This document shows positions 1-64,000 of a stretch of DNA of 64,000 nucleotides, in pieces. The stretch covers positions 496,001 to 560,000 of the forward strand of contig NZ_CP100445.1 of assembly GCF_024227435.1 (NCBI RefSeq). Reading direction: 5' to 3'. The notes under the pieces were generated by a model, which was not told the origin of the DNA, searched no databases, and worked only from the letters and a program-made list of their open reading frames with translations. The first letter of the stretch is position 1. Every line of letters starts with the position of its first letter. Origin of the DNA: Natrinema caseinilyticum (GTDB lineage Archaea; Halobacteriota; Halobacteria; Halobacteriales; Natrialbaceae). The position numbers and the translations under genes were made by a program.

Positions 1-176
1 TCTGCGAGGGCATCGAGGAGCGCGTCGCGGTCTCCGTCGCCGAAGTCCGGGAAGTACGCGTGGGGGTCGTCGCCGAGTAGTTCGACGCCGGCGTAGCCGT
101 GATCCGCGATCCGGCGAACCGCCTCGGGGAGGTCGTAGCGGGTGTACGCGTTCGTCGAGAAAGCGAGTTCGACCAT
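1..176 (-). CDS. Sugar phosphate isomerase/epimerase family protein (5' part only)
   Basis: Only the N-terminal 58 residues lie in the window; the gene runs off the left edge. The start is the ATG at 176. The visible protein (MVELAFSTNAYTRYDLPEAV, then an IADHGYAGVELL segment) matches the N-terminus of the isomerase encoded at 1543-2373 almost position for position. That is the first beta strand and helix of a xylose-isomerase-like TIM barrel. It is the last visible gene of a minus-strand run TatD - isomerase - UbiA - isomerase, so the cluster holds two paralogous isomerases. The substrate is unknown; the family interconverts keto and aldo sugars or cyclitols. Confidence 0.85.
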   Translation of the reverse strand, partial: MVELAFSTNAYTRYDLPEAVRRIADHGYAGVELLGDDPHAYFPDFGDGDRDALLDALA

Positions 177-395
177 CGATTCAGTCCTCCTACACCGGTG
201 GACCACTAATTCGTTGGCCCGGCGGCGTCGATCACGGGCAGCCACACGGCTGGTTCGAGTCTCGATCGAGGTGCTATCGGGTGGCGCTCGTCGTCGGCCG
301 GTCGGGTACGGATGCGGCGGACCGCACGAACCGCGGTGTGAACCGCGGCCGGTCGGGTCGAACCGTGGTCGCGGCGTGAGGCCGCACGCGAGCGG

Positions 396-1541
396 TCAGG
401 TCACGTCGAACATCCGGCCGAGACCCACCGCCGGAACGAGAAAGACACCGGCAGCAACCCCCCAGCGGATTCCGGCTGCCGCGGCGAAGCCGGCGTCGAG
501 CAACACGAGTCCGAGGACGCACCCGCCGACCGCCGGACCGACGGTACTCGGAACCGGATCGGCGTACGCCGCGCGCAGGGGACGTCCGACCCACCAGCAA
601 AACGCCGTCGCGAACGCGAGCGCGACGAGAATCTCGAGCCCCGACGACTCGACGCCGACGAGGTACACGCAGAGCGCGACGACCGCCAGGACCGCACCCC
701 CGGAGGCGACCGCGACAGCACGTCGATTGTCCCCCTCGGATTCTCGTGCCGCCATGAACGTGACGGCGCTGATGTAGCCGGTGACGACCGCCGGAACCAC
801 GACCAGTCGGGCGGGAATCTCGAGCGCAGCGCTTCCGGCAGCGGTCGCTCCGAGGACGACGTTCAGTCCTCGAGTCGCACCCATCGCGATGAATCCGGGG
901 GCCGATCCCTTCAGGAGGCCGTCGTAGGCGAGGATCGCGATGGCCACCGATCCGGCGACGACGGCTGCGGGGCCGCCCGCGGCGACGAAGGCGATGCCGA
1001 CGGCGACGAAAAGGAGCGCGAATCCGAGTTCGAACGCGGTGCGCCGGTCGATCCGTCCCGACGGAATCGGCCGATTCGGCCGCTCTCGAGCGTCGAGAGG
1101 CGCGTCGAACGCGTCGTTGAGGGTCGTCCCGCCCGCGTACAGGAAGACGGACCCGAGCGACAGTAACGCGACCGCCGACGGAGACGGGGTAGCGCCGGCG
1201 ACCGACACTACCGCCGCACCGAGGATCACGTCCGGCGGTGCGGTAAAGAGGTTCGGCACGCGGACCAGTTCGGCGTACGCACCGAGCGCTGGACGCGAAT
1301 CACCGGTCTCCGAGTCACGCACATCTGCGTCACGTGAATCACCGCCAACTGTCGGACGCGAGTCAGCAGCGTCCGATCCGAGCGAGCCTGTGTCGACCGG
1401 CTCACGCGAATCGTTCTCACCCGTTTCACGCGAGTTGCTGTCGGTCGATCCCCGCGGATCGCGCTCGCCGGGCGATTCCCACCGGTCGCCGTCGACCGGA
1501 CCTCCCCTTTCGGAGCGATCCGACGGCGCACCGCCGGCCAC
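396..1541 (-). CDS. UbiA-family prenyltransferase, EboC-like, with acidic N-terminal extension
   Basis: Membrane prenyltransferase of 381 residues. The conserved part starts near residue 86 and has about eight hydrophobic segments. The first Asp-rich motif is NDAFDAPLD at 142-150, followed by the usual RPNRPIPSGRI stretch; a YDGLLKG motif near 206 fits the second. These bind Mg2+ and the prenyl diphosphate. The first 85 residues are a low-complexity acidic extension with repeated DSR(E/P/D) units, absent from ordinary UbiA proteins. The GTG start at 1541 is 1 bp past the stop of the upstream isomerase, so translation is probably coupled. The acceptor is unknown. The company of TatD, isomerase and phosphatase genes points to an EboC-type enzyme rather than a quinone or archaeol enzyme. 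Confidence 0.85.
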   Translation of the reverse strand: MAGGAPSDRSERGGPVDGDRWESPGERDPRGSTDSNSRETGENDSREPVDTGSLGSDAADSRPTVGGDSRDADVRDSETGDSRPALGAYAELVRVPNLFTAPPDVILGAAVVSVAGATPSPSAVALLSLGSVFLYAGGTTLNDAFDAPLDARERPNRPIPSGRIDRRTAFELGFALLFVAVGIAFVAAGGPAAVVAGSVAIAILAYDGLLKGSAPGFIAMGATRGLNVVLGATAAGSAALEIPARLVVVPAVVTGYISAVTFMAARESEGDNRRAVAVASGGAVLAVVALCVYLVGVESSGLEILVALAFATAFCWWVGRPLRAAYADPVPSTVGPAVGGCVLGLVLLDAGFAAAAGIRWGVAAGVFLVPAVGLGRMFDVT

Positions 1542-1542
1542 C

Positions 1543-2373
1543 CTACGCCCACCCGCGTTCCTCGAGGAAGGCCATCGCCTCCCGCGCGGTCTCGATCGGC
1601 GTTTCCTCGTAGGGATAGAGTTCGACCGTGACGAAGCCGTCGTAGCCTCGGGTCTCGAGTTCGCCGAGGAACGCGTCGACGTCCATCGCGCCGTCGCCGA
1701 GCTGGGTGTGCTCGTGGGTCCGATCGGCCGGGATGTCCTCTAGGTGGTAGTGACTCGTGTATTCCCAGAGCGGCTCGACCAGTTCGGCCGGGTTCTCGCC
1801 GACGCAGTAGAAGTGGCCGGCGTCGAAGTTGCAGCGGACGCGCTCGGAGTCGACGCGCTCGACCAGTTCCAGAAACTCGTCCGCGGTCTCGATCAACAGA
1901 TCGGGCTCGGGCTCGACGAGCAGGTCGACGTCCACCTGTTCGGCTTTCGCCAGGACGGTCTCGAGGGCGTCGACGAAGGTCTCTATCGCCCATTCGCGCG
2001 ATTTTCGCTCGGGTATCGGTCCGCCGGGCTCGATCGAGATGTAGGGCAGGTCGAGCGCCGCCGCGGTCTCGAGCGCGGCGAGGGTGTAGTCGATTCGCTC
2101 CCGTCGATACGACTCGTCCGGCTCGATGTAGGAGGGGTGATGGAAGTCCTCGATCGCGGTAAGCATGAACGCATTACCGTTGCTAACGCCGATTTCGTTC
2201 CGCTCGAGGGCGTCTTCGACGCCTGCGCGTTCCGCGTCCGTCGCGGCCGGCGGGTAGAGGTGTGGCTCGTCGAACAGCAGTTCGACGCCGTCGTATCCCG
2301 CATCGGCGATGGCTTCGATGGCGTCCGCGAGGGGATACTCGCGAAAGGCGTTGGTGGAGAACCCGAACCGCAT
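1543..2373 (-). CDS. Sugar phosphate isomerase/epimerase (xylose isomerase-like TIM barrel)
   Basis: 276 residues, the usual length for this family. It begins MRFGFSTNAFREYPLADAIE and has the spaced acidic and His metal ligands of AP endonuclease/xylose-isomerase barrels: a YISIEPGG segment, LVEPEPDLL, a CNFDAGHFYCVGE segment and HLEDIP near the C-terminus. It is likely cytosolic and Mn/Mg dependent. The ATG at 2373 lies 1 bp past the TatD gene stop, and its own stop is 1 bp before the UbiA start, so the three form a tight operon. The role is probably that of the TIM-barrel member of ebo-type clusters. The true substrate cannot be read from sequence. Confidence 0.88.
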   Translation of the reverse strand: MRFGFSTNAFREYPLADAIEAIADAGYDGVELLFDEPHLYPPAATDAERAGVEDALERNEIGVSNGNAFMLTAIEDFHHPSYIEPDESYRRERIDYTLAALETAAALDLPYISIEPGGPIPERKSREWAIETFVDALETVLAKAEQVDVDLLVEPEPDLLIETADEFLELVERVDSERVRCNFDAGHFYCVGENPAELVEPLWEYTSHYHLEDIPADRTHEHTQLGDGAMDVDAFLGELETRGYDGFVTVELYPYEETPIETAREAMAFLEERGWA

Positions 2374-2374
2374 C

Positions 2375-3175
2375 TCAGGCCTCGTAGTCGAAGTTCGGGG
2401 ACTGGTCGAAGAACTCGTAGGGGTTGTCGAAGACGACTTTACGGACCTCCTCGCGGTCCCAGCCCCGGTCGATCATCCGGTCGCGGGCCTTCGGGACGGC
2501 GAGCGGGTCCGAGGGATCCCAGTCGGCGGCGCTGTTGAAGATCATGTTGTCGGTCCCGTACTCCTCGAGAAGGTCGATCGCCGACGCCGCCTCGATCTTG
2601 CCCGGGTAGAGCGTGAAGCCGATCCAGCAGTCCGTTCGGGTCGAAATGTCGATCGTGTTCTCGGTGTTGTGATCGATGACGATCCGCTCCTCGGTCACTC
2701 CCATCTCCTCGATGATCTCGACGATGCGCTCGGTGCCGGACGGCTTGTCGGTGTGGGGCGTGTGGACGATGACGGGAAGCTCCCTGTCCTCCGCGAGTTC
2801 GAGCTGTCGGCGGAACGCCCACTCCTCGTCGTCCGTGACCTGGTCGAAACCGATTTCGCCGACGCCGACGACGGGGTCGCGATCGAGGTACTCCGGAATG
2901 CGGTCTACGACCTCCTCGGCCATCTCTCGATAGTTCGCCTCTTTCGGCTCGAGACCGATCGTGACGTAGTGGTCCATGTTGGCGGCCCGCTCTGCTCGAT
3001 CGGTTTCGTGGTCGATGATCTGTTCGAAGTAATCGAAGAACGCACCGGCATGGTGTTTGTCTTGACCGCTCCAGAACGCAGGTTCGATACAGCACTCGAT
3101 GCCCGCGTGTCGCGCTCGCCGATAGTCCTCGGCTGAACGCGATACCATATGCATATGAGGATCGATAATCCGCAT
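2375..3175 (-). CDS. TatD-family metal-dependent hydrolase (EboB-like)
   Basis: 267 residues from the ATG at 3175, chosen because the conserved first strand follows directly (MRIIDPHMHM); a longer frame to 3292 adds only unconserved sequence. The metal-site residues are in family order: D5, H7 and H9, E107 in VGEIGF, H138 in VIVHTPH, H169 in IDHN and D218 in SAADWD. TatD enzymes are metal-dependent hydrolases, often nucleases or small-molecule hydrolases. As first gene of the minus-strand operon, divergent from inositol-phosphate synthase, it corresponds to EboB of ebo-type clusters. A second, distant TatD relative is at 55081-55932. Confidence 0.85.
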   Translation of the reverse strand: MRIIDPHMHMVSRSAEDYRRARHAGIECCIEPAFWSGQDKHHAGAFFDYFEQIIDHETDRAERAANMDHYVTIGLEPKEANYREMAEEVVDRIPEYLDRDPVVGVGEIGFDQVTDDEEWAFRRQLELAEDRELPVIVHTPHTDKPSGTERIVEIIEEMGVTEERIVIDHNTENTIDISTRTDCWIGFTLYPGKIEAASAIDLLEEYGTDNMIFNSAADWDPSDPLAVPKARDRMIDRGWDREEVRKVVFDNPYEFFDQSPNFDYEA

Positions 3176-3497
3176 AGGCGCTGGTCGAGGGATGAACGGT
3201 TTGGTCCACCGATCGTTCGAACGGCAAATCCGAGGTTGATGACGGCGGATCGACCGGCCCTCACAGCGGAATCCGATCTTGTGACCGGTCAAACCGGTCT
3301 TACTTCCGCTACGCGAGTCATAACGAAAGTCGTCCGGTTCCGACTCTCGGTGGAATGTCCGCTACGGAACGAGCGAGAGACGCGGGGCGTCACGGTCTCG
3401 GAGTGGGGTGGCTGCGAATCGTCCAGTCCGCGCGCGACGACCGCGAACCCGAATCGTCACGACCGCGCGACCGCCCGTGGATATCGAACGATCGCAG
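3176..3497. other. Divergent intergenic region of the ebo-like cluster
   Basis: 322 bp between the TatD operon (leftward) and inositol-phosphate synthase (rightward). It holds one clear perfect inverted repeat at 3283-3299, listed separately. No convincing small gene was seen. Open frames here are extensions of the two flanking genes. Confidence 0.6.
3283..3299. promoter_or_regulatory. Perfect inverted repeat in a divergent promoter (putative operator)
   Basis: GACCGGT - CAA - ACCGGTC is a perfect 7-3-7 palindrome about 107 bp upstream of the TatD start and 199 bp upstream of the synthase start. The position suits a dimeric regulator controlling both operons. The regulator is unknown, and short GC-rich palindromes also arise by chance. 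Confidence 0.4.
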
Positions 3498-4712
3498 ATG
3501 AACGGAGGGCGTGAGTCCGCCGCCGAGGACCGAACCGGCGTGTGGCTCGTCGGCGCGCGCGGCAACGTCGCGACGACGGCCATCGTCGGTGCCCGCGCGA
3601 TCGCCGAGGGGGTGACCGACGGCACCGGCATGGTAACCGAACGCGAGCCGGTCTCGAGTCTCGACCTGCCGCCGGTCGAGGGGTTCGTCTTCGGGGGCCA
3701 CGACATCGAACCGGAGTCGCTCCTCGCTCAGGCGGAGCGCCAACGCGATCGAAACGGTGTTCCTGACCAGGAGACACTCGCGGCGGTCAGAGACGACCTG
3801 ACGGCGATCGACGAACGGATCCAGGTCGGAACGGCCGTCAACTGCGGCGCGGCGGTCTCCGAAGAGAGCGAACGGATCGACGAATCGCTCGGAATCCGGA
3901 CCGTCGTCGAGCAGATCCGCGACGACTACGAAACGTTCCGAAAGTATCACGATCTCGAACGGCTCGTGGTCGTCAACGTGGCGTCGACCGAACCCGAACT
4001 GGCGGAGCCGGAGCGATACGCCAGTCGCGACGCGCTCGAACGGGCGATCGACGAGGACGACCGCGAGTTGCCCGCGAGCGTTCTCTACGCCTACGCTGCG
4101 ATCGACGCCAGTCATCCCTTCGTCAACTTCACGCCGAGTGCCGCCAACTCGCTCGGCGGAATCCGCGAACTCGCGGCCGCGAAATCCGTCCCGCACATGG
4201 GACGCGACGCGAAGACCGGCGAAACGCTCGTCAAGTCCGCGCTCGCGCCGATGTTCGCCGGCCGAAACCTGCAGGTGCTGAGCTGGGAGGGACACAACAT
4301 TCTGGGAAACAGAGACGGCCTCGTTCTGGAAGACGACGCGAACGCAGCGGGCAAGCTCTCGAGCAAGGGCGACGTCCTCGATTCGATACTGCCGGAAATC
4401 GGTCACAACCGTGTCCGAATCGACTACACCCCGTCGCTCGCGGACTGGAAAACGGCGTGGGACTACATCCATTTCCAGGGCTTCCTCGAGACGGAAATGA
4501 CGATGCAGTTCACCTGGGAGGGATCGGACTCGGCGCTGGCCGCCCCGCTCGTCCTCGATCTCGTGCGCCTCGTCGCTCACGCCGACGAACGGGGTGAGGG
4601 AGGACTCCAGCCCCAGCTCGCGTCGTTTTTCAAGGCGCCGATCGGGGTCGACGAGCACGACCTCTCCCGACAGATGGAGCGACTGTCCGACTACGCGGAC
4701 CGAAATCACTGA
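3498..4712 (+). CDS. myo-Inositol-1-phosphate synthase family protein
   Basis: 404 residues from the ATG at 3498, just before the Rossmann segment GARGNVATT (19-27). The family converts glucose-6-phosphate to inositol-1-phosphate by NAD+-dependent oxidation, aldol cyclisation and reduction. Signature regions are present: SAANSLGGIRELA, PHMGRDAKTGETLVKSALA (active-site Lys/Asp region) and WEGHNILGNRDG, which matches the SYNHLGNNDG element. Length fits archaeal members (about 390). It lies divergent to the UbiA/isomerase/TatD operon and just before a phosphatase-like gene, so its product may feed a cyclitol or inositol-linked metabolite. A housekeeping inositol-lipid role is the alternative. 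Confidence 0.9.
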   Translation: MNGGRESAAEDRTGVWLVGARGNVATTAIVGARAIAEGVTDGTGMVTEREPVSSLDLPPVEGFVFGGHDIEPESLLAQAERQRDRNGVPDQETLAAVRDDLTAIDERIQVGTAVNCGAAVSEESERIDESLGIRTVVEQIRDDYETFRKYHDLERLVVVNVASTEPELAEPERYASRDALERAIDEDDRELPASVLYAYAAIDASHPFVNFTPSAANSLGGIRELAAAKSVPHMGRDAKTGETLVKSALAPMFAGRNLQVLSWEGHNILGNRDGLVLEDDANAAGKLSSKGDVLDSILPEIGHNRVRIDYTPSLADWKTAWDYIHFQGFLETEMTMQFTWEGSDSALAAPLVLDLVRLVAHADERGEGGLQPQLASFFKAPIGVDEHDLSRQMERLSDYADRNH

Positions 4713-4834
4713 CACCGACGGCCCGGTATTCGATTCGACCGACCATCGACCACGGCGATTGCCGACCGATCGATTCGACCGACTCGCGACGGACCAACGA
4801 TTCACGCCAAAACGCACCCCGAACCTGCCATCCC

Positions 4835-6244
4835 ATGACCGACTCATCGATTTCCGAGACCAGCGAACCGGCCGGCCGAACCATCGTCCTCGACGTCGTC
4901 GGCCTGCAACCTCAGCACATCGACGCCGATCGAACGCCGACGCTCGAGTCGTTCTTCGCGAGCGAGAGCGTCCGACCACTTCGGCCGACGTTCCCGGCGG
5001 TGACCGTTCCCGCACAGACGACGCTTGCGACGGGGCAACGGCCGGACACGCACGGCGACGTCTCCAGCGGGGAGTTCGATCGCGAGCGTCAGACCGCCGA
5101 GTTCTGGGAACGCGACCGCGACGGTCGCGATCGGATCTGGGAAACCGCAAGTGACGAAGCGGGACTGATAACCGGCGTCCTGAACTTCCAGCACCTGATC
5201 GGAACCAGCGCCGACGTGGCCGTGACCCCGTCTCCGATCGAAGACGAAAACAACGACATTCTCGAGATGAACTGCTGGACGAACCCGGACGGCTTCTACG
5301 ACGACCTGCGCGAGGAGTTGAATCACTTCCCGCTGCACAACTACTGGGGTCCCGGCGCGAACGAGGACGGAAGTCGATGGATTCTCGCGGCCGCTCGCGA
5401 GGCGATCGAGCGGTTCGACCCCGACCTGCTCTGGGTCTACGTCCCGCATCTGGACTACGTCGGACAGAGCAGCGGGCCGGGAAGCGATGCCTTCCGCGCG
5501 GAACTGTCGGTCGTCGACGACCTGCTCGAGGAGTTTCTCACCCACCTCACGGAGACCGATCGGTGGGACGAAACGGCCCTCGTCCTCGTCAACGAATACG
5601 GATTCCACGACGTCGACCGACCGGTGTTCCCGAACCGGGCGCTCCGCGAAGCCGGGCTCCTCGAGGTAGCTGGAGACGGTGAGGCCGCGATCGGCGATTC
5701 GGCCGCGTTTGCGATGGTCGATCACCAGATCGCACACGTCTACGCCGACGAGGGGTCGGTCGAGGCGGCTCGCGACGTGTTCGAGTCCCTGGAGGGGGTC
5801 GACGACGTTCTCGGACGACGCGGCAAGGCAGATCGGGGAATCGACCACCCCAATGCGGGCGAGATCGTGCTCGTCGCGAATCGGGACGCCTGGTTCCAGT
5901 ACTACTGGTGGGACGACCCCGAGAACGCGCCGCCGTACGCGACGGAGATGGACATCCACGCGAAACCGGGCTTCGACCCGTGCGAGCTGTTCTTCGGTGA
6001 GGAGGGACTCGTCTCGCTCGACGCGTCGAAGGTCGGCGGTTCACACGGGCGCGTCGACGAATCGGCGTACGGCAGCTTCGGCCTCGGCGGTCCGGCGGCT
6101 CCCGCCCTCGAAGGTGACGAACCGGTCGACGCGACCGACGTCACCCCGACGATACTCGATCTGCTCGGACTCGAGGGAACCCTCTCGATGGAACTCGAGG
6201 GGACGTCACTCCGCAATTCCGAGGGGGAGCGAAGAAGTACGTGA
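4835..6244 (+). CDS. Alkaline phosphatase superfamily, nucleotide pyrophosphatase/phosphodiesterase-like (EboF-like)
   Basis: 469 residues with the phosphodiesterase/NPP fold markers: metal-binding D20 in VLDVVG; nucleophile segment FPAVTVPAQTTLATG with likely nucleophile T57; VPHLDYVGQ with D207; a VDHQIAHVYAD stretch; and GGSHGRVD near residue 400. The chain ends with TPTILDLLGLEG, typical of this group. No signal peptide is evident, so a cytosolic phospho- or pyrophosphohydrolase is likely. It starts 122 bp after the inositol-phosphate synthase stop and is probably co-transcribed. The combination with UbiA, TatD and isomerases matches the phosphatase member of ebo-type clusters. The substrate is unknown. 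Confidence 0.85.
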   Translation: MTDSSISETSEPAGRTIVLDVVGLQPQHIDADRTPTLESFFASESVRPLRPTFPAVTVPAQTTLATGQRPDTHGDVSSGEFDRERQTAEFWERDRDGRDRIWETASDEAGLITGVLNFQHLIGTSADVAVTPSPIEDENNDILEMNCWTNPDGFYDDLREELNHFPLHNYWGPGANEDGSRWILAAAREAIERFDPDLLWVYVPHLDYVGQSSGPGSDAFRAELSVVDDLLEEFLTHLTETDRWDETALVLVNEYGFHDVDRPVFPNRALREAGLLEVAGDGEAAIGDSAAFAMVDHQIAHVYADEGSVEAARDVFESLEGVDDVLGRRGKADRGIDHPNAGEIVLVANRDAWFQYYWWDDPENAPPYATEMDIHAKPGFDPCELFFGEEGLVSLDASKVGGSHGRVDESAYGSFGLGGPAAPALEGDEPVDATDVTPTILDLLGLEGTLSMELEGTSLRNSEGERRST

Positions 6245-6309
6245 AACCGTAGCAATAGCGGATCGGAACGGAACGCTTTTCACTAGGCCGGAGCAACGAG
6301 GGAGTACGG

Positions 6310-6384
6310 GCTCCGTTGGTGTAGTCCGGCCAATCATTTCGGCCTTTCGAGCCGATGACCTGGGTTCAAATCCCAGACGGAGCA
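6310..6384 (+). tRNA. tRNA-Glu (anticodon TTC)
   Basis: The acceptor stem GCTCCGT (6310-6316) pairs with ACGGAGC (6377-6383), with discriminator A at 6384 and no encoded CCA. The anticodon stem TCGGC/GCCGA encloses the loop CTTTCGA, anticodon TTC at 6346-6348. The T arm is CTGGG-TTCAAAT-CCCAG (6360-6376). The D arm is weak, as is common for this tRNA. No intron is seen. Confidence 0.95.
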
Positions 6385-6565
6385 TTTTTCGGGCGACCCG
6401 ATTCCTCACAGAGTCGAACGAAGACGTGCGTGCGCTGGTGTGAGTCGGCGGAGGAAAGTCGCAACCGCGTCCGAAGTCGAGATCCGTCTTCCGCGGGTTG
6501 GAATCACGAACGGTTCATTCGATTCAAACCACGGATGGAGCGGACGTGTGGACGATCCAAACTAG

Positions 6566-6585
6566 TTACCGTCGGTAATATAAAC
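6566..6585 (+). promoter_or_regulatory. Palindrome overlapping a TATA box (putative operator/promoter)
   Basis: TTACCG-T-CGGTAA (6566-6578) is a perfect 6-1-6 palindrome. Its right arm runs into AATATAAAC (6577-6585), a good archaeal TATA box. Binding here would block or recruit the transcription machinery. Transcription would start near 6610 and leave a leader of about 140 nt before the ATG at 6753. Confidence 0.45.
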
Positions 6586-6612
6586 AGCGGGTTATGGGGT
6601 CGAACCCGCTGT
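6584..6612. repeat. Perfect 10-bp inverted repeat (hairpin, 9-nt loop)
   Basis: ACAGCGGGTT and AACCCGCTGT are perfectly complementary around a 9-nt loop. It sits immediately downstream of the TATA box at 6577-6585, so it is either the start-site region of a transcript or a protein-binding site. The GTCGAACCC part looks superficially like a tRNA T arm, but no other tRNA parts are present. Confidence 0.5.
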
Positions 6613-6626
6613 AAGTATGTGTTGTG

Positions 6627-6695
6627 ATAACATATCTTGTTATGTATTGTTTTTGATCAAAACCAGCTCGCCGAGCCCTTGCAGAAATATATTAC
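6627..6695 (+). promoter_or_regulatory. Second inverted repeat and proximal TATA-like box
   Basis: ATAACA-TATCT-TGTTAT (6627-6643) is a perfect 6-5-6 inverted repeat. About 45 bp further on, AAATATATTAC (6685-6695) is a TATA-like element. A transcript from it would start near 6720, about 30 nt before the ATG at 6753. The two TATA boxes suggest dual promoters. Confidence 0.4.
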
Positions 6696-6752
6696 ATACC
6701 GAAAAACGGTGGAAGCTTCTAATGTGGGGTATCGCGATGGTCAGAAAGTGCC

Positions 6753-7691
6753 ATGGCATACGGTACTAATCCAGCGGAACGATACAGTTACGGGGAAGTG
6801 AGCGACGAGGATCGTCGCGACTTCCTGAAGGCGCTCGGCGTCGTCGCCGGCGGTGCCGTCGCCGGTGCGACGCTTCAAGATCTCCGAACCGAAGTCTCGA
6901 GCGGGGCTGCAGAAGGACTCGCAGAGATGGGTGAGGCCGTTCAGAACGGCCTCACCGGAACGCTCGACGCGACGCTGCTGAGCGAACAATTGGCCGCGCT
7001 CGAAGGGAGTTTCGAGATGCTGTCTCAACTCGAGACCATGGGCGTCCCAGAACAGGACGCGTCGGCCTATCAGGAGCTGACGACGGCGGCGTGGGCGATC
7101 AACGATCACCTCTCCGAGGCGGGGTTCTTCGCGAGCGCGGAAGAGAACCTCCCGGCGTTCGCCCCGGCGCACATCGAGGAGACGACGCGTCAACTGCTGC
7201 ACATGGATGCCCTCCCGGCGACCCTGTCCGAGGTCGGGTTCTCCGACGAGGAGCAGACGGCGTTGGTGATGAACATCGTGAACACCCGCGAGCAGCTTTC
7301 GTGGTGGATGAAGACGGGGGACTACCCGCCGGCGGACGCCGTCGAGGACGGCGTCGTCCGCGAGTACGTCGCGCCGCTCCACCAGCGGGCCGCCGAAGGG
7401 TCGCTGCTGTGGATCGACGGGCTCGATCACTTCCTGTGGCAACGCGAACCGCTCGTCACCAGCGAGATGATCGACCGGGGCCTCTGGGACGTCAAGTCGA
7501 TGCTCGGCGGCTACTACCTCATGGGGTCGGCCGCCCGCGACCTCGCGAAAGGCGATATCGCGGACGACCAACTCACGACGCTGACGACTGCCAGTACCGC
7601 ACTCATGATCATCGGTCAGGAGTTCCTGATCAGCGACGTCGTCCGGATCACGGACGATAAGCGCGCACCGAGGAACTCGGCGACCAACTAA
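6753..7691 (+). CDS. Tat-signal alpha-helical protein, putative partner of the downstream PQQ dehydrogenase
   Basis: 312 residues. A twin-arginine motif, DRRDFLKAL with R21-R22, is followed by a short hydrophobic Ala/Gly-rich stretch to about residue 40, so export by Tat is expected. There is no lipobox Cys. The rest is mostly helical and acidic, with no family I recognise with confidence. The stop is 13 bp before the start of a PQQ dehydrogenase that has no signal peptide. In molybdenum and flavin dehydrogenases a Tat-bearing small subunit can carry a signal-less catalytic subunit across the membrane; the arrangement here suggests the same, as inference. The function is otherwise unknown. 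Confidence 0.8.
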   Translation: MAYGTNPAERYSYGEVSDEDRRDFLKALGVVAGGAVAGATLQDLRTEVSSGAAEGLAEMGEAVQNGLTGTLDATLLSEQLAALEGSFEMLSQLETMGVPEQDASAYQELTTAAWAINDHLSEAGFFASAEENLPAFAPAHIEETTRQLLHMDALPATLSEVGFSDEEQTALVMNIVNTREQLSWWMKTGDYPPADAVEDGVVREYVAPLHQRAAEGSLLWIDGLDHFLWQREPLVTSEMIDRGLWDVKSMLGGYYLMGSAARDLAKGDIADDQLTTLTTASTALMIIGQEFLISDVVRITDDKRAPRNSATN

Positions 7692-7704
7692 CAGGTGAAT
7701 ACGA

Positions 7705-9525
7705 ATGACGTACGAATCCCATCTCGTCGAACTTCCGGAGGACGCACCGTGGAGCGAAAAGCCGGGCGAATCAGTCGTCGACCAGGGTGATACCGATCAG
7801 ATACCCGAGGTAGACGTCACCGAACAGGATCTCGCTGAGACTGGCGAGGACCCCACCAACTGGCTCATCATGGGCGGTTCGTACCAGTCTCAGCGTCACA
7901 CGACCGCCGACGTCATCACGCCGGAGAACGCCGGTGACCTCGAGGTCGAGTATCGACTCGAGGTCGCGGACCATCCGAACGACTTCCAGGGCTCGCCGAT
8001 CATCGTCGACGGAGATCCGCCGATCATGTACGCGACGGTCGGGCCCGACCTGCTCTACGCGATCAATGCGCGTACCGGGGACATTCTGTGGCGACACTTC
8101 TACCGACCGCTCGTGGGGGCGTCCGACGCGACGCCGCCCGCCGAGCGCGGCGCGGCCGTCCTCGGCGACACCGTGTACAAGAGCACGCTGGATCTGGGTG
8201 TGATCGCGATCGACCGCTACACCGGCGAAGAGCGGTGGTATTACAACGGCGCGGCCGCGTACCGCGGCGAGGTCGCGGACGACCTCATGCACGAGGAACT
8301 CAAGTGGGAGCGATCGCGCGGGACCACGTCGTCGTTCCCGCCGCTCATCTACGACGGGATGATCATGAAGGGGAGCTTCGGCGGCGAGTTCGGCGTCAGC
8401 GGCTTCTTCGACGGGATCAGCCTCGAGGACGGCAGCCCGCAGTGGCGAGTCAATATGACGCCCGAACACGAGTGGGTCGGCGATTCCTGGGAGCACGGCG
8501 GCGCCACCGCCTGGGCATCCGGTGCGCTCGACCCCGACGAGGGCACGGTCGTCATTCCGTCTGCTAATCCCGGCCCGTGGTACGGGACGGTTCGGCCGGG
8601 GTGGAACCCCTACTCGTGCGGGAAGGTCGCGGTCAATACGTCCGACGGCGAGTACCAGTGGCACCACCAGGACTCTCCCCACGACTGGTGGGACTACGAC
8701 TCGCCGAGTCCGCCGGTCGTCTTCGAGGCGGAGGTCGACGGCGAAACCCGGAAATTCACGACGTGGCCGGGGAAGACAGGCTGGGTGTACACGGTCGATA
8801 TGGAGACCGGACAGCTCCACCAGCGCAGCGACGAGTACGTCCAGCACCTCAACACGTTCAACCTGCCACCGTACGACGACCTCGACAGCGCGCCCTGGAT
8901 CATGCCGGATCTCATCGGCGGGACGAATCCGCAGCCGTCCGCCTACGACCCCGAGACGCGGACGCTGGTCGTCAAGGGGACCAACTACCCGATCAAGTTC
9001 TCCTGGTTCGAGACGGAGTATCAGCCCGGAGAAATTTACATCGGGATGGACACCGTGCGAAAGACGGAACCGGTCCAGACGGAACCGGGCGAGCAGCGTG
9101 AGGGTGACGAGGTACACGGCGACGACGAGGAAGAAGAAGATCAGGAGAACCAGCAGTACCTGAGCGAGGAAGTGGAGGAGTGGAACGAAAACGCCGGCGT
9201 CATCGCCGGCATCGATCCGATCAGCGGCGAAGTGAAGTGGCAGAACTGGTTCAGCTGGCAAGTCGGTCCGCCGTGGGGTGGCTCGCTGACGACCGCGACG
9301 GGCGTCACCTTCGCCGGCGGTCCCGGGGGGTACCTCCACGCGTTCGACACCGAAACGGGCGAACGGCTGGCACAGCACGTCGTCGGCAACCACGGCGTCG
9401 ACGGCGCACCGGCCAGCTGGTACGATCCGAACGAAGGAAAACAGTACGTCGCGATCACCGGCGGCGGAGGCAACCAGGTCGAAGAGGAAGGGAACACGAT
9501 CGCCGTCTTCTCGCTCCAGGAATAA
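7705..9525 (+). CDS. PQQ-dependent dehydrogenase (quinoprotein alcohol dehydrogenase-type beta-propeller), no signal peptide
   Basis: 606 residues, the length of methanol/alcohol dehydrogenase large subunits. The N-terminal WLIMGGSYQSQRHT segment and repeated W-motif blades (GDILWRHFY, GEERWYY, GSPQWRV) show the eight-bladed fold. Residues matching the metal/PQQ site are E228 (GGEFGVSG), N288 (SANPGPW) and D330 in PHDWWDYD. D332, two residues after the catalytic-type Asp, is the position occupied by the extra lanthanide-ligating Asp in XoxF-type enzymes. The vicinal Cys pair of bacterial enzymes is absent. A Glu-rich insert lies near residues 465-490. There is no signal peptide, although PQQ enzymes normally act outside the cytoplasm; the upstream Tat protein may carry it out. 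The substrate is unknown. Confidence 0.88.
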   Translation: MTYESHLVELPEDAPWSEKPGESVVDQGDTDQIPEVDVTEQDLAETGEDPTNWLIMGGSYQSQRHTTADVITPENAGDLEVEYRLEVADHPNDFQGSPIIVDGDPPIMYATVGPDLLYAINARTGDILWRHFYRPLVGASDATPPAERGAAVLGDTVYKSTLDLGVIAIDRYTGEERWYYNGAAAYRGEVADDLMHEELKWERSRGTTSSFPPLIYDGMIMKGSFGGEFGVSGFFDGISLEDGSPQWRVNMTPEHEWVGDSWEHGGATAWASGALDPDEGTVVIPSANPGPWYGTVRPGWNPYSCGKVAVNTSDGEYQWHHQDSPHDWWDYDSPSPPVVFEAEVDGETRKFTTWPGKTGWVYTVDMETGQLHQRSDEYVQHLNTFNLPPYDDLDSAPWIMPDLIGGTNPQPSAYDPETRTLVVKGTNYPIKFSWFETEYQPGEIYIGMDTVRKTEPVQTEPGEQREGDEVHGDDEEEEDQENQQYLSEEVEEWNENAGVIAGIDPISGEVKWQNWFSWQVGPPWGGSLTTATGVTFAGGPGGYLHAFDTETGERLAQHVVGNHGVDGAPASWYDPNEGKQYVAITGGGGNQVEEEGNTIAVFSLQE

Positions 9526-9705
9526 GGCCCGCGATCCATCTGCGGCCGTTTTTTCGAGTCGATACGTCGACGAAGAACGAGTCGTTTCGCGTTAGCCGGT
9601 GCGTCTGGGACGGGATGAACCGTCTGGGACTGGATGGTTGCGTCTCGAGAAAAGGATGGGCCGTCTGGGGTGAGGTGGTGCGTCTCGAGAAGGGGGTTGC
9701 GTCGA
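9526..9705. terminator. Convergent intergenic region with T-tract
   Basis: Between two convergent genes. A GGCCG followed by six T residues near 9543-9556 lies 25 bp after the PQQ dehydrogenase stop and could terminate it. No convincing hairpin was found. Confidence 0.3.
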
Positions 9706-12030
9706 CTACCCGTTCGTCTCGTTTCCGGTCGCGGTTTCGTTTTCCGCCCCCGTCTCGTTGGCGGCGGCTTCCGTTTCGTTGTCGGCATCCGCACCGTCGT
9801 CCGCGTCCACTTCGCCACCGTCTTCCATCTCTTCGCCGTCGCCACCGTCTTCCATCTCTTCGCCGTCGCCACCGTCGGCCGGAACGAGCCGGTGAACCGC
9901 ACCCTCGCCTTCGACCGTCGACGTACTGGTGGTGAGGACGTAGATTTCTCCGTCCGCGCCCTCGCCGAAGGCGTACACGAATCCGGTCGGTCGACCGTTT
10001 TCGGCGGCTTCACCCTGCAGCTGAATCTGTTCGATGGGCCACAGTCCACCGCGGGCGGATCCGTCGGCGAGGTCTCCCGCCGCTCCGCCGTCGGTTTCGT
10101 TACCGTCAGCGGTCTCGTTTCCGGTTTCGGTCTCGTTACCACCGGCGGTTTCGTTCCCACCGTTCTCCGACGGTGGCTCGACGAACAGGTCTTCGACGTC
10201 GTCGCCACCCTCGGCGTCCTGCCACCCTTCGGTCGGACGGGCGAGGAAGAGCGTGCCCGGACTCTGGCCGTCGACGCTCCAGTCGCCGAAGACGTACGTC
10301 CCCTCGAGTTCGCTGATCTCGCCGCCCTCGTAGAGATACCCGCCGGTGACGGAGACGCCGATCCGGCCGTCGGTAACTCCGTCGCCGGCGATGGCGCCGT
10401 TTCCGGCGGCGGTTTCGTTTCCGGCGGCAGTCTCGTTTCCGGCGGCGGTTTCGTTCATTCCGGCAGTTTCGTTTCCGGCGGCAGTCTCGTTTCCGGCGGC
10501 GGTTTCGTTCATTCCGGCAGTTTCGTTTCCGGCGGCAGTCTCGTTTCCGGCGGCGGTTTCGTTCCCACCGCCGTTGCCGCCTTCGAGGAGGGACTCGAGG
10601 ATTCCGACCCTGTGGGGGTACTCGATGACGGGATCGAGCAGGGGTTCGCCGCCCCGGACGTCGTCGGGCGTGCTCTGTGGACACTCCTGGGGCGGCTCCT
10701 GTGGATTCTCCGTGCTGAAACAGTGGGTCCCCTCCTTTACGTTCCAGCTGTAGTTGCCGCCGTTCTGAACGTAGTTGACGCTCTCGAAGAGGTTCTGACC
10801 CACGTCGGCCGCGAGGAGTTGGCCGTCGTTCGTAAAGGACATTCCCCACGGATTCCGGAAGCCCCAGGAGAAGTACTCGCCGCGTCCGCCTTCCACGTCC
10901 ACCAGCGGATTGTCGCCGGGGATCGCGTACGGCGTCTCGTCTCCCTCCTGGTCGACGTCGATCCGGAGGATTCCCCCGAGGAGGTTCTCGGTCGTGTCCT
11001 GGCCGTTGCCGCCTTCGTTTCGGTCGTACCAGTCTTCGACGTGCCCGAGGCCGACGTCGTTCGCACCGCCGCCGTCGCCGGTTCCGACGTAGAGGTAGCC
11101 GTCGGGGCCGAACGCGAGCGCGCCGGAGTTGTGGTTGAACTGTGGTTCCGGAATCTCGAGTATCGTCCGCTCCGAGTCGGGATCGGCTGTCGCGTTGTCG
11201 TCACCTGCGGTCTGGAACTCGGAGAGCACGAACGTGTGGTCGTACTCGTCAGGCGTTCCCTCCCGCGGCGGCGAGCTATACCGGACGTAGAACCGACCGT
11301 TCTCGGAAAAGTCGGGGTGGAACGCGAGGCCGAGGAGCCCCCGTTCGTCGAACTCCATGAACTCGACGAGCTGATCCGAGATGTCGAGGAACGGCTCCTC
11401 CTGGAGCCCGTCCGGTCCGTGAACGTAGATCTGCCCCGTCTGATCGGTTATAAACCGCCTATCGGCGTCCTCGTCGGCGACCGTGAGGCTCGTCGGTGCG
11501 GTCAACCCCTCCGCGACCGTCTCGATGCCGACGGTCGGTCCCTCCCCGATCAGTTGGGTGGGGGCGGGCGCCTGGCCCTCCTCGCCACCGGCCGTGTCGT
11601 CGACGAACTCGATGTCACCGCGCATCGAACTGGCGTGCGGTTGGCAGTAATACTGCGCCATTCCCTCCTCGGCGGTGAACTCGACGGTTTGTGTCTCGCC
11701 CGTCCCGGAGACGATCTCCGTCGCGAGAAAGTCTTCGTCGCCGGCCTCGTTTTCGATAGCGAAGTTGTGGCCCGCGCCGTCTAAGTTCTCCCACGTGAGC
11801 GTGTACGTTTCACCCTGTACGAGTCGGAGCGTCGGATTTCGCTCGTCCGCGATCGATTCGGGCGACTGGCCGACCCAGCCGCTTATCCGACCGCCGAGTC
11901 TGATCTCGCCCGTGATCGCGTCTTCCTGTGCCATCGCCGGTATCGCGAACCCCGCCACGGACAGCGCTGCCGACGAGCGGAGAATCGTTCGCCTCGAAAT
12001 CGACGATTTATAATCTTCGTTTTCTGTCAT
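9706..12030 (-). CDS. Tat-exported blue-copper / PQQ-dependent aldose dehydrogenase fusion with Asn-Glu-Thr repeat arrays
   Basis: 774 residues. A Tat signal (SISRRTILRS, R13-R14) ends near PAMAQ. Residues 40-145 form a plastocyanin/halocyanin-like domain with all type-1 copper ligands: H88, then C129, H132 and M136 in YYCQPHASSM. From about 165 follows a soluble aldose dehydrogenase-type propeller (HPDFSENGRFYV, GDGGG, GQNLFESVNYV, GGNYSW). The propeller is interrupted at 490-540 by nine NETAxx hexapeptides. Four more NET triplets lie near 625-650 and four at the C-terminus. NxT is the archaeal N-glycosylation sequon. The likely role is extracellular sugar oxidation with electrons passed to the fused copper domain. 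It is opposed to the other PQQ enzyme. Confidence 0.9.
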   Translation of the reverse strand: MTENEDYKSSISRRTILRSSAALSVAGFAIPAMAQEDAITGEIRLGGRISGWVGQSPESIADERNPTLRLVQGETYTLTWENLDGAGHNFAIENEAGDEDFLATEIVSGTGETQTVEFTAEEGMAQYYCQPHASSMRGDIEFVDDTAGGEEGQAPAPTQLIGEGPTVGIETVAEGLTAPTSLTVADEDADRRFITDQTGQIYVHGPDGLQEEPFLDISDQLVEFMEFDERGLLGLAFHPDFSENGRFYVRYSSPPREGTPDEYDHTFVLSEFQTAGDDNATADPDSERTILEIPEPQFNHNSGALAFGPDGYLYVGTGDGGGANDVGLGHVEDWYDRNEGGNGQDTTENLLGGILRIDVDQEGDETPYAIPGDNPLVDVEGGRGEYFSWGFRNPWGMSFTNDGQLLAADVGQNLFESVNYVQNGGNYSWNVKEGTHCFSTENPQEPPQECPQSTPDDVRGGEPLLDPVIEYPHRVGILESLLEGGNGGGNETAAGNETAAGNETAGMNETAAGNETAAGNETAGMNETAAGNETAAGNETAAGNGAIAGDGVTDGRIGVSVTGGYLYEGGEISELEGTYVFGDWSVDGQSPGTLFLARPTEGWQDAEGGDDVEDLFVEPPSENGGNETAGGNETETGNETADGNETDGGAAGDLADGSARGGLWPIEQIQLQGEAAENGRPTGFVYAFGEGADGEIYVLTTSTSTVEGEGAVHRLVPADGGDGEEMEDGGDGEEMEDGGEVDADDGADADNETEAAANETGAENETATGNETNG
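9810..9880 (-). repeat. 27-bp coding tandem repeat (DGEEMEDGG)
   Basis: Two adjacent near-identical copies of a 27-bp unit encode GDGEEMEDG in the acidic C-terminal tail of the same protein, followed by four further NET triplets. It is a small slippage-type duplication. Confidence 0.7.
10411..10563 (-). repeat. 18-bp coding tandem repeat encoding NETAAG/NETAGM hexapeptides
   Basis: Nine in-frame units of 18 bp encode a hexapeptide starting Asn-Glu-Thr at residues 490, 496, 502 and so on to 538 of the copper/aldose dehydrogenase fusion. Two units carry AGM instead of AAG and recur at a three-unit interval, so a 54-bp block was itself duplicated. This indicates expansion by replication slippage or unequal crossing-over. 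Confidence 0.9.
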
Positions 12031-12311
12031 AGTCTCATGGTCTCTCAGTACGCCGCGCCGGGTACCGATCCGGATCGCCCTGCGTACCGGATAACGTAGT
12101 GTCGATATCGAGTAATAAACCGGATCGATCGTTCCTCACTCAAGATGGACTTGTCCGAAATCCGATCACACAACGAGCCGTTGTCCCGTCCCAATATCGA
12201 TTTTCGACGTCGCTCGCTCGGGGTTCTTCCATCGGTCCGTTCCGGAAATCCGACGGGCCTCGAATCACCCGCGAATCGACGCGCGACGTGACGGTGTTCG
12301 AACGCTATCGG

Positions 12312-13373
12312 TTACAGGTAATTGATGACCCAGTAGGCGACGTAACAGCCGATCAGGACGATTCCGCCGAGACGAGTGACGCGGCCTCGAGCGAGCATCG
12401 CCGTCACGAGAAGGAGACAGAGGGCGAAAAACGGCCAGTGAACGGTGAGGACGTCGCCGCCGGTAGCGACCGGATGGAGAAACGCGATGAGTCCGACGTT
12501 GGCCGTCATGTAAAACACCGTGCTGCCGACGATGTTTCCGACGGCCAGTTCCGGTCGTTGCTGACGCACGGGTTCGACTGTGAGTGCCAGTTCCTCGAGC
12601 GACGCGATGAAGCTCAACACGGTGGCACCGAACGCCAGCCCCGAGATACCGAGGGCGACGAAGATCCCTTCGGCGCTGTAGACCGTCAATCCCGAACCGA
12701 TCGTCATCCCGACGACCGCGAGCACGGCGACGACGAGCGCGAAGCGACCGCTCCGTTCCTCCAGCGACGGCACGAACTCGTCGAGATCGAGGTCGAAATC
12801 CAGGTCACTCTCACGCTCGCGGGGCGTCCGATCGCCGTCGGCCATCGCCTCCGCGTCCGCTCCGGCCTCGAGACCGATCACTTCCTGGACCTCCTCGGAG
12901 AGCAAATACGTCGTTTCGGTCCGCCGTTCGTGCCAGTATACGAACGCCAGCACGGGGAGAAACAGGGCAACGAGGGCCGTGCCACCGAGGAGATCGATCT
13001 CCCCGCCGAGCGACAGCGCGAACGCGGGGATGGGCGCGAGCACGAGCATGAACAGGTAGGTCCGGGGGACGTTCATCCGAAACGGAACGACGAGTCCCGC
13101 GAGTCCGACGGCCACGGTGAGGACGAACAGCGATTCCCCGAACACCGTCCCGATCGCGAGCCCCGGCAGCTCTGCGACTGCCGCGGTGACGCCGAGGACT
13201 GCGTTCTCGAGGTCGATGCCGGCCAGCACGACGGCGAGAAAGAACCCCGAAACGCCGAGCGAGACGGCACTCTGGGCGACGGCCTCGATGAAAATCTCGA
13301 CACACCAGATAACGAGCGCCACGCCGACGAGGAAGACGACGACGAGAAGCACCGGCGAACTCGGACCCACCAT
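12312..13373 (-). CDS. Sodium/calcium exchanger-family (CaCA) membrane protein
   Basis: About 353 residues from the ATG at 13373; an upstream start at 13400 adds nine residues. Ten or so hydrophobic segments fall into two halves around an acidic cytoplasmic loop (DLDFDLDLDEF). The second half has a recognisable alpha-repeat: FGATVLSF, a LEELALTVEP stretch and AVGNIVGSTVF. The first half keeps only a degenerate form (LAGIDLENAV and AIGTVFGES), so the usual G-T-S-x-P-E of exchangers is replaced. Ion specificity is therefore uncertain. A paralogue follows upstream on the same strand (13526-14863), ending with the same GCYVxYW motif. Confidence 0.8.
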   Translation of the reverse strand: MVGPSSPVLLVVVFLVGVALVIWCVEIFIEAVAQSAVSLGVSGFFLAVVLAGIDLENAVLGVTAAVAELPGLAIGTVFGESLFVLTVAVGLAGLVVPFRMNVPRTYLFMLVLAPIPAFALSLGGEIDLLGGTALVALFLPVLAFVYWHERRTETTYLLSEEVQEVIGLEAGADAEAMADGDRTPRERESDLDFDLDLDEFVPSLEERSGRFALVVAVLAVVGMTIGSGLTVYSAEGIFVALGISGLAFGATVLSFIASLEELALTVEPVRQQRPELAVGNIVGSTVFYMTANVGLIAFLHPVATGGDVLTVHWPFFALCLLLVTAMLARGRVTRLGGIVLIGCYVAYWVINYL

Positions 13374-13525
13374 GTCGGTGACGCTACCCCGCCAACACAC
13401 TTAGTTTCCAGCCGCAGTTGCGACACGCGGTGTCGCTGCGGGGACGTCGTCCGAGTCGGAGACGCGCCCGGTCCGAACGACTCTACCGGCGAATTCTCGC
13501 CCCGAGAGTTCGTTCCCGGAACGTG

Positions 13526-14863
13526 TCACCCGCCGATCGGTACCCCTCCGAACACGATAATCGCGATCAGCCAGTAGACGACGTAACAACCGCCGAGCAA
13601 GTAGCCGTGCCACCGCTTCAATTTACCGTCGTGGAGGAAGTACGCGGCCAACGCCGTGACGACGATCACCGACGGAAGGTGGAAGGCCAACACCGAGCGG
13701 GAGATCTCGAGATCGCTGAGAACCATAATGACGCCCACGTTGCCGGTCACCGAGAAGAGGACGCTGCCGATGACGTTACCGACGCCGATTTCGGGAACGC
13801 CCCGCCGAACCGGTTCGATCGTCAGCATGACGTCTTCGAACGTGAGGATCACCGTGAGAACCGTCGCACCGAATACGGTCTGTTCCAGGCCAAATCCGCC
13901 GATGACGACTTCCGACCCCGCCTCGAGCAGCATCGACGCGAGGACGATGCCGGCCAGCGCGAGGACGGCGAGAACGAGCCACAGTACACCGGCGGCGGGC
14001 CGATCGCCGACGAGTGAGTCCTCCGGGATGTCCGAAACGGCAGCCGGGAGCGCCACACCGCCGTCGGCCCGTATCTCCTCACCGAGTTCGGTATTTCGGA
14101 ACACCGGGGTTTCCCGCTGAAACTCGCGAACGATAATATAGCTGAACATGACGACGAACGCGCCGAGGAGGAGCAGACCGTGGACGAACGTCAGTGTCCC
14201 GGCGAGGACGAACGGGACCAATAGCAGCGGTGCCAGCGCGAAGAGGACCACGTAATCGGATGGGATGTCGACCGGAAACGGTCTGACGATGGCTGCGAGC
14301 GCGAGCGTCGCCCCGACGATCGCAAGCCCAGTCCCGAGGGCCGTGCCCAGGGCAGCACCCTCGAGATCGCCCGCTGACAGCACGAGGGCGAGAATCGTAT
14401 CGTCGAACTCGAATCCCGTGAAAACGATCGCGAGGGCGAACAGCGACAGCTTCAATCCCAGGGCCGCGCGAGTGAGATAGCTAATCAACTTCTCGACACA
14501 GACCGTCAGGACTACCCCACCCAGGACGAGAAGAATCACCGCACCCAGGAGCCCCTGTCCCTCGACGAACCCTTCGATCGCTCCTTCGAGGCCGCCCTCT
14601 TCTGCGTCCGCTTTCCCGCTTTCGCCTGCAGCCCCATCTTCACCTTGAGCGAGTGTCGGTGCGACCGGGACGGTGACCAGCAACGACACCACGAGACAGA
14701 CGAGTAACACTCGCCGTGTGAGTCGGTCGAACGCCCGGAGGGACGAGGCGAAACGATACTCAATTTCGATCGGGAACGGGACCACCGAGCGACGTAATCC
14801 CACCACAGAGACGTGCCGCGAAGTCCGACTCGTGGTGGCGCTCTCGAGACGGCTGCCGGACAT
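13526..14863 (-). CDS. Sodium/calcium exchanger-family (CaCA) membrane protein, paralogue with N-terminal extension
   Basis: 445 residues from the ATG at 14863 (a TTG six codons earlier also fits). A hydrophobic segment with Ala-Gln end (VAPTLAQG) near residue 70 looks like an extra membrane helix or signal. An acidic linker follows, then two membrane halves. The second alpha-repeat is FGATVLTVILTFEDVMLTIEP with GVGNVIGSVLF. The first is degenerate, with FEFDDTI in place of the usual motif. It shares its C-terminal GGCYVVYWL with the neighbour at 12312-13373; the two probably arose by tandem duplication. The transported ion is unknown. Confidence 0.78.
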   Translation of the reverse strand: MSGSRLESATTSRTSRHVSVVGLRRSVVPFPIEIEYRFASSLRAFDRLTRRVLLVCLVVSLLVTVPVAPTLAQGEDGAAGESGKADAEEGGLEGAIEGFVEGQGLLGAVILLVLGGVVLTVCVEKLISYLTRAALGLKLSLFALAIVFTGFEFDDTILALVLSAGDLEGAALGTALGTGLAIVGATLALAAIVRPFPVDIPSDYVVLFALAPLLLVPFVLAGTLTFVHGLLLLGAFVVMFSYIIVREFQRETPVFRNTELGEEIRADGGVALPAAVSDIPEDSLVGDRPAAGVLWLVLAVLALAGIVLASMLLEAGSEVVIGGFGLEQTVFGATVLTVILTFEDVMLTIEPVRRGVPEIGVGNVIGSVLFSVTGNVGVIMVLSDLEISRSVLAFHLPSVIVVTALAAYFLHDGKLKRWHGYLLGGCYVVYWLIAIIVFGGVPIGG

Positions 14864-15017
14864 GTAGCTGTCGTATGACAAGCACTGGCATATAGCTAAC
14901 AGGTCGGGGAGGGAAGTTCACGGGAGAGATCTACACGAATTTCGTTGGAAATCTCTACACGGATTCCCTCCGATTCGGGGGACGATTCCGAGACCCGATT
15001 TGCCGACCGGGTCCGAA

Positions 15018-15314
15018 CTACGAGTCGCTAGCGCCGTCGTCCGCGTCCGGTGCGGTAGCCTGAAGAACGAACGCCCGCTCCGGCGGCGGCGCGATTCGCA
15101 GTTCGATGCACCGAGCGAGTTCGTAGTACTTTCGATTCCCCCGTCGATAATGTGATATTAGCCCGGCTTCCTCGAGCGCGGAGAGGTGGTGTACGGCTGT
15201 TTTTCCGTCCATGCCGATTTTCTCCGCGAGTTCCGAGACGTATTTCGGTTCCCGTGAGAGTTCCCTGAGAATTGCCAGGCGCGTCCCGTTTCCCAGGACG
15301 TCGATGAGAGACAT
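15018..15314 (-). CDS. ArsR-like winged-helix transcriptional regulator
   Basis: 98 residues from the ATG at 15314 (MSLIDVLGNGTRLAILREL); the frame stays open to 15458, but that part is unlike the family. The wHTH reads LSREPKYVSELAEKIG, then DGKTAVHHLSALEEAGLI as recognition helix and SHYRRGNRKYYEL as the wing. No Cys metal-sensing motif is visible in the helix (one Cys follows the wing). It is divergent from the amphi-Trp gene at 15480 with 165 bp between and may control it. Confidence 0.85.
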   Translation of the reverse strand: MSLIDVLGNGTRLAILRELSREPKYVSELAEKIGMDGKTAVHHLSALEEAGLISHYRRGNRKYYELARCIELRIAPPPERAFVLQATAPDADDGASDS

Positions 15315-15449
15315 GCTACATCGTTCGGGTGCCCGCTCAAGAAGGGTTTCCCCGTTTCTCACGGGCTCGAGGGACAGTCTCCGACCGCCGATACCGAAAT
15401 CGATGACCGGCGGTCGTCGGGCAAACGTATCGAGTGTACTGAACGCATG

Positions 15450-15456
15450 TTTAAGC
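15450..15456 (+). promoter_or_regulatory. TATA box for the amphi-Trp gene
   Basis: TTTAAGC lies about 27 bp upstream of the ATG at 15480, the spacing of a leaderless archaeal transcript. This supports the internal ATG at 15480 over the in-frame ATG at 15447, which would lie upstream of or within the box. Confidence 0.5.
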
Positions 15457-15479
15457 ACGTCCTCGTGTCACGACTGCAC

Positions 15480-15782
15480 ATGGGCGACCGCGTCAACGTT
15501 CCCGACGACCGAACCAGCGACCGGCGAACGGTCACGAGCGGCTTCTTCGAACAGGAAGTGTACCTCTCCAGCGAGGAGACAGCAGCCTTCCTCCACGACC
15601 TCGCCGACCAACTCGAGGCGGGGTCGTCGTTTACGATCTCCGCTTCGGAGTGGGAGATCCCCTTCGACTACAGCGACCCCGTCGAGGTCGAAATCGAGTT
15701 TTCCGAACAACGCGAACGGGAACTCGAGATCGAACTCGAATTCACGGAACCGGGTGGTGGCGACGACCTGGCCGTCAGATAG
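15480..15782 (+). CDS. amphi-Trp domain-containing protein
   Basis: 100 residues from the ATG at 15480. The core matches the small amphi-Trp family: EVYLSSEETAAFLHDLADQL, a FTISASEWEIPFDY segment with the single Trp, then alternating acidic/hydrophobic strands (VEVEIEFSEQ, ELEIELEF). The family is common in haloarchaea; its biochemical role is unknown to me. It is divergently paired with an ArsR-like regulator and is very acidic, with no signal peptide. Confidence 0.75.
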   Translation: MGDRVNVPDDRTSDRRTVTSGFFEQEVYLSSEETAAFLHDLADQLEAGSSFTISASEWEIPFDYSDPVEVEIEFSEQRERELEIELEFTEPGGGDDLAVR

Positions 15783-15909
15783 TCAGTTCCCGGACCCGCC
15801 GTACGGAGACGGCCGCCGAGAAAAACAGCGGCCGATACTGAACCGAGGACGGCCCTCGGCTTCTTCCAGACGAGACTCGAATCCAGAGGAGTCGGATTCG
15901 GCGGACGGG

Positions 15910-17259
15910 TCACGCGGATTCGAGCATCCCGACCTGGGCCAACGCGTCCCGGAGACGTTCCCACTTGTCCGGCGAGTGCCACCCCCATCCCCGCCGTTCG
16001 ACCGCATCACTCGCTCCGAACCGGTCCGTTACGCCGTCGAACGTCCGCGCGATTCGCTCCGGGGACTGGTCCGTTTCGCTCGCGAAGTCGTGCGCCGCCG
16101 TCGACGTGGCGTGGACTGCGGTCGCCCACCCCGCCAGTATCGAACTGAGAACGTCCGCGAGAAACCGCCGGCGCTGACGAAGCGTCCGTTCGGTCACGAT
16201 CAACGCCGGGCCGTACGCCGGATACGCGTCCGACACGGTGACGGCGTCGACGGTACGCTCCGCGGCCTCGAGACGGTCGGGATCGGGAACCATGCCCGTC
16301 ACGGCGTCGACGTCGCCGGACTCGAGCGCTGCCTGTTCCTCGCCGTCGATATCGACCAGTTCGGCCGTGTCGCGAAGTCCGGCCTGCTCGAGGAGGAGTC
16401 GCCCGAGCAACTCCGTCTCGGTGCCCGAGGTCATCCCGATTCGACACCCCTCGAGTTGGTCGATTCGATCGAACGGCCCCCCAAACGCCGCTCGAGTCGT
16501 ATACAGGACGACCATCGACCGCTGGAAACAGACCGCGACGGGGACGATCGGCCGCCCCCTGGTTCGCTCCCGGAGGATCGTCGCTGCACCCGCGATACCG
16601 ACGTCGCACGTCGCCGATGTGACAGCAGACACCGCCGCTCGTGAGCCGTCGTACTCGTCGAACGTGAGCGAGATGTCGCTCGCGGTGGCCCCTCGAGCGG
16701 CGAACAGCGGGAGGTGGAGGGCGTTCGACCGCCAGTTGAGGCCGACTGTCACGCGCTCGAGGGGCGGTCGAACGCCATCCGCGGACACACCGTTGCTGGT
16801 GACGGTCTCAGCGCCGTCGGGGTCCGATTTCGTGTTCGGCTCGGCCTCGCCGGTTCGCGAGGGTCCGTTCGACCCCGACTCGATGGTCGCCGCGGTGCGA
16901 TCGCCCTGCTCGATCAGTCGGTCGGCGTGGCGGGCGTACGTCCGTCGAATCGTTTCGGGTTCGGAACCGACAGCGTACCAGGCCTTCGGCGGTCGACCCG
17001 GTGCCGCGGTCGGTGCCGTCGTTTCGGCGACGAGACCCGCGGCGACCAGGTCGTCGAGTGCGTCCCCCGCCGCGTTCTTGCTCACTCCCGCGCCGATGTG
17101 AACTGCGGTCCGAGTCGCCGCGTTCGCGAGTTCGGGGTCTCCACGGCGACACAGCAGATACGCCAGGACGCGGGCCGCGTTCTCGCCGGTCCCGACGGAG
17201 AGACGCGAGACGAGCGCCTCGTCTTCGTCCGTCAAGATCGGAAACGTCCGAACGTCCAT
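15910..17259 (-). CDS. Fusion of winged HTH and NMT1/THI5-like substrate-binding domain
   Basis: 449 residues from the ATG at 17259. Residues 1-90 form a helix-turn-helix resembling haloarchaeal MarR/TrmB-type domains (RVLAYLLCRRGDPEL, SKNAAGDALDDLVAAGLVAET). An acidic linker follows. From about residue 165 is a periplasmic-binding-protein type II domain of the NMT1/ABC-transporter kind: VTVGLNWRSNALHLPLFAA, DVGIAGAATIL, GCRIGMTSGTETE, VDAVTGMVPDP. There is no signal peptide, so the binding domain is cytosolic. The simplest reading is a one-component regulator sensing a pyrimidine, sulfonate or similar ligand. No transporter gene is adjacent. Confidence 0.78.
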   Translation of the reverse strand: MDVRTFPILTDEDEALVSRLSVGTGENAARVLAYLLCRRGDPELANAATRTAVHIGAGVSKNAAGDALDDLVAAGLVAETTAPTAAPGRPPKAWYAVGSEPETIRRTYARHADRLIEQGDRTAATIESGSNGPSRTGEAEPNTKSDPDGAETVTSNGVSADGVRPPLERVTVGLNWRSNALHLPLFAARGATASDISLTFDEYDGSRAAVSAVTSATCDVGIAGAATILRERTRGRPIVPVAVCFQRSMVVLYTTRAAFGGPFDRIDQLEGCRIGMTSGTETELLGRLLLEQAGLRDTAELVDIDGEEQAALESGDVDAVTGMVPDPDRLEAAERTVDAVTVSDAYPAYGPALIVTERTLRQRRRFLADVLSSILAGWATAVHATSTAAHDFASETDQSPERIARTFDGVTDRFGASDAVERRGWGWHSPDKWERLRDALAQVGMLESA

Positions 17260-17513
17260 TGGAATCAGTACCGCAGCCAGGGTCATAAAGCGGCGACCCA
17301 CACCGCGGCGGTCTCACCGCCGACCGTGTGCCGGCCATCGATCACCACTGGGTCGTCGTTTCACGAAACGATCCCGCCGAAGCCGTTCGTAATGACCCGT
17401 GAAGACGAGCCAAGGCAATTTTTCGTCTGTAACTGGCGGTAACTGTTCTGTTTTTCGGGAAACGGTGTGGCGCATTTACCCGATTTCGGATAGTGTCGTC
17501 TGTCGCTGAATAC

Positions 17514-18779
17514 ATGACTACTGACAACCCGAGCGAGACGAGCACCGGTTCCGGTTCCAGCCTCCCCACCCGAGTACGACCGTCGCGACGGTCGTTTCTG
17601 GGAGCAGTCGCTGCGGTCGGATCACTGGCGGGGATACCGACCGGTGTGAGTGGGACACAAGACGGTGACGGAGGGGGCGCCCTCCAGATCGTCGCCGATT
17701 TCGAACCGCCGTCGCTGCCCGAAAACATCGCGATAGACGACGATGGGACGGTCTATCTGAGCATGGCTCCGGCGGGAGAGATCGTCGCCTTCGATCCCAA
17801 CGGTAACCAGTCGTCAGTGGCGACGATAGACGTCGGACAGGGGCTGCTACTCGGCATAACGGTCCTCGATGGCGTCCTCTACGTCGCAAACGGATCGGGT
17901 CAGCAGGAAACGCACGGCGTGTGGCGCGTCGAGCCCGACGGGGGCGGCGAGGCCGAACGGCTCGCGTCGCTGCCTGCCCAGGAGTCGATGCCGAACGGGA
18001 TCATCCCCGATCCGTCGCTGGATGACGCACTTCTCGTCTCCGATCACCTCGGCGGTGCGATCTGGCGGGTGACGACCGACGGGGAGGCAGAGCCGTGGGT
18101 TTCCGATCCCCTGCTCGAGCCGAACACGGGGGCGCAAACGCCGGTCGGTGCGGACGGGCTCGCAGTTCATCCGGACGGCGACGTCTACGTGGATAATCTC
18201 AACGCAGGATCGGTTATGCGAGTCCCGGTCACCGACGACGGGAGCGCCGGACAGGTAGAACAGATCGTTCAGGACGAGGGCCTGGTCGGCGCGGACGGCA
18301 TGACGATCGACGAAGAGGGAACACCGTACATCGCGGTCAACGCTCGGAACGAGGTGGTCCGTCTCACGGACGATCGACAACTCGAGACGGTCGTCAGCGG
18401 AGCGCCCCTCGATTTCCCGGCCGACGTTCACTTCGGGACCACCGGATCGACAGCGACGTCGCTGTACATCGCGAACTTCGCCTACGGGACGTTCCTCCAG
18501 GACGAGGAGGCCGCGGAGCCGAGCCTCGCGAGGATCGACGTCGGAGTTCGCGGGTATTTCCCCACCGATACCGGACGCGACGACGACGGCAGACGCGATG
18601 GCGACGACGGCAGACGCGATGGCGACGACGGCAGACGCGATGGCGACGACGGCAGACGCGATGACGACGGCGCACACGACGGAGACGACGGCAGACGCGA
18701 CGACGACGGCGCACACGACGGAGACGACAGTGGACACAACGGTGACGATGGCGGACACGACGGGAACGACGGAACCTGA
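17514..18779 (+). CDS. Tat-exported beta-propeller (SMP-30/NHL-like) protein with Asp-rich repeat tail
   Basis: 421 residues from the ATG at 17514 (an in-frame GTG at 17493 is possible). A Tat signal, RPSRRSFLGAV, is followed by an Ala/Gly-rich stretch ending near VSGTQ. The body has repeated blade-like units (IAIDDDGTVYLS, EIVAFDPNG, GLAVHPDGDVYVDN, MTIDEEGTPYIAV) typical of SMP-30/gluconolactonase or NHL propellers. The last ~70 residues are tandem DDGRRDG- and DDGAHDG-type repeats, extremely acidic and probably disordered. An extracellular lactonase or binding role is plausible; catalytic metal ligands could not be assigned. Confidence 0.82.
   Translation: MTTDNPSETSTGSGSSLPTRVRPSRRSFLGAVAAVGSLAGIPTGVSGTQDGDGGGALQIVADFEPPSLPENIAIDDDGTVYLSMAPAGEIVAFDPNGNQSSVATIDVGQGLLLGITVLDGVLYVANGSGQQETHGVWRVEPDGGGEAERLASLPAQESMPNGIIPDPSLDDALLVSDHLGGAIWRVTTDGEAEPWVSDPLLEPNTGAQTPVGADGLAVHPDGDVYVDNLNAGSVMRVPVTDDGSAGQVEQIVQDEGLVGADGMTIDEEGTPYIAVNARNEVVRLTDDRQLETVVSGAPLDFPADVHFGTTGSTATSLYIANFAYGTFLQDEEAAEPSLARIDVGVRGYFPTDTGRDDDGRRDGDDGRRDGDDGRRDGDDGRRDDDGAHDGDDGRRDDDGAHDGDDSGHNGDDGGHDGNDGT
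18582..18770 (+). repeat. 21-bp coding tandem repeats (Asp-Gly-Arg-Arg / His)
   Basis: A 21-bp unit, GACGACGGCAGACGCGATGG plus C, is repeated almost perfectly about four times, then degenerates to related DDGAHDGD and DDSGHNGD units to the gene end. The high DNA identity of the first units points to recent slippage. Confidence 0.8.
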
Positions 18780-19143
18780 GACCTCGGTGATGCCTCCGTA
18801 TCTGGAGCAGCGACCGGACAAACGAGAGGCAGGACGGACGAGAGACGTGTGAACAACCGAAAGCGCACCTGTGATTCGACGAGATGAGACCCCATCCGGT
18901 TTCTGCGTCCGCAGCCGGTGGCAGTATCGATCGCCGATTCCTCGCGAGTCGTCCGTCTCGACCGCAGTCATCTTCACCGCACAGCGACGACGGGGAACCT
19001 CGATCGGTCCCGTTCGGCCGTTCGTTGATCGGCATCGTCCGTCGAAACAATCCGGCACAGTTGACGATAAGGGCTAACGGTAATTTGTGTCGGATTTAAA
19101 CATTTCGTAAGCTATTAATGGAGGTGTGTGGCGATAGGAGCTA
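18780..19143. other. Intergenic region
   Basis: 364 bp with no convincing gene. The last 60 bp are AT-rich, with TTTAAAC near 19095 and TATTAATG at 19113-19120. The latter lies 27 bp before the HalOD1 start and is a good leaderless promoter. Confidence 0.55.
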
Positions 19144-19398
19144 ATGGAACAGACGCTCGCGGTCGACACCGACCAGGTGTACGAACGGATCGTCACCGGG
19201 GTAGCAGCGCTCGAGGGGGTCGATCCAACGGAGTTACCACCGTTGTTCGAAGCAGTCGATCCGGACGCGCTCGCGGCAATCTTTGCTGACACGGAGTCCG
19301 GTCGGCCCAGAACGGGCCACGTCGGGTTCACCTACGCGACGCATCGAATTACCGTCGAGTTCGGCGACACCGATCAACCGACCGTGACCATCGACTGA
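19144..19398 (+). CDS. HalOD1 output domain protein
   Basis: 84 residues, a stand-alone halobacterial output domain 1. It shows the typical VYERIVTGVAALEGVDPTEL start, PLFEAVDPDALAAIF in the middle, and a C-terminal strand region VGFTYATHRITVEF. The domain is found fused to receiver and sensor modules in haloarchaeal signalling; single-domain copies like this are common and of unknown function. A TATA box 27 bp upstream supports the ATG at 19144. Confidence 0.85.
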   Translation: MEQTLAVDTDQVYERIVTGVAALEGVDPTELPPLFEAVDPDALAAIFADTESGRPRTGHVGFTYATHRITVEFGDTDQPTVTID

Positions 19399-19490
19399 CC
19401 CAATCGACGTCGCCGATCACGACGCGGGGGTGGTCAGGGTTCGATTGGCCGAACGAAGACTGATAGCACGGTGGCCAGTAGAGGGTGGTA

Positions 19491-20264
19491 ATGGCACGAC
19501 TCGAGCGGCTCACCGTGTATCCGGTGAAGGGACTCGACGGCGTAGACCTCGAGACGGCCGAGATCATCGACGGCGGAACGATAGCCGGCGACAGGGAATT
19601 CGCCCTGTTCGATGCGAACGGCGACGTGGTAAACGGCAAGCGGACAAAACGGGTCCACCGGCTCGAGACGGGGTACGATCCGTCGGCGAGCACCCTCACG
19701 GTCGACGCCCCCGACGGAACGACGCACCGGTTCGATCTCGGAGACGATCCCGAGACCGCCGAAGCCTGGTTTAGCGGGTATTTCGACGCGGACCTCTCGC
19801 TCGAACGGGACGGCTCGCTCGGGTTCGTCGACCGACGCGACATGGGGCCATCGGTGATCAGTACGGCGACGATTCGGACCGTCGCGTCCTGGTTCGACGA
19901 GCTATCGGTCGACGGCGTGAGACGACGATTGCGGGCGAACGTCGAAGTCGGCGGCGTGGAGCCCTTCTGGGAGGATCGCTTCGTCGGCGAGAGGACACCG
20001 GCGTTCGTGATCGGGAGCGTTCGGTTCGAGGGAGTGACCCCCTGCGGTCGCTGTATCGTGCCCCAGCGCGATCCCGACACGGGAGCCCAGACCGATTCGT
20101 TTCGGGAACGGTTCGTCCGAAATCGCGAGAATACGTTCCCCTCGTGGGCCAATTCCGGCGCGTTCGATCACTACTATACCGTGATGGTCCTGACACGCGT
20201 GCCGGCCACCGACCGCGGCCGGACGCTCCGCGTCGGCGATCCGATCGAGATCGTCGCGGACTGA
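19491..20264 (+). CDS. MOSC domain-containing protein
   Basis: 258 residues from the ATG at 19491 (MARLERLTVYPVKGLDG); an ATG-like start two codons upstream is less typical. Residues 1-110 form the MOSC N-terminal beta barrel (YPVKGLDGVDLETAEI, DREFALFDANG). The rest is the MOSC domain with VRFEGVTPCGRCIVPQRDPDTG carrying the conserved Cys that carries sulfur or ligates molybdenum in this superfamily (molybdenum cofactor sulfurase C-terminus, YcbX, mARC). It is likely a Moco-dependent reductase or sulfur carrier; the partner is unknown. Confidence 0.88.
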   Translation: MARLERLTVYPVKGLDGVDLETAEIIDGGTIAGDREFALFDANGDVVNGKRTKRVHRLETGYDPSASTLTVDAPDGTTHRFDLGDDPETAEAWFSGYFDADLSLERDGSLGFVDRRDMGPSVISTATIRTVASWFDELSVDGVRRRLRANVEVGGVEPFWEDRFVGERTPAFVIGSVRFEGVTPCGRCIVPQRDPDTGAQTDSFRERFVRNRENTFPSWANSGAFDHYYTVMVLTRVPATDRGRTLRVGDPIEIVAD

Positions 20265-20594
20265 TCAGTGGTCGATCCCGGGACGCTGGAACGTGGTCTC
20301 CGCGCTCGTGTGCTCGCCGTCCGATCCGTTCAGCACCGCCTCGAGTTCCGGTACGGCAAGGAGGTCGTTTCGCTCGGGTTCCTCGGGCCGCCGGAAGTAG
20401 TACGTCTCCGCACAGCCCGCGACAAGTTCGGAGAGGGGCCGTTCTTCGTCGTGGACGACCGAGACGAGATCACCCGTTACGGCGATCAGCATCGAATCGT
20501 CCGGTTTGTAAAGCGCGTCCCGGAGTTCGGTGACGGTGCAGTCGGTCGGTAACTCGAGAGTGACGCCGTCGACGGTCGCCCATCGCGTCTCCAT
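20265..20594 (-). CDS. Hypothetical protein, possible beta-grasp fold
   Basis: 109 residues. The first 60 (VDGVTLELPTDCTVTELRDAL, then DSMLIAVTGDLVSVVHDEER and PLSEL) look like a ubiquitin-like beta-grasp: strand, strand, helix, strands. There is no C-terminal di-Gly, so it is not an obvious SAMP-type modifier. A disordered tail of about 35 residues follows. The gene abuts the convergent MOSC gene (stops 20264/20265). The function is unknown. Confidence 0.65.
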   Translation of the reverse strand: METRWATVDGVTLELPTDCTVTELRDALYKPDDSMLIAVTGDLVSVVHDEERPLSELVAGCAETYYFRRPEEPERNDLLAVPELEAVLNGSDGEHTSAETTFQRPGIDH

Positions 20595-20795
20595 GCGCGA
20601 CGCTTCGGGAGCGACGGTCTATACGATTGTGCGCGCAGACACATGCCGGCCACCACACGACGGGGAATTGTCGTTAGCACTCGCGAGACAGCCGTCAACA
20701 ATCTTCGACGGCAGTTCGACGAACGATGACGGGCGTCGAATCGAATCGTCAACAGCCAGAGAGATAAAGTACATCGACACAGAAAATCAGGGGTG

Positions 20796-21596
20796 ATGAA
20801 CGGCCGGAAGCGGGATGCGATCGAGACGCTCGAATTCGTCGCACGGTCGCCGTGCCGGATTCGGGTTCTCGAGACACTGCAGGACACGAGTCCCGTCTCG
20901 AGGGAATCGTTGAAGGAGGAAGTAGACGTCGTGCGGACGACGCTCTTACGAAACCTGCACGGGCTGGTAGAGCGGGGACTCATTCGAGAGCGAGACCGCT
21001 ATTACGAAATTACGTCGGCTGGCGCCCTCACGGCAGCGGGAGTGTCGAACGCGCTGGAACGAGTCGACACGGCGATACGCCTCCGGCCGGTGTTCGAGCG
21101 GATCCCCGCGGATGAACTCGATTTCGACTTCGAGCGGTTGGCCGACGCGACGGTCGTCGAAGCCACGACCGCGAATCCGTACGGACCTGTCGACCACCAC
21201 GCGGTGAGCCTGTCCGAGGTGAACCGCGCGAGACTGTTGTTGCCGGCCACGGGGGCCAAGCCGCTCGAGGTGTCACGGGCTCCCATCGAAGCGGGGGCCA
21301 CGTTCGAACTGGTCGTCACTCGATCGGTCGCCGAGACGTTACTGTCGGCGGCGCCGGTGGCGGACGAGTTTGCGGCGATCGTCGACTACGACACCGTCTC
21401 CGTGTCGGTCGTCGACGACGAGATCCCGTTCTATCTGGGAATCGTAGACGATGCCGTTCAGATCGGCGTTCACGACGACAGCGGCCTGCCAACGGCGCTC
21501 CTCGAGACGACCGATTCGACGGTCGTGGAGTGGGCTGTCGACCGGTTCGAGGCGTACGAACGCCGGTCGACGCCCATCGACGACGACGGACTGTGA
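20796..21596 (+). CDS. Winged-helix transcriptional regulator, two-domain haloarchaeal type
   Basis: 267 residues from the ATG at 20796; a GTG one codon earlier is equally possible. The N-terminal wHTH reads ETLEFVARSPCRIRVLETL, VSRESLKEEVDVVRTTLLRNLHGLVERGLI, then a wing RERDRYYEITSAG. From about residue 100 a larger alpha/beta domain follows (LDFDFERLADATVVEATTAN), probably the sensor or dimerisation part. This matches the widespread haloarchaeal HTH family with a C-terminal regulatory domain. The target is unknown, and no adjacent operon makes it obvious. Confidence 0.82.
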   Translation: MNGRKRDAIETLEFVARSPCRIRVLETLQDTSPVSRESLKEEVDVVRTTLLRNLHGLVERGLIRERDRYYEITSAGALTAAGVSNALERVDTAIRLRPVFERIPADELDFDFERLADATVVEATTANPYGPVDHHAVSLSEVNRARLLLPATGAKPLEVSRAPIEAGATFELVVTRSVAETLLSAAPVADEFAAIVDYDTVSVSVVDDEIPFYLGIVDDAVQIGVHDDSGLPTALLETTDSTVVEWAVDRFEAYERRSTPIDDDGL

Positions 21597-21935
21597 CGGT
21601 CGGAGAGAAACAGCGCGATCGATTCGTTAGCGGGCGCCGTCTGCACGCTGTGCACGGTATGCACAGCCTGTGTGGGATACACTGATATTCTTACGAGCCA
21701 CGAGTGCTGATGCGGTAGGTGGTGAAACGGCAACCGTACTCCGACGTGCTTCTGACAACGAACGGATGGGGATGGTGGCCCTCCAACGGCCACACGTTCA
21801 CCGGTGACCTATCGCCACCAGATTTCTGATCGCTGCCGATCGACCGTTCGTCCTCGAGAGCGCCGGAAAGCGCCGAGAGCCCGGACAGTGTCGACTTCGG
21901 GAAACGTTTAGGACGCGCCGTCCGATACTGTACGT
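21597..21935. other. Intergenic region with inverted repeat
   Basis: 339 bp, no convincing gene. It contains a perfect 8-5-8 inverted repeat at 21647-21667 followed by the AT-rich GATATTCTTA (21682-21691). Confidence 0.5.
21647..21667. promoter_or_regulatory. Perfect 8-bp inverted repeat (operator or hairpin)
   Basis: GCTGTGCA-CGGTA-TGCACAGC lies 50 bp after the stop of the HTH gene and 15 bp before a TATA-like sequence. It could be an operator for a downstream transcript or the stem of a terminator; no T-tract follows directly. Confidence 0.35.
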
Positions 21936-22163
21936 GTGAGCGAGAATCGCGTCGTTCAGGGGCGAATGGTAACGGCTAGGACGCTCGCCGAGATGGTCGA
22001 GGGCGACTCGGTAATGGAAGTCGACTCGATCGAAGAGGCCGACGAGACCTGTTCGGCCTGTGGCGGCAACGTTTTGAAAGTAACGTACATGCCGTCGGTG
22101 ACCGAACTCGTTACGGGCTGGAAGTGCCAGGACTGTGACTGGAGCGAGACCGATCGGGACTGA
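21936..22163 (+). CDS. Small zinc-ribbon protein
   Basis: 75 residues from a GTG at 21936 (MSENRVVQGRMVTARTLAEM). The second half holds two knuckles, CSACGG and CQDCDW, separated by about 25 residues, forming a four-Cys zinc ribbon. The pattern and length fit an uncharacterised haloarchaeal family of about 75 residues. The protein is acidic and probably cytosolic. The function is unknown; nucleic-acid or protein binding is typical of such ribbons. Confidence 0.8.
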   Translation: MSENRVVQGRMVTARTLAEMVEGDSVMEVDSIEEADETCSACGGNVLKVTYMPSVTELVTGWKCQDCDWSETDRD

Positions 22164-22386
22164 CCACCGCCGGCGCTCGAACGGTCGCCGCCGTCTCGAC
22201 CCGCGTTTCGCGCGAGGGCTGTCGGTCGGGCCCACAGAAAACACCGCACTCTTCGGACCAGACCGATACCGCGAGTGTGACGCGGCCGGCAGCGGTTCGT
22301 CCCGTCGCCGGTCGGTTCGACGAACGCGACGATACGGAACGCCGTTTCGACTCTCGCCCGTCAGTCTGACTCGGAAAGACGGTCTG

Positions 22387-23259
22387 TCACCACACCAGCC
22401 ACTCGAGGACGACGACGACCGCGGCGAGAAAGACGTGTTCCCCGTCGACGACGAAGCCATAATACAGCGGACCGAGATCGGGGGCCGCGAACGGGATGTA
22501 CGCACAGACGTACGCGTTCATCGCGAGGACGACGAGGAACCTGGGCGGGACCGCGTCGATCGCTACGAGCGCGACGATCGCAGCGGCGACAGCGATGGTC
22601 GCGATCAGCGAGACGATCCGGGTCACCCGGGGACCGTACAGGTTCGGAACGGTCGGGATGCCCGCTTCGCGATCGCCCTCGATGTCTTTCACGTCGAAAA
22701 CCACCGCGGCGATGGTGATCATGACGGTCACGTAGGCGAACAGAAACCGGATCCCGATGGAACCGAGCGCCCCGTAGTAGTATCCGACGCCCAGCGGGAT
22801 CGCGCCCCAGGCGAGGCCGACGACGATATTTTTCACCAGGAAAATGTGCTTGACGCCGCCGACGGAGTACAGTAACGCCACCGCGAGCGGGAGTAGCATG
22901 TACCCGGCTCCCGGCAGCCCCAGGGCGACGGCGACTCCGATCGCGATGACGTAAAGGCCGACGCCGAAGGCCAGCCAGAGACGCCCGTAGCGCTTCGTAA
23001 ACGCTGCTCGCCGCGGCACGTTCTGTTCGTCTTCCTCGAGGTCGGTGAATCGGTTGACGGTGTAGACGAACATCGTGACCGCAAAGACGATGAAAAGCGG
23101 CAAGGCCTCGAGTGGGAGGTCGACGAGGAGAACCGTCGTGACGACGACGCTGACCGTCGCCAGCGAAATAAAGAGGTTGCTGTGGACCAGAAACCGAAGG
23201 ACGGCCGCTATCGACGAAACCCAGTGTGGCGTTCGGCGTGTTGTTGTCGGGTTCGTCAC
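22387..23259 (-). CDS. UbiA-family prenyltransferase
   Basis: 290 residues from the GTG at 23259 (VTNPTTTRRTPHWV), chosen because the frame upstream to 23979 is Arg/Ser/Pro-rich and unlike any UbiA. There are about nine membrane segments. The first Asp motif, NRFTDLEEDEQN, has N-x3-D-x3-D spacing. The second, DVKDIEGDREAG, has D-x3-D. Both bind Mg-prenyl diphosphate. Its acceptor is not evident. It is divergent from sucC, and no lipid or quinone genes are adjacent. It is quite different from the EboC-like enzyme at 396-1541. Confidence 0.85.
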   Translation of the reverse strand: MTNPTTTRRTPHWVSSIAAVLRFLVHSNLFISLATVSVVVTTVLLVDLPLEALPLFIVFAVTMFVYTVNRFTDLEEDEQNVPRRAAFTKRYGRLWLAFGVGLYVIAIGVAVALGLPGAGYMLLPLAVALLYSVGGVKHIFLVKNIVVGLAWGAIPLGVGYYYGALGSIGIRFLFAYVTVMITIAAVVFDVKDIEGDREAGIPTVPNLYGPRVTRIVSLIATIAVAAAIVALVAIDAVPPRFLVVLAMNAYVCAYIPFAAPDLGPLYYGFVVDGEHVFLAAVVVVLEWLVW

Positions 23260-23845
23260 TGGAAGGCCTCGTCTGGGAGATAGGGAGAGACGGACTTTGA
23301 ATGCTGTGTTGGGAGGGCTCGGTTCGTCCCCCAATCGGGTAATCGCGTCGGACGTGACGTTTGGCACACGGCCGGAGCGTATTGGCAGACGATGTGCGTC
23401 CGATCCACTCCGTTGGCAGATTCCCACACAGACGGCCATCTCAGCGGCGAAAAGTCGTCTCCGATACCAGTCTGCTACTCGCAGCAGCCGATCGTCGTCG
23501 CGGTCGCTTTCCGCCCGACTCGGAAACCGCGACCGTTCGGACGAGATGCCGGGGGAGACCGGTTCGGTACGTGCGAGTTCGCTGTCCGAGCGCGGACCGT
23601 CGCCACGAATCGGACGGGAGAATCGGGGCTGCCCCTGACGATCGGCCACCCGCAGCCACCGTCCGGGCGGCGTTCGACCGCGCGGAGACGTCGCTCGCCT
23701 CGGTCGACACTCCACGGACCGACTGTTAGAGCGGGACCGGGACGCCAGTGCCGATGGCGATACAGGCGAAACACGTCGATGGAAATCCGGCCGCGAGTGT
23801 AAACTGGCAGGATTTAAGCAAGGGCGGAACGGCCGTTCGAATGGT
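23260..23845. other. Large intergenic region between UbiA and sucC
   Basis: 586 bp. Several long open frames exist on both strands, but all have the Arg/Ser/Pro-rich composition expected of out-of-frame GC-rich DNA, and none has a recognisable start context or domain. A TATA box for sucC lies at 23812-23819 (ATTTAAGC), about 30 bp before the ATG. Confidence 0.5.
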
Positions 23846-24997
23846 ATGAAATTACACGAGTACCAGGCGAAGCAGGTCTTCGCCGATGCCGGGATTCCAA
23901 CACCGGATTCCCAACTCGCGGACGACGTAGCCGGCGTCGTCGCCGCGGCCGAGGAGATCGGGTATCCGGTAGCGGTCAAGGCGCAGGTACAGGTCGGTGG
24001 TCGCGGGAAGGCAGGCGGGATCGAACTCGCCGACGATGAGGACGAGGCCCGCGAGGCGGCCGAGTCGATACTCGGGATGGACCTGAAGGGATATCACGTC
24101 GATCGGGTTCTGGTCGAAGGAGCGGTCGACTTCGTGAACGAACTCTACGTCGGAATCACGATGGACCGCGGCGAAGGGAAACCCGTCGCGATGGTCTCGA
24201 CCAAGGGCGGCGTCAACATCGAGGAAGTCGCCGAGGAGGACCCCGAAGCGATCGCCCGCGAGCACATCGACCCGTCCTTCGGGATGCTCCCCTATCAGGC
24301 CCGAAGAGCGGTCTACGACGCCGGCGTCGAGCAGTCCGTCGCGCGTGACGTCTCGAGCGTTCTCACGACACTCTATCAGCTCTGGGACGACAAGGACGGC
24401 TCCGATGCCGAGATCAATCCGCTGATGGTCACGAGCGACGACGAGGTCGTCGCGGCCGACGCCGTGATGAACATCGACGAGGACGCGCTCTTTCGCCAGC
24501 CGGAACTCGCCGAAATGGAGGCGGAAGCCGCCGGCGGCGACGAACTCGAACGGATGGCCGACGAGTACGACTTCGACTACGTCCGACTGGACGGGAACGT
24601 CGGCATCATCGGTAACGGTGCGGGGCTCGTGATGACGACGCTCGACCTGGTCGACTACTACGGCGGCCAGCCCGCTAACTTCCTGGACGTCGGCGGCGGC
24701 GCGAAGGCCGCTCGGATCGCGAACGCACTCGACATGGTGTTCTCGGACGACAACGTCGACAGCGTCGTCTTCAACATCTTCGGCGGGATCACCCGCGGTG
24801 ACGAAGTCGCCCGCGGTATCAACGAGGCCCTAGAGCAGTTCGACGAGATACCCAAGCCGGTCGTCGTTCGACTGGCCGGGACCAACTGGGAGGAAGGCAT
24901 GGAAATTCTCAACGAGGACCTCGTGACGGTCGAACAGACCCTGGAAGACGCGGTTCAGCGTGCCGTCGCCTACGCTGGGGAGGTGGCCGACCAATGA
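23846..24997 (+). CDS. sucC: Succinate--CoA ligase (ADP-forming) subunit beta
   Basis: 383 residues, the full family length. The ATP-grasp N-terminus begins [20 protein letters not shown] and includes [15 protein letters not shown]. The nucleotide and Mg site is seen in DAEINPLMV. The CoA-ligase domain has [25 protein letters not shown] and [14 protein letters not shown]. It converts succinyl-CoA, ADP and Pi to succinate, CoA and ATP in the TCA cycle, as a complex with SucD. The stop overlaps the sucD start (ATGA), so the two are translationally coupled. A TATA box is present at 23812-23819. Confidence 0.97.
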
Positions 24998-25866
24998 GCG
25001 TACTCGTCGACGACGAAACGCGCGTCGTGGTACAGGGCATCACCGGCGGCGAAGGAAAGTTCCACGCCGAACAGATGATGGAGTACGGCACCAACGTCGT
25101 TGCCGGTGCGGTCCCCGGCAAGGGCGGCCAGGAGGCGGCCGGCGTCCCCGTCTACGACACGGTTCACGAAGCGGTCGAGGAGGAAAACGCCGACACGTCC
25201 GTGATTTTCGTCCCGCCTGCGTTCGCCGGTGACGCGATATTCGAATCGCTGGATTCCGGTCTCGACCTCGCAGTGGCGATCACCGAAGGCATTCCGACGC
25301 AGGACATGGCGCGGGTCAACAAACGCCTGACCGAAACCGATACGCGCCTCATCGGACCGAATTGTCCCGGTCTCATCACTCCCGGCGAAGCCAAACTGGG
25401 CATTCTCCCGGGCAACATCTTCGCGTCGGGGAACGTCGGCCTCGTGTCCCGGTCGGGGACGCTGACCTACCAGGTGGTCGACAATCTGACCAACCGGGGC
25501 ATCGGCCAGACCACGGCGATCGGGATCGGCGGCGACCCGATCATCGGCACCGACTTCGTCGACGCCCTCGAGCTGTTCGAGAACGACTCCGAAACAGACG
25601 CCATCGTCATGTGCGGCGAGATCGGCGGCGAGGACGAGGAGGAAGCCGCCGCGTTCATCGACGACAACGTCGACACGCCCGTCGCCGGCTTCATCGCCGG
25701 TCGCACGGCCCCACCGGGCAAGCGGATGGGCCACGCCGGCGCGATCGTCTCCGGGTCCGGTACTGGGACGGCGGAAAGCAAAATTTCCGCGCTCAACGAC
25801 GCCGGCGTCCCCGTCGGCGATACCCCCGAGGAAGTCGCCGATCACATCGAAGACTTCCTCGCCTAA
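24994..25866 (+). CDS. sucD: Succinate--CoA ligase subunit alpha
   Basis: 290 residues. A CoA-binding Rossmann domain ([36 protein letters not shown]) is followed by the ligase domain with [17 protein letters not shown] and the phosphohistidine segment [12 protein letters not shown], active-site H247. It carries the phospho-His relay between succinyl-CoA and the nucleotide site on SucC. It overlaps sucC by 4 bp. Confidence 0.97.
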
Positions 25867-26032
25867 CAGTAGCGAGGTCTCGGCGGCCGAGGAGAACCTG
25901 ACCCGCGTCACGGTCTTCGGTCCCACCGTCGACCGGTTTTCGCCTGACCGTCCGTAACCACCCAGGGGACGGCCCGCCCGGCTATCGCTTGCACCACGAT
26001 CTTCGTGTTGGTCGCAGGGCTAATGGCCAGCG

Positions 26033-26188
26033 ATGCCAGTTCGTATCGAGTGTGACGCGTGCGGCTACATACACACGATTCCGGAGCGGACCGATGACCC
26101 GAAAACGGGCGGGACGCGCTGTCCCAACTGTGGCGAACGACCGTTCACCGTTCGTCGGAACGGGCTGCAATGGCATCCCGATCCGTGA
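26033..26188 (+). CDS. Small zinc-ribbon protein, 51 residues
   Basis: A short gene from the ATG at 26033 to a TGA at 26186-26188. The protein starts MPVRIECDACGYIHTIPE and continues to CPNCGERPFTVRR. Two CxxC knuckles 20 residues apart form a zinc ribbon of rubredoxin type, with few low-complexity residues, which is unusual for a random GC-rich frame. An alternative upstream ATG at 26023 is out of frame. Similar tiny ribbon proteins are numerous in haloarchaea and may be regulatory. It lies 166 bp after sucD. Confidence 0.75.
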   Translation: MPVRIECDACGYIHTIPERTDDPKTGGTRCPNCGERPFTVRRNGLQWHPDP

Positions 26189-26338
26189 CCGCGCTCGAGG
26201 CGCGCGGCGAGGTTCGGAACGAACTCGCATCGAACGCACGGCGGGCGGTGATCTAACACGGTGGCGAACGACTACAGTCGCGTCCGGTCCCGACCAACGG
26301 TCACTTCTTCCCTCGCCCCGAAACGAGAACGGACGCGG

Positions 26339-27178
26339 TCAGAACAGTTTGCCGAAGACCGACCGGGGCCAGCCGAAGAAACTCGACGAGTTGTCGTCTT
26401 CCGATTTGGAGTCGGCTTCGCGATGCGCCTCCTCCCCATCGCTGTCCCCGTGTTCGGCCCCGGTGATGTCGGATTCGACCGAGCCAAACTCGATACCCTC
26501 GGGTCTTCGGCGCCGATCGTTCGATTCGGAGGGGTCTCGATCCGATGCCGACATCCGGATGCCGGGAGTGTGATTCTGACTCGATGCCGACGTCCGGTCG
26601 CCGGGAGCGTGATTCTGACTCGATGCCGACGTCGATGGACGATCGCCAGCGGACCGACTTTGACCCGACACGGTGGTGTGGTTGTCTATCGAGAGACTCT
26701 GACTCGAGGCCGTCGGACGGCCGGTGTCGGAGCGAGCGGAAGAAGTAGGAGACGATCCCGTCTCGACCCAGAGGAACTCTTCGCCTTTCGTGCGTCCGGT
26801 GAGCAGGAGATCCGCGAGTTCGTCGTCGTCGGCCAGCAGGTCGTCTGCGATTTTGGGCTCCGGCTCCGGTTCGTCTGCACTCGCGATGATATCTGCTGGA
26901 CTCTCGTCTGCGAGGATGTCGTCGGCACCGTTAGTGTCGGTCGCCTCGGACCGTAGGTGGTCGAAGACTTCAGCCGCCGTTCTATCCTCGACGTCGTCGG
27001 AATTCCGCTTGGTGCCGGATTTCCGTTTGGTGCCGTTTGCATTCCCCTGCTCCGTCGTCGGTCGGCGATCGTTCCCCGCACCGTCGCCGGTCTCGAATTC
27101 CCCGAACAGGTCGTCGACGCTCGAGCCCACTTCGAACGCGCCGTCGCCCGGATTAGTGTCTATTGGGCTATCTGTCAT
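26339..27178 (-). CDS. Acidic, largely disordered hypothetical protein
   Basis: 279 residues from the ATG at 27178 (MTDSPIDTNPGDGAFEVGSS). Three short islands look conserved-like: VDDLFGEFE near the start, a helical LADDDELADLLLTGRTKGEEFLWVE in the middle, and SSFFGWPRSVFGKLF at the very C-terminus, which may be an amphipathic membrane or partner anchor. Between them is Ser/Asp/Asn-rich sequence with a 13-residue repeat (SASSQNHAPGDRT / SASSQNHTPGIRM). No known domain was recognised. The upstream region has a nested palindrome overlapping its likely promoter. Confidence 0.7.
   Translation of the reverse strand: MTDSPIDTNPGDGAFEVGSSVDDLFGEFETGDGAGNDRRPTTEQGNANGTKRKSGTKRNSDDVEDRTAAEVFDHLRSEATDTNGADDILADESPADIIASADEPEPEPKIADDLLADDDELADLLLTGRTKGEEFLWVETGSSPTSSARSDTGRPTASSQSLSIDNHTTVSGQSRSAGDRPSTSASSQNHAPGDRTSASSQNHTPGIRMSASDRDPSESNDRRRRPEGIEFGSVESDITGAEHGDSDGEEAHREADSKSEDDNSSSFFGWPRSVFGKLF
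26566..26640 (-). repeat. 39-bp coding direct repeat
   Basis: Two near-identical units of about 39 bp (each containing GTGATTCTGACTCGATGCCG on the + strand) encode the SASSQNH-type 13-residue repeat of the disordered protein at 26339-27178. A third partial unit follows. Probably slippage. Confidence 0.65.
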
Positions 27179-27207
27179 GACCTCGCTTCTATGGAAGTGG
27201 ATTATCA

Positions 27208-27241
27208 CGTGACTTTAATTTTTGGAAAAATCTCAGTCACG
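27208..27241. promoter_or_regulatory. Nested perfect inverted repeat (putative operator)
   Basis: An outer arm CGTGACT (27208-27214) pairs with AGTCACG (27235-27241), and an inner ATTTTT-GG-AAAAAT (27218-27231) is itself a perfect palindrome. On the minus strand the AT-rich centre is about 37-50 bp before the ATG at 27178, so it covers the expected TATA region of that gene. The element would suit a repressor of the disordered protein gene. Confidence 0.5.
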
Positions 27242-27454
27242 ATAGATGAGAAAAGAGACATATTAGTATTCTGGCCGTGAAATCGAGCTGACGAATCCAG
27301 AAGTTGACAGCCGGTCGATGCCACAGTCCGTCGGGAGACGAAGTGGAAAGCTCGTTTTCGCGAGAGGAGTAGATCGACGGGTTTGGCTCGGTGACACACG
27401 GATCAGTGCCGGCACAAACCCTATTACTGACTCCATTGAATGTGGGCCGTTGTC

Positions 27455-28705
27455 ATGACTGGGATCGAGTACGACGATTTTCTGGACCTCGAGTACGAAC
27501 CCGCGGAGACGGAACTCGTCTGTGAGTTCGCGATCGAGCCGGCTGCGGACATGACCATGGAGGCGGCGGCGAGTCGTGTCGCATCGGAATCCTCGAACGG
27601 AACGTGGGCTGCGTTGCACGTCGACGAGAACGAATTGACGGATCTCGGCGCGGTGGCCTGCGATATCGATGGGAGCGACGTCACGGTCGCCTATCCCGTC
27701 GAACTGTTCGAAGCCGGCAGCATGCCACAGATCCTCTCGTGTATCGCGGGGAACATCCTCGGCATGAAAGCCGTCGACTCGATCCGACTCGAGAACTGCC
27801 GGTGGCCGAAACCGATCGTCGACGGCTTCCCGGGTCCACAGTTCGGGACGAGCGTCGCTCGTGAGAAACTGGACGCGGGCGACCGACCGGTGCTGGCGAC
27901 GGTGCCGAAACCGAAGGTGGGACTATCGACGGACGCCCACGTCGGGATCGGCGAAGCGGCCTGGCGCGGCGGGATCGACCTGTTGAAAGACGACGAGAAC
28001 CTCACCGATCAGGGCTTCAACCCGTTCGTCGACCGGCTCGCGGAGAGCCTCTCGGCCCGCGACCGCGTCCAGGAGGATACCGGGGAGCGGAAGGACTACC
28101 TCGTGAACGTGACCGCAGAGACCGCCGAGATGCTAGAGCGTGTCGACCTCGTGGCGGAACACGGCGGCGGATTCGTGATGGTCGACGTGATAACCTGTGG
28201 GTGGGCCGCCGTTCAGAGCGTCCGCGAGCGGTGCGAAGACCACGGACTGGCCATCCACGCTCATCGCGCGATGCACGCTGCGTTCGACCGGGTCGACTCC
28301 CACGGCGTTTCGATGCGCGTCATCGCCCAGATCGCCCGTCTGTGCGGCGTCGATCACATCCACACCGGGACCGCGGGGTTAGGAAAACTCGAGAACGAAG
28401 ACACGCCGGGAATCAACGCGTGGCTCACGGGACCGTGCCACGGCCTGAATCCCGTTCTTCCCGTCGCATCGGGCGGCCTCCATCCCGGCGTCGTCGACCA
28501 ACTCCTCGATACCCTCGGAACCGATATCGTCGTTCAGGCCGGCGGTGGGGTCCACGGCCACCCCGACGGAACGCTCGCGGGCGCGAAAGCGCTGCGTCAA
28601 TCCGTCGACGCGTCGATGGCCGACGAACGTCTCACCGAGTACGCCGACGACCACCCAGAACTCGCGAGGGCGCTCGAGAAGTGGGGATCCGAGACGCCCC
28701 GATGA
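27455..28705 (+). CDS. rbcL: Ribulose bisphosphate carboxylase, form III large subunit
   Basis: 416 residues from the ATG at 27455. All catalytic positions appear present: K152 and K154 in TVPKPKVGLS; the carbamylated Lys site K178 with D180/E181 in GGIDLLKDDENL; H270/H274 in IHAHRAMH; loop-6 Lys K311 in TGTAGLGKLEN; S339-G-G-L in ASGGLHP; and the phosphate-binding QAGGGVHGHP at 361-370. This pattern is that of a true carboxylase rather than a RuBisCO-like protein. Archaeal form III enzymes use ribulose-1,5-bisphosphate made from AMP or nucleosides, with AMP phosphorylase and ribose-1,5-bisphosphate isomerase; neither partner is in the window. No small subunit is present, as expected for form III. 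Confidence 0.92.
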   Translation: MTGIEYDDFLDLEYEPAETELVCEFAIEPAADMTMEAAASRVASESSNGTWAALHVDENELTDLGAVACDIDGSDVTVAYPVELFEAGSMPQILSCIAGNILGMKAVDSIRLENCRWPKPIVDGFPGPQFGTSVAREKLDAGDRPVLATVPKPKVGLSTDAHVGIGEAAWRGGIDLLKDDENLTDQGFNPFVDRLAESLSARDRVQEDTGERKDYLVNVTAETAEMLERVDLVAEHGGGFVMVDVITCGWAAVQSVRERCEDHGLAIHAHRAMHAAFDRVDSHGVSMRVIAQIARLCGVDHIHTGTAGLGKLENEDTPGINAWLTGPCHGLNPVLPVASGGLHPGVVDQLLDTLGTDIVVQAGGGVHGHPDGTLAGAKALRQSVDASMADERLTEYADDHPELARALEKWGSETPR

Positions 28706-28764
28706 TGGTCGACGGCCTCTGACACCGATCGGTTCGATCGACTTCGACCGAATCTTTCACAGAA

Positions 28765-28780
28765 CTAGACATTCGTCTAG
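28765..28780. promoter_or_regulatory. Perfect inverted repeat just upstream of a TATA box
   Basis: CTAGAC-ATTC-GTCTAG is a 6-4-6 palindrome ending about 5 bp before the TATA element at 28785-28798. The position over the BRE/upstream side of the promoter suits an activator or repressor of the membrane protein gene at 28823. Confidence 0.45.
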
Positions 28781-28784
28781 ATTT

Positions 28785-28798
28785 TAGATATATATTTA
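28785..28798 (+). promoter_or_regulatory. TATA box for the membrane protein gene
   Basis: TAGATATATATTTA is one of the strongest TATA boxes in the window, centred about 30 bp before the ATG at 28823. It favours that start (leaderless) over the in-frame ATG at 28811. Confidence 0.6.
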
Positions 28799-28822
28799 TG
28801 GATATCGTTAATGTATTCCCTC

Positions 28823-29320
28823 ATGGCTTATAAACAGTCACGACAGGGTGGGTTTCCGTCGCCGGTGACCGTCCTCACGACGGTAACGGCGGCGCTGATC
28901 GCGGGGGTGGCACTCGGCGGTGTCTTACACGCGACTGGAAGCCTGCGGTCGGTGGCTGCCGTGTACGGATTGAACGGAATCGTCAACGAATGGACGCTGG
29001 TGTTCTGTCACAGTTTCGTCGCAGCCGGTCCGTTCGTCGCGATCGTAACCCGGCTGGGAAACAGTCGGTCCGTCCCGCGGCCGCTCGCGGAGAGCTATCG
29101 GAATCCGTTTCTCTGTGCCTGCGTGGGTCTGTCGTACGGGGTATTGCTCTGGCTAACCGTCGTAGCGTACGGAGCGCCGGTCGTGCTCGGGTTCGTGACG
29201 GGCCACGCATATCCCGTCCCGCACCACCATTCGGGTAGCTTCTTCGCGCTCCTGTCGTTCGGCGCCGTTCTGGGTGCGTGGTTTCCGTTGCTCAGAGACT
29301 TCTTCACCGACCAGCGATGA
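28823..29320 (+). CDS. Integral membrane protein of unknown function
   Basis: 165 residues from the ATG at 28823. There are four hydrophobic segments: VTVLTTVTAALIAGVALGGV, NEWTLVFCHSFVAAGPFVAI, CACVGLSYGVLLWLTVVAY and FFALLSFGAVLGAWFPLL. His residues are clustered in a loop (YPVPHHHSGSF), and one His lies inside the second segment, which could bind a metal or heme. I do not recognise the family. A strong promoter with a palindrome lies directly upstream. It is separated from RuBisCO by 117 bp and convergent with the dehalogenase. Confidence 0.75.
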   Translation: MAYKQSRQGGFPSPVTVLTTVTAALIAGVALGGVLHATGSLRSVAAVYGLNGIVNEWTLVFCHSFVAAGPFVAIVTRLGNSRSVPRPLAESYRNPFLCACVGLSYGVLLWLTVVAYGAPVVLGFVTGHAYPVPHHHSGSFFALLSFGAVLGAWFPLLRDFFTDQR

Positions 29321-29392
29321 CTGCTCGACGCGACGGAGTCGGCGAGTGGTCGAGCCGATCGTTCGGGGCACCCGATCGCTGTGCGGCCGCCG

Positions 29393-30310
29393 TCAGCTCT
29401 CGTTACTCGCTGCTGTCCGATCGACGAACTCGAGGATCCGTTCGGCGATTTCCGGCCCCGCGTCTTCCTGCAGGAAGTGTGCGGCCTCACCGATCCAGAT
29501 ATCGGGCTGTTCACTCGCGGTGGGGATGAGGTTCCGAAGGGGGTCACGGTTGTCGGACGTAATCGGGTCCTCCTCCGCGAACAGAACGAACGCCGGTTTC
29601 TCCCATTCGGCGAGGCGGTCCCGGGCCTCGGCGAACAACTCGGCTCCCGGGTCGTCCGGCGACTGCGGAATCAGCCCCGGGAACGTCCGCGCGCCCGCCA
29701 TGTACCGTTCGTCGGGGAAGGGTGCACGGTACGCGTCGACCACCTCCTCGGAGAGGTCGCGGTAACAGCCGTTTGCGACCAGCGTCCCGATATCGAGGTC
29801 GTCCGCGGTCGCGACCATCTCCGCGAACGCGTGCCACGTCTCGGTCATCTCCTGCGTTCCGTCGGGTAGCCCCGTATTCATCGGCACGAGACGGGAGAAC
29901 CGATCGGGTTGTTCGGCCGAAAGCGCGAGTCCGAGCAGTCCGCCCCAGTCCTGGCAGACGAGCGTGACGTTCGTCAACTCGAGTTCCTCCACGAACGTCC
30001 GCAGCGCGTCGTAGTGCATCTCGACGGTGTACTGGTCGCGATCCTCGTATCTATCGGAGCGCCCGCAGCCGATCAGGTCCGGGACGACCACGCGGCCGCG
30101 CTCGGCGAGGATCGGCATCATCTTCCGGTAGAGAAACGACCAGGTCGGCTCGCCGTGCAGACAGAGGAACGTCTCCTCGTTCTCGTCGGCAGTCGCGCCA
30201 CCGCCGGTTTCGACGTAGGCCATACGCAATTCGCCCACGTCGACGTACTGCGGCTCGTAGTCGAAATCCGGAACGTCTTCGAATCGGTCCGCTGGCACGC
30301 GGATAACCAT
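29393..30310 (-). CDS. Haloalkane dehalogenase-like alpha/beta hydrolase
   Basis: 305 residues. The alpha/beta-hydrolase core is very like haloalkane dehalogenases of the DhlA/DhmA type: oxyanion segment LCLHGEPTWSFLYRKM, nucleophile elbow VCQDWGGLLG with nucleophile D121 and halide-binding W122, candidate acid D248 in AEEDPITSD and catalytic H278 in EAAHFLQED. W159 in the cap is a candidate second halide ligand. Such enzymes hydrolyse carbon-halogen bonds; epoxide hydrolase is the closest alternative, but the DW after Q and the HGEPTW motif favour dehalogenase. No signal peptide, monocistronic. Confidence 0.87.
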   Translation of the reverse strand: MVIRVPADRFEDVPDFDYEPQYVDVGELRMAYVETGGGATADENEETFLCLHGEPTWSFLYRKMMPILAERGRVVVPDLIGCGRSDRYEDRDQYTVEMHYDALRTFVEELELTNVTLVCQDWGGLLGLALSAEQPDRFSRLVPMNTGLPDGTQEMTETWHAFAEMVATADDLDIGTLVANGCYRDLSEEVVDAYRAPFPDERYMAGARTFPGLIPQSPDDPGAELFAEARDRLAEWEKPAFVLFAEEDPITSDNRDPLRNLIPTASEQPDIWIGEAAHFLQEDAGPEIAERILEFVDRTAASNES

Positions 30311-30480
30311 ACGATGTGATACCGTATACCACTATTCAAAAGTTGGGGAACCGACGTGAACGCCCGGGCCGTTGTTTCGAACCGGTCGTCGACCGTGCAA
30401 ACCCGTTCGGCCGATAACCGGGCCCCCTATCCGTTCTCGAACGACACCTCGAGTCCATTCCGACCGGCGTGACTATCCAA

Positions 30481-30490
30481 AAATATTATA
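30481..30490 (+). promoter_or_regulatory. TATA box of the biotin cluster
   Basis: AAATATTATA is centred about 29 bp upstream of the GTG start of bioB, giving a leaderless or near-leaderless message. No obvious BirA-type operator palindrome was seen. Confidence 0.55.
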
Positions 30491-30514
30491 ATCTCGTTAA
30501 CCGCATCTAGCCGT

Positions 30515-31621
30515 GTGGTTTACGAGACAGGAAACGAGACGGTCGACGATGCTCTCGAGCGGGTCCTGGCCGGCGAGCGACTCGATAGGACCGACGGGAT
30601 TGCCTTGATCGCCCAGCCGGTCGCCCCGCTCGCAGAGGCCGGTGCGGTCGTGCGCGATCACTTCGGTGACGGGACGGTCGACGCCTGCTCCATCGTCAAC
30701 GCGAAGGCGGGCAACTGCGCCGAGGACTGTGGTTTCTGTGCGCAATCGGTCCACTTCGACACGGGAATCGATACCTACGGTTTTCTCGGTCCGGAGAAAA
30801 TTCTCGAGGCCGCGAAACGTGCCGAACGCGACGGTGCCCAACGATTCGGCATCGTCGTCGCAGAAAAAGGCGTCTCGAAGGAACGCCACCCGGGAGAGTG
30901 GGCGGACGTCCTCGAGTCGATCAGGCTCGTTCGCGAGGAGTGCGATCTCGAAGTCGATGCCTCGCTCGGCATCCTCACCCGAGAGGAGGCCGAGATCTTA
31001 GCCGAGGAGGGGATCAACCACTACAATCACAACATCGAGACTTCCCCGCGGTACTTCCCCGAGATCGTCGGCACTCACAGCTTCGAGGATCGAGTGAAGA
31101 CACTCGACGTCGCGAAAGCGGCCGGCATGGACCTCTGTGCGGGAGTCATCCTCGGAATGGGGGAGACCCCGGTCGACCGCGTGGAGGCGGCCGTCGCGCT
31201 ACAGGACATCGGGGTCTCCTCGCTGCCGGTGAACGTTCTCAACCCGGTCGACGGGACGCCACTGGCCGAACGGGGGGCCGATATCACGACCGAAGAAATC
31301 GTCAAGACGGTCGCGGTCTACAAGTTGCTCCACCCCGACGCGCGAGTCCGACTCACCGGCGGCCGCGAGGCCAACCTCGCGCCCGACGAACAACACCTGC
31401 CCCTCGAGGCCGGCGCGGACGGCATCCTCACGGGGGATTATCTCACGACGGAGGGGCAGTCACCGAGGGAGGACCTCGAGATCATCGAACGGGCGGGCTT
31501 AGCGCCCAATATGGAAGTCAACGAGTTCGATCCGGCGGCGGTCGAGGCCCGCAACGACGGCACCGAACAGTCACCGACCGAGACGGTGGCCAGTGCGGGC
31601 GTAGAGTCGAGCGACGACTGA
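30515..31621 (+). CDS. bioB: Biotin synthase
   Basis: 368 residues from a GTG at 30515; the TATA spacing supports this start. It is a radical-SAM enzyme with C68, C72 and C75 in GNCAEDCGFCAQS for the 4Fe-4S cluster. VNAKAG precedes the motif and family signatures follow (YGFLGPEKILEAAKRA, NHYNHNIETSPRYF, VNVLNPVDGTPL, RLTGGREANL). It inserts sulfur into dethiobiotin. The acidic C-terminal tail is unlike bacterial BioB. First gene of the cluster bioB - bioU - bioF - bioD. Confidence 0.96.
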   Translation: MVYETGNETVDDALERVLAGERLDRTDGIALIAQPVAPLAEAGAVVRDHFGDGTVDACSIVNAKAGNCAEDCGFCAQSVHFDTGIDTYGFLGPEKILEAAKRAERDGAQRFGIVVAEKGVSKERHPGEWADVLESIRLVREECDLEVDASLGILTREEAEILAEEGINHYNHNIETSPRYFPEIVGTHSFEDRVKTLDVAKAAGMDLCAGVILGMGETPVDRVEAAVALQDIGVSSLPVNVLNPVDGTPLAERGADITTEEIVKTVAVYKLLHPDARVRLTGGREANLAPDEQHLPLEAGADGILTGDYLTTEGQSPREDLEIIERAGLAPNMEVNEFDPAAVEARNDGTEQSPTETVASAGVESSDD

Positions 31622-31737
31622 CGACCCGTCGATAGCGAACCTGGCACCGACGGACGAACGAGAAACGGGGAACGGACGGATGAATTCGGCACCGATCGAC
31701 GATCGAGAAAACGAACACGACACGAGACACGATACCT

Positions 31738-32790
31738 ATGAACGACATCACGTTTGCGGTACTCGGAACCGGAGGAATCGGCCGACGAGCGCTCGAGGTG
31801 AGCCAGTACAAGGACGCGCTGACACCCGTCGCGGCGTGTGACCGCCACGGCGTCGCGTTCGACTTCGACGGCCTCGAGGTCGACGAACTGCTGGCGGCGA
31901 CGGAGGGCAACATCGACAACGAGGTCAGCACCGACGGCGGGACGGCGACCGCGGAGAGCGGCGTGAAACAACACGGCGAAGACAGGGGCGTCGTCGCGTC
32001 GAGTCAGGCACGAGCCAGCGACGACCCGATTCAGGAGATCATCGACCACGGTGACCGGATCGATGCGGTCTTGCTGGCGCTGCCGAACTACGAACACGAT
32101 TTCATCCCCCGAACGGCCGACCGATTCCTCGAGGGCGGCTACTCGGGAGTCATGATCGACGTCCTCAAGCGCTCGCGCGTGATCGACATGCTCGACGATC
32201 GCAGCGACGGGTTCGAGGACGCGGGCATCACGTTCATCTGCGGTGCGGGTGCGACACCCGGCCTGCTGACCGGCGCCGCTTCGCTCGCGGCCCAATCGTT
32301 CGTCGAGGTCACGGACGTCGACATCTGGTGGGGCGTCGGGCTCAAGTCCGGGTACGAGGACAATCGCGGTACCGTCCGCGAAGACATCGCACACCTCCCG
32401 GAGTACGATATCGAGACCGCCCGCGACCTCTCCGACGAGGAGATCGAAGCGATCATCGACGACCACGACGGGGCCATCGAATTCGAAGACATGGAACACG
32501 CCGACGACGTCCTCCTCGAGCGGGCCGGCGTCTGTGCCGCCGACGACGTTTCCGTCGGCGGAATCCTCGACGTTCGGAACGACGAGAAACCGACGACGAC
32601 CACGGTGCGCGTGACCGGAACGACCTTCGATGGCGAGACGGCGACGAACACGTTCCAGCTCGGGGACGCAACGAGCATGGAGGCGAACGTCAACGGGCCC
32701 GCGCTGGGCTACCTGAAAGCCGGCGTCCGTCGGAACCGCGCCGGCGAGTACGGCGTCTACGGCCCGGCAGAACTGATGCCAGGGTTCTAA
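31738..32790 (+). CDS. bioU: Probable (S)-8-amino-7-oxononanoate-aminating enzyme BioU
   Basis: 350 residues. An N-terminal Rossmann motif, VLGTGGIGRRALEV, is followed by a saccharopine-dehydrogenase-like arrangement: GVMIDVLKRSRVIDML with K144, FICGAGATPGLLTGAASLAAQSF, WWGVGLKSGYEDNRGTVRED, MEHADDVLLE and SMEANVNGPALGYLKAG. These segments resemble cyanobacterial BioU, formerly annotated as saccharopine dehydrogenase-like, which replaces BioA by aminating KAPA to DAPA with the amino group of an active-site Lys. The window has bioB, bioF and bioD around it but no bioA, which fits. Whether K144 is the donor Lys (suicide enzyme) or the enzyme turns over with free lysine cannot be decided here. 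An acidic insert lies at about 55-95. Confidence 0.75.
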   Translation: MNDITFAVLGTGGIGRRALEVSQYKDALTPVAACDRHGVAFDFDGLEVDELLAATEGNIDNEVSTDGGTATAESGVKQHGEDRGVVASSQARASDDPIQEIIDHGDRIDAVLLALPNYEHDFIPRTADRFLEGGYSGVMIDVLKRSRVIDMLDDRSDGFEDAGITFICGAGATPGLLTGAASLAAQSFVEVTDVDIWWGVGLKSGYEDNRGTVREDIAHLPEYDIETARDLSDEEIEAIIDDHDGAIEFEDMEHADDVLLERAGVCAADDVSVGGILDVRNDEKPTTTTVRVTGTTFDGETATNTFQLGDATSMEANVNGPALGYLKAGVRRNRAGEYGVYGPAELMPGF

Positions 32791-32915
32791 CTGCCGCCGC
32801 GATTCCCCTCGCTGCTATTCGTAGAATGAAGCGTACACCGACACCGATCCCGAATCCGCGACGTCTCGACCGAACCGATATCCGAGCGGACCGCCCTCCC
32901 CGCTCGATCCGAACA

Positions 32916-32943
32916 GTGAGAGTGAAACCGTGAGAGTGAAACC
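32916..32943 (+). repeat. Two tandem 14-bp repeats before bioF
   Basis: GTGAGAGTGAAACC occurs twice head-to-tail, directly followed by the GTG at 32944 that would open the longer bioF frame. It could be a slippage product that moves the start signal; its effect is unknown. Confidence 0.6.
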
Positions 32944-32967
32944 GTGGCGCTGACTCCGTATAGGCGA

Positions 32968-34191
32968 ATGGCCGACCGCGGGTTCGACCTCGAGGACCGA
33001 CTCGAATCGCTCGAGGATAACGATTTGAAACGGACGTTGTCGCCTGTCGACCGGGTCGCCGAGCGCGGCTATTTTGCCGAGCCCTCCGGCGGTGAACTGC
33101 CCGTTCTCGATTCGGCTGAAGCGCTGGTCTTCGCCTCGAACAATTACCTTGGCCTGACGGACGACGAACGGATTCAGGACGCGGCGCGACGAGCCGCGGC
33201 GACCGTCGGAACGGGCGCGGGGGCGAGCAGGCTCGTCACCGGTGACACGCTGGTTCACCAGGATCTGGAGCGCCTGCTCGCCGAAACCAAGGACACCGAG
33301 CGCGCGCTCGCGTTTTCGTCGGGATACGCGGCGAACGTCGGGACGATTACCGCGCTCGAACCGGACGTGGTGTTTTCCGACGAGTTGAACCACGCGAGCA
33401 TCATCGACGGCTGTCGGCTCGCGGACTGCGACACCGTGGTCTACGACCACTGCGACGTGGCGAGTCTTCGATCGAAACTCGAGGAACGGGCCGAGCACGC
33501 GGCCCGAAAGGGTGACGCGCCGGACGAGGAATCGTGGCTGATCGTCACCGACTCGGTCTTCAGCATGGACGGCACCGTGGCGCCCCTCGAGTCGATCTGC
33601 GACGCCGCCGAGGAGTTCGGTGCGTGGGTGATGGTCGACGAAGCTCATGCGACCGGCCTGTACGTGGACGGCGGGGGCATCGTTCAGGCCGAAGGGCTCG
33701 AAGACCGTATCCAGATACAGATGGGGACGCTTTCGAAGGCCCTGGCGAGCCAGGGTGGCTACGTCGCCGGCAGTGCGGAACTGATCGACTGCATCGTAAA
33801 CGACGCGCGCCCGTTCGTTTTTTCGACCGGGCTCGCTCCCCCCGCCGCAGCGGCCGCAAGCGAGGCGCTCCACGTGGCCCGACACAGCGACGTGCGAGAG
33901 CGGCTCTGGGAGAACGTGGCCCACCTCCGCGACGGCCTCGAGTCGATGGGATTCGACGTCTGGGGCGACTCCCAGATCCTCCCCGTCGTCGTCGGCGATC
34001 GGCGAGACGCGATCGACCTCGCCGACGGGATTCGCGAACGGGACGTCGTCGCGCCACCGATCCGACCGCCGACGGTTCCGGACGGGACGAGCCGAATCCG
34101 CGTCGTGCCGATGGCGACCCACGAACAGAACGACATCGTCACCTGCCTCGAGGCGTTCAGAGCGACGGGCGAAGAGGTGGGACTGCTGTGA
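32968..34191 (+). CDS. bioF: 8-Amino-7-oxononanoate synthase
   Basis: 407 residues from the ATG at 32968 (MADRGFDLEDRLESL); a GTG eight codons upstream also fits. It is a PLP enzyme of the alpha-oxoamine synthase family: FASNNYLGLTDD, GAGASRLVTGDTLVHQDLE, SSGYAANVGTI, MVDEAHATGLYV with the PLP Asp, and TLSKALASQGGYVAGS with the Schiff-base Lys. It condenses pimeloyl thioester with L-alanine to KAPA. The stop overlaps the bioD start (GTGA), indicating translational coupling. Confidence 0.95.
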   Translation: MADRGFDLEDRLESLEDNDLKRTLSPVDRVAERGYFAEPSGGELPVLDSAEALVFASNNYLGLTDDERIQDAARRAAATVGTGAGASRLVTGDTLVHQDLERLLAETKDTERALAFSSGYAANVGTITALEPDVVFSDELNHASIIDGCRLADCDTVVYDHCDVASLRSKLEERAEHAARKGDAPDEESWLIVTDSVFSMDGTVAPLESICDAAEEFGAWVMVDEAHATGLYVDGGGIVQAEGLEDRIQIQMGTLSKALASQGGYVAGSAELIDCIVNDARPFVFSTGLAPPAAAAASEALHVARHSDVRERLWENVAHLRDGLESMGFDVWGDSQILPVVVGDRRDAIDLADGIRERDVVAPPIRPPTVPDGTSRIRVVPMATHEQNDIVTCLEAFRATGEEVGLL

Positions 34192-34880
34192 CCGATCCGA
34201 TCGCCGTCGTCGGGACCGGAACGGGCGTCGGGAAAACGGTCGTGACCGCCGGACTCACGCGTCTGTTGCGCGAGGCCGGCCACGACGCGCGAGCGATCAA
34301 ACCGGCACAGACCGGCCATCCACCGGACGACGACGCGGCCTTCGTCGCGGCGGCCTGTGACGATCCCGCAGCGGCGACCTGTTCGCGGTATCTCGAGCCG
34401 GCGCTGGCACCGCGCGTCGCCGCCGAGGTCGCCGACGAGAATCTCGAGTACGAGTCGATTCGCGCCGCCTGCGAACGAGCGATCGCCGCCACGTCGGTGC
34501 CGATCGTGGAAGGTGTAGGCGGACTCCGGGTCCCGCTGGCCGGCGATCGTGACGTGATCGACCTGGTCGCCGACCTCGAGGCGACGGCGATCGTCGTTAC
34601 GCGGTCGGACCTGGGGGCGCTCAATCACACCGCGCTCTCGATCGACGCCCTCGAGACGCGCGGGATAGACGTTATGAGCGTCGTCTGCAACGAGTACACC
34701 GGTGAGACCGTGGCCGAACGAACCAATCCGGACGAACTCGAACGGATGACCGGCCACGCCGTCGAAACCGTGCCGTCGGTGGCCGACGCTGCCGATGGCG
34801 ATGCGCGCGATCTCGCTACCGGCGTCGGTGAGGCGCTGTCGCCGGCGTTTCGGCGGCGACTGCCGGTAGAAATCGTCTAA
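34188..34880 (+). CDS. bioD: Dethiobiotin synthetase
   Basis: 230 residues from the GTG at 34188, overlapping the bioF stop by 4 bp. The P-loop is VVGTGTGVGKTVVTAGL near residues 7-23, followed by AIKPAQTG, which holds the substrate Lys. EGVGGLRVPL is the switch-like segment, and VVTRSDLGALNHTALS is typical of BioD. It forms the ureido ring from DAPA, CO2 and ATP. The C-terminal third is shorter and more acidic than in bacteria. Last gene of the biotin cluster. Confidence 0.93.
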   Translation: MTDPIAVVGTGTGVGKTVVTAGLTRLLREAGHDARAIKPAQTGHPPDDDAAFVAAACDDPAAATCSRYLEPALAPRVAAEVADENLEYESIRAACERAIAATSVPIVEGVGGLRVPLAGDRDVIDLVADLEATAIVVTRSDLGALNHTALSIDALETRGIDVMSVVCNEYTGETVAERTNPDELERMTGHAVETVPSVADAADGDARDLATGVGEALSPAFRRRLPVEIV

Positions 34881-34895
34881 CCGTCTCCGCAACGC

Positions 34896-35093
34896 TCAGG
34901 CGGAGGGTGCCGGTCGTTCTTCGTCGACGGTGCGTGAGTCGCGTTCGGTCGCGACGTCGGTCGTCGCCGGTTCCCGTTCGACAAGACACGAAACCACCTC
35001 GGATTTCCGGTGGTGTACCTCGAGGTGGACCCGGAGGTCTGTGGGGTCGTCGTACGTCTCCGTACACAGCGGGCATTTTTGGGCGTCTGTCAT
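34896..35093 (-). CDS. C2H2 zinc-finger protein
   Basis: 65 residues from the ATG at 35093 (MTDAQKCPLCTETYDDPTD). It carries one classical finger: C7 and C10, hydrophobic core, then H24 and H28 or H29 in LRVHLEVHHRK. The C-terminal 35 residues are acidic and unstructured. Single-finger proteins of this sort are frequent in haloarchaea, and some are regulatory. The upstream gap has TAGTGTC and GACACTA arms 28 bp apart (35137-35178) around an AT-rich core, possibly its promoter. Confidence 0.8.
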   Translation of the reverse strand: MTDAQKCPLCTETYDDPTDLRVHLEVHHRKSEVVSCLVEREPATTDVATERDSRTVDEERPAPSA

Positions 35094-35238
35094 TCGGGGG
35101 TTCACCAGGAGTCACTGTCACCGTTCTTCGACGTAATAGTGTCGATAGTACAATGTTTTGATACGTTTCCGGACACTAAAACTGTGAACCGGCCCCCGTG
35201 TCCCGTCAGGGTCGACCCGCGAGGACGGTGACCGACAC

Positions 35239-36765
35239 TCACATGAAATCGCTCAGGCCGGCCTGATCGTCGTCCGGATCGTCGCCGCTCGGTTCGTCCT
35301 CGACCGGCGTCCCGTCCTCGGCCGCTGATTCCGCGGTGGTCGCGTCGTCCGCCTCCACGGCCGCGAGGGTTCCCTGTTCGCTCGAGTCGTCATCGTCATC
35401 GTCACCTTCGCCCGTCTCGTCGGTCGCCTCGTCAGTGACGGAACTCGAACGCTCGGCCTCGAAAAACGCATTGCCGGCGTGTTCGACCGCTTCGTCGGTC
35501 TTTCGCTCCGCCGCGTCCTCGACGATCGACTGGACCTTGGTGGTGTCTTTGCCGCTGCCGGTGACGAACGAGAGTTCGGATTCGTCGAGGTCGTAGGCGG
35601 CGGCCATTCGGACGGTCAGGTCTCGATTCGTGCAGTGGTGTGTCAACCGCGAGAGAAACGGCAAAATCTCCCGTCGCACCGTCGCGACGCTCGCCCCTTC
35701 ACGTTCGGCGATGCGCTCGGCGATCGCATCGCGGGTGTTCCGGGTTCCCTTGGTGCGGCCGAGTTTCGACCAGTAACTCGGTGGGCCGTATCGAGTCCAC
35801 CCGCCCTTGTCGCCGCGTCTCGAGGCGGCGACGCCGGCGGTCATGTTGTCCGTGGCGTATCGCCAGTACGAGTAATTCTGTGAGGCCCTGACGCGGCCGA
35901 GCCAGCGGTCCGCGTTCGAGAGGAACCCGTATGCGTCGGCCAGTTCGGCGCCTCCGTAGTCTTTCGGGACGTTGTCTTCGATCCAGTTGAGCAACTCGTC
36001 CGGCGTCTCGTCGACGTCGTACGACGCCCGAAGCGCGCCTTCGGCGTCTTCCTCCTTGATGAGCGCGTCCAGGAAGTCGAAGATCCCCTCCGTCGTATCG
36101 CGGTTGCCCGTGACGACGTCCTCGACGGTCAGCGTTTCCGCCTCCTCGGCGACCGCCTGCAGGTCGTTGACCGCAGAGCGCAGGTCGCCGCTGGTCGACT
36201 CCGCGATCTTCTCTAGGGCTTCCTCGTCGAACTCGATGCCCTCGCGCCGGCAGATATCGCGAAGAACTGGGACGATCGAACGTTTCGAGACGTCCCGGAA
36301 CTCGATGGTTTCGCACGCGTTCCGAAGCGACTGACTCATGTCGTAGAACTCGTTGGCCACGAGAACGACCGGCTGATTCGCCTCCTTGACGACCCGGGTG
36401 ACCTCTCTCGAGCCACCGTAGTCCGCGTTCCCGTGGAAGTTGTCCGCCTCGTCGAGGATTACGAGTCTTCGACCCGACCCGCCGCCGGTCAGCGTGCCGC
36501 TCTTTGCGGCTTCGCCCGCGATCCGTTCGATGACGTCCGCTTTGCGGTTATCGCTGGCGTTGAGTTCCATCACGGGCCAGCCCATATCGGCGGCCAGCGC
36601 GTGAGCGGCGGAGGTCTTTCCGATACCGGGACTCCCGTGGACGATTACCGCCTTCCGATGATCCTCCCAGGTTTCGGCCCACTCCTCGAGGTTGTCGCGG
36701 GCCTTGTTGTTTCCACGTACCTCCGACAGCGTCGACGGGCGGTACTTCTCCGTCCAGTCGGTCAT
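35239..36765 (-). CDS. rfcL: Replication factor C large subunit
   Basis: 508 residues. AAA+ clamp loader with Walker A GSPGIGKT (44-51), Walker B LVILDEADN (DEAD at 105-108), and sensor region LRNACETIEFRDVSK. Helical collar sequences follow (AIAERIAEREGAS). The last 80 residues are acidic and end in a PIP box, QAGLSDFM, which binds the PCNA clamp. It loads PCNA at replication forks with RfcS. The start (MTDWTEKYRP) and about 40 bp upstream form one copy of a 62-bp direct repeat; the native upstream DNA has been displaced by a toxin-antitoxin module on the same strand, whose toxin stop is 43 bp upstream. Confidence 0.96.
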   Translation of the reverse strand: MTDWTEKYRPSTLSEVRGNNKARDNLEEWAETWEDHRKAVIVHGSPGIGKTSAAHALAADMGWPVMELNASDNRKADVIERIAGEAAKSGTLTGGGSGRRLVILDEADNFHGNADYGGSREVTRVVKEANQPVVLVANEFYDMSQSLRNACETIEFRDVSKRSIVPVLRDICRREGIEFDEEALEKIAESTSGDLRSAVNDLQAVAEEAETLTVEDVVTGNRDTTEGIFDFLDALIKEEDAEGALRASYDVDETPDELLNWIEDNVPKDYGGAELADAYGFLSNADRWLGRVRASQNYSYWRYATDNMTAGVAASRRGDKGGWTRYGPPSYWSKLGRTKGTRNTRDAIAERIAEREGASVATVRREILPFLSRLTHHCTNRDLTVRMAAAYDLDESELSFVTGSGKDTTKVQSIVEDAAERKTDEAVEHAGNAFFEAERSSSVTDEATDETGEGDDDDDDSSEQGTLAAVEADDATTAESAAEDGTPVEDEPSGDDPDDDQAGLSDFM

Positions 36766-36805
36766 TGCACCGTCATTGGTGTGTTCGGCGTTTAGGGATT
36801 GCGGA
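36744..36805. repeat. 62-bp direct repeat, copy 1 (rfcL start region)
   Basis: Begins ACTTCTCCGTCCAGTCGGTC and ends GATTGCGGA. Copy 2 at 37570-37631 has the same length with one mismatch. Copy 1 covers the first seven codons of rfcL and its probable core promoter (weak TATA CTAAAC on the minus strand near 36792-36797). On its right, native DNA stops and the VapBC module begins, the topology of an attachment-site or insertion junction. Confidence 0.93.
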
Positions 36806-36808
36806 GCA

Positions 36809-37183
36809 TCACTCCTCGGTAACCGACTTCAGGTCTAGACGGGACGTGACGTCCGCATACGTATCGTCGCTCGAGACCACGGTATCGCCGTTCGATTCGA
36901 CGAGGTGAAGGGCGTCGAACGGTGTGAACCCGTGGTCTTCCACGTACGTCGCCGCCGTAACGACCGTCTCCACGTCACCGCGTACCTCGACGAGGTTGGC
37001 GGCGTTCGAAACGACGCGTTCGGTATCACGTTCCTCGCGGTAGGCGACCATCAGGAGTTCGATGAGCGTGAACTGCGACGTCCACAACTCGTCACGGTGT
37101 TCCCGGTACACCGACTCGGCGGCCTCGCCGAGCCAGTCATCGTCCTTGATCAGCGCGAGAAGGAAATCGGTTTCCGCATACAT
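36809..37183 (-). CDS. vapC: PIN-domain toxin, VapC type
   Basis: 124 residues. The PIN acidic residues are all visible: D6 (YAETDFLLALI), E42 (TLIELLMVAYRE), D90 (FTPFDALHLV) and D106/D107 (VVSSDDTYADV). It is probably a metal-dependent RNase that cleaves tRNA or rRNA when free. Its ATG at 37183 directly follows the antitoxin stop with no gap. Its stop lies 4 bp from the direct-repeat copy 1, so the module fills the space between the repeats tightly on this side. Confidence 0.9.
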   Translation of the reverse strand: MYAETDFLLALIKDDDWLGEAAESVYREHRDELWTSQFTLIELLMVAYREERDTERVVSNAANLVEVRGDVETVVTAATYVEDHGFTPFDALHLVESNGDTVVSSDDTYADVTSRLDLKSVTEE

Positions 37184-37414
37184 CTATCGTCCGGCCTCGT
37201 CGAGCGCTGCATTTCGCGCTTCTTCACGGAGTTCGTCGGCCGATTTTTCGACGTCCGCGAATTCGTCCCTGAGTGCCTCGAGCGGGTCGTCGGCGACCGG
37301 AACCAATTTGATTCCGTCGGGAAGTTGAACGACGTGATATCGGTCCCCGTATCGCTCACGGACCTCCTTCGGGAGCGTGAGACGGCCACGGTCGTCCAGC
37401 GCTACGTCTGACAT
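37184..37414 (-). CDS. vapB: AbrB/SpoVT-type antitoxin, VapB
   Basis: 76 residues. The N-terminal swapped-hairpin DNA-binding domain reads VALDDRGRLTLPKEVRERYGDRYHVVQLPDGIKLVPV. An acidic helical C-terminal tail (DEFADVEKSADELREEA) is expected to wrap the toxin. It normally represses its own promoter; a palindrome lies about 34 bp upstream (37448-37464). Confidence 0.9.
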   Translation of the reverse strand: MSDVALDDRGRLTLPKEVRERYGDRYHVVQLPDGIKLVPVADDPLEALRDEFADVEKSADELREEARNAALDEAGR

Positions 37415-37429
37415 ACCTCGGTGTTAAGT

Positions 37430-37464
37430 GGGCAAAAGTAAAAATGTTCCCCGATATGTGGGGA
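37430..37464 (-). promoter_or_regulatory. vapBC promoter with palindrome
   Basis: On the minus strand, ATTTTTACTTTT lies about 20-30 bp before the vapB ATG and can serve as TATA box. TCCCC-GATATGT-GGGGA (37448-37464) is a perfect 5-7-5 inverted repeat immediately upstream, a likely binding site for the VapB/VapBC complex. Confidence 0.5.
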
Positions 37465-37537
37465 TACCCATTCTGTGCCTGTCAGTCGGAATCTGTCTCC
37501 ACATTCACGAGCAAATCGCGATGCATATTCGACGTTC

Positions 37538-37591
37538 TCAGCACATCGAATCTACATCGTATTGTCCCGACTTCTCCGTCCAGTCGGTCAT
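37538..37591 (-). pseudogene. Orphan rfcL 5' fragment (promoter, start and seven codons)
   Basis: Direct-repeat copy 2 duplicates the rfcL start. The frame reads MTDWTEK as in rfcL and then runs into unrelated element DNA, ending after 17 codons at a TGA (37538-37540). It points toward vapBC, so the duplicated promoter may add transcription to vapBC and rfcL. Confidence 0.75.
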
Positions 37592-37631
37592 TGCACCGTC
37601 ATTGGTGTGTTCGGCGTTTAGAGATTGCGGA
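37570..37631. repeat. 62-bp direct repeat, copy 2
   Basis: 61 of 62 positions match copy 1 (36744-36805); the single difference is A instead of G after the GTTTAG. To its left is element DNA, to its right what is probably the original rfcL upstream region. The 764 bp between the copies hold vapB, vapC and about 155 bp of AT-richer DNA. Confidence 0.93.
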
Positions 37632-37772
37632 CGTCGATCACCGGCGACGGACGTCGTCGTGTCGGCCGCGTCTCACGGAGGTCACCGGGAATCGAGGATG
37701 ACGGATCGATCGTCTAGCCGCCCTCCCGATGCCGGGAGGGGGCGGATCGACGGTTTCTCCGCGAAACAGCGA

Positions 37773-38453
37773 TCAGGCTCCGTCGTTCCCCTCCGGTTCG
37801 ATTTCGCGAAGGCAGTCCCTCGCGCGCGGATTCACGGCCGTGTCGCTGACGGCCTCGAAGTCGGATCGCTCGGTCGTAACCGAGGTGATTATGGTGCCGT
37901 CGCTGCCGTAGTTCGGGATTTCGATGATGATCTTTTCCGGCCGCCGGCTCACGCCGGACCCGGTTCCGATCTCGAAGGCGACCGTCCCGGTGAACGGCGC
38001 CGGGACGTCCTCGCCGAACACGACCCCGTCCTCGAGGATCGTATCTCCGAAGAGACCGTCGTCGAAGAACCCCGTGCTCGCGAAGGCGACGTCACTCTCT
38101 TCGAACGTGCCGGTAACCTCCGCTCGAGTACAGGACGGGAACCTGATGACGCGCCCCGAATCGTCGGTCTGTTTCGCTTTCTTCTCTTTCTCGTCGGTCT
38201 CACCTTTTTTCTCAGGAGTGCTCTCGTCGTCCCCGTTTTTGTCGGCTCCTTTCTCGCTCGAGTCGGTCCCGTTCTCGCCCGTTTCGGATCCGGGATCACC
38301 GCCGTCGGTAGCGCGAGATGGTCCGGTCGTCGATCCGGTATCTCCGCCGCCAGTTTCGTTTCCGAGGCCCGTCTCTTCGGCTGGATTCGCGTTGAGACAG
38401 CCAGCGAGTCCGGTTCCGAATCCAGCCACAACGAGGAATTTCCGGCGGTCCAT
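37773..38453 (-). CDS. Putative Tat lipoprotein of unknown function
   Basis: 226 residues. A Tat-type signal, MDRRKFLVVAGFG, ends in the lipobox LAGC at residue 19, so the mature protein is probably a lipid-anchored surface protein. Residues 20-100 are a low-complexity spacer of Gly, Asp, Glu, Thr and Lys. The C-terminal ~120 residues form a compact beta-rich domain (RVIRFPSCTRAEVTGTF, APFTGTVAFEIGTG, KIIIEIPNYGSDG) with two Cys (SCT and DCL) that could pair. No family was recognised. A TATA box is at 38481-38490. Confidence 0.8.
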   Translation of the reverse strand: MDRRKFLVVAGFGTGLAGCLNANPAEETGLGNETGGGDTGSTTGPSRATDGGDPGSETGENGTDSSEKGADKNGDDESTPEKKGETDEKEKKAKQTDDSGRVIRFPSCTRAEVTGTFEESDVAFASTGFFDDGLFGDTILEDGVVFGEDVPAPFTGTVAFEIGTGSGVSRRPEKIIIEIPNYGSDGTIITSVTTERSDFEAVSDTAVNPRARDCLREIEPEGNDGA

Positions 38454-38847
38454 GTCCGGAGGGAATAACGGCCTCCTCCATAAATTATAGGATTTCTATC
38501 ATGTCTTGTTACAGTCATCGGACTAGACGTGAGACCCAGTATCACGCGTCACAACCGGGAGAAGGCGAGACTTCTGGGACGAACACAGATCGACTCACCA
38601 GGAGTAATGGACTGTTCTCGAAATTATTACCAGTTTTCGGCGGTCGGTGTATCCCAGCGGGATCGGTGACGCCGATCTCCCACGGACCACCCACGCCTCC
38701 GTTTTCTGTGAGTCCGCGTTCGATGCGAGCAGATACCGACTGCCTCCCGGATCGACGTCTTCCAGCGGCGACGCTCGGACCGTTACACCGCTCGAATCGA
38801 GAGTCGGTCGGTCGTCGGGACCCGGACGTGCGATCGGTCCCGCCGTT
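38454..38847. other. Intergenic region
   Basis: 394 bp between two minus-strand genes. On the minus strand, CTATAATTTA (38481-38490) is a TATA box for the lipoprotein gene. Nothing else was seen; open frames here are composition artefacts. Confidence 0.5.
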
Positions 38848-40203
38848 TCATTTGACGGAATCTTCCGGTTCCGGGGCCACCTCGGCGACGACCACCCTCG
38901 AGATCCGGGTTCCGTCCACGTCGTCGACCGTCAACTCGTATCCGTCGGCCTCGATCGAATCTCCGACTTCGGGTGCCCTCCCGAGGCGGCTCAATACCAG
39001 ACCGCCGATCGTGTCGAACGCCTGGCTTTCGAAGTTTGTCTCGAGCGTTTCGTTTACCCCCGCGAGTGAGACGCCGCCGTCCATGCCGTAGCGGCCGGTA
39101 GCGAGTTCGTCGATTGACGGCTCCAGTTCGGCGATGTCGAATTCGTCCTGAATCTCGCCGACGACCTGTTCGATAATGTCTTCGATGGTCAGGATGCCCT
39201 CGAAGGCACCCCACTCGTCGATAACGACGGCCAGTTGGACGTTCCGGCGCCGAAACTCGGCGAGTATCTCGTCGATCCGGCGCGTTTCCGGAACGTAGAG
39301 GACGTCTCGGGCCAAATCATGCGCGGTCGGTTCGCCGTTGGAGGGCTCGGCGGCGCGGTCCGCCGTTTCGATCGCGTGGAGCACGTCTTTCGCGTGAACG
39401 AATCCGACGACCGGTTCGTCGGCCTCCTCGTCGACGACGGGAAACCGGGTGTAGCTCCCGCTCGAGGCGACAGTCCGCAGTTCAGCGAGTGGCATGTCGG
39501 CGGAGACCGTCACGACGTCGGGACGAGGGACCATCACCTCGCGAGCGACCGTTTCGCTCAGGTCGAAGATCGCCTCGACCATTTCGGCTTCCGCCATATC
39601 GACGGCTCCCTGTTCGCCGGATCGCGAGACGATGCGAAGGATCTCCTCCTCGCTATGGCTTTCGTCTCGCTCCGAGGCCGGCTCGACACCGATCAGTCGC
39701 GTAAAGAAGTTCGCCGTCCCGTTGAAGACCACGATTCCGGGGATGAAGACGTAGTAAAAGAACTTCATCGGCGCGGCGACGAGTAGGGCGATCCGCTCGG
39801 CGTCGGCGATCGCCAGCGTCTTCGGCGCGAGTTCTCCGAACACCACGTGGAGGAAGGTGATGACGCTGAACCCGATCGCGATCGACACCAGGTGGATCGA
39901 ACCCGCGGGAAGCACGGACCCCAGGACGGGCTCGAGTAACGCGGCGATGGCGGGTTCGCCGACCCACCCCAGGCCCAGGGAGGCGATCGTGATCCCCAAC
40001 TGGGTCGTCGCGAGGTAATCGTCCAGATTCTCCTCTGCTTCCTGGACGAGTTTAGCCGACGATCTGCCTTCTTCGACGAGTGACTCGATCTGTGTCGAGC
40101 GGATCCGGACGTAGGCGAACTCCGCTGCGACGAAGAATCCGTTCAGGAAGACCAGAAAAAACGCGAAGAGGAGACGCCCGACGGAGAACGCGAGGTCTAC
40201 CAT
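38848..40203 (-). CDS. CNNM/DUF21 and CBS-domain membrane protein (HlyC/CorC family)
   Basis: 451 residues from the ATG at 40203; a GTG three codons earlier also fits. The order is: CNNM transmembrane domain with four hydrophobic segments (FFLVFLNGFFVAAEFAYVRI, GITIASLGLGWVGEPAI, and others to about 190); an acidic linker; two CBS domains (VPRPDVVTVSADMPLAEL; RDVLYVPETRRIDEILAEF) with EGILTIEDIIEQVVGEI; and a C-terminal transporter-associated CorC/HlyC domain (RYGMDGGVSLAGVNETL). This architecture is linked to Mg2+ export and homeostasis. Older annotations call it hemolysin, which is misleading. Confidence 0.92.
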   Translation of the reverse strand: MVDLAFSVGRLLFAFFLVFLNGFFVAAEFAYVRIRSTQIESLVEEGRSSAKLVQEAEENLDDYLATTQLGITIASLGLGWVGEPAIAALLEPVLGSVLPAGSIHLVSIAIGFSVITFLHVVFGELAPKTLAIADAERIALLVAAPMKFFYYVFIPGIVVFNGTANFFTRLIGVEPASERDESHSEEEILRIVSRSGEQGAVDMAEAEMVEAIFDLSETVAREVMVPRPDVVTVSADMPLAELRTVASSGSYTRFPVVDEEADEPVVGFVHAKDVLHAIETADRAAEPSNGEPTAHDLARDVLYVPETRRIDEILAEFRRRNVQLAVVIDEWGAFEGILTIEDIIEQVVGEIQDEFDIAELEPSIDELATGRYGMDGGVSLAGVNETLETNFESQAFDTIGGLVLSRLGRAPEVGDSIEADGYELTVDDVDGTRISRVVVAEVAPEPEDSVK

Positions 40204-40639
40204 CGGCGACACCCGGTGATCAGTGAGGACTCCGGCGCTATCGCCATCACGTCGGCGCTGATTCGCACTCGACTTTCGATTCGACGAGTCAGCGTGCTCC
40301 CATCGATGGGCCGATAGGACCCCCTGGACGGCGGGGTCCGGATGGTGGACCTCCTGTTAGTAACCACGATCATACGACTACTTGGCATACCACTTACAAA
40401 ACGGTAGCGCTGTCGGGCGGCGAACAGCGTCTCTTCGGCGCGGAATACGACGATGTTCGGAAATCGACTCGGGGGAATGCCGTCTGCAGGGGACCCCCTC
40501 ACGGTTGGATACCGGTTGAGCGACGCACGCGTGCGGCCTATCCGCGCCGTCCGAGTCGGAGTGGCTCACCACATTTCGGACCGCCACGGCGCAACCGCGC
40601 CTCCCGGTAAGATAACTGCCCGTACCTCGAACGCAGCCT
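40204..40639. other. Intergenic region
   Basis: 436 bp between divergent genes. No gene, convincing palindrome or repeat was recognised. Frames of 70-100 codons present here have shadow-type composition. Confidence 0.5.
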
Positions 40640-41401
40640 ATGAACGTCGCGATACTCACCGTCGGTGACGAACTTCTCGCAGGGGCGACGACGAACACCA
40701 ACGGGTCGTGGTTGGCGAAGCGAATCACAGCACAGGGCAGCACGGTCGATCGAATCCTGACGATCCCCGACGACCACGAACTGATCGCAGACTACGTCGC
40801 GCGCTGGAGCGACGAGTTCGACGCCGTCGTCGTCACCGGTGGGATCGGGGGAACGCCCGACGACGTCACCGTCGAAGCCGTCGCCGACGGCCTCGAGCGC
40901 GAGTTCGTGGTCCACGGAGACATCCGCGAGCGGCTGGTCGAGAAGGCGGCCGCGTTCCGCGACGAGAATCCCGAACTGGTCGACGAGTACGACTTGCAAC
41001 TCGACTTCGAGGCCGCGGCGTCGATTCCAGAAGGCGCGACGCCGATTATCGTCGAAGAGGGCTGGGCCCCGGGTTGCGTCGTCGAGAACGTCTACGTCTT
41101 CGCCGGCATCCCCGACGAGATGCAGGCGATGTTCGAGCGGGTAGCCGACGAGTTCCGGGGGGATTCGACCGCGGAAACGGTGTACACACCAGCCCCTGAA
41201 GGAGCGCTTCACGAGGCCCTCGAGGGGGTTGCCGATCGGTTCGACGTTTCGGTCGGCAGCTATCCGCGAAGCGACTCACGTCCCGGCCGAATCCGCGTCT
41301 CGAGTTCCGATCCCGAGACCGTCGACTCGGCGATTGCGTGGCTCCGAGCGAACGTCGAGACGACAGCACCGCCGTCGGAGAGTGATACCGAATCCGCATG
41401 A
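40640..41401 (+). CDS. CinA-like molybdopterin-binding domain protein
   Basis: 253 residues. It begins MNVAILTVGDELLAGATTNTN, with the MoaB/MogA-like fold segment VVVTGGIGGTPDDVTVEAVA, typical of the N-terminal COG1058 domain of CinA. IIVEEGWAPGCVVENVYVFAGIPDEM is the second family signature. The C-terminal amidohydrolase domain of bacterial CinA is absent, as usual in archaea. In this family the COG1058 domain is reported as an ADP-ribose pyrophosphatase; the role in haloarchaea is uncertain. Monocistronic. Confidence 0.88.
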   Translation: MNVAILTVGDELLAGATTNTNGSWLAKRITAQGSTVDRILTIPDDHELIADYVARWSDEFDAVVVTGGIGGTPDDVTVEAVADGLEREFVVHGDIRERLVEKAAAFRDENPELVDEYDLQLDFEAAASIPEGATPIIVEEGWAPGCVVENVYVFAGIPDEMQAMFERVADEFRGDSTAETVYTPAPEGALHEALEGVADRFDVSVGSYPRSDSRPGRIRVSSSDPETVDSAIAWLRANVETTAPPSESDTESA

Positions 41402-41442
41402 AGAATCCTTCCGGCGGCCTTCGACGCACTGCAACCGTCGCG

Positions 41443-42087
41443 TCAATCGGCCGTTCGATCCTCGAGTATCCGGACGAAAACCGCCGCGAATCCGGTGATC
41501 GTGAGGACGAACCGTTCGCCGGTGGCCGCGATGGGGAAGATCCGTTCGACGTCCGTCGCCGGTTCGCCTCGAGTTGGGTCGAACCCGGTTCGGTAGTGCG
41601 TGTTCTCGGTCGTTCCGCGCGCCGTCGAGTCAGCGATCGCGCCGGCGTCGAGTTCCACGAACGTCTGGACGAGGCCGCGCTGATCGGTCACGAGCAGCGT
41701 TCCGGACAGGTCGTAGAACCGATCGTGGACCGGCCAGAACAGGTTGACGCCGTTGAAGAACGCGTCGAAGAGGACGTGTGCGAACAGCAGCGCCGCGAGC
41801 GTCGTCCACGTGACGCGGGCGCCGTACTCGCCCCACCGCTCCCTCACGATCGACTCCTCCCGGATCGTCCCGTCCCAGAGCAGAACGGCTGCGGGGAGCA
41901 GGACGATCCAGACGTTGTGCAACGCCGCTCGATGGGTACCCGGAACGACGACCCCGATCAGTGTGTCGAGATCGAGGACGGCGGTACATCCCATCACGAC
42001 GAGTATCGCCCGAGTATCGAACGTCGAGGCGAGTAACGCGACCCCGAGCAGTCCCGCAAAGGCGACGTGGACGACGGTCGATGGCAC
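41443..42087 (-). CDS. Membrane-bound metal-dependent hydrolase-like protein (DUF457/YdjM type)
   Basis: 214 residues from the GTG at 42087 (VPSTVVHVAFAGLLGVALL); the frame is open further upstream, but that part lacks hydrophobic or conserved sequence and overlaps the divergent regulator gene. The conserved His/Asp positions of the family are seen: H of VVHVAFAG, D residues in CTAVLDLDTLIGV, HRAALHN and HVLFDAFFNGVNLFWP. About four membrane segments. The family is annotated as a predicted membrane hydrolase linked to stress responses; activity is unproven. Confidence 0.8.
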   Translation of the reverse strand: MPSTVVHVAFAGLLGVALLASTFDTRAILVVMGCTAVLDLDTLIGVVVPGTHRAALHNVWIVLLPAAVLLWDGTIREESIVRERWGEYGARVTWTTLAALLFAHVLFDAFFNGVNLFWPVHDRFYDLSGTLLVTDQRGLVQTFVELDAGAIADSTARGTTENTHYRTGFDPTRGEPATDVERIFPIAATGERFVLTITGFAAVFVRILEDRTAD

Positions 42088-42262
42088 AGTCCGGCGACTG
42101 GAACCGCGACGACTTGACTGTTCGGAATGAAGAGACGTCGCGTGCGGTTCGCGTTGTGAGACGTCGGATCTGCGGATCCGATACGGTCGACGAGCGTTCG
42201 GGGAGGGGAGAGCGCAAAAACGTCTCCGGTAGGTACTTCTGCCGACCGGGCGACCGACGAGT

Positions 42263-42973
42263 ATGAGCGGGCGCGGACCGAAACGGGAACTCGCGGAGAA
42301 AATCGCCGGCGAGATCACGCTGAGCAACGATCCCGGCTCGACGCTTCGGAAGTGGCGAACCGATTTCGACATCTCGCAGACGGACCTCGCGGCGGAACTC
42401 GAGGTTTCCTCCTCGGTCATCTCGGATTACGAGAGCGGCCGCCGGGAGAGCCCCGGCATCGGCGTCGTCGGTCGGCTCGTGGAGGGGTTGCTCGCGATCG
42501 ACGAACGCCGGGGCGGCGAACGCATCCGTCAGTACGGCCGGGTTCTCTCGGCGGGATTCGAGAGCGACGTCGTCTACGATCTCCGGGAGTACGCGACGTC
42601 GATCCCGCTCTCGCAGCTTTACGCCGACCTAGAGGCGACCGAAGTCGCCTCGAGCGGTACCGATCGCGTGAGCGGCCACACGGTAATCGACAGTATCGAG
42701 GCGATCACGCGACTCTCGAGCGAGGAATTCTTTCGACTCTACGGGCAGAGCACGAATCGGGTGCTCGTGTTTACGGGGGTGACGCGTGGCGAATCGCCCC
42801 TCGTGGCGCTCCGCGTCGTCAATCCGACGCCCAACGCCGTCATCCTCCACGGCATCGACGAGGACGAACTCTGGGATCACGCGGCCGATCTGGCCCGAAT
42901 CGACGGCTACTCGCTTGCCGTGACGAACACGCCGTTAGACGACATGCTCGAGCATCTCGTGAGTCTCGAGTGA
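42263..42973 (+). CDS. XRE-family transcriptional regulator
   Basis: 236 residues. The N-terminal helix-turn-helix at about 26-80 reads LRKWRTDFDISQTDLAAELEVSSSVISDYESGRRESPGI. The remaining ~150 residues form a conserved archaeal C-terminal domain (VVYDLREYATSIPLSQLYADL, RVLVFTGVTRGESPLVALRVV) of the COG1709 type. The gene is divergent from the membrane protein at 41443-42087 with 175 bp between. The target is unknown. Confidence 0.88.
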   Translation: MSGRGPKRELAEKIAGEITLSNDPGSTLRKWRTDFDISQTDLAAELEVSSSVISDYESGRRESPGIGVVGRLVEGLLAIDERRGGERIRQYGRVLSAGFESDVVYDLREYATSIPLSQLYADLEATEVASSGTDRVSGHTVIDSIEAITRLSSEEFFRLYGQSTNRVLVFTGVTRGESPLVALRVVNPTPNAVILHGIDEDELWDHAADLARIDGYSLAVTNTPLDDMLEHLVSLE

Positions 42974-43209
42974 CCGATTCCGACCCGCCGCGTTACGCAA
43001 CTTAGTACCGAACCGCGAATCGAGTCCCCTCGCTGCCTCGCGGGCGTCGGGCAGTCCATCCGGTCACTGAAATCGGCGAAAATTCGTCACGGGCCGACCG
43101 GTATCACGTACGTGACGGGGCGGCCGATACCGTCGCCCGCCGAATTCGGCACGTCGGGGACTCCGCTGCCCGCGTTGGCTCGCCGCGGTTCGCGTGCAAT
43201 CGCCCGACC

Positions 43210-43593
43210 TCAGGCGATCTGGTCGCGGTAGTCGTCCGCGGTGAGCAATTCCTCGAGTTGCTCACCGTTCTCGGAGTCGATCTCGAGCATCCATCCCTCG
43301 CCGAACGGATCGTCGTTGACGAGTTCGGGCGCGTCGAAGAGGGCGTCGTTGACCGCGACGATCTCACCGGCGACGGGCGCATAGAGGTCGGAAACGGCCT
43401 TGATAGACTCGACGACGCCGAACTCCTCGTCCTGTGCGACGGTCTCTCCCTCGTCGGGGAGTTCGACGAAGACCACGTCGCCGAGTTCGTCCTGTGCGAA
43501 GTCGGAGATGCCGACCCGGACGACGCCGTCCGTCTCCAATGCCCATTCGTGCGATTCCAGATACCGTCTGTCGTCGGGTACGTCGAAGCTCAT
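43210..43593 (-). CDS. gcvH: Glycine cleavage system H protein
   Basis: 127 residues. It has the family core [22 protein letters not shown] and the lipoylation segment [19 protein letters not shown] with K65. It shuttles the aminomethyl group between GcvP and GcvT. Its ATG shares one base with the gcvT stop (TAATG), so translation is coupled. The GcvP subunits are encoded at 61206 onward. Confidence 0.96.
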
Positions 43594-44690
43594 TATACTG
43601 TGTCGATGAAAGGCGTCGTTTCAACTCTTGCTTTTTTCGACTGGCCGCGGACGACCACCTGCAAGGTCGTCCCCGGTTCCGCGTACTCGACCGGCACGTA
43701 GCCGAGGCCGATCGGTTTCTCGAGGGTCGGGCTCATCGTTCCGCTGGTGACCGTGCCGATGACTCGACTCTCGACGGTCGTAATGTCGTAGCCGTGTCGG
43801 GGGACGCCGCGATCGATCAGCTGGAAGCCGACGAGTTTCTCGTCGACGCCCGCGGCCTCGAGTTCGGCCAGGGCGTCCCGGCCGACGAACGACGTCTCGA
43901 GTGCGACCGTAAAGCCGATCCCGGCCTCGTAGGGCGTGCGCGGATCGGCCTCGGGATCGAAGTCCTGCTCGGCGAGTAACAGGCCGGCTTCGATGCGAAG
44001 CGTATCCCTGGCCCCGAGTCCGCAGGGCTGACAGTCGAACCCCGCCCAGATTTTCTCCGCCGCCCCCCAGGGGAGGATCAGTTCGAACCCGTCTTCGCCG
44101 GTGTATCCGGTCCGGGCCGTCCAGCACTCGACGCCGTCGATCGTCGCGTTCCGGGCCTCGAATCGCTCGAGTTCGCCGACGGACTCGTCGGTTCGGCTTT
44201 CGACCAGATCCACCGCAGAGGGACCCTGTACGGCGAACATCGCATACTCGTCGGTCCGGTTGTCGACGGTCGCGTCGAGGCCCCACTCGTTGCGGTAGCT
44301 GATCCACCGTTCGTGCGTCGCTTCGTCGGTCCCCGCGTTGGGGACGAACAGGTAGGTCGGCCGTTCGTTCTCGTCGGGCAGACGGTAGACGACCGTGTCG
44401 TCGAGGATGATGCCGTCCTCGTCAGTGATCGCGGCGTACTGGGAATCACCCACCCCGAGTCGTTCGACGTCGTTCGACGTCAGACGTTGCATCAATTCCG
44501 TTGCATCGGGACCGGTGACGTGGATCTGGCCCATGTGCGAGACGTCGAAGATGCCGACGTCTTCCCGGACGGCCGCGTGTTCGACCTGGATCGAGTCGAA
44601 TTCGACCGGCATGTCCCAGCCGCCAAACTCCGTGAACTTCGCTCCGCGTTCGTCGTGAATCCCACGTAACGGCGACGTCTGAAGCGGCAT
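43593..44690 (-). CDS. gcvT: Aminomethyltransferase, glycine cleavage T protein
   Basis: 365 residues. Family features: [23 protein letters not shown] near the start; the folate-binding catalytic Asp region [60 protein letters not shown]. It releases ammonia and forms 5,10-methylene-tetrahydrofolate (or the archaeal equivalent). First gene of gcvTH and divergent from an aldehyde dehydrogenase; an 18-bp palindrome lies in the shared upstream region. Confidence 0.96.
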
Positions 44691-44824
44691 AACCGGAACG
44701 TCATCCGCAGAGTAGTAATGTCTTTTCGTCGGCTGACGCGGCGTCGGGCGCCTCGAGACTGAATTCGACCGGTCGTCCGATCGCTTCGCTTTCGGACGAC
44801 GACCCGTCCGGGCCGGCCGGTGTC

Positions 44825-44842
44825 GTAACCACTGGTGGTTAC
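44825..44842. promoter_or_regulatory. 18-bp perfect palindrome between gcvT and an aldehyde dehydrogenase
   Basis: GTAACCAC-TG-GTGGTTAC is a perfect 8-2-8 palindrome, 67 bp before the aldehyde dehydrogenase start and about 30 bp upstream of its TATA box (AATATATCATTAAA, 44873-44888). It is 135 bp upstream of gcvT. This is the best-looking operator in the window and suits regulation of the dehydrogenase. Confidence 0.55.
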
Positions 44843-44908
44843 AACGACTCGATCTACCGTCTCCGGTTGCCGAAAATATATCATTAAAAACAACGTTGAA
44901 CGTGATAG

Positions 44909-46387
44909 ATGAGTACCCAGAAACTCGAGCCAGCGGCAGACTGGAGTGCGATGTATATCGACGGCGAGTGGCGCGACGCCGCGAGCGGCGAAACGATCCC
45001 GGTCGAAAATCCGGCGACCCGGGACGTGTTTACGAACGTGCCGGCAGCGACGGAAGCGGACGTCGATGCGGCGTACGAGGCGGCAAAGGAAGCCCAACCC
45101 GCCTGGGAGGAGACGCCGCGCGAAGAGCGCGACGAGTACGTCGGGAACCTACTCGACGAACTGAACGCCCGGTTCGAGGATATCGCGGGTCTGCTCGCGA
45201 CCGAAGCCGGCACCCCGTCGTTCCGGGCGCTGGCCGAATTCGCCACCGCGACCGGCGACGTGGAGATGGCGCTCGACCTCGACGCACCCGAAGAGGAGGT
45301 CCGGCCCTCGACGTCGATCGACGGGAAGGACAATCACATCGTCTACGAACCGGTCGGCGTCGTGGGGGTCATCTCGCCGTGGAACTTCCCGCTTCACCTC
45401 TCGCTGCGCGCCGTCGCACCCGCGATCGCGCTCGGCAACACGGTCGTCTTGAAGCCGGCCACGGATACACCGATCACGGGCGGGCTACTCATCGCGAAGC
45501 TCTGTGAGGCTGCGGGCATCCCCGACGGCGTCGTCAACGTCGTCACCGGTCGCGGTTCCGATATCGGCGATCGGTTCACCGGCCATCCGATCCCGCGGGT
45601 CATCTCCTTTACCGGGTCCACCGCCGTCGGCACCGACGTCGCCGCGAACGCCGGTGAGAGCCTCGCGCTCCCCGCACTCGAGTTGGGCGGCAACGCGCCG
45701 TTCGTCGTCACCGACGATGCGGACCTCGACGTGGCGGCTCGAGCGGGCGCGTTCGGTTCCTTTTTCCATCAGGGGCAGGTGTGCATCTCGATCAATCGCC
45801 ACCTGGTCCACGAGTCGGTGTACGACGAGTACGTCGAGATGCTCGTCGACCACGCCGAGTCGCTCGTCATCGGCGATCCCTCGGCGGACGAAAACGTCAC
45901 GTTCGGGCCGGTGCAAAACGAGACCCAGCGCGACGATCTGGTCGCGTTCATCGAGGAGACGGTCGATGCCGGTGCGACCCTCGAGACTGGGGGTGAGGCA
46001 GACGGCCTGTTCGTCGAACCGACGGTCCTGTCCGATTGTACGAACGACATGCCGACGGCGTGTAACGAACACTTCGGTCCCGTCGCACCGATTATTCCCT
46101 TCTCGGACGACGAGGAGGCGATCGAACTGGCAAACGACACCGAATACGGCCTCTCGGCGTCGGTTTTCTGTGAGGATGGAGAGCGCGCCCGCGACCTCGC
46201 CGATCGGATCGAGGCAGGCATGGTCCACATCAACGACCAACCGATAAACGAGGACCACAATGCGCCGTTTGGCGGCGTCAAGCAGTCCGGACTCGGCCGG
46301 TACCACGCCGAGTGGATCGTCGGCGAACTCACCGAGCCGAAGTGGATCTCGGTCCAGAACGAAGAACGCGACTACTTCGTCTTCTGA
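44909..46387 (+). CDS. Aldehyde dehydrogenase family protein
   Basis: 492 residues, full family length. NAD(P)-binding and catalytic positions: N159 in ISPWNFPLHL, K182 in VVLKPATDTP, the FTGSTAVG loop (234-241), general base E258 in LELGGNAPF, and nucleophile C292 in HQGQVCISINRH. EHFGPVAPIIPF and PFGGVKQSGLGR near the C-terminus are typical. It oxidises an aldehyde to the acid with NAD(P)+; the substrate is not predictable (benzaldehyde- or vanillin-type dehydrogenases share this pattern). A TATA box lies at 44873-44888, about 28 bp upstream. Confidence 0.93.
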   Translation: MSTQKLEPAADWSAMYIDGEWRDAASGETIPVENPATRDVFTNVPAATEADVDAAYEAAKEAQPAWEETPREERDEYVGNLLDELNARFEDIAGLLATEAGTPSFRALAEFATATGDVEMALDLDAPEEEVRPSTSIDGKDNHIVYEPVGVVGVISPWNFPLHLSLRAVAPAIALGNTVVLKPATDTPITGGLLIAKLCEAAGIPDGVVNVVTGRGSDIGDRFTGHPIPRVISFTGSTAVGTDVAANAGESLALPALELGGNAPFVVTDDADLDVAARAGAFGSFFHQGQVCISINRHLVHESVYDEYVEMLVDHAESLVIGDPSADENVTFGPVQNETQRDDLVAFIEETVDAGATLETGGEADGLFVEPTVLSDCTNDMPTACNEHFGPVAPIIPFSDDEEAIELANDTEYGLSASVFCEDGERARDLADRIEAGMVHINDQPINEDHNAPFGGVKQSGLGRYHAEWIVGELTEPKWISVQNEERDYFVF

Positions 46388-46504
46388 GGATTCGCTCGCG
46401 TTCGTCTGTCCGACGTTCGCAAACGAATTCCATCGGGTTCGCTGCCATCTGTTCGGACCGGATCCAGATGTGCTGGCTGCGTTGGGGGGCGAATATCCTC
46501 CTCG

Positions 46505-48157
46505 TTACCTGCCTAACTCTTCGACGGACAGGGTGTACGTCCCCTGGCCACTGGCTGCATGGACGAGGATACCCAGCGTTTCATCGCCCGAGAGGTCGAC
46601 GGATATTTCTTCGGCGGCCGACGGACCGGTGGAGGCCTCGTCGTAATCGCGGGTTGTTGGCGTTCGTCCGTCGGTCGTCAGATAGAGATCGAAGTCACCG
46701 TACGAAACCCCATCGAGCGTCGTGGTTGCCTGACACGGATCGTTCGTGTCGAGTTGGTAGGTGTACGCGTCGCTCGCGTAGCGCGACCCATAGCCGCTAT
46801 AGAGGCGGCCGTCGCTGTGCGCGGTGGCCGTCTCGTCGCCACAGGCACCGGGGCCAGGGGTATCCGGATTATCGGGGCTATCTCCGGGTGCGGTAGTCAC
46901 GGCGTTGCCGGCGTCGACGCGGCCGTGCCCCTGTTCGGTTTCGTCGAGCCCGACGTCGACGGCGGTGTTCTGGAGGTGAGACCGTAACGCGTCGGGAGAA
47001 AGGTTCGGATGCGCCGAGAGCGTGAGTCCGGCGACGCCGGCGACCACCGGCGACGCCATCGACGTTCCGGAGAACGAATTATAGCTGTCCCAGGGAACCG
47101 ACGAGAGGACGTCCCCACCCGGTGCGGCCAGTTCGATTTCGGGGCCGTAATTCGAGAAGTTGGACAGGCTTCCGTCCTCGTCGACCGAAGAGACGGCCAG
47201 TACGTCGTCGTAGGAGGCCGGATACGAAACGTCACTGCTTTCGTTGCCGGCAGCGGCGACCACGAGCGTCCCCTGTGAGTAAGCGTACGAACAGGCGTCT
47301 CGCATTAGTTGCGAGGAGTTGCCGCCACCGAGAGACATGTTGATGACGTCGGCGCCCTGCTCCGTCGCCCACTGGACTGCGTCGGCGATATCCGCTATGG
47401 AACCCCCTTCGCTCCCCAGGACCCGCCCCGACAGTATCGAACAGTTGGAGATCCCCGCGGGGCCCGTTCCATCGTCGGTCCCACCGGCTGCGATACCGGC
47501 GACGTGCGTGCCGTGGCTCTCGCTCTGACTGGTCGGATACGGATCGCCATCGCCGCCGGCGAAGTCCCGACCGTAGTTCGAAGCGTTGTCGTCCATGTTC
47601 TCGGCGAGGTGCGGGTGATCGTACTGGATTCCCTGATCGAGGACCGCGATCGTCACGTCCGGATCCCCGAGCGTCACGTCCCAGGCTTCCTCACAGTTGA
47701 CCATCTGCGGAGCGTACTGGGAACCATACTCGGGATCGTTCGGCGCGAAAGCGGGACCGACGTCGTCCCGCTTCTCGGGCGCGCCGTCCGTCCCCGGATC
47801 GAACGGATGGTACGTAGCGTTGTTTTCGGCGTATTCGATCCCGTCGCCGTCGACGATATCCGCTCCGAAGCTACTCACGGACCGCGTGGAATCCGACTCG
47901 GAAAACGTCACTGCGGCATAACCGAGGACGTCGTTCGAGTGGACGATCGTCGCGGTATCGGGAATCGTACGCTCGACGGTCGATTCGACGTCCGTAACAG
48001 ACGAGGAGACACCGACGAGAACCTCATCTTTTTTTGGGCCGGGTTCGCGCCCAGGGGTCGCCGACACGACGCCGCCGAATCCGATCAGTGCGCCGAGTGA
48101 ACTTGCTGCTTCCAGGACTCGTCGTCTGTTAACGAGGTGTTTGTTGTCGTCCGACAT
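46505..48157 (-). CDS. Halolysin-type subtilisin-like serine protease (S8), copy 1
   Basis: 550 residues. A Tat signal, [13 protein letters not shown], ends near VVSATPG. An inhibitor-like prodomain spans about 35-130. Catalytic triad: D174 ([12 protein letters not shown]), H215 (SHGTHVAGI) and S366 ([11 protein letters not shown]); oxyanion N305 is in AAAGN. The C-terminal extension of about 115 residues is PPC-like ([23 protein letters not shown]), with a Cys pair near its start. It is an extracellular protease stable in salt. It is the first of three tandem paralogues, all on this strand. Confidence 0.94.
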
Positions 48158-48666
48158 GGACAGTAACGCTATTGATAAATAAAATACTTAATACTTATTA
48201 AACTTGGTAATATATGAATATTGTTTTACATGGAAATAAACGACTCGCGTGAGAACTCCCGAAAATACAGAATTGCATCAGTAAGAACGTAATTCATTAG
48301 TAATGGTGATTAGAATAAACAATAGTGAGTTTATCCACTCCGGTCATCGCACGGATCGAAACGGCGATTCGACGGCACATTCTGTCTCCGAGACGAGCGT
48401 TTTCGTACGTTCGTCCCGACCGGGAAACAGCGATTCGACCGGACACGACGGCAACCAACCTTGACAGGGCGGACACGACCGACACAACACGACTCACGTA
48501 AGGCGATGAACCCACGCGGAGTGAACCCATCCGGAACGCGGACCGGAGACGACCGTTGCTGCAACCGACGGATGGAGGGACGGCGTGTCGACTCGAGCCG
48601 AACGTCCCGCCTCGAACGTAGCGGGAACGCCGATGTTCGAGAAGACCTAACGATGGGCCGCGTTCG
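48158..48666. other. Intergenic region between halolysins 1 and 2
   Basis: 509 bp. The first 150 bp (48160-48310) are strongly AT-rich and include the promoter of halolysin 1 (several TATA-like stretches such as AAATAAAATACTTAATA on the + strand). No remnant of a further protease or small gene was recognised in the rest. Confidence 0.5.
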
Positions 48667-50325
48667 TTATCGGCCGCGTTCCTCGAGCCGGAGCGAGTAC
48701 TGTCCTGCACCCCGTTCGGCGTGTACTTGCAGTCCCAGTACCTCGTCACCGTCGAGTGTGAGGTTGATCGACTCGTTCGAGGCCGAATTGGTCGAGGCCT
48801 GATCGTGGTCCCACCTGCTTGGCGACCGACCGTCGGTTGTCAGGTAGAGTTCGAAGTCACCGTCGGCGGGCCCCTCGAGCGCGACGGTCGCCGAACAGGG
48901 GTTGGTCGTGTGCAGTTGGTAACCGTATCGGTCGCTCTGGCCCCACCAGCTACTGCCGTCGAGCGATCCGTCGGCGCTCGCCGTGACGGTTTCGTTGCCA
49001 CATTGGCCGGTCGGGTTCCCCTCGTCCTGATCGGTATCTCCATCCTGATTCCCAGAATCGTCACTGTTCCCGGTGTCACCGGACGGATCGGTCCCAACCG
49101 CTGCGGCGGCGTCGACGCGACCGGCGCCCTGTTCCATTTCGTCGAGTCCGACGTCGGCGGCCGTTTCGAGAAGGTGCTGGCGGAGTTCCGTCGGCGACAG
49201 ATCGGGGTGGGCCGAGAGCGCGAGTCCGGCGACACCGGAAACCACCGGTGACGCCATCGACGTTCCGGACAACCGGGCGTAGTCGCCGCCGTTGACGGTC
49301 GAGAAGACCTGACTGCCGGGAGCCGCGATGTCTATCTCCGGGCCGGTGTTGGAAAACGAAGCGAGCGAGTCGTCGGGCTCCAGTGCCGAGACGCCGACGA
49401 CGGTCTCCTCGGAGGCGGGCGAGAAAACGCGGTTGACACCTTGGTTCCCGGCCGCGGCGACGAGCAACACGCCGCGGTCGGCCGCGTACTGACAGGCCGA
49501 CCGAAGCGTTTCGAACGAGCCCTGGACGCCCAGCGAGAGGTTGATGATGTCCGCACCGGCGTCGGCAGACCACTGAATCGCATCGGCGACGTCCGAGAGC
49601 GCCCCCTGTCCGGTTCGATTGAGCGCGCGGACCGCGAGCAACGAGCAATCGCTGATGCCAGCGTGGCCGGTTCCGTCGTTCGTCCCGCCGGTCGCGATGC
49701 CCGCAACGTGCGTCCCGTGGAATTCGTCCCGGCCAGGATACGGATCCCCGTCGTTGTCAACGAAGTCTTGACCGATGCGGTCGTCGACGACGCCCTCGAG
49801 TGCGGGATGGTCGTACTGGACCCCCTGGTCGACGACGGCGATGACGACGTCCTCGCTTCCGCGGGTCGTCTCCCAGGCCTGCTCACAGTTGACCTGCCGG
49901 GGGGCGCGCTGGTTCTCGTATTGCGGATCGTTCGGCTCGAGGAGCGACTGAACGGTAACGTTCGATTCCGCGTACTCGACGGCAGGCGAACGCCTGATTG
50001 ATTCGAAGATCCGCTCGCGAGTGCGTTCGGACGCGTCCGCCGGGATAGAAACCGTCGCGTACCGGATCGTCTCGTTCGCGTGTGCAACCTCGCACCCATC
50101 GGGTGAGCAGGTGTGCGCCTCGTACACCACGTCCGACACCGACGACGAGAGGCCGACGATAATCTCGTCCGTCTTCGGCCCCGGTTCGCGGCCGGGCGTC
50201 GCGCTCGCGACGCCGCTCGAGCCGATCAGTCCACCGATGGCGATCGATCCGGCACCGGAGAGGACCGAACGGCGGTCGTACGTCCGATCGCCCCCGGTTC
50301 GATCGGATGGATCTTCCTTCGTCAT
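48667..50325 (-). CDS. Halolysin-type subtilisin-like serine protease (S8), copy 2
   Basis: 552 residues. The Tat signal, YDRRSVLSGAGS, ends near VASATPG. Triad: D166 (AVVDQGVQYDHP), H203 (FHGTHVAGI) and S356 ([11 protein letters not shown]). The same PPC-like C-terminal extension with a Cys pair is joined by a Gly/Asp/Gln linker. The prodomain has an extra Cys pair (HTCSPDGCEV) not seen in the other two copies. This is the most divergent of the three, so it may differ in specificity. Confidence 0.94.
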   Translation of the reverse strand: MTKEDPSDRTGGDRTYDRRSVLSGAGSIAIGGLIGSSGVASATPGREPGPKTDEIIVGLSSSVSDVVYEAHTCSPDGCEVAHANETIRYATVSIPADASERTRERIFESIRRSPAVEYAESNVTVQSLLEPNDPQYENQRAPRQVNCEQAWETTRGSEDVVIAVVDQGVQYDHPALEGVVDDRIGQDFVDNDGDPYPGRDEFHGTHVAGIATGGTNDGTGHAGISDCSLLAVRALNRTGQGALSDVADAIQWSADAGADIINLSLGVQGSFETLRSACQYAADRGVLLVAAAGNQGVNRVFSPASEETVVGVSALEPDDSLASFSNTGPEIDIAAPGSQVFSTVNGGDYARLSGTSMASPVVSGVAGLALSAHPDLSPTELRQHLLETAADVGLDEMEQGAGRVDAAAAVGTDPSGDTGNSDDSGNQDGDTDQDEGNPTGQCGNETVTASADGSLDGSSWWGQSDRYGYQLHTTNPCSATVALEGPADGDFELYLTTDGRSPSRWDHDQASTNSASNESINLTLDGDEVLGLQVHAERGAGQYSLRLEERGR

Positions 50326-50587
50326 AGGATGACATTCATCAGGGGCCGAAATTAGTAAAAGTTTGTTAAACTAATGACTGTTCACTGCGGAATTTAAAAT
50401 CGGCATCGTGTTCGTTCAGTTATAATTCTAGAGATAGTACGTGGGCATGCGAAGCCGCTCTGTTACACCACTGTCAGGCGCTCGAGAAACTGAGAGAGGG
50501 TTTCCAGCTAAGTGGGAGGGTTTGCTGGCGTCCTCCCGACGATGTACCGGGGTGACGGCGAAATCGATGATGTGTGAAACGCCGGCT

Positions 50588-52270
50588 CTATCGGCCGCGC
50601 TCTTCGATGGAGAGCGTGTAGGCGCCGCCGCCCTGATACCGCCTGACGAGGATACCGAGCGTCTCGTTTCCGGTGAGATCCACCGGAATTTCTTCGTTGG
50701 CGTCCTGGCTCACCGACCGTTCGTCGTAGTCGAGCGTAGTCGGCGTCCGCCCGTCGAGGGTGAGATAGAGGTCGAAATCGGCGCTCTCGGGACCCTCGAG
50801 AGTAACGATAGCGCGACAGGGATCCGACGTCTCGAGTTGGTACGTGTAGGTATCGCTCGGGTTGCCCCACCAACCGCCGCTGAATTCCCCGTCGGCAGTC
50901 GCGTTCGTGACTTCGTCACCACACGTACCGGGATCGGGGTCGGGATCGGGGTCGGGGTCCGGGGAACTGTCGGGGTCCGTGGTGACGGCGTTTCCGGCGT
51001 CGACGCGACCGCTTCCCTGCTCGACGTCCGACAGTCCGACGTCGACGGCCGTCCGGGTGAGATGCGCGCGCAGTTCCTGGGGCGAGAGGGACGGCCACGC
51101 CGAGAGCGTGAGCCCGGCCACGCCGGCGACTACCGGCGACGCCATCGACGTTCCGGAGTAGCTATCGTAGCGATCCCAGGGGACGCTCGAGAGGACCTTG
51201 GTGCCCGGGGCCGCGAGGTCGATCTCCGGGCCGACGTTCGAGAAGTCCGACAACTGTTCGCTCTCGTCGAGCGAGGAAACGGCGACCACGCTATCGTAGG
51301 CTGCGGGGTAGGAAACGCTGCCACCGTAATCGTTGCCGGCAGCCGCGACCAGCAACGAGCCGTTCGAGTAGGCGTACTGACAGGCCTCGGCCATCAGGTC
51401 GGTGGGCGTCCCGCCACCGAGAGAGAGGTTGATGACGTCGGCCCCCTGGTCGGCCGACCACTGGATCGCGTCCGCGATGTCGGAGAGCGAACCGCCGCCC
51501 GACGCGCTGAGCACCCGGGCAGACAGCAAGGTGCAGTTCGATATTCCGGCGTGTCCGGTCCCGTTGTCGGTTCCGCCCGCGGCGATGCCGCCGACGTGCG
51601 TGCCGTGGCTTTCGCTCTCGCTCGTCGGGTACGGATCGCCGTCGTCGTCGACGAAGTCGTACCCGCCGTTCGAGACGCCATCGGAGACGGTCCCCTCGAG
51701 ATTCGGGTGATCGTACTGGATGCCCTGGTCGACGACCGAAATCGTGACGTTCGGATCGCCGAGCGTCTTCTCCCAGGCCGTCTCACAGTTGACCTGCTGC
51801 GGTGCATACTGGCTCCCGTAACGCGGGTCGTCCGGCGTATACAGCGGCGCTGCGTCGTCGCCGTCACCCGCCGAATCGGGGACAGTCGCGTTCGAGTCCG
51901 GGGGCGTCACCTCGAGGGCTCGATAGGTCTCGTTGTTCTCGGTGTATCGAACCGTTTCCGCGTCGTGTAGGTCCTCTCTGACAGTTTCTTTCGTCGGATT
52001 GTCGCCCTCGTCGGAAACGCTCACGGCGGCGTAGCTCAGCGTCTCGTTCGTGTGAACGATTTCCGCGTTGGGCGGTAGGCTGGACTGTAATTCCGCTTCG
52101 ACGCCAGAACCGTCGGGGTCGACCCCGACGATTAGTTCCGAGTTCTTCGGACCAGGGCTCCGTCCTGGCACCGCCGACGTGACGCCACTGAACCCGATCA
52201 GTGCGCCGGCCGCTCCGATTGATTCGAGGATCGATCGCCGATTGAATTTTCGGTTATTACTATCGACCAT
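50588..52270 (-). CDS. Halolysin-type subtilisin-like serine protease (S8), copy 3
   Basis: 560 residues from the ATG at 52270; an in-frame start six codons upstream is possible. Tat signal [14 protein letters not shown] ends near VTSAVPG. Triad: D181 ([12 protein letters not shown]), H222 (SHGTHVGGI) and S375 ([11 protein letters not shown]). The linker before the PPC-like domain is a short Asp-Pro repeat ([13 protein letters not shown]). It is closest to copy 1 in sequence. Each copy has its own AT-rich upstream region, so they are probably separate transcription units. Confidence 0.94.
50936..50966 (-). repeat. Asp-Pro hexanucleotide repeat in halolysin 3 linker
   Basis: About five copies of GGGATC/GGGGTC-type hexamers (plus strand GGATCGGGGTCGGG) encode the DPDPDPDP linker between the protease and PPC-like domains. 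It is a simple-sequence tract likely to vary between strains. Confidence 0.75.
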
Positions 52271-52606
52271 TTCCAGACCCAAGCGCAATGTGCTCGTATT
52301 AATAGGTTTCTATGAATTTCAGAATTTAATTTGGTATGACAGGCCATTCAAAATGCCTCGGTAACGACGGCGTCACGGAGCGGGTGCTCCCCGCGATACT
52401 CGGCCGACCACGCAAAGGACGGAAGCGAATCGGCGTCACCGCCAGCGTCGTCGGTTCCACGAGTCGTCCGAGACGCTGGCACACGATGGCGCACGGAGAA
52501 GTCCGGCCGTCCGTCCCCGTCACTCCGAACGGGTCGACTGGAGCGTCGTCACGACGTCGATTCGGTACACCTATTTTCGGGCACGGGAAAGGGCGGACGA
52601 CTGACC
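52271..52606. other. Intergenic region between halolysin 3 and the NYN gene
   Basis: 336 bp between divergent genes. AT-rich at 52300-52345, the promoter side of halolysin 3; the rest is GC-rich with no recognisable gene or repeat. Confidence 0.5.
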
Positions 52607-53092
52607 ATGTTCGACCGCGTTCGTGCCCGTCTCGAGTCCGACACCGCGTCCGAGCCGGCGGTCGGACTGTTCGTCGACGGACCGAACGTGTTTCGCGAGG
52701 AGTTCGACGTCGACCTCGACGACCTCCGCGCCGCCGCCCGAGATCTCGGTCGAGTCGGCGTTATTCGATTGTATCTCGACGAGCACGCGACGCCGGGGCT
52801 CATCCAGGCGGCCGAAGCGCGGGGCTTCGAAGTGATCGTCACCAGCGGCGACGTCGACGTCAAACTCGCCGTCGACGCCACCGCGCTCGTGGCCGACGGC
52901 ACGATCGACCGACTCGCGATCGTCTCGCGGGATACGGATTTCAAGCCCGTCCTCGAGTACGCCGGAACCGTCGGCGTCGCAACGACCGCGATCGCACCGG
53001 GACGCCACGGCCGCTCGGACGCACTGCGAAACGCGGCCGACGAGACCGTCACGCTCGAGCCGACGGACGACCACGCTGGCGACGAACCCTAG
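52607..53092 (+). CDS. NYN-domain (PIN-like) nuclease family protein
   Basis: 161 residues. PIN-like NYN fold with conserved Asp motifs: VGLFVDGPNVFREEF, a GDVDVKLAVDA segment and IVSRDTDFKPVLEYA. This matches the small archaeal NYN family known as TIGR00288. It is a predicted metal-dependent RNase; the target is unknown. Its TAG stop overlaps the stop of the convergent TRAM-like gene by two bases, so the two mRNAs are antisense at their ends unless terminated within coding sequence. Confidence 0.88.
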   Translation: MFDRVRARLESDTASEPAVGLFVDGPNVFREEFDVDLDDLRAAARDLGRVGVIRLYLDEHATPGLIQAAEARGFEVIVTSGDVDVKLAVDATALVADGTIDRLAIVSRDTDFKPVLEYAGTVGVATTAIAPGRHGRSDALRNAADETVTLEPTDDHAGDEP

Positions 53093-53361
53093 CCGCTGTA
53101 GGAACTCTCGCCGACGATCTCGAGGAGATCGCCGCGACCGGTGGCGCTCGTCTCGTCGAACTCCGTCACGCGAACTCGTACCTGCTTCTCGACGGTTTCC
53201 GGACCGGCGCCGTCGACGACCAGTTCCGTATCACCGATGAACGCCCGGCCGCTGGTACCGTTCGTTTCCGCGACGAAGACGTCGACCTCGGAACCGACCT
53301 CGAGCATCGGCCGGTTCGCCCGAAACCGCCACCCCCTGAAATACTTGCGCAGCAGGCTCAT
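53089..53361 (-). CDS. TRAM-like small beta-barrel protein
   Basis: 90 residues from the ATG at 53361. A basic N-terminus, MSLLRKYFRGWRFRANRPML, is followed by a TRAM-type OB barrel: EVGSEVDVFVAETNGTSGRAFIGD, LVVDGAGPETVEKQVRVRVTEFDE, TGRGDLLEI. It probably binds RNA, as small archaeal TRAM proteins do. The start overlaps the stop of the NhaC gene (ATGA), so it is coupled to an antiporter, an odd pairing. This looks like the haloarchaeal DUF7513 family. Confidence 0.78.
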   Translation of the reverse strand: MSLLRKYFRGWRFRANRPMLEVGSEVDVFVAETNGTSGRAFIGDTELVVDGAGPETVEKQVRVRVTEFDETSATGRGDLLEIVGESSYSG

Positions 53362-54929
53362 ACGCGGGCCACCTCTTCGCTCTCTCTGTCGATTACGTAC
53401 TCGCGACCGAAGCCCGTCAGTGCGGCGAGAACGAACACCGCCACGAGAAGCCACCCCTGGAAGACGAACGGGACGACGTCGATCGGCGTGACGACCATCG
53501 ACTGATCGAACCAGTCGTACTCCCCGGGAAGGTTCTGCATCGCGGTGTAGCCGGCGAGGACGCCGCCGGACCACGGGAAGATATAGCCCAGCGCAGCGGT
53601 CTGTCCGTCGAGAATGTTCGCTCGACGGTACCCGTTGAGATTGAACCGCTCGCCGATTTTCGAGATGTAGGGACCGATCGCGACCTCGGCGGCCGTGTTG
53701 ATGGTGATGATCGCGTTGATCAGCGCCGTCGAGGCGACCATGGTGAGTTCTGCGTTGCGGACGCTCGTCGCAAGGTTTTCGATCGACCACTCGAGTAGCA
53801 CCTCGAACGCGCCGCCCCGGATCATGATCTGGGCCGCCCCGATGATCAAGAGGACGAGAATCGATAGTTCGAGAAATCCTTCGACCCCGGTCATGAGGCT
53901 CCCGGTGACGCCCACTGCGCCGGGGTCTTCGACGACGGTCAGCATCGGCAGCCCGGCGAGCGGTTCGGAAAGCGGCGCGTCGGGCGGCGCGTTGAACATG
54001 AGCATGTCTCCGATACCAGCGAGGCCGAACGCGAGGTTGAAAACCACTGCGAGGACGATTCCCCACGAAATGGCCTCCACGATGTGACGACCCGCGACCG
54101 CGGCACCGATCACGGCGAGCATCGAAACGACGTGGACGAGACCGATCGCCTCGCTTCCCTCGAGAAAAATCTCCTGGGCTTGCGCACTGATATCGAGGCC
54201 CGCCATCGCCCCGCCGGCAACGACGTAGCCGACGAAGGCGACGACAGCGGCGACGATCACGTACTTGAACCGCGAGGCGACGACGCCGCCGATATCGGCG
54301 TCCTGTGTGACGGCGCTGACGATCGTTGTATCGCTGACGGGAGCGAGATTGTCCCCGAAAATCGCCCCGGAGAGGATCGCACCGAACAGCAAGACGGGGT
54401 TCGCGCCGAGTAATACGCCCGCGGGAAAGAACAAGCCGACGAACGCGACGCTCGCGCCGTAGCCCGTCCCGATTCCGGTCGTGAAGATGGCCGCGAGGAC
54501 GAACGTTACCGCCGGGAACAGCGTCGCGCCGACACCCGCCGCGTCGGCCAGCCAGACGAGACCGCCGACGAACCCGCCATCCTGTAACAGCTGGGCGAAC
54601 ATCCCGGCCCAGATCCACGCCACGATCGCCGTCACCGCGACGGGCTGGGTCATCCCCTCGAAAATCGTGTTCGCGTACAGTTGCCAGTTGCCCCGAACGG
54701 CGAACATCCCGAGAATCAGTCCGATCAAGATACCCACGATGAGTCCGCCCGTATCGCCGATCCGCCAGAGGGCCGTCTGAACGATCGCCCAGACGATGAA
54801 GAAGGCGATCGGAAACGCGCTCATCCCGCGGCCGCCATAGAACTCGACTCTGGGCTCGTTTCCGCGATCGGGTTGTGCGAACCGATCGGCCGGTCCGTCG
54901 TCGGCTGATCCGTCTCCGTCTCCGCTCAT
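53358..54929 (-). CDS. Na+/H+ antiporter, NhaC family
   Basis: 523 residues with about 12 membrane segments. NhaC-type signatures: MFAVRGNWQLYANTIFEGM, TGIGTGYGASVAFVGLFFPAG, SGAIFGDNLAPVSDTTIVSA (the conserved GDxxSPxSDTT-like ion site) and NAIITINTAAEVAIGPYISKI. An acidic cytoplasmic N-terminus of about 35 residues precedes the first helix. It extrudes Na+ in exchange for protons, a key activity in salt-saturated cytoplasm. It is followed by the overlapping TRAM-like gene. Confidence 0.93.
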   Translation of the reverse strand: MSGDGDGSADDGPADRFAQPDRGNEPRVEFYGGRGMSAFPIAFFIVWAIVQTALWRIGDTGGLIVGILIGLILGMFAVRGNWQLYANTIFEGMTQPVAVTAIVAWIWAGMFAQLLQDGGFVGGLVWLADAAGVGATLFPAVTFVLAAIFTTGIGTGYGASVAFVGLFFPAGVLLGANPVLLFGAILSGAIFGDNLAPVSDTTIVSAVTQDADIGGVVASRFKYVIVAAVVAFVGYVVAGGAMAGLDISAQAQEIFLEGSEAIGLVHVVSMLAVIGAAVAGRHIVEAISWGIVLAVVFNLAFGLAGIGDMLMFNAPPDAPLSEPLAGLPMLTVVEDPGAVGVTGSLMTGVEGFLELSILVLLIIGAAQIMIRGGAFEVLLEWSIENLATSVRNAELTMVASTALINAIITINTAAEVAIGPYISKIGERFNLNGYRRANILDGQTAALGYIFPWSGGVLAGYTAMQNLPGEYDWFDQSMVVTPIDVVPFVFQGWLLVAVFVLAALTGFGREYVIDRESEEVARV

Positions 54930-55080
54930 GCTGGATCACCCATATAGAGACACGCCACTACCAACCACATCCGAAATAAAAACTGTTATTTCACGTATCT
55001 GACAAGTCAGTTCGGTGATAGAGCGCCGATCGCGGTCGGAAATCAGTGACTTTTCGGGTTTCGCACGCTACGTACAGGGT

Positions 55081-55932
55081 ATGATCGACGGGATGCCGGT
55101 ACTGGACGATCACCTCCACCTCGATCCGGACGCACATCGCGGGATCGACGCCGTCAAAGACTTCGCCCGACTCGGAGGCACCCACTTGCTCGTGGTGAAC
55201 AAACCCTCGTGGCACCTCGGCGTTGAGGCCGAGACCGGCGACGATTTCCGCCCCGTCTTCGAACGCACTATCGAAATCGTCGACGCCGCCTCGAGCGAAC
55301 TCGAGGGGCGAGCCTGGGCCGTTCTCGGCGTCCATCCGGGGCTCCTCTCGCGGCTGGTCGACGACCGCGGTCTGTCGCCGACCGCGGCTCGAGACCTCAT
55401 GCAGGCCGGTATCGACGTCGCCGCGGAGTACGTCGAGGCGGGCGAGGCGCTGGCGCTGAAATCCGGGCGGCCGCACTACGAGGTCGACGACGACGTCTGG
55501 AACGCCTCGAACGAGGTCATGCGCCGAGCGTTCGAACACGGCGGAACCCTGGGGTGTGCCGTCCAATTGCACACCGAAGCCAGCGAGGACTTGACCACGG
55601 TCGCCGAGTGGGCCGAAGACGCCGGCCTGCCCGCCCACCGGGTCGTCAAACACTACGCCGGCGGCCGTCTCGAGGGGCCGACGCCGAGCGTGATGAGCGA
55701 GAAGGACCGACTCGAGGTCGCTGCGTCCCGCGGCGCCCCGTTCCTGATGGAGACCGACTACATCGACGACCCCGACAGACCCGGGGCGGTCCTCGGTCCC
55801 AAAACGGTTCCCCGTCGGGTCCGCTGGTTACTCGAAAACGGACACGACGAAGCCGTCAGGAACGCACACGTCGAAACGCCGAAACGGGTCTACGGCATCG
55901 ATACGGTCGCGACCCTCGAGTCGAACGAGTGA
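55081..55932 (+). CDS. TatD-related metal-dependent hydrolase (COG1831 type)
   Basis: 283 residues from the ATG at 55081; a GTG at 55015 would add 22 residues without recognisable function. Metal-site motifs: VLDDHLHLDPD with D10, H11 and H13; AWAVLGVHPG; ALKSGRPHYEV; VQLHTEA; VVKHYAGG; and METDYIDDPDRPG. The urease-superfamily barrel is clear and differs from the TatD at 2375-3175. The archaeal family is named predicted metal-dependent hydrolase; the substrate is unknown. A CTGAC-AA-GTCAG palindrome (54999-55010) lies between it and the divergent NhaC gene. Confidence 0.87.
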   Translation: MIDGMPVLDDHLHLDPDAHRGIDAVKDFARLGGTHLLVVNKPSWHLGVEAETGDDFRPVFERTIEIVDAASSELEGRAWAVLGVHPGLLSRLVDDRGLSPTAARDLMQAGIDVAAEYVEAGEALALKSGRPHYEVDDDVWNASNEVMRRAFEHGGTLGCAVQLHTEASEDLTTVAEWAEDAGLPAHRVVKHYAGGRLEGPTPSVMSEKDRLEVAASRGAPFLMETDYIDDPDRPGAVLGPKTVPRRVRWLLENGHDEAVRNAHVETPKRVYGIDTVATLESNE

Positions 55933-56086
55933 GTCGTGACTCGCGGCGAATGTTCGGTCGCGTGAAGGTGGAGCAGTCAGCAGTCGACGACTCGCCGCAA
56001 ATCCGGTTCGACAACGGTTCCTGAACATTCATCGGAGCGGGGTGGTGTAGAGAAAGGCATTTCAAGCGGCCGGTGTAGGTGTCTGT

Positions 56087-56665
56087 ATGAGCAATTCCCC
56101 GACCGAGTTCTACTCGGAGGAACGCTGGCAAAACTGGATCGATCGCATCAAAGACGAAGAGATCGATCCGGAGGACGAATCGTCGGCTCGGCTCCTGCTC
56201 AACCTGCAGGACGACACGGCGATCGCGATCGCGAAGATAGTCGCCGCCTACGACGACGGGGAACTCGATCAGGAGGCCGCTCTCGAGGAGGTCAACGACG
56301 TTCGCGCGATCGTTCTCAGCGAGGTCGACATCGAGAACGAAGAGAAACTGATCCTCGTCGACGGCGTACAGACGAGTCTGGTCTGTGTCTTCTTTGCGGC
56401 CGAAGAGTACATCGCCAACGGTCCGGCCGAAGACGGCAGTGTCGCCGATTATCTCGGTGCTGCGGCGGACGCCGAAGCCGAAGAGGACCTCGACGCCGCC
56501 CTCGGGTATGCGGCCCAGGCCGGGACGCTCATCATCGACGACGAGGAACTCGACATGACCGTCGCGGAGAACCTCGAGTACGGGCTGGTCACCGAGTGGA
56601 TCAACGGACTCGACAGCCTCCAGAGTGCGATGAGTGATCCGGAAGTCGTCGAGGAAGACGAGTAA
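56087..56665 (+). CDS. DUF2150 family protein
   Basis: 192 residues, very acidic and largely helical (YSEERWQNWIDRIKDEEIDPEDE, LNLQDDTAIAIAKIVAAYDDG, VQTSLVCVFFAAEEYI). It matches the euryarchaeal family of unknown function DUF2150, which is conserved in haloarchaea as a single copy. No membrane segment or metal motif is present. Upstream it is preceded by 150 bp without a gene. Confidence 0.85.
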   Translation: MSNSPTEFYSEERWQNWIDRIKDEEIDPEDESSARLLLNLQDDTAIAIAKIVAAYDDGELDQEAALEEVNDVRAIVLSEVDIENEEKLILVDGVQTSLVCVFFAAEEYIANGPAEDGSVADYLGAAADAEAEEDLDAALGYAAQAGTLIIDDEELDMTVAENLEYGLVTEWINGLDSLQSAMSDPEVVEEDE

Positions 56666-56710
56666 CGACCGTCTGGATTTCGTTCTCGGAGTCGTTCTGG
56701 AGCCATCAAA

Positions 56711-56720
56711 CGTTTAAGCA
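56711..56720 (+). promoter_or_regulatory. TATA box for the surface protein gene
   Basis: CGTTTAAGCA is centred about 25 bp upstream of the ATG at 56740, the leaderless spacing also seen for sucC (ATTTAAGC) and the amphi-Trp gene (TTTAAGC). The shared TTTAAGC core suggests this genome's preferred TATA sequence. Confidence 0.55.
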
Positions 56721-56739
56721 GTGACGACTATCCTCGCCT

Positions 56740-58272
56740 ATGTCACGGTGGCGAGACGAGCGGGCGGTGCTGTTGCTCGCCATCGTCTTCGCCGCGCTCG
56801 CGCTCTACCAGGTCAACGTCGTTCCTGCGGAAAACCAGGCGAGAGAAAGTGAGCACAACGAGCAGGTTCACAACGAAATGCTGGATTTGCGGAACGCGAT
56901 CCGTAACGTCGGCACCACCGGCGGTTCGAGGTCGGTCTCCGTCACCCTGGGTACCCAGTACACGCCTCGCACCGTTACTGCGAACCCGTTAGATCCTTCG
57001 GGAGCGCTGAAGACGACGGGAACGGCAACCGTTGATATCGATGCGCAATTTGCGGGTGACAAATCCGATTACGACGGGAATCCCGGAAACCTCACCGGGA
57101 CGCATGAGACGACGACGCTCGCGTACGTGCCTGACTATAACGAGTATCGAACCGCGCCTACGACCAGAATCGAACACGGGCTGGTGTACAACGACTTCGG
57201 GGACGCAAGCGTCTCACTGTCCGAGCACGGACTGCTCTCGGACGGGACGATCAGACTCGTATTACTCGAGGGAACCGTTTCGGAAAAGGGCCGAACGGCA
57301 ACGTCGCTCGATCCGACGATACTCCGTGGGCCGAGCGACGAAATCCCGATCTCGCCGCGTGACGGACAGGACACCATTACCCTCTCCATCCCGACAGGCT
57401 CACCGACTGCATGGAATAAAACGATCGGCGAAACGCTCGATGCGGGTGAATCGGGTGCTCGCGTTACGAGCTACGCGGACGGAACGCTGACTATCGAACT
57501 CGCGGATCGAAGCGACCAGTATACGCTTCAGATGGCTCGCGTTGGGATCGGCGATGCGGAGCAAACCGATACCGAATTCGATGTCGAGCGACGCGACGGC
57601 GGTGACGGTGAAGTAAATGTGGCCTACGAAGTCGAGTGGACGGATCCGTCGGACAAGTCTGGTGCGGATCCGAACAACTGTGACGCGGAATCCTGCAACG
57701 TCGTCGGAAATTCAATCGAGTTGACGATCAATACGACCAAAATCGCTGACGGGGCATCCGTCGAGTACGCGGTGAGCAACCAGAGCGTCGGGACTGTAAC
57801 ACCGTCCGAGGCAGAAACTGACAGCGAGGGAACACATACGACGAGATTCGACGTCGCTTCTGGAGCCAAAGCCGGAGATACGGTGTTCGTCTACACCTCG
57901 AGTGGGAGCGACGGCGACCGTATTCGGCTCACTATCACCTCCGGCAAACACTCACCGCCGAGCGTCAACGTGGACGCTGCAACGTACAACACGAAGGGTC
58001 CGTTCTGGGACCCGAAATTCGACGTCACAGTCGACTGGTCGGCAACCGACAACGACGACCTGAGCGGCGGTTCGCCAAACGAAGTCAGGCTGATCGACAC
58101 GTCCGGATCGGTCGTCGACACGAAGTCCATCTCGCCTACGGGTAGAACGGACAGCGGTCGGGTAACCTTCAAGAACCTCGAGAGGTACCCCGACGGCTGG
58201 ACCGTCGAAGTCGCCGTTTCTAATACGCACGATCTCCGGGATACGGATTCTGGAACGGTCACGAGCAACTGA
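56740..58272 (+). CDS. Membrane-anchored surface protein, pilin-like N-terminus
   Basis: 510 residues. One N-terminal membrane helix (AVLLLAIVFAALALYQVNVV) is followed by a heptad-like segment QARESEHNEQVHNEMLDLRNAIRNV and SVSVTLGTQYTPRT, an arrangement seen in haloarchaeal proteins with type IV pilin-like N-termini. A canonical prepilin peptidase site is not evident. The large extracellular part is beta-rich with Ig-like repeats (VEYAVSNQSVGTVTPSEAE) and several NxT/NxS sequons. Base composition is lower in GC than the neighbours, which could reflect horizontal origin or surface-protein turnover. Possible adhesin or pilus-associated protein; function unproven. Confidence 0.75.
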   Translation: MSRWRDERAVLLLAIVFAALALYQVNVVPAENQARESEHNEQVHNEMLDLRNAIRNVGTTGGSRSVSVTLGTQYTPRTVTANPLDPSGALKTTGTATVDIDAQFAGDKSDYDGNPGNLTGTHETTTLAYVPDYNEYRTAPTTRIEHGLVYNDFGDASVSLSEHGLLSDGTIRLVLLEGTVSEKGRTATSLDPTILRGPSDEIPISPRDGQDTITLSIPTGSPTAWNKTIGETLDAGESGARVTSYADGTLTIELADRSDQYTLQMARVGIGDAEQTDTEFDVERRDGGDGEVNVAYEVEWTDPSDKSGADPNNCDAESCNVVGNSIELTINTTKIADGASVEYAVSNQSVGTVTPSEAETDSEGTHTTRFDVASGAKAGDTVFVYTSSGSDGDRIRLTITSGKHSPPSVNVDAATYNTKGPFWDPKFDVTVDWSATDNDDLSGGSPNEVRLIDTSGSVVDTKSISPTGRTDSGRVTFKNLERYPDGWTVEVAVSNTHDLRDTDSGTVTSN

Positions 58273-58352
58273 ATCGAACGTCAGATGGATGTTCGACGAA
58301 CGTCGAAACGTCGAACGACAATACCTTGTACTATCGGCCGTATTGAGAAGAT

Positions 58353-59690
58353 ATGACTGCAGTGGGAATCGACGCCGTCGAGATCTGGACCGGCAACCTC
58401 AAACTCGACCTTCCGGGCACGTTCGCCCCCGAGAAGGGCGAAGACCCGGAAAAGTACACCAAAGGACTCGGACTCAACGCGAGTTCCTTTCCCGACAGTT
58501 ACGAGGACATCGTCACCATGGGCGCGAACGCTGCCCACCGGTTGATGGAGCGAAAAGGCCTCGAACCCGACGATATCGGTCGAATCGACGTTGCGACCGA
58601 GAGCGCCTTCGACAACTCGAAGCCGGTTTCGACGTACGTCGCTGGCTGCCTCGAGCAGGTCTACGACGGAGATTTTCACCACGCGAACAAGGGCGAACGC
58701 AAGTTCGCCTGTATCGCGGGGACGCAGAGCCTGGACGACGCGTACAACTGGATCCGCGCGGGCCGCAATCGTGGACGCTCGGCGCTGGTCATCGCGACGG
58801 ACACGGCGCTGTACGCTCGCGGCGACGCGGGCGAGGCGACCCAGGGTGCCGGTGCGGTCGCGATGCTCATCAGCGAGGACCCGAGCTTGCTCGAACTCTC
58901 CGCCGAACAGGGGTACGGATCGGCGGACGAAACCGACTTCCTCAAGCCGAATCAGCAGTTTCCCTCGGTCGACGGGAAGCGCTCCGTACAGGTCTACCTC
59001 GCGCGGATGCGCGAGGCACTGGAAGACTTCGAAAGCGTCGCCGGCGAGGTCCACGAGGACGATTTCGTCTACGCGCCGTTCCACACGCCGTTTCCCGGAA
59101 TGGTCCGGAAGGCCGCCCTGTTGGCCTACCGCCACATCATCCGGAACACCGGTATCGAGGAGGAACTCGCCGAGGAAATCGGACGTCAGCCACGTCCCGA
59201 AGCGTTCGATTCCGACGACGAGTATCGCGATGCCCTCCGTGAATACATGGACGCGCTCAAGGGCACCGATCGCTACGCCGACTGGTACGATGCGACCATC
59301 GACCCGACGCTGACGATTTCCCGCGAGGTCGGAAACTGGTACACCGGTTCCGTTCACGTCGCCCGCGTGAGCGCGCTCAAACAGGCGTTCGAGGAGGGAC
59401 GCGAGTTGACGGACGAAAAGCTGCTCGTCGGCTCCTACGGCAGCGGCGCACAGGCGGAAATCCACGCCGAGACGATTCAAGACGGCTGGACGGACGAAAT
59501 CGACGCTCTCAACGTCGACGAGCAACTCCGGGACCGGTACGAACTCGAGTGGGAGGATTACGAGGAGATTCACGACGCCCACAACCACGAGATGGACGTC
59601 GACGTCGAGGAGTTCACGACGCCCGACGAGGAATTCGTTTTCGACGGGTGGGGCCGAATGGGCGAACGGAAGTATCGGTACGTCGAATAA
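58353..59690 (+). CDS. mvaS: Hydroxymethylglutaryl-CoA synthase
   Basis: 445 residues. Thiolase-fold enzyme: MTAVGIDAVEIWTGNLKLDL; catalytic Glu E83 in VATESAFDNSKP; nucleophile C120 in GERKFACIAGTQSL; and His in FVYAPFHTPFPGM. It condenses acetyl-CoA with acetoacetyl-CoA to HMG-CoA, the second step of the mevalonate pathway that supplies isoprenoid lipids. The C-terminal 60 residues are very acidic. Monocistronic; no other mevalonate gene is adjacent. Confidence 0.96.
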   Translation: MTAVGIDAVEIWTGNLKLDLPGTFAPEKGEDPEKYTKGLGLNASSFPDSYEDIVTMGANAAHRLMERKGLEPDDIGRIDVATESAFDNSKPVSTYVAGCLEQVYDGDFHHANKGERKFACIAGTQSLDDAYNWIRAGRNRGRSALVIATDTALYARGDAGEATQGAGAVAMLISEDPSLLELSAEQGYGSADETDFLKPNQQFPSVDGKRSVQVYLARMREALEDFESVAGEVHEDDFVYAPFHTPFPGMVRKAALLAYRHIIRNTGIEEELAEEIGRQPRPEAFDSDDEYRDALREYMDALKGTDRYADWYDATIDPTLTISREVGNWYTGSVHVARVSALKQAFEEGRELTDEKLLVGSYGSGAQAEIHAETIQDGWTDEIDALNVDEQLRDRYELEWEDYEEIHDAHNHEMDVDVEEFTTPDEEFVFDGWGRMGERKYRYVE

Positions 59691-59818
59691 GCGAGGGACT
59701 CGACGAATTTTTGCAGGCGAGGCCGGTGGTCGAGCGAAACGAACGAGTCGTTCGGTGGAACTGGCGTACTGGCAGAGAGGACGAACGGTCCTCACTTCTG
59801 TCCGATATGTATCAATGG

Positions 59819-59830
59819 AATAATATAATG
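59819..59830 (+). promoter_or_regulatory. TATA box for the AI-2E-type permease gene
   Basis: AATAATATAATG is centred 25 bp before the ATG at 59850, supporting that start instead of the in-frame start at 59832. Confidence 0.55.
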
Positions 59831-59849
59831 GGTGCTTCTATTATCGTGC

Positions 59850-60989
59850 ATGGCAGACCGTCCCGGTCCTCCGGACTGGCTTATCGATCAGCCTGGATTG
59901 ACCGCCCTCGCGGTAATTAGCGGAGTCCTGGCGCTGTTCGTCGTCCTGCCGTATCTACAGTACGTCCTCTTCGGCGTCGTTCTCGCGTACATTCTGCTCC
60001 CCGTCCAGCGACGCCTCGAGCGATACGTCAGATCGACGATCGCTGCGATCGTCGTAGTCGTGGCCACGTTGATTATCGTGTTGCTCCCGCTGGTTTACGT
60101 CGTCGCGATCGCGATCCAGCAGTCGTTTCGGCTCGTCCGAGCCATCCGACAGGGACAACTCGACGTCGAGACGATCGAAGAAGTTCTCGCGACGAACGGC
60201 TACGCCGTCGATCTCGCCGAACTGTACGAGTCGTACCAGGACCCGATCGCGACGGGCATCCAGGGAATCACGACCGGAACCGTCAACATCGTCGGCGGAT
60301 TGCCGGGAGTCTTCATCGGACTGACCGTCACGCTGTTCGTTCTCTTCGCGCTGTTGCGAGACGGCGATCGACTCGTCGAGTGGTTCCAGTGGGTGTTGCC
60401 GATCGAGGACGAGGTGCTCGCGGAACTCCGAACGGGGCTCGATCGACTCATGTGGGCATCGGTCGTCGGCAACGTGGCCGTCGCCGCCGTACAGGCCGTG
60501 ATGCTCGGCATCGGGCTTGCGATTATCGGTGTTCCCGCGGTGATCTTTCTCACCGTCGCGACGTTCGTCCTCACGCTGTTGCCGCTCGTTGGCGCCTTCG
60601 GAGTCTGGATCCCGGCGGCAGCCTACTTGCTCGCGGTCGGCCAGCCAACCGCAAGCGCGGTTCTGACGGTCTACGGGATGGTCGTAAGCCTCTCCGACTC
60701 GTACCTTCGACCGGCGATGATCGGCCGGACCAGCGCGTTCAACTCGGCGATCGTCGTCGTCGGCATCTTCGGTGGGCTCGTCGTCTTCGGAGCTGTCGGG
60801 CTGTTCATCGGCCCCGTGGTCCTCGGCGGCGCGAAACTCATCCTCGATTGCTTCGCTCAGGAGCGGACCGAAGCGGCGAGTGCAGCGAACCCGCTCGAGG
60901 GGGAATCGTCGGAAACAGAACCGACCACGGCGGACTCCGAACCGACGTCACTGCCGAATGCTCGTTCCGACGGGGACTCCGACGGGTAA
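59850..60989 (+). CDS. AI-2E family transporter (PerM/UPF0118)
   Basis: 379 residues from the ATG at 59850. About eight membrane helices are arranged as in the AI-2E/PerM family: ALAVISGVLALFVVLPYLQYVLFG, YILLPVQRRLERYV, IVVVVATLIIVLLPLVYVV, a soluble helical insert (about 100-145), then GGLPGVFIGLTVTLFVLFALL, LPLVGAFGVWIPAAAYLL and GLFIGPVVLGG. The PVQRRLE motif after the second helix is characteristic. Family members are implicated in Na+/H+ exchange or small-molecule efflux; the substrate here is unknown. The C-terminal tail is acidic. Confidence 0.9.
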   Translation: MADRPGPPDWLIDQPGLTALAVISGVLALFVVLPYLQYVLFGVVLAYILLPVQRRLERYVRSTIAAIVVVVATLIIVLLPLVYVVAIAIQQSFRLVRAIRQGQLDVETIEEVLATNGYAVDLAELYESYQDPIATGIQGITTGTVNIVGGLPGVFIGLTVTLFVLFALLRDGDRLVEWFQWVLPIEDEVLAELRTGLDRLMWASVVGNVAVAAVQAVMLGIGLAIIGVPAVIFLTVATFVLTLLPLVGAFGVWIPAAAYLLAVGQPTASAVLTVYGMVVSLSDSYLRPAMIGRTSAFNSAIVVVGIFGGLVVFGAVGLFIGPVVLGGAKLILDCFAQERTEAASAANPLEGESSETEPTTADSEPTSLPNARSDGDSDG

Positions 60990-61205
60990 CTCCCGCCTTC
61001 GTCGCCGGTCTCGCGATCGACGGATTTCGAGACCCGAGAGGGTCTGCCGGCCGCATTCGGTTCGCACCTGCCCGGCCGCGAGGGTCAAAACGGGTGCGTT
61101 CATAACCCCCTGCCCGCTAGAAACGAGTATCGTGTCTCGGACGGAACACCGCAGCCACCGCGGGAGGGGACGAAACGCACTGCAGGATCACCATTACGCT
61201 TAGCC

Positions 61206-62543
61206 ATGCACGGATCACACGCTACGGGGAGTCCGTATACTCCCCACACGGAGACGGATCGGACGGCGATGCTCGAGGCGGTCGGTGCCGACACCGTCGA
61301 AGACCTCTTCGACATTCCGGCCGACGTTCGGTTCGACGGTCGCTTCGACATCGACGCGCGGTCGGAACGGGAGACCCGGCGACTGGTCCGGTCGATTCTC
61401 GATCGCAACGACGATTTCACCGAATTGCTCGGTCGCGGCCACTACGGCTACTACGTGCCGTCGCTGGTCGACCACCTGGCCGACCGGTCCGAGTTTCTCA
61501 CCTCCTACACGCAGTACCAGCCCGAAATATCCCAGGGATTCTTGCAGGCCCTGTTCGAATACCAGTCGCTTCTGGTCGAGTTGACCGGTCTCGAGATCGC
61601 CAACTGCTCGGTCTACGACGCGGCGACGGCGCTCGGCGAGGCGGCCACCCTGTCCGACCGGGTCCGCGAGACCACGGGCCACCGCGTGCTCGTTCCCGAA
61701 TTCGTGCGCGACGAACGGCGGAGCACCCTCGAGAACTACGTCGCCGGCACGGATCTCTCCGTCGAGGCGTATCCGGCCGACGATGGGACTGTCGATCTGG
61801 CGGGTCTCGAAGCGACCGTCGACGAAAGCGTCGTCATGATCTACGCGGAAAACCCGACCGTTCGCGGAACGATCGAGGAAAACCTGGCGGCGATCGGCGA
61901 CCTCGCCGATACCATCGACGCCCTCTTCACGCTCGGTTCGGACCCGATCGCGCTCTCGCTGCTTCAGCGGCCCGCGGACGTCGGCGCGGACGTGGTCGTC
62001 GGCGACGCGAGCGTTCTCGGCCTCCCGACGAGTTACGGAATGGGCCTCGGCCTGTTCGCGACTCGAGACGATTTCCTTCGACAGGTTCCCGGCCGACTCG
62101 TCGGCGTCAGCGAGGACGCGACCGGTCGGCGCGCGTACACGTTGACGTTACAGACGCGCGAACAGCACATCCGGCGCGAACGCGCGACGAGCAACATCTG
62201 TACGAACCAGGCCTGGGTCGCGCTCCGGACCGCGATGCACGCCGCCGTCCTCGGCCCGAGCGGGCTGGTCGACCTCGCGACGCGCGGCGTCGAACGAGCG
62301 GAGGACCTCGCGGCGCGACTCGACGACCTCGTCGGCGTGAAAGCGCCGGTCAACGACCGACGTCACATCCGAGAGTTCGTCGCGCACGTCGACCAGCCCG
62401 CGCGGGCCGTCGCAGACGAACTCGAGCGCCGCGGCTTCGCGGTACACGTCGTCGGTGACCACGAGATTCAGGTCTGCGTGGCCGGCGTCACCGACGAGCA
62501 ACTCGATCGGTTCGTCGCGGTCTTCGAGGAGGTGGTTCGATGA
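61206..62543 (+). CDS. gcvPA: Glycine dehydrogenase (aminomethyl-transferring) subunit 1
   Basis: 445 residues. N-terminal half of P protein: [82 protein letters not shown] and [22 protein letters not shown]. It pairs with GcvPB in a PLP enzyme that decarboxylates glycine and passes the aminomethyl group to GcvH. The stop overlaps the gcvPB start (ATGA). Confidence 0.95.
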
Positions 62544-64000
62544 CCGCCGACCGAACGGACGGGTCCGAGTCCGGGCGGTCGCGATACGACCAGGCACGCT
62601 ATCTCGAAAACGGCGAGTACGAACCCCTGCTTTCGGAGAAAAACCTGACGCGCGTCGAGATCGGAGCGGACACGGACGACGGTGACGGATCCGACGAGGG
62701 TAGCGGGGACGGCGGTGGGCCGCTTCCCGACGATCTGACGCGGGATTCCCTCGAGTTCCCCGAACTCTCCGAGCCCGAATTAGCACGCCACTACACGCGT
62801 CTCTCCCAGATGATCTACGGAATCGATAGCGGTCCGTATCCGCTCGGGTCCTGTACGATGAAGTACAACCCGAAGTTCACGGAGGACGTCGCGGCGCTGC
62901 CGGCGGCGGCCGTCCACCCCGACCGGTCCGAAGAGTCGATCCAGGGAACCCTCGAGGTCCTCGCTCGGTTGCAGGACTACCTCGCCAGAATCGGCGGGAT
63001 GGACGCTGTGACGCTCCAGCCACCCGCGGGCGCAGCCGGCGAGTTCGTCGGCATTCGTGTCGCCACGGCCTACCACGAGCACAGCGGCGAGGGCCACCGG
63101 AACGAAGTCATCATTCCCGAAAGCGCCCACGGGACGAACTTCGCGAGCGCCGCACTCGGGGGGTACGACGTCGTCTCGCTGCCCAGCGACGACGAGGGCC
63201 GGGTCGATCTCGAGGCGCTCGAGGCCGCCCTGTCGGAGAATACGGCGGCGCTCATGCTGACCAATCCGAACACCCTCGGCCTGTTCGAACGCGACATCGA
63301 CGCGATAGCGGACATGGTCCACGACGCCGGCGGATTGCTGTACTACGACGGCGCGAATCTGAACGCGCTGCTCGGCCGTGCGCGACCGGGCGATATGGGA
63401 TTCGACGTGATGCACTACAACGTCCACAAGACGTTCGCGACGCCCCACGGGGGCGGCGGACCGGGTGCGGGTCCGGTCGGCGTCGTCGAGGAACTGGCAC
63501 CGTTCCTCCCCGCGCCGCGCGTTCGAATCCGCGACGACGGATCGAAGTCCGGTGAACCGATCTACGAGCGGTTCGAACCCGAACACACTATCGGGAAGGT
63601 CCACGGGTTCGACGGCAACTGGCTGGTGCTGCTCAAAACGTTCGCCTACATCGCCCGCCTCGGAGACGAGGGACTCGCTGACGCGAGCGCGTCCGCCGTC
63701 CTGAACGCCAACTACCTCGCCGAACGGATCGAGTACGACATCCCCTACAGTCCGTTTCACCACGAGTTCGTCGCCAGCGCCGGCGACCAAGACGCCGCCG
63801 ACGTGGCGAAACGAATGCTCGACTACGGCGTCCACCCGCCGACGACCAAATGGCCCGAGATCGTCCCCGAGGCGCTGATGACCGAGCCGACCGAAGTCGA
63901 AAGCAAAGCCACCCTCGACCGACTCGCCGCCGCGTTCAACGCGGTCTACGAGGAGACCGACGAGACCCTGGAGGACGCGCCCGAACGAACCACCGCGCGC
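62540..64000 (+). CDS. gcvPB: Glycine dehydrogenase (aminomethyl-transferring) subunit 2, 3' end beyond window
   Basis: 487 residues visible from the ATG at 62540, open to the right edge. The PLP half of the P protein: [55 protein letters not shown]; and the Schiff-base Lys K297 in [19 protein letters not shown]. Residues about 44-60 are an acidic Gly/Asp insert ([17 protein letters not shown]), absent from bacterial GcvPB; salt-adapted proteins often carry such loops. It is coupled to gcvPA by a 4-bp overlap. Together with gcvT/gcvH at 43.2-44.7 kb the system is complete except for lipoamide dehydrogenase. Confidence 0.95.

Follow-up and report, generated by a model that had tools for sequence, protein, structure and literature searches.

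A probable MIPS-type variant of the ebo gene cluster in haloarchaea

A six-gene locus of the haloarchaeon Natrinema caseinilyticum is quite probably an archaeal variant of the ebo cluster, one in which myo-inositol-1-phosphate synthase (MIPS) would turn glucose 6-phosphate into a cyclitol that is then linked to an isoprenoid in the membrane. The locus is at the left end of the stretch of DNA that was analysed, 64,000 nucleotides in length and termed the window here. This reading is based on gene content, protein families, conservation, co-occurrence, the exchange of MIPS with EboD, and the catalytic residues of MIPS. From these we infer the order of the steps, the substrates, the product and the role of the archaeal pathway.

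Ebo clusters have been described in bacteria and algal plastids with inositol unmentioned, and the proposals made for them are a cyclitol-isoprenoid product or metabolite export, the compound being unnamed (PMC5133447, PMC6282210, PMC9235831). No ebo end product was found in the literature for any organism, partly because the EboD substrate has only been guessed. A literature search, which was incomplete, turned up no description of an archaeal ebo cluster or of an exchange between MIPS and EboD.

Five of the six genes are within the window and the sixth, TIM_B, only begins there. A minus-strand unit, TatD-TIM_A-UbiA-TIM_B, is divergent from a plus-strand unit of MIPS and an enzyme of the NPP type:

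1–176, minus strand: TIM_B, a xylose-isomerase-like TIM barrel (PF01261), of which only the start is in the window
396–1541, minus strand: UbiA-superfamily prenyltransferase of the EboC/SCO3242 kind, from profile match and tree
1543–2373, minus strand: TIM_A, a xylose-isomerase-like TIM barrel, from family match, AlphaFold2 model and fold search
2375–3175, minus strand: TatD-family amidohydrolase, EboB-like, from identity to bacterial ebo TatD
3300–3324, minus strand: conserved 25-bp element GTTATGACTCGCGTAGCGGAAGTAA between the two divergent units, a candidate regulatory site
3498–4712, plus strand: MIPS (PF07994, 2e-48; PF01658, 3e-32)
4835–6244, plus strand: NPP-family enzyme, EboF-like (PF01663, 4.5e-46)

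The genes and families named in the original prediction are all borne out as full-length frames, with TIM_B completed only to the left of the window: its first ~58 codons run from 176 to 1, and ~670 bp lie beyond the left edge (L008:10176-9328). The description of the minus-strand unit as a tight operon holds for TatD, TIM_A and UbiA, which are packed with 1-nt gaps at 2374 and 1542, and does not hold for TIM_B, which lies downstream of UbiA at a distance of 219 bp. MIPS and the NPP gene are spaced by 122 bp, and 322 bp separate the two divergent units (TatD from MIPS). A leftward extension in search of EboA and EboD reveals neither of them; the genes beyond TIM_B are for Topo VI, an MBL-fold protein and an FAA hydrolase. 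A tRNA-Glu is found at 6310–6384, downstream of the NPP gene.

The 25-bp element is the single match of a degenerate pattern in the genome. Elsewhere in its family it recurs, with six mismatches or fewer, at five haloarchaeal loci and, by alignment, at a sixth; no match to this TatD/MIPS intergenic element was found at haloarchaeal loci outside its own family.

It was originally predicted that MIPS fills the cyclase role of EboD, and the bacterial clusters bear this out. Among 65 complete bacterial clusters, taken from annotated records and from loci found in a scan of a genome collection, 43 have MIPS, 20 have EboD, two have neither and none has both. MIPS and EboD thus exclude each other in these clusters, and MIPS seems to take the place of EboD. 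An extra TIM barrel, a PF01261 isomerase, is found in 43/43 MIPS clusters vs 1/20 EboD clusters, and this isomerase appears to belong with the inositol route. It should be pointed out that few independent events (Actinobacteria, Gemmatirosa, Halobacteria) stand behind the exchange, since almost all of the 43 MIPS-type clusters belong to a single phylum; the same applies to the isomerase pattern. Annotated Streptomyces plasmids, for example, carry MIPS-UbiA-isomerase-EboA-TatD-EboE-NPP without EboD, and Gemmatirosa provides a MIPS-type case outside the actinobacteria. Annotated clusters of Mycetohabitans, Deinococcus, Azospirillum, Ketogulonicigenium, Roseivivax and Aureibacter contain EboD but not MIPS. 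The swap is therefore not peculiar to archaea: almost every complete cluster of the actinobacteria has MIPS and not EboD.

The Natrinema locus follows the MIPS-type pattern, with MIPS beside EboC, EboB and EboF homologues, an additional isomerase of the PF01261 family, and EboD missing. It resembles the actinobacterial SCO3242-type cluster in having MIPS and not EboD, a sister UbiA (support 90/78) and the extra isomerase. The two differ in that actinobacteria keep EboA and EboE, which haloarchaea do not have, and have one co-directional operon, whereas the haloarchaeal genes form two divergent units. With the ebo (EDB, eboABCDEF) clusters of bacteria and eustigmatophyte plastids, the haloarchaeal cluster shares an EboB-like TatD, an EboC-like UbiA, an EboF-like NPP, a TIM-barrel isomerase, tight clustering, and a patchy distribution consistent with horizontal spread. 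However, it is without EboA, EboD and EboE; MIPS replaces EboD, and two short TIM barrels are found where EboE stands in the others. Directly upstream of one Streptomyces MIPS-type cluster there is a gene of the ScyD/ScyE family (L057:5373-6572), a family name that occurs in scytonemin biosynthesis too.

The genes are kept together across Halobacteria. The MIPS/NPP unit is found with TatD-TIM_A-UbiA at 13/14 haloarchaeal loci, and strong matches to UbiA, MIPS and TatD occur in an identical set of 14/145 Halobacteria genomes, with a wide gap to the background. The probability that two genes pick the same 14 of 145 by chance is ~1e-19 for independent genomes, a figure that kinship raises. Thus the neighbourhood comparison that was proposed at the outset shows co-conservation beyond chance. 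The one exception, genome G020, has a split cluster, with MIPS ~240 kb away from TatD-TIM_A-UbiA (L149, L150, L048); a bacterial-type EboF-like gene is on another of its contigs. Haloarcula pellucida keeps the other five genes in a genome without MIPS, and a locus without MIPS is also found in Haladaptatus pallidirubidus.

Of the ebo genes, EboB-, EboC- and EboF-like ones are present at haloarchaeal loci, and EboA, EboD and EboE are missing from them. None of the 14 carrier genomes had a DHQ_synthase (EboD) match above the cut-off, with a control that matched in 11/14. EboA queries found their targets in most bacterial loci and in no archaeal locus; the EboA profile NF035938 had no match in the 14 genomes, though its control also gave none.

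A wider sample shows MIPS in 54 of 391 genomes. At 40 further MIPS loci, the full set of TatD, TIM_A, UbiA, MIPS and NPP is present in 31, partial ebo neighbours in six (several at contig ends), and MIPS alone in three. For the 54 haloarchaeal MIPS loci in all, this gives the full set at 44, an ebo neighbour at 50 and none at four. Plasmid-borne copies of the cluster are found in Halobaculum, Natronococcus and Halocatena and, because the distribution is also scattered, horizontal spread of the haloarchaeal cluster is suggested. Haloferax volcanii also has a MIPS, seen in the genome search (HVO_B0213 in PMC8305020), and the plasmid matches to the cluster include no record of this species. A Halomarina plasmid has a haloarchaeal-type MIPS gene among glycosyltransferases (L216:9010-10254), outside any ebo cluster.

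These figures bear on another explanation, in which MIPS is a housekeeping neighbour that serves archaetidylinositol-type lipids and the ebo-like genes are unrelated to it in function. Haloarchaeal lipids with inositol head groups have been reported (PMC8305020). That some haloarchaeal MIPS genes are outside the cluster, and that the H. pellucida cluster is without one, fits such a role. However, ebo genes adjoin MIPS at 50/54 haloarchaeal loci, MIPS of this kind goes undetected in most Halobacteria, and the actinobacteria that carry the cluster have, besides its MIPS, another of the canonical type, which is far more distant. A housekeeping role is thus unlikely, and a MIPS that belongs to the ebo-type pathway is the preferred reading.

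The enzyme itself is closest, among solved structures, to the MIPS of Archaeoglobus fulgidus (AF_1794, 1u1i; E 3.3e-84), to which it is similar over the full length. Its start is uncertain; 3498 is used here, and a GTG at 3408 is possible too. The counterparts of A. fulgidus N255, K274, K278, K306, D332 and K367 are all conserved, and the protein is therefore likely to form inositol 1-phosphate. In the genome search it is the sole MIPS of N. caseinilyticum. In a tree that leaves out canonical-type MIPS, the haloarchaeal clade (100/100) adjoins one of actinobacterial plus Rokubacterial sequences (92/58); thus the adjacency of the haloarchaeal and actinobacterial cluster enzymes has moderate support. 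The stand-alone MIPS of EboD-type genomes is set apart from both (100/100).

The UbiA protein was expected to be ebo-related, and this expectation stands, as grouping with EboC and co-conservation with the other genes are both seen. Its best profile match is NF035940 EboC (E 1.6e-57, with 195 bits against a curated cut-off of 250), followed by SCO3242 at 8e-48; archaeol-type models match at 7e-19 or weaker. All ebo-cluster UbiA proteins, haloarchaeal and thaumarchaeal ones included, are in a single clade (98/96), with the haloarchaeal proteins next to the actinobacterial ones, while six other UbiA paralogs of the N. caseinilyticum genome fall outside it. The nearest solved relative is DGGGP synthase at only E 8.5e-8, and neither profiles nor tree group the protein with DGGGP synthase, MenA/UbiA or heme O synthase. 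Profile scores, solved-structure match and tree thus reject a quinone, heme or archaeol enzyme. In EboC proteins, the first Asp-rich motif is retained and most of the second has gone, one Glu being left, so that ordinary prenyl-diphosphate transfer is not assured. The UbiA domain is at 399–1286, and the N-terminal ~85 residues of the frame are of low complexity. This N-terminal part (1287–1541) has repeated DSR-like residues, and the true start codon is uncertain.

TatD is 43–45% identical, over the full length, to bacterial ebo TatD proteins; other haloarchaeal TatD proteins match it at E 1e-13 or weaker. TIM_B matches PF01261 at E 4.7e-43 and is present at nearly all haloarchaeal loci. TIM_A and TIM_B are 39% identical to one another, and each is 29–32% identical to the extra isomerase of actinobacterial clusters. 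They had been thought to be the counterpart of EboE, which is a ~380 aa TIM barrel. With ~280 aa each and 22–25 bits against a cut-off of 250, both are rejected as EboE and are instead related to the additional isomerase that MIPS-type clusters carry. The four metal ligands typical of PF01261 epimerases are kept in both barrels, and in TIM_A the probable ligands E154, D184, H210 and E251 are invariant; these residues are presumed to be ligands from knowledge of the family. The AlphaFold2 model of TIM_A (pLDDT 93.9) has ketose 3-epimerases and IolI as its nearest folds, a fold search that returns the expected families and does not pinpoint a substrate.

The likeness of the PF01261 barrels to sugar epimerases and IolI might be taken to indicate a catabolic module for sugar or inositol, in which a cyclitol or glycoside is degraded by isomerases, hydrolase and phosphodiesterase, with UbiA there only incidentally. 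Some loci have Gfo/Idh oxidoreductases or ABC transporters beside them, which would fit with this. Yet transporters and dehydrogenases are absent from the conserved core, and the biosynthetic MIPS and the integral-membrane UbiA are part of it, which makes degradation very improbable and favours a biosynthetic cluster of the ebo type.

The EboF-like NPP protein is 37–38% identical to NPPs of bacterial clusters, and its model (pLDDT 91.9) has the NPP fold, the fold search again giving the expected family without pinpointing the substrate. The positions of D257 and H258 of Xac NPP are Glu and Tyr in 107/107 EboF-like proteins, and that of H214 is Gln in 101 and Leu in six; these three we take to be zinc ligands, with numbering from family knowledge. 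The nucleophilic Thr is present in 106/107, and D210 and H363 are kept. With the three presumed ligands of two-zinc NPP phosphodiesterases replaced throughout, EboF-like proteins are probably not ordinary two-zinc phosphatases, and the altered metal site seems to be a trait of the whole family. Two of the NPP genes look irregular in the genome search, one with an internal stop (G120:C1:2473967-2475280) and one matched in two pieces (G032:C1:782721-784124), by sequencing error, alignment break or decay. In a species of the same genus as N. caseinilyticum (L151; G028:C1:1325538-1325927) a 3′ NPP remnant is left and the other cluster genes are gone, a decayed cluster.

Of interest also are the Thaumarchaeota. 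Nitrosopelagicus and Nitrososphaerales have TatD-TIM_A-EboC-NPP plus a further TIM barrel, without EboA or EboD, and of 12 additional loci of Thaumarchaeota that have a related EboC, nine carry all four genes side by side. These clusters share with the haloarchaeal one the four genes, the lack of EboA, EboD and EboE, a TIM_A that is 44% identical, and an NPP on the same side of the split between archaea and bacteria (100/99). They differ in that MIPS is elsewhere (in the two genomes examined) and a zinc dehydrogenase is often a neighbour. The thaumarchaeal MIPS is of the canonical type, as judged from one sequence in a tree that includes wrong-frame translations of some canonical actinobacterial MIPS genes, with branch lengths near 10. 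The zinc-dependent MDR dehydrogenase that adjoins Nitrosopumilales ebo-like clusters (L084:12795-13823; L202-L205) could act on a cyclitol. The cluster has a mixed history, since NPP unites the archaea while EboC joins haloarchaea with actinobacteria.

In the pathway proposed here, MIPS would convert glucose 6-phosphate into inositol 1-phosphate by cyclisation, and so replace EboD as the source of a polyhydroxylated ring. This ring may then be modified by the TIM-barrel isomerases, which are metal-dependent, and by the TatD hydrolase, and the EboF-like enzyme, with its unusual metal site, may act on a phosphoester. The membrane-bound EboC-like UbiA would join an isoprenyl chain to the product to give a lipid-linked cyclitol, which might remain in the membrane or help a metabolite across.

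A related possibility is a genuine ebo system of metabolite traffic, where some other compound is exported on a lipid carrier and the cyclitol is no more than a component of that carrier. Export of this carrier type has reportedly been proposed for the scytonemin monomer, and the occurrence of ebo genes in many kinds of organism and neighbourhood is in keeping with it. EboA and EboE are missing in haloarchaea, however, and the haloarchaeal loci examined showed no cargo genes in common; such traffic is conceivable, at clearly less than even likelihood. The lipid-linked cyclitol as proposed above is the reading preferred here.

The MIPS-type variant begins with a characterised reaction and thus offers a definite first molecule, so that the product can be traced via inositol or glucose. 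The possible chemistry is narrowed further by the changed metal site of EboF and by the degeneration of the second EboC motif. The findings also extend ebo to Archaea, marine ammonia oxidisers included. Perhaps ebo, with either EboD or MIPS as ring-maker, is a single widespread pathway, shared by Bacteria and two or more archaeal phyla, that yields its own dedicated membrane lipid of the isoprenoid-cyclitol type, a rather doubtful generalization at present. If true, this lipid would represent a new class, either of carriers or of metabolites anchored in the membrane.
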